IMG/VR virus record: IMGVR_UViG_3300025674_000430
Location: 1-22,780 of that record
Direction: 5' to 3' (one strand)
Source of the DNA: a virus
DNA length: 22,780 nucleotides
Part shown: in pieces, positions 1 to 22,780 of the stretch
Numbering within the stretch: position 1 is the first letter of the stretch
Layout: each line of letters starts with the position of its first letter
Translations under genes and position numbers: made by a program
The notes under the pieces: generated by a model
Database searches by the model: none
What the model saw: only the letters and a program-made list of their open reading frames with translations
What the model was told of the DNA's origin: nothing

Positions 1-73
1 TAAGATTGATTTGACTGGTGGTAATGCGTCAGGCGATTTGGAAGCATTTGCAAGTATTTTAGAAATAACCTAA
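1..73 (+). CDS. 3' end of an upstream gene (partial)
   Basis: An open frame enters from the left edge (codons from position 2) and ends at TAA 71-73, giving 23 residues ending in LEAFASILEIT. A ribosome binding site (AAAGGAG) for the next gene begins inside this stop region, so the two are probably in one operon. Too little is visible to assign a function. From its place before the tail-gene array it is likely a tail or baseplate-associated structural gene. Confidence 0.6.
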   Translation, partial: KIDLTGGNASGDLEAFASILEIT

Positions 74-83
74 AGGAGTTCAA

Positions 84-707
84 ATGCCTTATGGTTATCT
101 AGGACAAAATCAACCTAATCAAACTGTTAATAATAGTGGTGTCTTTTCTATTACTGATGTAGCTGAACTTCAATCACAAGGAAAACTTGGTGGAAGTTTA
201 GAACTTATTGAGGAAAAAAATTTAACAGGCACAACACCAACTGCAATAGATTTTACAAATTTAAAAGAAAATGTATATGATGTGCATTTTTTAACTTATA
301 ACAATTTACAAATTACAGGTGGTGTAGACACCATAAGGGCAAGAGTATCCAATGATGGTGGAAGTACTTTTGAAAGCACAAGCAATTATGATAGTGCCAT
401 TCAGACAATGACTACTGGTGGAACTTTTAGTGAAGTAACAAGAACAAATTATGATGCTTTTGATAGAATTGGACAAAATGCAGTCAACCAACCATACAAT
501 GGTTATATCTATATATACAATGCAGGAAATAGTTCTAAATATACTTTTTTAACACACCATAATACTAACCAAAATGATGGATTTAGATTTGGTGGGCAGG
601 TTTATAAAGTTGCTGAAACTGTAAATGCTTTTAGATTATTTCTAACAACTTATGAATTTAAAGATGTAGGTAGTGTATTGAAACTCTATGGAGTAAAACA
701 GATATGA
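84..707 (+). CDS. Tail-array protein A (phage structural-type, unknown)
   Basis: 207 residues with no transmembrane segment and rich in Thr, Ser, Asn and Tyr. After an N-terminal stretch of about 45 residues (YGYLGQNQP..NSGVFSITDV) comes the core shared by all six array genes: an LELIE strand, an IDFTNL..YDVHF segment, a central SNYD, a SSKYTFLTHH block and a C-terminal strand ending LYGVK. The pattern suggests a beta-rich domain, as in small fibre or decoration proteins of uncultured marine phages; that comparison is from memory. It is the closest relative of the gene at 1773. AAAGGAG sits 6-7 bases before ATG, and the 3' end overlaps the next gene (ATGA). Virion location is inferred from context only. 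Confidence 0.75.
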   Translation: MPYGYLGQNQPNQTVNNSGVFSITDVAELQSQGKLGGSLELIEEKNLTGTTPTAIDFTNLKENVYDVHFLTYNNLQITGGVDTIRARVSNDGGSTFESTSNYDSAIQTMTTGGTFSEVTRTNYDAFDRIGQNAVNQPYNGYIYIYNAGNSSKYTFLTHHNTNQNDGFRFGGQVYKVAETVNAFRLFLTTYEFKDVGSVLKLYGVKQI

Positions 708-1249
708 GTAACCTAAGATTAATTAATGAAACTGAAATAACAACACCTGCAAATAAAATACAGATAACTGATGTATTTTCAGCAGATTTTGATATTTATT
801 GTATTGAAGTTGTAAATACTACTGCTGGAACTCAAAAAGAAAATAACCAAATGGACATAAGATTAATTAACAGTAGTGGAAGTGAAATAGCAACAACAAG
901 TTATGACCAAACTGCATTATTTTTTAGAGGTGTAACTGCTCTAAAATTAGGTAGTGCAAATAGAGATGATTTTGCATTGTTATACCACGATACAAGTGGG
1001 CAAAATGGTAATGGAAATATGACAATGTGGGTATTCAATCCATATTCAAGTTCAAGTTATACTTTTAACATACATCAAACAAGTGGGCAAATGTCTTATC
1101 CAAGTACTACTTCAATATCTTGTAATAGTAAAGGTATAGGTGTTTTGAAACAAACTACTTCTATAACAGGTTATTCATTTACAAACAGAGATGGCTATGA
1201 CATTAACACAGGAATATTTAGAACTTATGGATTGAGAGTAGATAGCTAA
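704..1249 (+). CDS. Tail-array protein B (phage structural-type, unknown)
   Basis: 181 residues holding essentially only the shared core: LRLINETEI, then IQITDVFSADFDIY, a TSYD motif, VFNPYSSSSYTFNIHQ, a GIGVLKQTTSITGY segment and a C-terminal RTYGLRVDS. It lacks the N-terminal extension of protein A. The best match within the window is the gene at 2414, with the shared FNP(Y/F).SSSYTF signature. The start overlaps the upstream stop by four bases and the stop overlaps the next ATG (TAATG), so translation is probably coupled. Family resemblance is to small proteins next to tail genes in uncultured marine phages (recalled, not searched). A role as virion fibre or decoration subunit is inference. 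Confidence 0.75.
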   Translation: MSNLRLINETEITTPANKIQITDVFSADFDIYCIEVVNTTAGTQKENNQMDIRLINSSGSEIATTSYDQTALFFRGVTALKLGSANRDDFALLYHDTSGQNGNGNMTMWVFNPYSSSSYTFNIHQTSGQMSYPSTTSISCNSKGIGVLKQTTSITGYSFTNRDGYDINTGIFRTYGLRVDS

Positions 1250-1770
1250 TGGCAGGACAATTAATTCAAGTAAATACTGCAACAGTTACAGTAGCAACAC
1301 CAAGTGTAACTCTTACAGGCATAGATAGTGATGATGTTTATATGTTTGCTTTTACAAATTTAGAAGTACAAACAGATGCTAGAAGTGTTGGCTTTAGAGT
1401 TACTGTTAGTGGAACTGCTGATACAAGCACTAATTATGATGAGGCTTATAAAGCATTGATTTCAACAGGTACTTTTGGAAATGGTTTTTTTACTAACCAA
1501 AACTTTTTTTTGTATTCACTTGGAGATAGTATAGGGACTGCTGGACAAGAAAAAGCAAATGGAATTGTTTACCTTTATAATTTTTTCAATGCTAGTGAAT
1601 ATTCATTTGCAACTTTTGAAACAACACAAATAAATAGTGGTGGTGTGCATAGAGGAAATGCAGGTGGTGGAGTTCATACTGTTGCACAAAGTTGTGATGG
1701 AATTTCACTTGTAGAGAGTTCTGGTGGAAATATTGTAGGTGGAACATTTACTTTATATAAGGTGGTATAA
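1249..1770 (+). CDS. Tail-array protein C (phage structural-type, unknown)
   Basis: 173 residues with the same core as its neighbours but a distinct subtype: MAGQLIQVN, VTLTGIDSDDVYMF, TNYDEAYKALISTGTF, YLYNFFNASEYSFATFE, a Gly-rich GGVHRGNAGGGVHTVAQS stretch and a terminal FTLYKV. Its partner is the gene at 2932, which shares MAGxLIxV/I, LTGIDS..DVY, F.NASEYSF.T.E and the Gly-rich turn. It has no signal peptide or catalytic motif. It starts on the overlap with the preceding stop, without a clear ribosome binding site of its own. It is most likely a beta-rich virion surface subunit; this is inferred from position and composition. Confidence 0.75.
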   Translation: MAGQLIQVNTATVTVATPSVTLTGIDSDDVYMFAFTNLEVQTDARSVGFRVTVSGTADTSTNYDEAYKALISTGTFGNGFFTNQNFFLYSLGDSIGTAGQEKANGIVYLYNFFNASEYSFATFETTQINSGGVHRGNAGGGVHTVAQSCDGISLVESSGGNIVGGTFTLYKVV

Positions 1771-1772
1771 CA

Positions 1773-2414
1773 ATGGCAGATGATTTGAAATATGGATATA
1801 AAGGTGCAGAACCAACACAAAGTTTTGGTAATAATACAGGTGTGTTTGACTCAAATGATATTAACAACCTTATAGCAGATAATAAATGGACTTCTTTTGG
1901 ACAATTAGAATTAATTGAAACTCAAGAAATAACTACTGCTACAAATGTTATAGATTTTACAAATTTAGGAAATTATAATGTTCATTTTATGACTGTTAAT
2001 AATGCTCATAATGAAAATGATAACAAAAGATTATCAATTAGATTTTTTGAAAATGGAGTATTAGAAAGTTCAGCAGTTTATCAAGTAGCTAGTCAGTTTG
2101 GTAGTGCTAGTAATAACTTTATTGAGGTTAGAAGTACTACTTATGATAGTTTGAGATTTGGGGATAATTTTGGTAGTGCTACCAATGAAACAATGCAAGG
2201 TTACTGTTATTTTTATAATTTGATAGACAGTTCAAAATACAGTTTTATAAGTTTTCATGCATCAACACAAAATAATGTTAATGTAAATTGTTTTGAATTT
2301 GGTAGTGGTGTTTTACCACAAGCAAGTACAGTAACAGGTATAAGACTTGAGCCAGCATATAGTTACAATTTATTAGAAGCAGACATATCTCTATATGGAA
2401 TAAGGTATTCATAA
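1773..2414 (+). CDS. Tail-array protein A' (second-copy paralogue)
   Basis: 213 residues, paralogous to the gene at 84 over the full length, including the A-specific N-terminal extension (KYGYKGAEPTQSFGNNTGVF against YGYLGQNQ...NNSGVF), the LELIETQEI and IDFTNLGNYNVHFMT segments and SSKYSFISFH. It starts two bases after the previous stop and opens the second three-gene set. Identity with the first copy is modest across much of the protein, so the duplication is old or the copies have diverged under selection, for instance on a host-contact surface. That is inference. No enzyme motif is seen. Confidence 0.75.
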   Translation: MADDLKYGYKGAEPTQSFGNNTGVFDSNDINNLIADNKWTSFGQLELIETQEITTATNVIDFTNLGNYNVHFMTVNNAHNENDNKRLSIRFFENGVLESSAVYQVASQFGSASNNFIEVRSTTYDSLRFGDNFGSATNETMQGYCYFYNLIDSSKYSFISFHASTQNNVNVNCFEFGSGVLPQASTVTGIRLEPAYSYNLLEADISLYGIRYS

Positions 2415-2932
2415 TGGCTACTAATTTAGAATTAATAAAATCTGAAACAATTTCTACAGGTGTTGGTGCAGTTACAATAGATAATATTTTTTCAGACAAG
2501 TATGATGTTTATGCTCTTACAGGTTATGGAAAAACAGATGGAACAGATAGTGCAAGTTTAAGAGGACAATTATTAGATAGTACAGGAACAGTAATAACTG
2601 CAAGTGAATATGATTATGCTTATTTAGTAATGTATGCACACCTAGCATTTGGAGAAAGTAGGCAAACAGGTACAACTTTTATTAATAATATTTTTGGTTC
2701 AGCAGATAATCCAGAAACAGGTAATGCAGTAACTTATATATTTAATCCATTTGATAGTTCAAGTTATACATTTTTTTTAACACAAAGTGTAGGTTTTCAA
2801 GATGGTAATACTAGAGGAAATAAATTAATTGGTGTTCATAAATCTGCTGAAAGTTGTAGAGGTTTATATGTTTATGCCAATGTTTTAACAAGAACTTGGA
2901 CAGGAAAAATATCAGTATATGGAGTTAAATAA
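2414..2932 (+). CDS. Tail-array protein B' (second-copy paralogue)
   Basis: 172 residues, matching the B-type gene at 704: N-terminal NLELIKSETI, ITIDNIFSDKYDVYAL-like segment, SEYDYAYLVM, YIFNPFDSSSYTFFLTQ, a KLIGVHKSAESC block and the end SVYGVK. It starts inside the TAATG overlap with the preceding gene and ends in the same kind of overlap with the next, so the second set is translated as one coupled unit. No membrane segment or catalytic residues are evident. The likely role is a minor virion component. Confidence 0.75.
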   Translation: MATNLELIKSETISTGVGAVTIDNIFSDKYDVYALTGYGKTDGTDSASLRGQLLDSTGTVITASEYDYAYLVMYAHLAFGESRQTGTTFINNIFGSADNPETGNAVTYIFNPFDSSSYTFFLTQSVGFQDGNTRGNKLIGVHKSAESCRGLYVYANVLTRTWTGKISVYGVK

Positions 2933-3438
2933 TGGCAGGTAGCTTAATAAAAATAGATGAAGTATTAGGAGATGATACACAATCTGCAATAGATTTAACA
3001 GGTATTGATAGCACCTATGATGTGTATGTTGTTAAAAGCAATATAAAAACATATACAACAGGTGGTGTTTTATATATAAGATTTGGTGCAAGTGCAAGTC
3101 CTGATACAACTGCAAACTATGATAGAGCAAATAAACAATTAAGATTTAGCTCAAGTTTTGACAATGTTAGTTCTACTAATCAAACAGGAATACAAATTTC
3201 AGCACTTTTAGGAAATGGGGAAATACATACAGGCATTTCATATTTATTTAACTTCAACAATGCAAGTGAATACAGCTTTATGACCTATGAATTTAATTCT
3301 GGAATGAATGATAGGGGTATGCAGGGTGGTGCAGTATTAACTGTTGCTGATAGTAAAGATTTTATAAGATTTTATTATGATACTACAAGCACTTTTGGAA
3401 CAGGAAGTGTATTGTCTTTGTATGGTTTAAAGAAGTAA
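2932..3438 (+). CDS. Tail-array protein C' (second-copy paralogue)
   Basis: 168 residues, matching the C-type gene at 1249: MAGSLIKID, IDLTGIDSTYDVYVVK, ANYDRANKQLRFSSSF, YLFNFNNASEYSFMTYE, GMQGGAVLTVADSKDF and LSLYGLKK. It closes the six-gene array; a 32-base gap with its own ribosome binding site follows before the next gene, marking the end of the coupled unit. Function is unknown. A surface fibre or decoration role is inferred from repeat structure, composition and position between presumed tail genes and the lysis block. Confidence 0.75.
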   Translation: MAGSLIKIDEVLGDDTQSAIDLTGIDSTYDVYVVKSNIKTYTTGGVLYIRFGASASPDTTANYDRANKQLRFSSSFDNVSSTNQTGIQISALLGNGEIHTGISYLFNFNNASEYSFMTYEFNSGMNDRGMQGGAVLTVADSKDFIRFYYDTTSTFGTGSVLSLYGLKK

Positions 3439-3470
3439 GTATAAGAAATATATAGTAAGATAGGAGAGAT

Positions 3471-3773
3471 ATGGCAACATTAGAAGAACTAACGGTTATT
3501 GCAACTCAAGAAGTTGAGGACGCTAAACCAATGTACAAGCAAGTTAATAATGAGAGATTGGAATTTTCACAAGCTGATTATGACCAAGCAATTATTGATA
3601 AAGCTAATTCTATGTGGAATGACCAACAGTTTGGTTATATCCAAGCTAGGCAAGAGGCTTATGGTTCAATAGCAGACCAACTTGATATGCAATATTGGGA
3701 TTCTGTTAATGGAACAACCACTTGGGCAGACCACATAGCACAAGTTAAAGCTGATAATCCAAAACCTGCATAA
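3471..3773 (+). CDS. Small tail-associated protein (XkdW-like type)
   Basis: 100 residues, acidic and soluble. The C-terminal half has the pattern R..AYGSIADQLDMQYWD.VNGTTTWADHI..VK, which I recognise from small proteins encoded beside tail fibre genes in many marine phages and cyanophages. Their exact role (assembly helper or minor tail part) is not settled. AGGAGAG lies 3-8 bases before ATG. The stop overlaps the next start (TAATG). The family link is recalled from the motif and was not searched. Confidence 0.7.
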   Translation: MATLEELTVIATQEVEDAKPMYKQVNNERLEFSQADYDQAIIDKANSMWNDQQFGYIQARQEAYGSIADQLDMQYWDSVNGTTTWADHIAQVKADNPKPA

Positions 3774-4372
3774 TGAAATTAAAGCTGATTAGAATATCTA
3801 GTCAAAGAGATTCTACAAATGGAATACTTTATATAGATGATAAGTTTGCTTGTTACACGTTAGAAGATGAACAAAGAAAAATAAAAGTTAAAGCAGAAAC
3901 TGCTATTCCTTTAGGTATTTATGAGATAGCATTTAGAAAAACAGGTGGCTTCCATAATAGATACAGCAGTAGGTTTAAAGCAATACATCATGGAATGCTA
4001 GAACTACAAAATGTTCCTGACTTTGAGTACATACTTATTCATTGTGGAAACACAGATGAACATACAGCAGGTTGTATTTTAGTTGGAGATAGTCAAGAAA
4101 ATAATGAATTAATGCCTGACGGATTTATTGGAAAATCTACACAAGCATATAAAAGAATCTATCCTTTAATAGCAAGTGCATTGTTAAATAATGAAAAAGT
4201 TACTATAGAAATCATTGACTTAGCTGAATTGAAAAAAGGATTAAATGGTGTACTATCTAATAAGAGTGGACCAGATTATATAAATGGTCAAAAAGTTTGG
4301 AAAAAATTAGCTGAAATCAACGGAACACTAATAGATATTCAAGCTAGTTTAGAAGATAGGAATATAATATGA
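3773..4372 (+). CDS. DUF5675 family protein
   Basis: 199 residues. Residues 1-110 match the DUF5675 pattern: LKLIRISSQRDSTNGILYID, LEDE......KAETAIPLGIY, HHGMLELQNVPDFEYILIH, then CGN..EHTAGCILVG, with H90, C91, H97 and C101 standing out. The C-terminal part (about 140-199) adds a segment ending in an amphipathic helix. The His...Gly-Cys arrangement recalls cell-wall-acting YkuD-type active sites, but the family has no firmly established activity that I know of. Its place directly before the holin suggests a muralytic or tail-tip role. It overlaps both neighbours (TAATG upstream, ATGA downstream). Confidence 0.7.
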   Translation: MKLKLIRISSQRDSTNGILYIDDKFACYTLEDEQRKIKVKAETAIPLGIYEIAFRKTGGFHNRYSSRFKAIHHGMLELQNVPDFEYILIHCGNTDEHTAGCILVGDSQENNELMPDGFIGKSTQAYKRIYPLIASALLNNEKVTIEIIDLAELKKGLNGVLSNKSGPDYINGQKVWKKLAEINGTLIDIQASLEDRNII

Positions 4373-4575
4373 CCGATTGGAAAAGTTGGGCAACAAAAGT
4401 AGGAATCAGAACACTGCGTACTTTTATACAAGCATTTTTAGGTGTTCTAGTTGCTAGTGGTACAGGCATGATTGAAGTTGATGTTTTACATAATGCATTG
4501 ATTGCAGGACTTGTCGCAGGTGTTACTGCAATACAAAATGGCTTAGAGGAGTGGACACCTAGTAACAAAGGATAG
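4369..4575 (+). CDS. Holin, r1t-like
   Basis: 68 residues: a short charged N-terminus (MTDWKSWATKVG), a first hydrophobic segment at about 15-35 with RTLRTFIQAFLGVLVASGTG, a second at about 42-58 (LHNALIAGLVAGVTAIQNGL) and a polar tail. Size, two membrane spans and the RT..TF.QAFLG start fit r1t-type holins, which form lesions in the inner membrane and time lysis. It overlaps the DUF5675 gene by four bases. Assignment rests on motif recall and the neighbouring lysis genes. Confidence 0.75.
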   Translation: MTDWKSWATKVGIRTLRTFIQAFLGVLVASGTGMIEVDVLHNALIAGLVAGVTAIQNGLEEWTPSNKG

Positions 4576-4580
4576 TCTGC

Positions 4581-4775
4581 GTGAAAATAGATATAAATAA
4601 ATTAATCCCTGTAATGATTAGTGCTTTAATAGGTGCATTTGGTTGGGCATTTAATTCAATAGAAGATATTAAGATACATCAAAAATCATGTGATGATATG
4701 GTAATAGAAATGAATCAGGAATTAGATATGCTAGAAGCGAACTTTACTGATTTATTATTTAAGCTAGGTGGATAA
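4581..4775 (+). CDS. Small membrane protein of the lysis block
   Basis: 64 residues from a GTG start, with AAAGGA nine bases upstream. One hydrophobic segment (about residues 8-26, IPVMISALIGAFGWAFNSI) is followed by a charged, probably helical C-terminus rich in Glu, Asp and Lys with one Cys. Single-span proteins beside holins may be antiholins, second holins or spanin-like partners; the sequence does not decide. It starts five bases after the holin gene, and its stop overlaps the next ATG. Confidence 0.6.
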   Translation: MKIDINKLIPVMISALIGAFGWAFNSIEDIKIHQKSCDDMVIEMNQELDMLEANFTDLLFKLGG

Positions 4776-4861
4776 TGTGTAATGTAAAACAAAATGAGGA
4801 CGGCTCTTTCGTACAAATCTGTAATTGTGAATATGGAAGTGAACATTGTAAGGAAAACTAA
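4775..4861 (+). CDS. Tiny four-cysteine protein (28 aa)
   Basis: A short frame of 28 codons, MCNVKQNEDG...CKEN, with cysteines at 2, 16, 18 and 25. It is supported by exact TAATG overlaps at both ends (with the stop at 4775 and the start at 4861), filling what would otherwise be the only gap in a fully coupled run, and by an AGGTGG ribosome-binding-like site five bases upstream. CxC plus two further Cys could bind a metal or form disulfides. No function can be named. Confidence 0.6.
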   Translation: MCNVKQNEDGSFVQICNCEYGSEHCKEN

Positions 4862-5049
4862 TGATGACAGAAAAAGAAAACTATTCACAAAAGGAGATGA
4901 TAAATATGGTAATGAAAGACATTGAAAAAATTTTAAACAAACTAGACAATTTACAACATGAAATAAACACAAGACCAACTAGAGCAGAAATCTATGGTTG
5001 GATTATTGCAGGAATATCAATAGCAACACTTATTACAGTTTTAATGTAA
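4861..5049 (+). CDS. XhlA-like small coiled-coil membrane protein
   Basis: 62 residues: a charged helical N-terminal two-thirds (KDIEKILNKLDNLQHEINTRP, heptad-like, about 18-38) and one C-terminal membrane span (about 45-61, GWIIAGISIATLITVLM). This order, coiled coil then tail anchor, resembles haemolysin XhlA-type proteins that work with holins in lysis, but also other tail-anchored small phage proteins. AAGGA lies six bases before ATG. It is the last of the small lysis-block genes. Confidence 0.6.
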   Translation: MMTEKENYSQKEMINMVMKDIEKILNKLDNLQHEINTRPTRAEIYGWIIAGISIATLITVLM

Positions 5050-5088
5050 AACATACAACATTAATTTTTACAGCACTAAACTAATTAC

Positions 5089-6288
5089 ATGAAAGAAAAA
5101 GACGCAAAGTCTTTAATAAATAAAAGGCAAGACGTTGCACACAACGAAGAACTAGGCAACAACTTTTATCCTAGTGGTTGGCAACCTAATGTTTCTTTTG
5201 ATGAATCAACAAAACTAGGAGAGATTACACACGTACAAGCAGAGTCGAATACATTTAAGTACAATACCTTACTAAAAGATTGGGGATTTAATCCTGATGA
5301 ATTTTACATAGACCAAGATACAGTTAAGTTTTCAACATGGAATGCACAAAAAAAAGGTGGAAGCATTGTTGATATGTACGCATTCAAAGCAATTATTAAA
5401 AGAAAAAATCCTAATCACGATAAATACTTTGAACAGTTACAGAAAGAAATCAGAAACAAGAAACCAATTAAACATAAAACAGGTGGAGATACTAGCTTTT
5501 TTTTCTTTATGAGTGATTGGCAGTTAGGAAAGAAAGACTTAGGTAGCATAGAAACTGTTAAATTAATAAGACGTGGAATCATTAATGGAAAACAACAGAT
5601 AAAAGATTTAGCAAGAAACAATATAGAAGTCAAAGATATTTACTTGATTGGACTTGGAGATTTAATTGAAAACTGTTTTGGCTTCTACGCACATCAACCA
5701 TTTAATATTGAGTTATCTAAAACAGAACAAGAACATTTAACAAGAGTTATGATTTTAGAAATCTTAGACGCATTTTTACCACTAGCTGAAAACATTTATT
5801 TAGGTGGAGTTCCGGGAAACCATGGAGAAAACAGAGCAGGTAAAGGAGAGATAACTACTACTAGATTAGACAATGCAGATACAGAAGCAATACAAATAGT
5901 TGGAGAAATAATACATGGCAGAGAAAGATATGAACACGTCAAAGTTGTTGTACCAAATGATTACCATTTAGTATTGCCTATCTATGACAAAAGAATAGCA
6001 TTCACGCATGGACACATGACAGCAGGTGGTGGAGATATTTGGACAAAGATAGAGAAGTGGTGGAAAGGTCAAATGTATGGTTGGTTACCTAGTGGAAGTG
6101 CTGAGTATTTAGTAACAGGACACTATCATCACTTTAGAGCAGTAGAACAATTAGGAAGAACATGGTTTCAAGCACCGAGCTTGGACCAATCAAATGAGTT
6201 TAGAGCAAGAACAGGCAACGCAACAAGAAATGGAACACTTAGTTTTACTATTGATAAGTATGGTTGGGATAACCTAAAAATTTTATAA
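5089..6288 (+). CDS. Calcineurin-like metallophosphoesterase
   Basis: 399 residues. The N-terminal ~130 residues are a phage-specific region (DWGFNPDEFYID...FSTWNAQ). The phosphoesterase domain follows with its metal-site motifs in order: SDWQLGK (D143; the usual DxH is here DWQ), GDLIEN (G190-D191), GNHGEN (N244-H245), THGH (H307, H309) and GHYHH (H345, H347). Phage relatives are often annotated as Mre11/SbcD-like nucleases or phosphatases; substrate is unknown. The DxH-to-DxQ change recurs, as I remember, in related phage proteins. No convincing ribosome binding site precedes ATG. It lies between small lysis genes and the lysozyme, so it may be a DNA-processing gene inserted in the late region. 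Confidence 0.8.
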   Translation: MKEKDAKSLINKRQDVAHNEELGNNFYPSGWQPNVSFDESTKLGEITHVQAESNTFKYNTLLKDWGFNPDEFYIDQDTVKFSTWNAQKKGGSIVDMYAFKAIIKRKNPNHDKYFEQLQKEIRNKKPIKHKTGGDTSFFFFMSDWQLGKKDLGSIETVKLIRRGIINGKQQIKDLARNNIEVKDIYLIGLGDLIENCFGFYAHQPFNIELSKTEQEHLTRVMILEILDAFLPLAENIYLGGVPGNHGENRAGKGEITTTRLDNADTEAIQIVGEIIHGRERYEHVKVVVPNDYHLVLPIYDKRIAFTHGHMTAGGGDIWTKIEKWWKGQMYGWLPSGSAEYLVTGHYHHFRAVEQLGRTWFQAPSLDQSNEFRARTGNATRNGTLSFTIDKYGWDNLKIL

Positions 6289-6337
6289 ATACAAGCAATA
6301 AACACATAAACCATTTACCATTATGAGTGAGGTCTTT

Positions 6338-6514
6338 ATGGCTAAAAAAATAGTAGGTATAGATAATAGTGTATGGGGCAAACCTATGCTGATTACAAAA
6401 GATGACTTAGGCAATCTAGGATTTGAATTGTTACAGCAAGGGATTGTGAGGTTTGATAGTGATAGGACTACTACTGCAAGTAGCGTGTCTGATTCCACAA
6501 CCACTAACTCCTGA
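6338..6514 (+). CDS. Small unknown protein overlapping the lysozyme gene
   Basis: 58 residues from the second ATG (6338), chosen because GAGG lies five bases upstream, whereas the earlier ATG at 6323 has no such site. The first ~43 residues look like a compact domain (KKIVGIDNSVWGKPMLITK, LGFELLQQGIVRFDSD). The last ~18 are Thr/Ser-rich (RTTTASSVSDSTTTNS) and lie in the stretch where the frame overlaps the lysozyme start, so their composition may be forced by the other frame. Not recognised; probably real because of the ribosome binding site and domain-like N-terminus. Confidence 0.5.
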   Translation: MAKKIVGIDNSVWGKPMLITKDDLGNLGFELLQQGIVRFDSDRTTTASSVSDSTTTNS

Positions 6515-6866
6515 AACACTAAGCGACTATCAAAGTTGCAGAGTTGCCAATAGGCAAGTTAGTTACGTGTCGAATTGGGCACCTTTAGTACAGGAATACT
6601 TTGAAGAAGAAGATGTACATAAAGCATTAAGAGTTATTTATTGTGAATCATCAGGAATACCAACAGCATATAATCAAAACAAAAATGGAAGTAATGACGC
6701 AGGTTTGTTTCAGTTCAATAACAGAACATGGGATTGGCTAAAACCAAAACTCAATATTAAAAAATCAAGATATGACGCTGAAACTAATATAGCTGTTGCT
6801 TCATGGCTTGTTTATAATGATAGTTGGAAACATTGGAACGCAAGTAAGGAATGTTGGAATGAGTAA
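6459..6866 (+). CDS. Lysozyme/lytic transglycosylase-like endolysin with N-terminal signal
   Basis: 135 residues from GTG 6459, picked over TTG 6453 because GAGG sits seven bases before it. The first ~14 residues are hydrophobic (MIGLLLQVACLIPQP), fitting a signal peptide; the Cys after VA is a weak lipobox candidate. The catalytic domain shows VIYCESSG (putative catalytic Glu about E63), a GSNDAGLFQFNNRTW block and a terminal AVASWLVYNDSWKHW..S.ECW, the signature of SLT/lysozyme-fold proteins in phage endolysins. It would cleave the glycan strands of peptidoglycan. If exported by its own signal, the holin may only trigger its release or activation. It overlaps the next gene by eight bases. 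Confidence 0.75.
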   Translation: MIGLLLQVACLIPQPLTPETLSDYQSCRVANRQVSYVSNWAPLVQEYFEEEDVHKALRVIYCESSGIPTAYNQNKNGSNDAGLFQFNNRTWDWLKPKLNIKKSRYDAETNIAVASWLVYNDSWKHWNASKECWNE

Positions 6867-7791
6867 ATACAAAGTACGTTATGCAGTTATGTCGCATAGC
6901 AGAGAAGCTAATGTTCCATTAATGCAAGATTTAACAGATAAAAATTTATATTGGTATGTTCCAAAATCACAAGTGCAAAGATACAAAGACGCAGGTGCTA
7001 GATATGTTGTAGGTGTAACGGAAGAAAAAGTAATGCCTATGAAAGTGCAACAACAAAACAAAGCATTGTTAGACGCACATAGAGTAGGTGCATATTTAGT
7101 TATGTTAGATGATGACACAGAATCATTTGAAGAATTAACATACAAAGATAGCAAAAGTGCAAAGAAGCGTAGTGTTCCTATGGACTATGTTACTTATAAA
7201 GTAATTATGGAACTTGCTGAAAGTCCATATTATTTAGCAGGTATTAGCAGAAATCAAAATCCATTTTTTAATAACTTCAAAACTAACAATGCTTGTATGA
7301 TACATGGACAATACAGAATATTTAAACCTGTAAAAAATGTTAAAGATTTAATATTATCTGATGAAAGTCAAAATGAGTGGAAGCGAATAAGCAGTTTAGA
7401 AGATATTGATATGTCTATTGCACACATGTATTTTCATAAAGGAGTTGTAAGAGTTGAAAGTTTATGGGCAATTACACCACCTAGTTACTATCTCAATGTA
7501 GGAATGCATGGTGGTTACAATGGAGATGACGAAGATGAAGTACAAGCAAATCACGAAAAACGTATAGAAACATTTTGTTCTGATATGTATATGTTATTCA
7601 CAAAGTGGAGTGATTGTGAAAATGATATTTTAGGTAATGGTTGGGATATAAAAAAAGGCAAGACCATGCAAGAAAACAAAATCAAAATACCATGGAGAAG
7701 ATTAGGTAATAAAGGATTTGCAAAAAATATAAAATACGCAACAAGAAACAAATATAATCCTATAATACATAACAAGTACAAAACAATGTAA
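6859..7791 (+). CDS. TET-associated glycosyltransferase-like protein 1 (DDD motif)
   Basis: 310 residues starting at ATG 6859 (AAGGA eight bases upstream; an in-frame ATG at 6796 lies inside the lysozyme and lacks a site). The N-terminal half has a GT-A-like plan: YAVMSHSREANVP near the start, YWYVPKSQVQRYK, and VMLDDDTESF with D84-D86 as likely nucleotide-sugar/metal ligands. Then comes an NNACMIHGQYRIFK stretch and SLEDIDMSIAHMYF (E181-D182, candidate catalytic region). The tail after about 240 is basic. This resembles the TET-associated glycosyltransferase group, thought to glycosylate oxidised bases in phage DNA. Sugar and base are unknown. First of three such genes here. Confidence 0.7.
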   Translation: MSKYKVRYAVMSHSREANVPLMQDLTDKNLYWYVPKSQVQRYKDAGARYVVGVTEEKVMPMKVQQQNKALLDAHRVGAYLVMLDDDTESFEELTYKDSKSAKKRSVPMDYVTYKVIMELAESPYYLAGISRNQNPFFNNFKTNNACMIHGQYRIFKPVKNVKDLILSDESQNEWKRISSLEDIDMSIAHMYFHKGVVRVESLWAITPPSYYLNVGMHGGYNGDDEDEVQANHEKRIETFCSDMYMLFTKWSDCENDILGNGWDIKKGKTMQENKIKIPWRRLGNKGFAKNIKYATRNKYNPIIHNKYKTM

Positions 7792-7804
7792 CCAAAGGAG
7801 ATGT

Positions 7805-8491
7805 ATGTCTGAACGTATAGATAAACTTGAATTTGAACAAGTAGATATAAATTCACTAAGTGAATATCCTGATAATCCAAGAATTGGAGATGTAGATAAG
7901 ATTGCTGAATCTCTTGAAACTAATGGACAGTACAGACCAATAGTTGTTAATAAAAGAAACAATCAAATACTTGCAGGTAATCATACTTGGAAAGCAGCTA
8001 AACAAATAGGTTGGGATACAATCTATGTTTCATTTGTAGATGTTGATGATGATACTGCTAAAAAGATAGTTCTTGTTGATAACAGAGTTAATGATTTAGC
8101 AGAATACAATGCAGAAACTATGTCAAAAATGCTTAATGAACTTATGGATTTAGGAGAGCTTATTGGTACAGGTTTTAATGCTGATGAAGTTGATGATATG
8201 TTATCTTCATTTGACGCAATAAGTGAAACTGAATTTGAGGAGTTTCAAGGTGGCTACGCAATGTCTGATGAAGAAATTGAAGAAGTCAAAGAAAGACGTA
8301 AAGAAAATAAACGTATTGAAGATGGCGACAGGTTTCATGATATCTTGTTGTATTTTAAGACAGAGGAGTACAACGAATATAAAGAAATGATTAATGCTTT
8401 AGCTGAACATTTTACAACTAACTTAACTGACGCTTGTTTACAATCAGTAAGATACGCATACGAAAATCTTGTTGAAAAAAAAAATGAGTAA
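7805..8491 (+). CDS. ParB-like protein of a base-modification cluster
   Basis: 228 residues. Residues 8-100 form a ParB/sulfiredoxin-type domain: VDINSLSEYPDNPRIGD, IAESLETNGQYRPIVV, ILAGNHTWKAAKQIGW and VDNRVNDLAEYNAETM. The usual GERR of ParB is replaced by GNHT (58-61), as in the actinophage-type branch. The remaining ~110 residues are very acidic then helical (EEIEEVKERRKENKRIEDGD). Such proteins occur repeatedly next to TET/JBP dioxygenases and glycosyltransferases in phages, with no firmly known reaction. Chromosome-type partitioning is unlikely, since no ParA or parS-like array is seen. AAAGGAGATGT precedes ATG; the next gene begins immediately after its stop. Confidence 0.75.
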   Translation: MSERIDKLEFEQVDINSLSEYPDNPRIGDVDKIAESLETNGQYRPIVVNKRNNQILAGNHTWKAAKQIGWDTIYVSFVDVDDDTAKKIVLVDNRVNDLAEYNAETMSKMLNELMDLGELIGTGFNADEVDDMLSSFDAISETEFEEFQGGYAMSDEEIEEVKERRKENKRIEDGDRFHDILLYFKTEEYNEYKEMINALAEHFTTNLTDACLQSVRYAYENLVEKKNE

Positions 8492-9286
8492 ATGGAAAAA
8501 ATCAAGTTCTGTATTCCTAGCTATCAAAGACCTAATAAACAAGCAACTTTAGAATACTTAGTTAAATTAGGTTATAAAAAAAATGAAATATTTATTTATG
8601 TTCAAGAAGAAATTGATGAATATTTATACAAATATAATTGGAATGATTTAGCAAATATAATCTACAAACCTGCTTATAACATAGGTAGTGCAAGAAACAA
8701 TATTTTAGATGATTTAGATATTGGCGAACAAGCAATAATGCTAGATGATGACGTTAGGCATATTAAATATTTAAGAGATTCAAAATTATATACAATACAA
8801 AGCAGAGAACAACTAGATAAAATTATTGATACCGGTTTTACTGAAGCAGAAAAATACAATGCAAAACTATGGGGATTTAATACGTACTCTACACCAATGT
8901 TTATGTGTGGTCGTTGGGAAAAAGAATTACAGAACATGATATATGTATGGTTTGGAATAATTAATTCAGGAATAAAGGTAGATGTTAAGCAACAAGTATT
9001 TGATGATGATGATTATGTAATTAGACATTTGTTTGAGGGACATAAAGTTTTACGATATAACAGATATTGTTTAGGACATACTATGGCTAGTGTTGGTACA
9101 GAAATGGCTAGGCAAAGAAACAATCAAGAATATTTTGATAGTCAATTAGATTACATGAAACAAAAGTATGGAGATTTTATTTATTTGTATCATCATAAAA
9201 CATACAAAAGAAACTATCCTAAATTACAGAAAGACTTTGTTAAAAAAGGATTGATTAAAGATAAGAGGATTGAGCAATACAAATGA
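8492..9286 (+). CDS. TET-associated glycosyltransferase-like protein 2 (DDD motif)
   Basis: 264 residues. FCIPSYQRPNKQATLEYL at the N-terminus, IFIYVQEEIDEY, then YNIGSARNNILDD (about 62-74) and AIMLDDDVRHIKYL with D85-D87 are the signature of the TAGT/GREB1-like glycosyltransferase group as I know it. A second acidic run, VFDDDDYVIRHL (D171-D174), and a GHTMASVGTEMARQRN segment complete the GT-A-like domain; the C-terminus is basic. Expected role: transfer of a sugar to a hydroxylated base in phage DNA made by the dioxygenase at 10320. It starts directly after the ParB-like stop and overlaps the next gene by four bases. Confidence 0.75.
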   Translation: MEKIKFCIPSYQRPNKQATLEYLVKLGYKKNEIFIYVQEEIDEYLYKYNWNDLANIIYKPAYNIGSARNNILDDLDIGEQAIMLDDDVRHIKYLRDSKLYTIQSREQLDKIIDTGFTEAEKYNAKLWGFNTYSTPMFMCGRWEKELQNMIYVWFGIINSGIKVDVKQQVFDDDDYVIRHLFEGHKVLRYNRYCLGHTMASVGTEMARQRNNQEYFDSQLDYMKQKYGDFIYLYHHKTYKRNYPKLQKDFVKKGLIKDKRIEQYK

Positions 9287-10044
9287 ACATATACATACCG
9301 ACTCTAGGCAGGACAGAAAAACAAATAACATTAAGTAATCTACCAACTAACTTGTATGACCAAACATACTTAGTATGTGTAGAAAATGAAGCAGACTCTC
9401 TTAAAAAGTATGGTGTTAAATTATTAGTTACGCCACCTGAAGTTAAAGGTATTGGACCAACAAGACAATACGTTATAGATAATACAAAAGATAAACACAT
9501 ATTGTTCTTAGATGATGATTTAAAATTTTACAAAAGATATAAAGATAAAAAATTAAAGAAAGCTACACCTGAACAGTTTAATCAATTACATACGTGGATA
9601 AATTGGACACTTGAAATGGGATATCCAATGGTTGGTGTTTCAGCACAAGCAGGTAACAATAGATACGATATGAATTTTGCTTACTTGCAGAGAATGTTTA
9701 CAGTTTATGGATTAAACACAGAGTTTCTAAAAGAAAGAAATATTAGATTTGATGAAATGCCTTTAATGGAAGATTTTAATGTTGCACTAAAAGTAATTAG
9801 GAATGGTTACAAAACAATAACAAATACAGAATGGGCACACACACAATCTAATAGTAATGCTTCAGGTGGTTGTTCTACCTATAGAGATTTTGAACTTCAA
9901 AAGAAATCTGCATTTATGTTAATGGAGAAACACTATCCTTATGTTAAAGTAGTTAAAAAGAAAGCAAAGTCTTGGGAAAACATGGAAGAAAGATATGATG
10001 TGCGTGTTTATTGGAAGAAAGCGTACATTGAGGGTACATATTAG
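9283..10044 (+). CDS. TET-associated glycosyltransferase-like protein 3 (DDD motif)
   Basis: 253 residues. NIYIPTLGRTEKQITLSNLP opens the domain, followed by YLVCVENEADSLKKYG, GIGPTRQYVIDN (57-67) and ILFLDDDLKFYKRY with D77-D79. LMEDFNVALKVIRNGY (E163-D164) and WAHTQSNSNASGGCSTYR (H186) mark the acceptor/catalytic half. It is clearly related to the gene at 8492 in plan but much diverged, so it probably has a different acceptor or donor, for example adding a second sugar. It shares the ATGA overlap with gene 2. A 117-base gap follows. Confidence 0.75.
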   Translation: MNIYIPTLGRTEKQITLSNLPTNLYDQTYLVCVENEADSLKKYGVKLLVTPPEVKGIGPTRQYVIDNTKDKHILFLDDDLKFYKRYKDKKLKKATPEQFNQLHTWINWTLEMGYPMVGVSAQAGNNRYDMNFAYLQRMFTVYGLNTEFLKERNIRFDEMPLMEDFNVALKVIRNGYKTITNTEWAHTQSNSNASGGCSTYRDFELQKKSAFMLMEKHYPYVKVVKKKAKSWENMEERYDVRVYWKKAYIEGTY

Positions 10045-10161
10045 CCATATAAGACGTTTATTTTATTGACGTGCAACGTTGTACCACGCTGACACTACCA
10101 TATCTTAAATGGTCTTAAACGTTCTCTCAGGGATATATTGTAGAAAAGAGGAGTAATAGAC

Positions 10162-10323
10162 GTGCAAAAATTGATAGATATACTTAAAGATATAGATATA
10201 AGCAAATATTCACAAGATGAGTACAGAAACATTGTTCAAGAAATATTTGAAGTTTGGTATAATGAAAGAATCAACAAAGTATTAGACAAAGTTGGTTGGA
10301 GAGATTTTGGAGGTAGTGGTTGA
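10162..10323 (+). CDS. Small unknown protein preceding the dioxygenase (53 aa)
   Basis: A frame of 53 codons from GTG 10162, with GAGGAG about eight bases upstream, ending at TGA 10321-10323. The product (QKLIDILKDIDISKYS..., then EIFEVWYNERINKVLDKVGW) is acidic-to-neutral and probably all-helical, with one long amphipathic helix. Its last codons carry the GGAGG that serves the TTG start of the dioxygenase, and the stop overlaps that start, so the two should be translationally coupled. It could be a small partner of the dioxygenase or just a leader peptide; no homologue is recognised. Confidence 0.6.
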   Translation: MQKLIDILKDIDISKYSQDEYRNIVQEIFEVWYNERINKVLDKVGWRDFGGSG

Positions 10324-11180
10324 TTGACATAAGATTAAGAAGCAAAGTTAGTCAAGAAGAACTGAAACAAAAAATAGGTAAGATACTTACTGAAGAAGAT
10401 TACAATTTAGTTATTCATAAAGACACAACATTACGTGGTCCAAATGGAGAACTCATTGGTGTTTTTCAAAAAGGGATTATTCCTGAAGATATTATGGAAC
10501 AAACATATCCTACATTACATGAACTCAAAGCGTTGCAATCTAACAACAGAGGATATGCTAGTGGATTACCTAGAATAAAAAGAGGAAGTAGTGGAAGAAC
10601 TGATACTGCTAAACCAATATCATCAGCAGTTGTAGGAAGCATGGATAAAGCAGGTCCAAGACAGTATTGCAGATTAACTGCTTTTAGTGGTAAGCAAACA
10701 AAAGAGTATGAAAAATTGTTTCCTTTATTTGTTTTTATTGGAGAACAGATGAAGAAAGTAGCACCTCAAAGGTGGCAGAATCAAATGGACATGGTTGATA
10801 AAACACATAAAGATTGGGTAATACCTAACACACCATTTACAACAATTACTGTAAATAACAGTTATCCAACAGGAGTGCATACTGATAAAGGAGATTTAGA
10901 TGAGGGGATATCAACATTAGCTTGTATTAAACGTGGCGATATGCAAGGTGGTTATTTAGTGCTTCCTGAATACAGAGTCGCATTCAAAATGGACCATGGG
11001 GATTTATTAGTTTTTGACGCTCATCAATGGCATGGTAATACTGTACTTGAAGCTAATTCAGATGACGCAGAAAGAATAAGTGTTGTATGCTACTACCGAA
11101 CAAAAATGGCTGAGTGTGGAAGTATGGTAGAAGAATACGAAACAATGATAAGTAAAGGAGAATCAAAGTTAGCTAAATGA
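10320..11180 (+). CDS. TET/JBP-type Fe(II)/2-oxoglutarate dioxygenase
   Basis: 286 residues from a TTG start, supported by GGAGG (10309-10313) six bases upstream. After a ~110-residue N-terminal region with a basic Gly/Ser stretch (about 84-97), the dioxygenase domain shows PRQYCRLTAFS, VIPNTPFTTITVNNSYPTG, then VHTDKGDLDEG (H187 and D189 as iron ligands), GGYLVLPEY, GDLLVFDAHQWHGN (H238, possibly H235, as third ligand) and ERISVVCYYR (R252, 2-oxoglutarate contact). This is the phage TET/JBP pattern. Such enzymes oxidise the methyl of 5-methylcytosine (or a thymine methyl in JBP) in DNA to hydroxymethyl. With three glycosyltransferases upstream, the product is probably glycosylated. The base target cannot be told here. 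It overlaps the next gene by four bases. Confidence 0.85.
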   Translation: MIDIRLRSKVSQEELKQKIGKILTEEDYNLVIHKDTTLRGPNGELIGVFQKGIIPEDIMEQTYPTLHELKALQSNNRGYASGLPRIKRGSSGRTDTAKPISSAVVGSMDKAGPRQYCRLTAFSGKQTKEYEKLFPLFVFIGEQMKKVAPQRWQNQMDMVDKTHKDWVIPNTPFTTITVNNSYPTGVHTDKGDLDEGISTLACIKRGDMQGGYLVLPEYRVAFKMDHGDLLVFDAHQWHGNTVLEANSDDAERISVVCYYRTKMAECGSMVEEYETMISKGESKLAK

Positions 11181-11719
11181 GTGCACAAATCAAACCTACA
11201 GGACACGTAGAGTGGGACGCTGAAAATGAAACATTTGAAGAATACAAAGTAAGACGTTCAGCAGGTCGTTCAGGTATAGGGCAATCTAACTCTCAAAAAA
11301 ATATGGCAGGTAAATGTACAGTTACCAATAAAATCAAAACTAAATGTGATTGCAGAACTTGTATCAATAGACGCAATCGTTCTAAAGGTAGGAGAAAACA
11401 AAATCAAGCACGTAAGTTATTAAAAATTCCTAACAATAGGTTTCATGGTGCAGACGCACATGAAGAAAATTGGAATACAGGATTACGTGTTGAAGTTAAA
11501 GCAGGTAAGCAAGTTGAGGGATTAAGTAAAGTGTTTTATAAGTCAAAGAAACAAAGTGATTTATCTCATCAATCTTTTGGTGGAAGTAGCAAACCATTTG
11601 TACAAATGAGTATGCCTGATAATTCAAGTAAAGGGATTATAAGTTTTGAAACAGACGATATTGAAAATGTCTGCGTTGAGATACTGAAAAATTTTGGTTA
11701 TGATTTTGGCGATAGTTGA
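11177..11719 (+). CDS. Cys-rich, PD-(D/E)XK nuclease-like protein
   Basis: 180 residues. A Cys cluster (C47, C57, C59, C62; KCDCRTC) is followed by a very basic run (INRRNRSKGRRKQNQARK), then HEENWNTGLRVEVKAGKQV with E106-x-K108 and a downstream KKQSD, which looks like a PD-(D/E)XK nuclease core (E...ExK...Q). The C-terminus resumes as FVQMSMPDNSSKG and a final helix. Actinophage proteins of the same plan are known to me as uncharacterised or Holliday-junction-resolvase-like. It could resolve branched phage DNA before packaging. It is coupled to the dioxygenase and is the last rightward gene before the convergent junction. Confidence 0.6.
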   Translation: MSAQIKPTGHVEWDAENETFEEYKVRRSAGRSGIGQSNSQKNMAGKCTVTNKIKTKCDCRTCINRRNRSKGRRKQNQARKLLKIPNNRFHGADAHEENWNTGLRVEVKAGKQVEGLSKVFYKSKKQSDLSHQSFGGSSKPFVQMSMPDNSSKGIISFETDDIENVCVEILKNFGYDFGDS

Positions 11720-11795
11720 GTGTTAAACTAGCCGAAAGGTAGCCGTTCAAGATTCTCTCTTGACTCTATTCCCAACCATGCCTTTACGATTTATA
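11720..11795. terminator. Convergent intergenic region with a weak hairpin
   Basis: The rightward late genes and the leftward early genes meet here. The only clear fold is TCAAGA (11747-11752) and TCTTGA (11758-11763) around a five-base loop. It works on either strand but has no good U-run behind it, so it is a weak terminator candidate. A short repeat (TAGCCG...GTAGCCG) lies just to its left. Confidence 0.3.
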
Positions 11796-12542
11796 CTATT
11801 TCTTTACAGTAACTTCGTGTCCACAAAATTGACATTTCTCAATCACGTCTAAGTCTATCATAACATGACCTTGAACTGTACAATCTCTAGGAACAGGTGG
11901 TTTGTTGTCCTCGTACATTTTACCTAGTCTTGCCCAATGTTTAGCAAGTGCGTAAGGTGTGAACGTAACATCTTTCCATAGTCTTTGGTAAATTTCTGCA
12001 CGTTCATATACTTCTTCAACTGTAGCTAGTGATTCTTTTAATTCCTTAGCTACTTTGTTCCAACCATTCTGTTCTGTTTTAGTGCTTGGTACGTATTCCA
12101 TTACTTCACACAATGCTTCATATAATTCATAGTGCTTCCCTTTATTACTATGGTTATATGACTTTAGTTTGTAGTCCTCATGTGAACTCCCCTGTAGGTC
12201 ATCATTGACTTGGGGTAGCTCATACATGAATGGTGGAATGCGTATAAGAGTATAAAGATTTGAAGTCTGTTCTTTGGTAGCAGGATTATATCTCTGCTCA
12301 ACATGAATAGCTCTATGTTCTTTTAGTTCTCTTAAAGCACGTTTTACTGTAGAATCAGAAGTATGCATACGTTTAGCTATAGTTTTGATACTTGGATAGC
12401 AAGTGTTATCTTCCTTATCTGCGTATCTACTTAGTACTGCATACAACCTAACAGCTTGTGCCGAAACAGGTAAATCAATTATCCATTCCGGCACTATGCT
12501 GAAGTACAAATCACTACTGATTTTGTCTGACTCTGTTCCCAT
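11796..12542 (-). CDS. Winged-helix replication-type protein
   Basis: 248 residues. Residues about 10-110 form a helix-turn-helix domain of the HTH_36/replication-initiator kind: LYFSIVPEWIIDLPVSAQAVRLYAVLSRYAD, TCYPSIKTIAKRMHTSDSTVKRALRELKEHRAI. A middle linker is followed by a helical region (WNKVAKELKESLATVEEVYERAEIYQRLWKD) and FTPYALAKHWARLG, reminiscent of DnaD-like replication proteins. The C-terminus has CQFCGH, half of a zinc site. It probably binds the phage origin or recruits helicase; it could also be a regulator. The ATG lies within a perfect palindrome at 12539-12552 and has no ribosome binding site. Confidence 0.65.
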   Translation of the reverse strand: MGTESDKISSDLYFSIVPEWIIDLPVSAQAVRLYAVLSRYADKEDNTCYPSIKTIAKRMHTSDSTVKRALRELKEHRAIHVEQRYNPATKEQTSNLYTLIRIPPFMYELPQVNDDLQGSSHEDYKLKSYNHSNKGKHYELYEALCEVMEYVPSTKTEQNGWNKVAKELKESLATVEEVYERAEIYQRLWKDVTFTPYALAKHWARLGKMYEDNKPPVPRDCTVQGHVMIDLDVIEKCQFCGHEVTVKK

Positions 12543-12552
12543 TTTAAAATGG
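12539..12552. promoter_or_regulatory. 14-bp perfect palindrome at a stop/start junction
   Basis: CCATTTTAAAATGG reads the same on both strands. On the minus strand it covers the TAA stop of the gene at 12544 and the ATG of the gene at 11796. It may be an operator or a hairpin that controls the start codon, which has no Shine-Dalgarno sequence of its own. Confidence 0.4.
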
Positions 12553-13002
12553 TGCTTCGTCAGGTTGTATATCCTCTATAGGTCTAGCCATTTTTTCTAG
12601 CTCCTCTTTTGACGCACTATTTGAATCAGGTGCTTCTTTTAATTTTTCAATCATTGCAGAAGCAACAGTCTGCGTCATCTCTCCGTCCAACATATCAAGA
12701 TATGCTTTACGTTGGTCATTAGGTAATTTACTAATTAGTGATTCCAAATAATCTAAGGATTTTTCACTAGCTAGTTTTTTACCACCACCACTACTCTTGT
12801 TGTATGTTGGTTTATCACTGGACCAAGTACGTTTAACAGGTGTTCCTTTGAACTCTGCTGTTCCGTAGCTTGACCATATCGCAGTAGTAAATTCATTAGT
12901 AGTATCTAAGATTTCTTCAACAGCAATTTTACCTGCTACTGCTAAATCAATAGCACCTTTGAATGCTACTTGCGAAACAATGAGTTTGTCTTTATTACTC
13001 AA
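12544..13002 (-). CDS. Possible ssDNA-binding-type protein with acidic C-terminal tip
   Basis: 152 residues from a TTG start at 13002, chosen because AAAGG lies about eight bases upstream and no ATG is suitable. N-terminal SNKDKLIVSQVAFKGAIDLAVAGKI recalls a conserved actinophage early protein. The middle is Ser/Gly/Lys-rich (SSGGGKKLASEKS), followed by helices (YLDMLDGEMTQTVASAMIEKL). It ends in an acidic tail with IQPDEAPF, which strongly resembles the C-terminal tip of single-strand binding proteins that recruits partner proteins. I see no clear OB-fold, so an SSB role is a hypothesis. It sits with replication-type genes. Confidence 0.55.
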   Translation of the reverse strand: MSNKDKLIVSQVAFKGAIDLAVAGKIAVEEILDTTNEFTTAIWSSYGTAEFKGTPVKRTWSSDKPTYNKSSGGGKKLASEKSLDYLESLISKLPNDQRKAYLDMLDGEMTQTVASAMIEKLKEAPDSNSASKEELEKMARPIEDIQPDEAPF

Positions 13003-13153
13003 TGTCTATGCCTTTCTCTTCTGCACAGCTTATACAAACTGCGACTTCACTTATGTTATTTTTTTTATCTACTTCTACATACACCATTTCTTCAGGTTCG
13101 AACATAGGACTAACTATCTTCAAGCAGAAGTAACATTTATCAACTCTAGCCAT
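12995..13153 (-). CDS. Small zinc-ribbon protein (52 aa)
   Basis: A frame of 52 codons: ARVDKCYFCLKIV near the start and VAVCISCAEEKGIDIE at the end, i.e. two CxxC knuckles (CYFC, CISC) about 35 residues apart, a minimal zinc ribbon. Support also comes from exact junctions: its ATG overlaps the stop of the gene at 13153 by one base (TAATG), and its 3' end contains the ribosome binding site and TTG start of the following gene. It may bind nucleic acid or act as a regulator; the partner is unknown. Confidence 0.65.
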   Translation of the reverse strand: MARVDKCYFCLKIVSPMFEPEEMVYVEVDKKNNISEVAVCISCAEEKGIDIE

Positions 13154-13521
13154 TAAACTAACCGAAGCTGACTATCTTTTTTTTCGTCATCAGGTTTAGA
13201 AACAAGATAGAACAAGAAGTGTCCCTGTTCTTTGCCTTGAACTGTAGCAATATCCCAATTATCATCATGGCGTAAGTTATGAATTACTGCACCAAATCTA
13301 GTACAACGTAAATCGAAAACAAACTCGCCATTTGATATAGGTTTATCGTTTCTATACTTGATTAATACATACTTAATTAATTCAGTTTTGTTACTGACAT
13401 AAGCAGGTATGATATCTCCTCTAAAAGAAGTAACTAGATTAGCTTTAATCTTTTTATCTCTTTTAATGGATTTTATTATGTTTTCCTGTTCCTTTGTAGG
13501 AACATATCTTTCTTCAGACAT
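13153..13521 (-). CDS. Winged-helix (HTH_55-like) protein
   Basis: 122 residues. N-terminal basic region (YVPTKEQENIIKSIKRDKKIK), then TELIKYVLIKYRNDKPISNGEFVFDLRCTRFGAVIHNLRHDDNWDI, whose RCTRFGAVIHNLR..WDI resembles the recognition part of small phage winged-helix proteins (HTH_55-like). It ends in an acidic, charged tail. It probably binds DNA in replication or early gene control. GAAAGGACAGTA precedes ATG, and it ends overlapping the zinc-ribbon start. Confidence 0.55.
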   Translation of the reverse strand: MSEERYVPTKEQENIIKSIKRDKKIKANLVTSFRGDIIPAYVSNKTELIKYVLIKYRNDKPISNGEFVFDLRCTRFGAVIHNLRHDDNWDIATVQGKEQGHFLFYLVSKPDDEKKDSQLRLV

Positions 13522-13751
13522 TACTGTCCTTTCTTTAATTTGCTTCGCATTTTTTTATCTTGCAAAGACTTGTACCATGTATCGTTAGCTATCCAATGTT
13601 CGATAACATCAGAGTACCAAACAGGACTGTTGCTTAGATACATTGTAGGTTGGGGCAACTTGCCACGATGAATCCACACACGTAGCAAGTTTGCCTCTAT
13701 TCCTAATCGGTTAGCAATGTCTTTAGTAGATAAGATACTACCGATATTCAT
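13521..13751 (-). CDS. Excisionase/MerR-like small HTH protein
   Basis: 76 residues from ATG 13751, chosen over an upstream start at 13862 because AGGAGA lies just before it and the upstream extension would overlap the DUF932 gene. ILSTKDIANRLGIEANLLRVWIHRGKLPQPTMYLSNSPVWYSDVIEHWI matches the AlpA/excisionase-type winged HTH: helix-turn-helix, then a wing with a WYSDVIEHWI end. The C-terminus is basic. It could be an early regulator; no integrase is seen, so excision is not implied. Confidence 0.65.
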   Translation of the reverse strand: MNIGSILSTKDIANRLGIEANLLRVWIHRGKLPQPTMYLSNSPVWYSDVIEHWIANDTWYKSLQDKKMRSKLKKGQ

Positions 13752-13758
13752 GTTTCTC

Positions 13759-14730
13759 CTAACCAACCAACAATGACATAGCATTGTTAGTTTTGTATTG
13801 TGCGTTATCAAGAACTTGTCGAACTTGTGAATATGCACGTTGTTCAGCAGTTTTGATACCACGTTTTTTCATCTCCCATATTTCATAAGAGTTGATTGCT
13901 TGGATTAATCCCCAAGCAGTACCTGTGTGCTTCTCTTGGTTGTATGTATTAACAACACTTTGCACAACTTCTTTATTTTTTTCTAATTGCTTATTGTAAG
14001 AATCCCACTCACTATCATCAGCATTTGCTTTTGGTTTTGGTACACCATGTACAATACCGATTTTGTATTTGTTTTCATCTATCCAATCAGCACCATTAAC
14101 AACATCTTGTTGAATTAGTTTCTCAACTTCTTCACTAAATGTGTCATAATACTTATCAGCAAATCCAAGAACTTTACGTGCTTCATCAATTTTTCCATTG
14201 ATAGAAGATGTATGTCTTATGCTGAATGTATCAGTCGCATTTTTTATAGCAAGACGTAACGTGTTTTGACACCATATTCTTACAGGTGTTATCAATACTT
14301 TGAATGCAGAGCTGCCGTCATGAGTATTGTATAGTGTTACGTATGGTCTAACATTGTCTGATATAGGAAGAACTTTTGATAGTTCTAACTGAATCCAAGT
14401 CAATGCACCATTGTTGAATGTTCCTGCTTTAGCATATCTTGCTTCATCAGAATCAACTAAAGTATCAAGAAACTCGAATGCTTGTACATTCTGTACTACA
14501 TGATACCTATTGCCTACAACACCAAGTACAGTTTCTGTATCTGTTCTTACTGTTGCGAATTTATCATAAACAGGTATTGTTGTAAACAAATCGCTAGTTG
14601 TTAGCAATGGTCGTTTCTCTACTGTAAAGTTCATCTCAGCATTAGTGAGTGCTTCTTCAATAGTAGGTACATTACCTGTGTCGTTACTTAGTTTGCTAAA
14701 AGCGTCGCTTTTAACTGTTGAATTATCCAT
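13759..14730 (-). CDS. DUF932 family phage/plasmid protein
   Basis: 323 residues matching the DUF932 (phage/plasmid-like, TIGR03299-type) pattern: VYDKFATVRTDTETVLGVVGNRYHVVQN, FEFLDTLV, GALTWIQLELSK, VRPYVTLYNTHDGSSAFKVLITPVRIWCQNTLRLA and, near the C-terminus, TAWGLIQAINSYEIW. The family is common in phages and plasmids; its biochemical role is unknown, and links to DNA metabolism are guesses. Length is typical. AAAGGAGTTATCTA precedes ATG. A folded RNA element lies between it and the preceding gene. Confidence 0.8.
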   Translation of the reverse strand: MDNSTVKSDAFSKLSNDTGNVPTIEEALTNAEMNFTVEKRPLLTTSDLFTTIPVYDKFATVRTDTETVLGVVGNRYHVVQNVQAFEFLDTLVDSDEARYAKAGTFNNGALTWIQLELSKVLPISDNVRPYVTLYNTHDGSSAFKVLITPVRIWCQNTLRLAIKNATDTFSIRHTSSINGKIDEARKVLGFADKYYDTFSEEVEKLIQQDVVNGADWIDENKYKIGIVHGVPKPKANADDSEWDSYNKQLEKNKEVVQSVVNTYNQEKHTGTAWGLIQAINSYEIWEMKKRGIKTAEQRAYSQVRQVLDNAQYKTNNAMSLLVG

Positions 14731-14764
14731 TAGATAACTCCTTTCTTTGTTATTTTCTTTTAGT

Positions 14765-14866
14765 GTTAAGCATTGTGCCTAACTAAGAAGCCACGTTTTG
14801 AATGTTAAATATAATCGGCATGAATGCCTAGAACATGACTTCTTAGCTAGACACTAAGTCTAGCTA
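14765..14866 (-). promoter_or_regulatory. Intergenic folded RNA element A
   Basis: Read on the minus strand after the stop at 14878: a 9-bp hairpin (14844-14866, TAGCTAGAC/GTCTAGCTA, 5-base loop). Next is an 11-bp stem pairing 14834-14844 with 14785-14795, containing two G-U pairs possible only in RNA sense. It encloses a GGCAT/ATGCC hairpin (14817-14828). Last is an 8-bp hairpin with one G-U pair (14765-14783). The main stem resembles that of the element at 15890-15986. The first two helices share one base and may alternate. Confidence 0.5.
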
Positions 14867-14877
14867 CCTGTTGGGTG

Positions 14878-15162
14878 TTACTTTGTATTTTTAAGTAACT
14901 GTTGATGAGATTTGGTTTGTATAGTAGCGTTCTTGAGTAGAGAAGTAAGTGCTTGGTTATTCTCACTACAAGTCGCTGATATATCTTCTATGGTTGCAGT
15001 ATGACTATCAAGTATTTTAATAGTCTTTGACAAAGCCATAGTCTGTATTTCGCTAGTTCGCTTTAGTCGTTGTTCTAGTTTTTCAAAATCACGCATTAAA
15101 CGTGTTTGCATAATGAAAACAAGAACATTAACCAAGAGAATCGTAGGTAGCAACAGTTCCAT
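14878..15162 (-). CDS. Single-span membrane protein with coiled-coil tail
   Basis: 94 residues: an N-terminal membrane segment (about 3-20, LLLPTILLVNVLVFIMQT) followed by a long charged helix (LMRDFEKLEQRLKRTSEIQ...) with heptad-like spacing and a polar, Asn/Gln-rich C-terminus. The topology suggests a membrane-anchored coiled coil facing the cytoplasm. Not recognised. GAAAGGAGATACTA precedes ATG. The first 35 bases overlap the end of the upstream gene in another frame. Confidence 0.55.
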   Translation of the reverse strand: MELLLPTILLVNVLVFIMQTRLMRDFEKLEQRLKRTSEIQTMALSKTIKILDSHTATIEDISATCSENNQALTSLLKNATIQTKSHQQLLKNTK

Positions 15163-15445
15163 TAGTATCTCCTTTCTTTACTATATTTCTTCCAATAAGT
15201 TCTATATCGGAACAGCCGTCAAATGTAGCATTTCCCCATGCAACATTTTCTGCTTCTTCTAATCCGTCATTTGTTTTAACAGTATATAAGTTCTTGTAAC
15301 CGAACCTACTCGTACCTAAAAACAAATAAACAAACATATAGTTATTGTTAAACAATTTAACAACAACATAAGCTACACATACACATATAGCCATAGCTAA
15401 TAACATGTAGTATGCAACAAACAATATACCAATATCGTTATTCAT
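15128..15445 (-). CDS. Small membrane protein, unknown
   Basis: 105 residues. A strong hydrophobic segment (about 5-38: ILFVAYYMLLAMAICVCVAY VVVKLF) spans the membrane once or hairpins. A soluble domain of ~60 residues follows (FGYKNLYTVKTNDGLEEAENVAWGNATFDGCSDIELIGRNI...). AAAAGGAT lies a few bases before ATG, and the ATG overlaps the preceding gene's stop (ATGA). No family recognised. With the next gene it forms a small membrane pair that might modify the host envelope early in infection (inference). Confidence 0.55.
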   Translation of the reverse strand: MNNDIGILFVAYYMLLAMAICVCVAYVVVKLFNNNYMFVYLFLGTSRFGYKNLYTVKTNDGLEEAENVAWGNATFDGCSDIELIGRNIVKKGDTNGTVATYDSLG

Positions 15446-15603
15446 TTTTTATCCTTTTCTAGTTTTTCTATTCTTTTTTTGTTTTCAGCTTTAATTTCCA
15501 TACGTCTTAGTTCAATATGAACACGCACTTTATCTAACTGATTTTCGTAATCAAGATGATTAATCATCTGTTTGATATTGTCCATGATTGAGTGTTGTGC
15601 CAT
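15442..15603 (-). CDS. Small charged helical protein (53 aa)
   Basis: A frame of 53 codons (AQHSIMDNIKQMINHLDY..., then VRVHIELRRMEIKAENKKRI). It is highly charged and probably one or two long helices. Exact TAATG and ATGA overlaps with the neighbouring genes on both sides support it, and without it there would be an otherwise unexplained gap. Function unknown; likely a coiled-coil adaptor or inhibitor-type early protein. Confidence 0.6.
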   Translation of the reverse strand: MAQHSIMDNIKQMINHLDYENQLDKVRVHIELRRMEIKAENKKRIEKLEKDKK

Positions 15604-15854
15604 TACCTATATCCCCAAACATTTATCCAATGGTTTAATTGGTTATAGCATTCTCTGATTACAGAACTCACTCCACGAACAATGTAAAGGTGTTCGCATT
15701 TGCCTAAACGATTGCACTCAGTAATGTGTACATGCTTAGAACAACCATGCTCAAACATATTTAACTTCTGCAAATCAAGATAGTAGTTACCATACTTTTT
15801 CTGCAACTGTTTAATAGTCATACCTTTACTCATTAGTTTTTCTCTGTATGACAT
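15603..15854 (-). CDS. Small Cys/His-containing early protein
   Basis: 83 residues. Basic N-terminus (SYREKLMSKGMTIKQLQKKYGNYYLDLQ), then a Cys/His-rich middle, HGCSKHVHITECNRLGKCEH (four metal-type ligands or more), and an aromatic C-terminus (LNHWINVWGYR). The ligand spacing could support a zinc site. Not recognised. GAAAGGACGAA precedes ATG. The folded element at 15871-15986 lies directly upstream. Confidence 0.55.
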   Translation of the reverse strand: MSYREKLMSKGMTIKQLQKKYGNYYLDLQKLNMFEHGCSKHVHITECNRLGKCEHLYIVRGVSSVIRECYNQLNHWINVWGYR

Positions 15855-15870
15855 TTCGTCCTTTCTTTAT

Positions 15871-15986
15871 TGGTGTTTATAAGCACCATAGAAGCCACAC
15901 AAGATGTGAAGAAAGCAATCACGGAGGGTTTTGCTTTATGGTTTAAAACACTTCACACATGGTCTTATTTCGCTTGTATGACTTCT
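15871..15986 (-). promoter_or_regulatory. Intergenic folded RNA element B (long three-tier hairpin plus small hairpin)
   Basis: On the minus strand, after the stop at 15997: a 14-bp stem pairs 15973-15986 with 15890-15903, with two G-U pairs. Inside it is a 7-bp stem (15951-15957 with 15905-15911) and a further 7-bp stem (15931-15937 with 15912-15918), closed by a 12-base loop reading AACCCTCCGTGA, which contains an anti-Shine-Dalgarno CCUCC. A second hairpin, TGGTG..CACCA (15871-15888), follows just before the ribosome binding site. The gap of about 140 bases contains no gene. Confidence 0.6.
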
Positions 15987-15996
15987 AACTACTTAC

Positions 15997-16266
15997 TTAT
16001 TTTTTATTGTTGAATACAAGAACTCGTTTCTTGTTTGTTCTAGCACGTTTTATTGATTTATTATCTTCAATAAATTTAGCTAGTTCTTCAAACTGTTCTA
16101 CAGTAAATAATATGCTGACTGCAGGATAAATTCCATGCCTAGAATTATCAAATGCTAGTTCTATGCATTTACTTTTGTCTAATGTCTTGCCTGATTTAAG
16201 AACAGCAGAATATACATTTTCTGTTCCTGAATTAAGCTGAACATTTACTTTACTTATTAGCGACAT
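15997..16266 (-). CDS. Small unknown early protein
   Basis: 89 residues from ATG 16266; AGGAG lies five bases upstream, whereas the GTG at 16272 overlaps that site. Predicted mixed alpha/beta: SLISKVNVQLNSGTENVYSAVLK, a Cys in KSKCIELAFDNSRHG, FTVEQFEELAKFIEDN helix and a basic C-terminus (KRARTNKKRVLVFNNKK). No family recognised. Basic tail suggests nucleic-acid contact. The folded element B starts right after its stop. Confidence 0.55.
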   Translation of the reverse strand: MSLISKVNVQLNSGTENVYSAVLKSGKTLDKSKCIELAFDNSRHGIYPAVSILFTVEQFEELAKFIEDNKSIKRARTNKKRVLVFNNKK

Positions 16267-16278
16267 AATCACTCCTTT

Positions 16279-16746
16279 CTAGTGTATAAACAATTCCCAA
16301 ATCAATCTATAACGCAATCCTTTAGCGTTATAAGATTGCCAATTTTCAGGCATAGCGATTTTGGAATCATATTTCTTTTGGTATGTTGCAACCACTGGTC
16401 CATTTACTTTTAGTACGACATCAAAAATAACATCTCCATTCTCGTCAAAAGATACAGTTAAGTGTCTTATGATTTCATCATCATTTCTATTAGGATATGT
16501 TGCTGTTACCAACACACTTCTGTCTTTGACCAAGTATTGTTTAATGGTATCGTTCATATTTTGATATTGTTTCCAATAAGTGATTTGCACTTTATGTTTA
16601 GCACCACCCATATCAAAAGTAGGACTATCTGGCAATCTAAGAGATTCAGCAGGTGCAGTTGTCCATTCAGGATTTTCTACACCTAAATGCTCATTAAAAT
16701 AATAAGCAATATCATCTTTGATTTGATTAAATATCTTTTCTTTCAT
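16279..16746 (-). CDS. Unknown early protein (155 aa)
   Basis: 155 residues, soluble. FNQIKDDIAYYFNEHLGVENPEWTT at the N-terminus, then GGAKHKVQITYWKQYQNMNDTIKQYL, alternating beta strands (VLVTATYPN, HLTVSFDENGDVIFDVVLKVNG) and a C-terminal NWQSYNAKGLRYRLIWELFIH. No membrane span or catalytic motif. Not recognised. Its ribosome binding site (AAAGAGG) lies after hairpin element C, so that element could control its translation. Confidence 0.55.
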   Translation of the reverse strand: MKEKIFNQIKDDIAYYFNEHLGVENPEWTTAPAESLRLPDSPTFDMGGAKHKVQITYWKQYQNMNDTIKQYLVKDRSVLVTATYPNRNDDEIIRHLTVSFDENGDVIFDVVLKVNGPVVATYQKKYDSKIAMPENWQSYNAKGLRYRLIWELFIH

Positions 16747-16771
16747 TTTTTACCTCTTTCTTTTAGTTAGT

Positions 16772-16822
16772 GATACTTTTATAAGTATCTATCTGCACAC
16801 CATAAGATGTGCAGTTAGATAG
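16772..16822 (-). promoter_or_regulatory. Paired-hairpin intergenic element C
   Basis: Directly after the stop at 16823-16825 on the minus strand: hairpin 1 has a 7-bp stem CTGCACA/TGTGCAG (16793-16799 with 16808-16814), with an outer CTAT/ATAG pairing, and a loop reading TCTTATGG. Hairpin 2 is GATACTT/AAGTATC with a TTAT loop on the plus strand (16772-16789). Same design as the elements at 16969, 17248 and 17887. Confidence 0.6.
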
Positions 16823-16921
16823 TTACTTACTATCGGTATTGTGTTCTGAATGTTCGCACTCTCCAGATTCACAAAGTTGTGCTAGATATTTTTGCAAGTC
16901 AGCATTGTACCAACTACTCAT
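16823..16921 (-). CDS. Tiny Cys/His-rich protein (32 aa)
   Basis: A frame of 32 codons, SSWYNADLQKYLAQLC then ESGECEHSEHNTDSK. It is supported by AAAGGAG six bases before ATG and by lying between two paired-hairpin elements exactly as the longer neighbours do: its stop is followed at once by element C. The CxxxxC plus two His at the C-terminus might bind a metal. Function unknown. Confidence 0.6.
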   Translation of the reverse strand: MSSWYNADLQKYLAQLCESGECEHSEHNTDSK

Positions 16922-16968
16922 ACACAACTCCTTTCTGTTTTTAAGTTTGGCAGTTTTGATTTGTCGTT

Positions 16969-17018
16969 GCTACATAAGTAGCTATCTGCCTACACCATAA
17001 GATATAGGCAGTTAGATA
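16969..17018 (-). promoter_or_regulatory. Paired-hairpin intergenic element D
   Basis: Just after the stop at 17020-17022: hairpin 1 CTGCCTA/TAGGCAG (16986-16992 with 17005-17011), 12-base loop (plus strand CACCATAAGATA). Hairpin 2 GCTAC/GTAGC with a 4-base loop (16969-16982). It precedes the tiny gene at 16823. Confidence 0.6.
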
Positions 17019-17019
17019 A

Positions 17020-17223
17020 TTACTCAGCAATCATTTCTTTTATAATTGCGATGTCTGAAATTAGCTCGTTGATTTCTTTTCTTACTTTGATTCTTTTCTT
17101 AGCAAGTTTCATTTCTTCAACATTGTTTGGGTCAAGTCTGCCCATACCTACTTCATTAAGCCATGCTTGTTTTTTAACTAGCTTTGCTTCTTTTGTAGCA
17201 AGTACTTGTGTTAATTCGTTCAT
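17020..17223 (-). CDS. Small coiled-coil protein
   Basis: 67 residues, almost entirely charged helix: NELTQVLATKEAKLVKKQAW, then a short turn (GMGRLDPNN), and VEEMKLAKKRIKVRKEINEL with leucine/isoleucine heptads. Likely a dimeric helical hairpin. No family recognised. It is flanked by paired-hairpin elements D (after) and E (before). AAAGAGAG is a weak ribosome binding site. Confidence 0.55.
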   Translation of the reverse strand: MNELTQVLATKEAKLVKKQAWLNEVGMGRLDPNNVEEMKLAKKRIKVRKEINELISDIAIIKEMIAE

Positions 17224-17247
17224 TGTTTTCTCTCTTTCTTTTTGTAT

Positions 17248-17295
17248 GCTACTTATGTAGCTATCTACACACCAACGCTGATGTGTAGTTAGCTA
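17248..17295 (-). promoter_or_regulatory. Paired-hairpin intergenic element E
   Basis: After the stop at 17297-17299: hairpin 1 CTACACA/TGTGTAG (17265-17271 with 17282-17288), 10-base loop. Hairpin 2 GCTAC/GTAGC around TTAT (17248-17261). A TAGCT/AGCTA outer pairing (17258-17262 with 17291-17295) competes with hairpin 2, so two states are possible. Confidence 0.6.
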
Positions 17296-17296
17296 A

Positions 17297-17509
17297 TTAC
17301 TTAGCTTGTAATTGTTCCAATCTATCTTGGATTTTTTCACGAACATTTTCTAGTGAGTTATGAACACGATTAGCTTCTCGAACTAAAGCCATTCTCTCTC
17401 CTATAAAATGTCCTGATTTATTTCTCATTTTTGATTGCTTTGAAGTTAAGGCAAGAAACTCTTGCTTCAAGTTCTTTTCAATCTCTCTTAGTTCTTCTAA
17501 TGTAAACAT
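17297..17509 (-). CDS. Small helical protein, unknown
   Basis: 70 residues, mostly charged helix: FTLEELREIEKNLKQEFLAL, a basic turn (KQSKMRNKSGHFIGER) and MALVREANRVHNSLENVREK with a Gln-rich end. Predicted antiparallel coiled coil. Its ATG overlaps the preceding stop (TAATG); AGAAAGGAG lies upstream inside that gene's end. Similar in size and shape to the gene at 17020, but I see no convincing sequence match between them. Confidence 0.55.
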   Translation of the reverse strand: MFTLEELREIEKNLKQEFLALTSKQSKMRNKSGHFIGERMALVREANRVHNSLENVREKIQDRLEQLQAK

Positions 17510-17856
17510 TAGCAGTACTCCTTTCTATATCTATCAGCACACCATTGTGAACAGCAGTACCATGTTGTTTTCTCAACTGTACCACTTGGGTAAGTGATTT
17601 TATCAACAACACCATACATTAATTGTTTTGGTTTAAGTAATCCTGTTGCTTCATAAGCACAATTAGAGATTTGGTCCATTTTCCAATATTCTGCATTTGC
17701 TCTTTCATCGCAAGTACATGCATATCTGATATATCCTGAATCTGTAAATATATCGTTTCCTTGTGTAAAGTGGTAAGCAAGTGGACATGATATCCAATGT
17801 TTTACTTTATCTCCTGTTCTAGTAGGAACTTGTACTGTTTTTTCTCTGAATGCCAT
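17509..17856 (-). CDS. Cys-rich protein, first gene of the leftward operon
   Basis: 115 residues from ATG 17856; AAAGGAG stands eight bases before it, and a TTG at 17874 lies at the edge of that site and is rejected. N-terminal AFREKTVQVPTRTGDKVKHW, then Cys at 24, 47, 49, 66 and a C-terminal cluster WYCCSQWCADRYRKEYC (C101, C102, C106, C115), which suggests one or two zinc knuckles or a treble-clef-like end. Not recognised. As first gene behind the long leader it is probably expressed earliest and may act on the host. Confidence 0.6.
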   Translation of the reverse strand: MAFREKTVQVPTRTGDKVKHWISCPLAYHFTQGNDIFTDSGYIRYACTCDERANAEYWKMDQISNCAYEATGLLKPKQLMYGVVDKITYPSGTVEKTTWYCCSQWCADRYRKEYC

Positions 17857-17886
17857 TTTGACATCTCCTTTCAATTAGTAAGTAGT

Positions 17887-17932
17887 GAAGTCTGATTGAC
17901 TTCTGTGTAGGCACACCATTTAGTATGCCTAC
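17887..17932 (-). promoter_or_regulatory. Paired-hairpin intergenic element F
   Basis: In the leader of the first leftward gene: hairpin 1 GTAGGCA/TGCCTAC (17907-17913 with 17926-17932), 12-base loop (plus strand CACCATTTAGTA, close to that of element D). Hairpin 2 GAAGTC/GACTTC, 5-base loop (17887-17903). Unlike elements C, D and E it follows no recognised gene; only a five-codon frame (MARTK) precedes it. Confidence 0.55.
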
Positions 17933-18016
17933 CTAGAAATAATCAGAAAGTTTTGACTAACACTATTTTGTTCGTGCCATTGCTTACTGCTTGTATGTTA
18001 GTGAGTAAGATACTAT

Positions 18017-18155
18017 CTCAGCACAATCGCTTAGCAGGTGGACCAACTGCACGTAGTTGCTTGTTCGACTAGACACTGCAGGTTTGTAGAAATGATTACC
18101 TAACTGCCTACTCAATGCCGACAAGCACGTGTGAACACCATTGCACTATGCTGAG
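18017..18155 (-). ncRNA. Nested imperfect hairpin in the leftward leader
   Basis: Five helices nest in order (plus-strand positions): CTCAGCA 18017-18023 with 18149-18155; CAAT 18024-18027 with 18140-18143; GGTG 18037-18040 with CACC 18136-18139; CACGT 18050-18054 with 18127-18131; GCTTGT-CG 18059-18067 (one-base bulge) with 18119-18126. That is 28 pairs around a ~50-base apical region. It may be a leader RNA, a small RNA or a DNA hairpin (origin or packaging). No protein frame fits. Confidence 0.4.
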
Positions 18156-18209
18156 AATTTTAGCCATTTTTTCCACTTTGCATGTGGGGTTTGCAGAGAC
18201 CTGATATGT

Positions 18210-18223
18210 ACAGGTGCACCTGT
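18210..18223. promoter_or_regulatory. 14-bp perfect palindrome
   Basis: ACAGGTGCACCTGT is identical on both strands and lies in the GC-richer part of the control region. It is a good candidate for a dimeric regulator site or part of a packaging site. Confidence 0.4.
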
Positions 18224-18313
18224 TGGGAGTATCATGGTGGGAAGAGCACCAACAACAACATGGTGTTGTGGTCAGTGGCTTTATTTATATTTAACATACA
18301 ACCATTATATTAT

Positions 18314-18330
18314 TGTAATAAAATATTACA
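18314..18330. promoter_or_regulatory. 17-bp inverted repeat, operator-like
   Basis: TGTAATA-AAA-TATTACA: perfect 7-bp arms around three A residues, in AT-rich DNA about 160 bases before the small terminase gene. Form and size fit an operator for a dimeric HTH regulator; several HTH proteins are encoded in the leftward arm. Confidence 0.4.
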
Positions 18331-18488
18331 AAGTTATTTAGAAAATTTCTTAAGAAAGACGTTCTGTAAGCGACCTATATTACGAGGTATTAGAGAGTGC
18401 CAAAAAAAAACAAAAAAAATCTTTCATTTTGGCTCAATTTTGACCTCAAAAAGACGTTAGAACTTTTGTTTTGCTGTATGCTTAAATC

Positions 18489-18953
18489 ATGGACAATAAT
18501 GAAACAGACAATAAAATTCGCCATAAATTCCAAGATGAATCAGTATGGCAAAGACTTAACCAAGCAATAAGTGTTGGTGCATATATTGAGGACGCTTGTG
18601 TATTCGCAGGAATAAGCAGTAGGCAATATCGCAGGTGGAGAGATTTAGCAGAACAAGGAATACAACCATACGCTGATAGGTGGAAAGATATTAACCAATC
18701 AGAAGCACAATCCGTTATTAGAAACCTTATTAACATACAGAACTCTGCAAACAATGGAAGTTGGCAGGCAAGTGCTTGGATATTAGAACGTAAATATCCT
18801 GAAAGATTTGGACGCAGGGATTACTTAGCATTACAACAACAATCAAATGACTTTGATGTTATCCTACATTGGTCTGACGGAAATCAGTTTATTGAGGGAG
18901 AAGAAGTTGCTTCCGAAATGTCCGATAAAAAAAAGGAAAAAGAAGATGAGTGA
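18489..18953 (+). CDS. Terminase small subunit-like protein
   Basis: 154 residues. An N-terminal helix-turn-helix (LNQAISVGAYIEDACVFAGI, SSRQYRRWRDLAEQG) is followed by a helical linker and NGSWQASAWILERKYPERFGRRD, the motif I associate with small terminase or terminase-like phage DNA-binding proteins, then an acidic, Lys/Glu-rich tail. It should bind the packaging start site and hand DNA to the large subunit, encoded two genes downstream. The ATG lacks a clear ribosome binding site; a leaderless or weak start is possible. The end overlaps the next gene. Confidence 0.7.
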   Translation: MDNNETDNKIRHKFQDESVWQRLNQAISVGAYIEDACVFAGISSRQYRRWRDLAEQGIQPYADRWKDINQSEAQSVIRNLINIQNSANNGSWQASAWILERKYPERFGRRDYLALQQQSNDFDVILHWSDGNQFIEGEEVASEMSDKKKEKEDE

Positions 18954-19134
18954 AGAAGAAGTCAATGCAATATTTGCACAAATCATTGATGATAACTTTG
19001 AATACATTGCACCACCACCACAAGATATGATGTTCGGTGCTTATCTAGTTGTACCAACAGAATCAGACATATTTGATTTACTAATTGCTATTTTAATGAA
19101 CACAGAGGACGGCGATTATGGAATCCAACCTTAG
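18946..19134 (+). CDS. Small acidic protein between terminase genes
   Basis: 62 residues from ATG 18946 (AAGGA about nine bases upstream), overlapping the small terminase stop. Acidic: SEEEVNAIFAQIIDDNFEYI, APPPQDMMFGAYLVVP and ESDIFDLLIAILMNTEDGD. No membrane span. It overlaps the large terminase start by 17 bases in another frame. Not recognised; its fixed place suggests a packaging accessory, but that is inference. Confidence 0.6.
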   Translation: MSEEEVNAIFAQIIDDNFEYIAPPPQDMMFGAYLVVPTESDIFDLLIAILMNTEDGDYGIQP

Positions 19135-20389
19135 AGAAGTAACAGGCAAAATACCATACAAAGTATTGTTGCCTACTTTACATAGTGGTCAGCTTGGTGT
19201 AGCTAGTAGTTCAGCAAGATTTAAGGTATTGGTTGCAGGACGTAGGTGGGGAAAAACAAGATTAGGTGTATGGTTGTGTATTGCTAAAGCTATGCAAGGC
19301 AAGAAAACATGGTGGGTTGCACCAACATACAGTATGGCTAATGAGGGTTGGAAAGAAATAAGAACACTAGGCAAAGATTATGGTGTAACAATCAAAGAGG
19401 GAGATAAAACTTTATACACGCCAACAGGTGGTTATGTAACTGTAAGAACAGCAGATAATCCTGATAGATTAAGAGGTGCAGGTCTTGACTTTATTGTGCT
19501 TGATGAGTGTGCCTATATTAAAGAAGCTACTTGGAAAGAAGTACTACGTCCTACACTAACTGAACGTCAAGGTGGTGCATTGTTTATCTCAACTCCTAAG
19601 GGATATAATTGGTTTCAAAGGTTGTATGATGAAGCAGAAAATCAAGAAGATTGGGAACGTTGGCAACTATCAACATACACTAATCCATTTGTTCCACATG
19701 AAGAATTAGAGATTGCTAAGCAAGAAGTAGGTAGTTTCTTATTTAGTCAAGAATACTTAGCTGAATTTGTAGAAGCTAAAGGTGGTCTTATACATCCTGA
19801 ATATTTTAGGTATTATAAAGAATCAAGCATTGTTGATTATAATGAAGAGGGAAACGAGGAAGAATATGGAACGTTGGTTTTTAATGACAAGACGATACGT
19901 CAAGATGACTTGCAGATTATTACAACAGTGGACTTGGCAACTTCGACAAAAGAGTCTGCTGACTATACAGTCGTCTGCACTATCGGACTATCCAAAGATA
20001 ATGAAATTTTTGTATTGGATATTACAAGAAGAAGAATAGAAGCACCAAAGATTATAGAACTGCTTGAAAACATTTATGAGAAGTATAGACCAAGTATCAT
20101 AGGTGTAGAACGTGCAGGATATCAGTTAGCATTCATTCAAATACTAAGAACACAAACAGGATTACCAATTAGAGAGTTACGTGCTGATAAAGATAAACTA
20201 TCACGTGCCTTACCTTTAACTGCTAAAATGGAAAGTGGACAAGTGTTCTTCAGGAAAAATGCAGATTGGTACTCTGAATTAGAGAAAGAACTGCTACAAT
20301 TTCCTGCAGGAGAACATGATGACCAAGTGGACGCATTGGCTTATGCAGTTTTACAGACAGCAAGAAAGCAGGAGTATATTGCTTATTAA
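19118..20389 (+). CDS. terL: Terminase large subunit
   Basis: 423 residues. ATPase domain: Walker A VAGRRWGKTRLG (about 39-50), WWVAPTYSMANEGWKE, RLRGAGLDFIVLDECA with Walker B D129-E130, and FISTPKGYNWFQRLY (motif III). Nuclease domain: ITTVDLATSTKESADYTVV (D272), IIGVERAGYQ (E331) and GEHDDQVDALAYA (D401-D405) supply the metal-binding acids of the RNase H-like fold. Length and motif order are complete. It cuts and pumps DNA into proheads through the portal encoded next. Packaging strategy cannot be told from the sequence alone. Confidence 0.93.
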   Translation: MESNLREVTGKIPYKVLLPTLHSGQLGVASSSARFKVLVAGRRWGKTRLGVWLCIAKAMQGKKTWWVAPTYSMANEGWKEIRTLGKDYGVTIKEGDKTLYTPTGGYVTVRTADNPDRLRGAGLDFIVLDECAYIKEATWKEVLRPTLTERQGGALFISTPKGYNWFQRLYDEAENQEDWERWQLSTYTNPFVPHEELEIAKQEVGSFLFSQEYLAEFVEAKGGLIHPEYFRYYKESSIVDYNEEGNEEEYGTLVFNDKTIRQDDLQIITTVDLATSTKESADYTVVCTIGLSKDNEIFVLDITRRRIEAPKIIELLENIYEKYRPSIIGVERAGYQLAFIQILRTQTGLPIRELRADKDKLSRALPLTAKMESGQVFFRKNADWYSELEKELLQFPAGEHDDQVDALAYAVLQTARKQEYIAY

Positions 20390-20390
20390 A

Positions 20391-20450
20391 GAACACATAG
20401 AGGATTGCTCAAGGTGGAGTGTTCCTTTGGGTGTGTTCAGCATTCCACCT
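20391..20450 (+). promoter_or_regulatory. Hairpin with possible pseudoknot between terminase and portal
   Basis: A 10-bp stem (20412-20421 with 20441-20450, one G-U pair) closes a 19-base loop. Seven loop bases, TGTGTTC (20432-20438), are exactly complementary to GAACACA at 20391-20397, right after the terminase stop. This gives a possible pseudoknot. It may set portal expression or act as a processing site. Confidence 0.45.
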
Positions 20451-20470
20451 AGGGCATAGATTGGACCATA

Positions 20471-21943
20471 ATGGCAGAACAACGTAGTTTTATAGATAGA
20501 ATATTAAATCGTGGTGTAACTTACCAAGATGAAAGAAAAAGATATAACTTCTTTAGAGATGATGATTTTTTATACAATGCTAATTCATTTATTCAAGGTT
20601 GGAATACAGACGCAGGTAAGTTTGATGTAAAGTCAATAGGTAATGGCTCATCTAACAGCGTAGTCGTTGCTTGTCTAAACTTATTAGGTATATCATTTAG
20701 TGAAGCTCATCTTACAGTTTATGATATGCAACAAGATGAAACATATAAAATAAACAACCACCCATTTGCATTGTTAATGCGTAGACCTAATCCATTTATG
20801 TCAGGAGATTTAATTCAGCAATATATCATTAATGCTATGCACGTATCAGGAGACGCATATTTATTAAAGCAAAGAAATGAAGCAGGAGAATTGATTGCAC
20901 TATATCCTTTAATGCCTGAAAGAGTTGCACCTAAAGGAAATGATGATGAACTGATTACACATTACGAATATGAAATCAAGAATAAAACTGTACTGATACA
21001 ACAACAAGACTTAGTACATCTAAGAATGGGATTAAATCCAACAGACCATAAAAGAGGATTTAGTCCTTTACGTTCTGTACTCAGAGAAATCTACGGAGAT
21101 GAATCAGCAGGTCAAATGGCTACTGCTCTTTTAGCAAACAGTGGTGTTCCTAGTGTGATGATTACTCCTAAGGATAGTATTGGACCAACACCTGATGAAG
21201 CAGAACAAATAGCAAGAACATATCAACAAAAAGTAAGTGGAAGCAAAAAAGGAATGCCTTTGGTTATGTCAGGAAGTATGGACGTAAAGAAAATGGCTTT
21301 TAGTCCTACAGAGTTAGACATAGGAACACTTAGACATGTACCTGAACAAAGAATATCAGCAGTACTTGGTGTTCCTGCAATCTTAGCAGGATTAGGTGCA
21401 GGATTAGAGAATGCTACTTATTCAAATGCTAAAGAACTTAGAGAATTTTTTACTGAACAAAAACTCATACCTCTTTGGAAAATGGTTGGAGAAGAAATGA
21501 CACAACAAGTATTACTTAGAGATTATGAATCAGAGAAAGGTATGTATGCAGAATATGACTTTTCATCAGTAAGGGCATTGCAACAAGATTTAGACGCAAC
21601 ATACAATCGTATGAATGTTGGTGTTCAAGGTGGTTGGATAACTGTTGCAGAAGCAAGAGAATACGCAGGATTACCTTATGATGAAAAACTAAATTATTAC
21701 TATATGCCTAACAATGCACACGTAATGTATGCAGATGAAATACAAGAATCACATAGTAACGAAATGAATTATGAAGCACCTGTTACAGAAGATGATGAAG
21801 AACAAAAAAACATTGAGGGCAAGATTATCATGAAACAAGATGATAACTATTGTGTGTTTAGTGAAACAGGTAAGAAGCTAGGTTGTTATCCAACTAGAGA
21901 ACAGGCAGAGGAAAGATTAAGGCAAATAGAAAGATTTAGTTAA
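20471..21943 (+). CDS. Portal protein, HK97 type
   Basis: 490 residues. Portal-family features in order: NSVVVACLNLLGISFSEA (clip/wing start), NNHPFALLMRRPNPFMSG, QQYIINAMHVSGDAYLLKQRN, LYPLMPERVAP, QQDLVHLRMG, FSPLRSVLREI, then GVPAILAGLGAGLENATYSNAKE and FTEQKLIPLWKMVGEEMTQQ. It forms the dodecameric DNA channel at one capsid vertex. An extra C-terminal piece (about 450-490) reads NYCVFSETGKKLGCYPTREQAEERLRQIE, a small module I also know from the ends of other phage head proteins. ATGG starts after GGACCATA without a strong ribosome binding site. Confidence 0.9.
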   Translation: MAEQRSFIDRILNRGVTYQDERKRYNFFRDDDFLYNANSFIQGWNTDAGKFDVKSIGNGSSNSVVVACLNLLGISFSEAHLTVYDMQQDETYKINNHPFALLMRRPNPFMSGDLIQQYIINAMHVSGDAYLLKQRNEAGELIALYPLMPERVAPKGNDDELITHYEYEIKNKTVLIQQQDLVHLRMGLNPTDHKRGFSPLRSVLREIYGDESAGQMATALLANSGVPSVMITPKDSIGPTPDEAEQIARTYQQKVSGSKKGMPLVMSGSMDVKKMAFSPTELDIGTLRHVPEQRISAVLGVPAILAGLGAGLENATYSNAKELREFFTEQKLIPLWKMVGEEMTQQVLLRDYESEKGMYAEYDFSSVRALQQDLDATYNRMNVGVQGGWITVAEAREYAGLPYDEKLNYYYMPNNAHVMYADEIQESHSNEMNYEAPVTEDDEEQKNIEGKIIMKQDDNYCVFSETGKKLGCYPTREQAEERLRQIERFS

Positions 21944-22780
21944 TGGGCAAGTATGATGACTTAAACTTCACTATACCTAAAGGTGCTAAAGAAGAAGCAA
22001 AAAGAGGATTAGAGTGGAGAAAAGAATATGGTCGTGGTGGAACTAACGTAGGATTAAACTCTGCAAGATATATTTTAAATAATACAACTGCTGGACCAGA
22101 GAAAGTAAGACACATAGCTAAATACTTCCCTAGACATGAAGTGGACAAGCAAGGTCAAGGTTGGTCGCCAAGTGATGACGGCTATCCAAGTAATGGTAGA
22201 ATAGCTTGGGCTCTATGGGGTGGAGAAGCAGGAAAAACTTGGTCGCAGAAGTTAGTTCGTGCTATGAACAAGAGAGATGAGAAACAAGAAACAGCTATAG
22301 AGTTAGTCAAAAGAAGAAACAAACTCAGAGAAGAAACATGGGATTTTAGAACAAACAGATTTAGAAGTCCTGAAGTTAAAGAACTGTTAGAGAAGAATCA
22401 CTTTGCATTACAAGATAGTTGGATATTTGCATTTAACAGACTTTACGTAGATTTACTAAATAAACAAAACAGAGGAATACAAGAACAAATCATAAGAAGT
22501 GCTTCTAACATTTTTACAACACCAATTGCAGTTAATACATACATAGATGAAAACACTAAGTCTTGGATAAATGATTTAACAGGATATTACTTATCTATGC
22601 TTACTGACTTCGCTTATTATCAAGCAGAGTTATTGCTTCCTGAAAATTTTGTTAATGGACAATTTAGTTATGAGAAGATACAACAAAGAAAGAACAAAGA
22701 AGATATTGTAAACAATGGTTTCAATCCTGCACGTCAAGGAAATGGACAACTTCCTGTAGGTAATCTGAAATACAACAGAG
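21943..22780 (+). CDS. Head-morphogenesis-type protein (3' end outside window)
   Basis: At least 279 residues, still open at the window edge; ATG overlaps the portal stop (TAATG). The N-terminal ~100 residues have the module AKEEAKRGLEWRKEYGRGGT, SARYILNNTTAGPEKVRHIAKYFPRHEVDKQGQG, DDGYPSNGRIAWALWGGEAGKTW, which I know as a conserved N-terminal domain of phage head proteins, including some proteases. The rest is helical (NRLYVDLLNKQNRGIQEQII; TYIDENTKSWINDLTGYY), like minor head/SPP1 gp7-type proteins. It follows the portal as expected for head assembly. A protease domain beyond the window is possible. Confidence 0.7.
   Translation, partial: MGKYDDLNFTIPKGAKEEAKRGLEWRKEYGRGGTNVGLNSARYILNNTTAGPEKVRHIAKYFPRHEVDKQGQGWSPSDDGYPSNGRIAWALWGGEAGKTWSQKLVRAMNKRDEKQETAIELVKRRNKLREETWDFRTNRFRSPEVKELLEKNHFALQDSWIFAFNRLYVDLLNKQNRGIQEQIIRSASNIFTTPIAVNTYIDENTKSWINDLTGYYLSMLTDFAYYQAELLLPENFVNGQFSYEKIQQRKNKEDIVNNGFNPARQGNGQLPVGNLKYNR

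Follow-up and report, generated by a model that had tools for sequence, protein, structure and literature searches.

Which base does a phage TET/JBP dioxygenase act on when its gene lies beside three glycosyltransferase genes and no C5-methyltransferase gene is found with it? We took up this question with the IMG/VR record IMGVR_UViG_3300025674_000430, classed as virus, whose entire 22,780 bases were analyzed (the window) and which is probably a fragment of a phage genome. The genes of interest form a plus-strand run at 6859-11719, and Pfam and PHROG searches located terminase and portal genes downstream of it. A first-pass annotation had proposed a role in DNA hypermodification for this run, in which it recognized a TET/JBP enzyme, three diverged TET-associated glycosyltransferases (TAGTs), and a ParB-like protein. 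Pfam matches and predicted fold bore this proposal out, and all of the genes were present, as follows:

6859..7791, plus strand: GT1, putative divergent TAGT-type (GT-A) glycosyltransferase, DDD at 84-86, ED at 181-182 (Pfam, PHROG, phmmer, conserved residues, AlphaFold [AF2] model)
7805..8491, plus strand: ParB_N-domain protein with a GNHTW motif, core TET partner (Pfam ParB_N, 1.2e-9)
8492..9286, plus strand: GT2, predicted TAGT glycosyltransferase, DDD at 85-87 (Pfam TAGT, 2e-10)
9283..10044, plus strand: GT3, predicted TAGT glycosyltransferase, DDD at 77-79, conserved partner (Pfam TAGT, 1e-17)
10163..10323, plus strand: small open reading frame (ORF) of 53 aa, GTG start, AGGAG upstream (sequence; homologues before TET)
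10320..11180, plus strand: predicted TET/JBP Fe(II)/2OG dioxygenase, with H187, D189, H238, R252, R260, and D192 (Pfam, 3.4e-29; AF2 model; PDB folds)
11177..11719, plus strand: conserved 180-aa ORF, CxC-x2-C plus EVKAG (homologues directly after TET)

A nearly identical gene arrangement was present in the metagenome contig L003. DNA searches of named phages found nothing nearly identical to the record, and NCBIfam gave nothing useful for the cluster proteins except ParB.

Judged by profile and predicted fold, the product of 10320-11180 is a TET/JBP dioxygenase. It matched the Pfam Tet_JBP profile at 3.4e-29 (101.6 bits against a cut-off of 34.9), its AF2 model reached a mean pLDDT of 91.9, and PDB fold matches 1 to 26 of that model were all TET-like (NgTet1, CcTET, TET2, and CMD1), among them CcTET structures with 6mA DNA. 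Direct phmmer comparison with PDB sequences gave nothing useful; a profile search found TET2. The motifs that had been pointed out from the sequence, H187-x-D189, H238, and R252 (the iron triad and the 2OG arginine), are indeed present and were invariant across 39 relatives. Pfam matched no J-binding domain in the 286-aa protein.

The profile search that the first-pass annotation had suggested as a check succeeded in part: in addition to Tet_JBP, GT2 (41.4 bits) and GT3 (65.2 bits) exceeded the Pfam cut-off (27.5 bits for TAGT), whereas GT1 fell below it (2.6e-4, 21.4 bits). GT1 also matched PHROG 842 (5e-6) and the TET-adjacent glycosyltransferase of locus L044 (phmmer, E = 1.5e-10), and its residues R15, D84-D86, and E181-D182 are shared ones. 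Structure prediction, the other suggested check, agreed with the proposed families, in that the TET model matched TET folds and the GT1 model, of modest quality (pLDDT 73), was GT-A-like, with GT-A glycosyltransferases and nucleotidyltransferases as its best PDB matches. Homologues, conserved residues, and fold thus provide better evidence than Pfam alone that GT1 belongs to the TAGT family, to which its sequence profile ties it weakly. Its predicted start is the ATG at 6859, which overlaps the end of an upstream SLT gene. The three DDD motifs near residue 80 (D84-86, D85-87, and D77-79) were confirmed, but the claim of a single DDD in each protein did not hold for GT2, which has a second one at 171-173.

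No C5-methyltransferase was found within the 22.8-kb record, as had already been noted for the window. The accompanying suggestion, that the base substrate depends on a methyltransferase encoded elsewhere, fared worse, since relatives of this phage lack a C5-methyltransferase and carry thymidine-hypermodification genes in the same slot. Not one of 50 IMG/VR records with a TET from this clade scored above the PF00145 cut-off, and one gave a weak partial match; these records are mutually related and mostly fragments, 21 of them 30-109 kb long. Nor did any of six complete clade phages (Pelagibacter phage HTVC112P, Nonlabens phage P12024L, DLP6, Cr30, C48C1, and S-CBWM1) contain a C5-methyltransferase. 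As a control, we searched 50 records whose TET closely resembles the one in Methylophilales phage Melnitz-3 and found the gene in 48. All of these belong to a single tight clade, so the result validates the search but does not establish a general rule. In the two exceptions, L141 and L148, the TET match starts no more than 28 bases from the end of the locus or contig, which leaves room for the loss of an upstream neighbor. An off-contig phage C5-methyltransferase was rejected on the basis of these whole-record searches. A thymidylate-synthase-type hydroxymethylase (PF00303) was likewise rejected as the source of 5-hydroxymethyluracil (5hmU), as it was found in none of the 50 clade records; TET is therefore the only visible 5hmU source in the clade.

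The neighborhoods of related TET genes bear on the substrate. The nearest TETs are 63-71% identical, and several lie in operons with an amino acid:DNA transferase (ADDT, PF18724), a P-loop kinase (PF18751), a flavoprotein, and a GNAT acetyltransferase. In L021, L022, and L023, whose TETs are about 63-69% identical, ParB, ADDT, flavoprotein, and P-loop kinase genes precede TET; L022 additionally has an acetyltransferase, and L018 has ParB and the kinase. By local profiles, ADDT/aGPT-Pplase and the 5hmU kinase were absent from the 22.8-kb record and present in the sister operons L021, L022, and L018. Across the 50 clade records, a kinase was found in 31 (25 above cut-off), ADDT in 31, and TAGT in 11, where the kinase matches are to the Ploopntkinase3 profile and represent putative 5hmU kinases by sequence. 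ADDT was present in only one of the 11 TAGT records versus 30 of the 39 others (Fisher p 8e-5, which is only a guide because the records are related). Local profiles applied to 90 loci gave 50 with kinase/ADDT only, 29 with glycosyltransferase only, four with both, and seven with neither, some of the last being incomplete contigs. On the TET tree the two labels interchange about 13 times, and the strongly supported clade of 10 that contains this phage is made up of five glycosyltransferase and five kinase loci. The same alternation is seen in cultured bacteria, in a Streptomyces africanus copy (ParB, ADDT, flavoprotein, kinase, TET) and a Haloechinothrix alba copy (ParB, glycosyltransferase, TET). 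The glycosyltransferase and kinase/ADDT modules replace each other as largely exclusive alternatives. Because the relatives have thymidine-hypermodification genes and no C5-methyltransferase, the likeliest substrate is thymine, whose 5-methyl group is built in and makes a methyltransferase unnecessary. The reading of the substrate thereby shifts from an enzymatically methylated base to, most likely, thymine.

One residue of TET may bear on base choice. In the profile alignment, which is weak here, the TET2 stretch R-I-S-L-V-F-Y-Q-H, ending in H1904, corresponds to R-I-S-V-V-C-Y-Y-R260 of the phage enzyme. H1904 is a base-contacting residue of TET2. This site was Arg in 87 of 88 TET-clade sequences (the other, L073, was not matched by the residue search pattern); the 57 Melnitz-type sequences that could be read all have Asp there. 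Given the weak TET2 alignment and a comparison made within phage TETs, the Arg260/Asp difference would fit a different base choice.

On the evidence of gene content, we consider it likely that the phage uses this operon to put a glycosylated thymine into its own DNA, with TET making 5hmU and the TAGTs glycosylating it. The modification would be placed after replication. TET/JBP would hydroxylate thymine within DNA at its 5-methyl group and so yield 5hmU, the reaction of kinetoplastid JBP1/2; a TAGT, most probably GT3, would then move a sugar from a nucleotide-sugar to the hydroxyl of 5hmU, in the manner of the base-J glucosyltransferase; and GT1 and GT2 would either extend this with further sugars or put other sugars on 5hmU. 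The ParB-like protein would probably direct the enzymes to DNA, and the resulting modification would shield the genome against restriction. Among the 34 loci whose flanks are long, 30 carry a ParB-domain gene near TET, upstream in nearly all, which makes it a core part of the system in most of the clade; the four loci that lack it are those of the isolates P12024L, DLP6, Cr30, and C48C1.

Precedents exist for the components of such a route, namely 5mC-oxidizing phage TETs, TAGTs, and thymidine hypermodification; a limited literature search turned up no description of a phage TET/JBP and TAGTs together leading to glycosylated thymine. In the classical M6 and ViI systems, 5hmU is made from dUMP by a thymidylate-synthase homologue. 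Lee et al. are said to have described, in 2018 and 2022, phage thymidine hypermodification of the M6, ViI, and PaMx11 types and ADDT- and kinase-type enzymes that act on 5hmU in DNA. In phage Tonitrus, a cluster of ParB, a tet-like J-binding protein, aGPT-Pplase2, and a 5-hmU kinase has been termed a thymidine hypermodification system (PMC11955845). The M6, ViI, PaMx11, and Tonitrus systems share with our proposal 5hmU in DNA as a handle, and ParB, TET/JBP, ADDT/aGPT-Pplase, and the kinase all occur in close relatives of this phage, which differs in having TAGTs in the kinase/ADDT slot. Another close parallel is kinetoplastid base J, where a TET/JBP-family enzyme oxidizes T in DNA without a methyltransferase and a glycosyltransferase caps the 5hmU (PMC10276184). 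The proposed logic of thymine oxidation followed by 5hmU glycosylation is that of JBP1/JBP2 and the base-J glucosyltransferase, and the architecture, known here from genes, matches; unlike base J, the genes here are phage genes, with no matched J-binding domain, three transferases, and a ParB-like partner.

The three transferases make it plausible that several sugars are involved. In the glycosyltransferase tree, GT1, GT2, and GT3 fall into three separate TAGT groups; the grouping of GT1 (support 94) and that of GT2 with lone TET-adjacent transferases of other phages (support 92) are tentative because both are on long branches. GT3 is 77% identical to the glycosyltransferase of L012 and 51% to that of L065, and neither GT1 nor GT2 had a match among named phages at 1e-5. 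Every other glycosyltransferase-bearing locus that we read had a single enzyme of any of the three types, and this lineage was the only one in which we saw a locus with three TAGTs. Since each type occurs alone beside TET elsewhere (GT1 in L031 and L044, GT2 in L068 and L081, and GT3 in L012 and L065), parallel use of different sugars stands on a par with a chain. A variant in which TET makes 5hmU and the three TAGTs work in parallel, yielding a mixture of mono-glycosylated thymines and no sugar chain, accordingly draws on each type being the sole transferase beside TET in other phages, although the T6-like TAGT puts a second sugar on the first (PMC13390438) and the long branches of GT1 and GT2 mean that the acceptor may have changed. 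We hold this variant tentatively, at somewhat less than an even chance. That the transferases instead act on virion or host glycans, the cluster being a chance neighborhood, would suit the many roles of GT-A enzymes and the weak TAGT match of GT1; it is very improbable in view of the 29 loci that have a TAGT gene near TET and lack kinase/ADDT, TAGTs being largely exclusive with that DNA-modifying module.

Two readings keep the pathway on DNA and change the base. An off-contig phage or host C5-methyltransferase could supply 5mC, which TET would oxidize and the TAGTs would glycosylate as 5hmC. This is the characterized activity of phage TETs according to the passage on Burke et al. 2021 in PMC12730594, T6-like phage TAGTs glycosylate cytosine (PMC13390438), and the record is only a fragment. 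The 5mC TET systems of that report and of the Melnitz type resemble ours in TET fold and in often having glycosyltransferases, but in Melnitz-type loci a C5-methyltransferase adjoins TET (48 of 50) and the H1904 site is Asp, whereas this clade has no such methyltransferase and has Arg at the site. Likewise, the T6-type TAGT (beta-glucosyl-HMC alpha-glucosyltransferase, PHROG 842) belongs to the same Pfam and PHROG family, yet its substrate is hydroxymethylcytosine that was synthesized at the nucleotide level, ahead of replication (PMC13390438). With a C5-methyltransferase in none of the six complete phages and none of the 50 clade records, and TET orthologues sitting with ADDT and kinase, we regard the 5mC route as unlikely. 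Less probable still, indeed barely so at all, is a different TET target, be it another base or another methyl group, for example N6-methyladenine, on which CcTET can act. The CcTET-6mA DNA structures among the fold matches and an N6/N4 methyltransferase near TET in P12024L could be read this way, but an adenine methyltransferase was seen in that one relative only, and it is hard to see how an adenine product could serve as acceptor for the ADDT and kinase chemistry found in the sister operons.

Returning to thymine oxidation, phage TETs are generally presented as acting on 5mC, and a large clade with no visible C5-methyltransferase and with alternating sugar and amino-acid modules points to thymine, with Arg260 as a residue-level handle on base choice. 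We are evenly divided on a broader proposal, that the TET/JBP enzymes of this clade are thymine oxidases, that those paired with TAGTs make base-J-like or oligosaccharide thymines, and that they would be a prokaryotic counterpart, perhaps an ancestor, of kinetoplastid base J, in which the oxidase was kept and the second step swapped between sugar and kinase/amino-acid chemistry. Material in culture against which the proposed phage origin of base J can be tested includes Nonlabens phage P12024L, whose TET is paired with a single TAGT, and actinobacteria that carry prophage-type copies.

A search with GT3 also found two tandem TAGTs in Brevibacterium phage LuckyBarnes. Their neighbors are a thymidylate-synthase-like protein and one with a 5-hmdU DNA kinase helical domain (4.6e-68), which we count in favor of the thymine reading. 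A single TAGT of phage ctUhy936 likewise adjoins a similar hydroxymethylase. In T4, the Asp179 site governs the choice of dCMP versus dUMP (PMC6400193). By eye, both hydroxymethylases have Asn, not Asp, near this site, which would favor dUMP, tempered by a one-residue length difference.

Two small genes accompany TET. The 180-aa ORF, which had no useful match in Pfam, PHROG, or NCBIfam, perhaps encodes a PDDEXK nuclease; 16 homologues, this phage included, lie directly after TET in the nearest relatives. The stop of the ORF at 10163..10323 overlaps the TET start, its homologues lie just before TET in L012, L013, L015, L017, L018, L020, and L021, and its relatives keep a GWxDxGGxG end.

Beside the glycosyltransferase (TAGT) and kinase types, a third kind of second-step module next to the TET/JBP dioxygenase (TET) is possible, namely an FkbM-type methyltransferase, which might O-methylate 5hmU. 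Such genes occupy the slot behind the ParB-TET pair in two relatives, and a further gene row is found in an isolated phage:

L001 (Pelagibacter phage HTVC112P), 8497-9195: FkbM-type methyltransferase
L074, 9347-10081: FkbM-type methyltransferase
L163 (Brevibacterium phage LuckyBarnes), 6601-10616: consecutive genes for a thymidylate-synthase-like protein, a pair of TAGTs and a protein with the helical domain of HMUDK (5-hmdU DNA kinase)

The LuckyBarnes row is predicted to encode another glycosylated-thymine or mixed pathway. Since kinase, amino acid:DNA transferase (ADDT) and TAGT occur together in a small TET clade (L045, L056 and L057), sugar chemistry may be joined with amino-acid chemistry there.

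Two small genes flank TET in the window:

10163-10323, + strand: 53-aa ORF without annotation, between the TAGT gene GT3 and TET, with a good ribosome site
11177-11719, + strand: conserved 180-aa protein

Homologues of the 53-aa ORF share a conserved end, GWxDxGGxG, and lie immediately upstream of TET in seven relatives, with both GT-type and kinase-type modules represented. The 180-aa protein immediately follows TET in the nearest relatives, whichever module is present. Searches of Pfam, PHROG and NCBIfam gave no useful match for it, but it may be a nuclease, judging from an EVKAG motif and a CxC-x2-C cluster in its sequence.

The GenBank label "SNF2 DNA repair protein" on the TET/JBP genes of DLP6, Cr30, S-CBWM1 and HTVC112P is misleading. 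PHROG 800 carries the annotation terminase small subunit, yet its N-terminal part is matched by the kinases of L018, L021 and L062; kinase-terminase fusions or a wrong annotation may lie behind this.

The window opens with a tandem array:

84-3438, + strand: six paralogous genes of 168-213 aa each

Two of the six, searched against Pfam, had no match. The paralogues form matching pairs (84/1773, 1249/2932 and 704/2414), which suggests duplication of a three-gene block.
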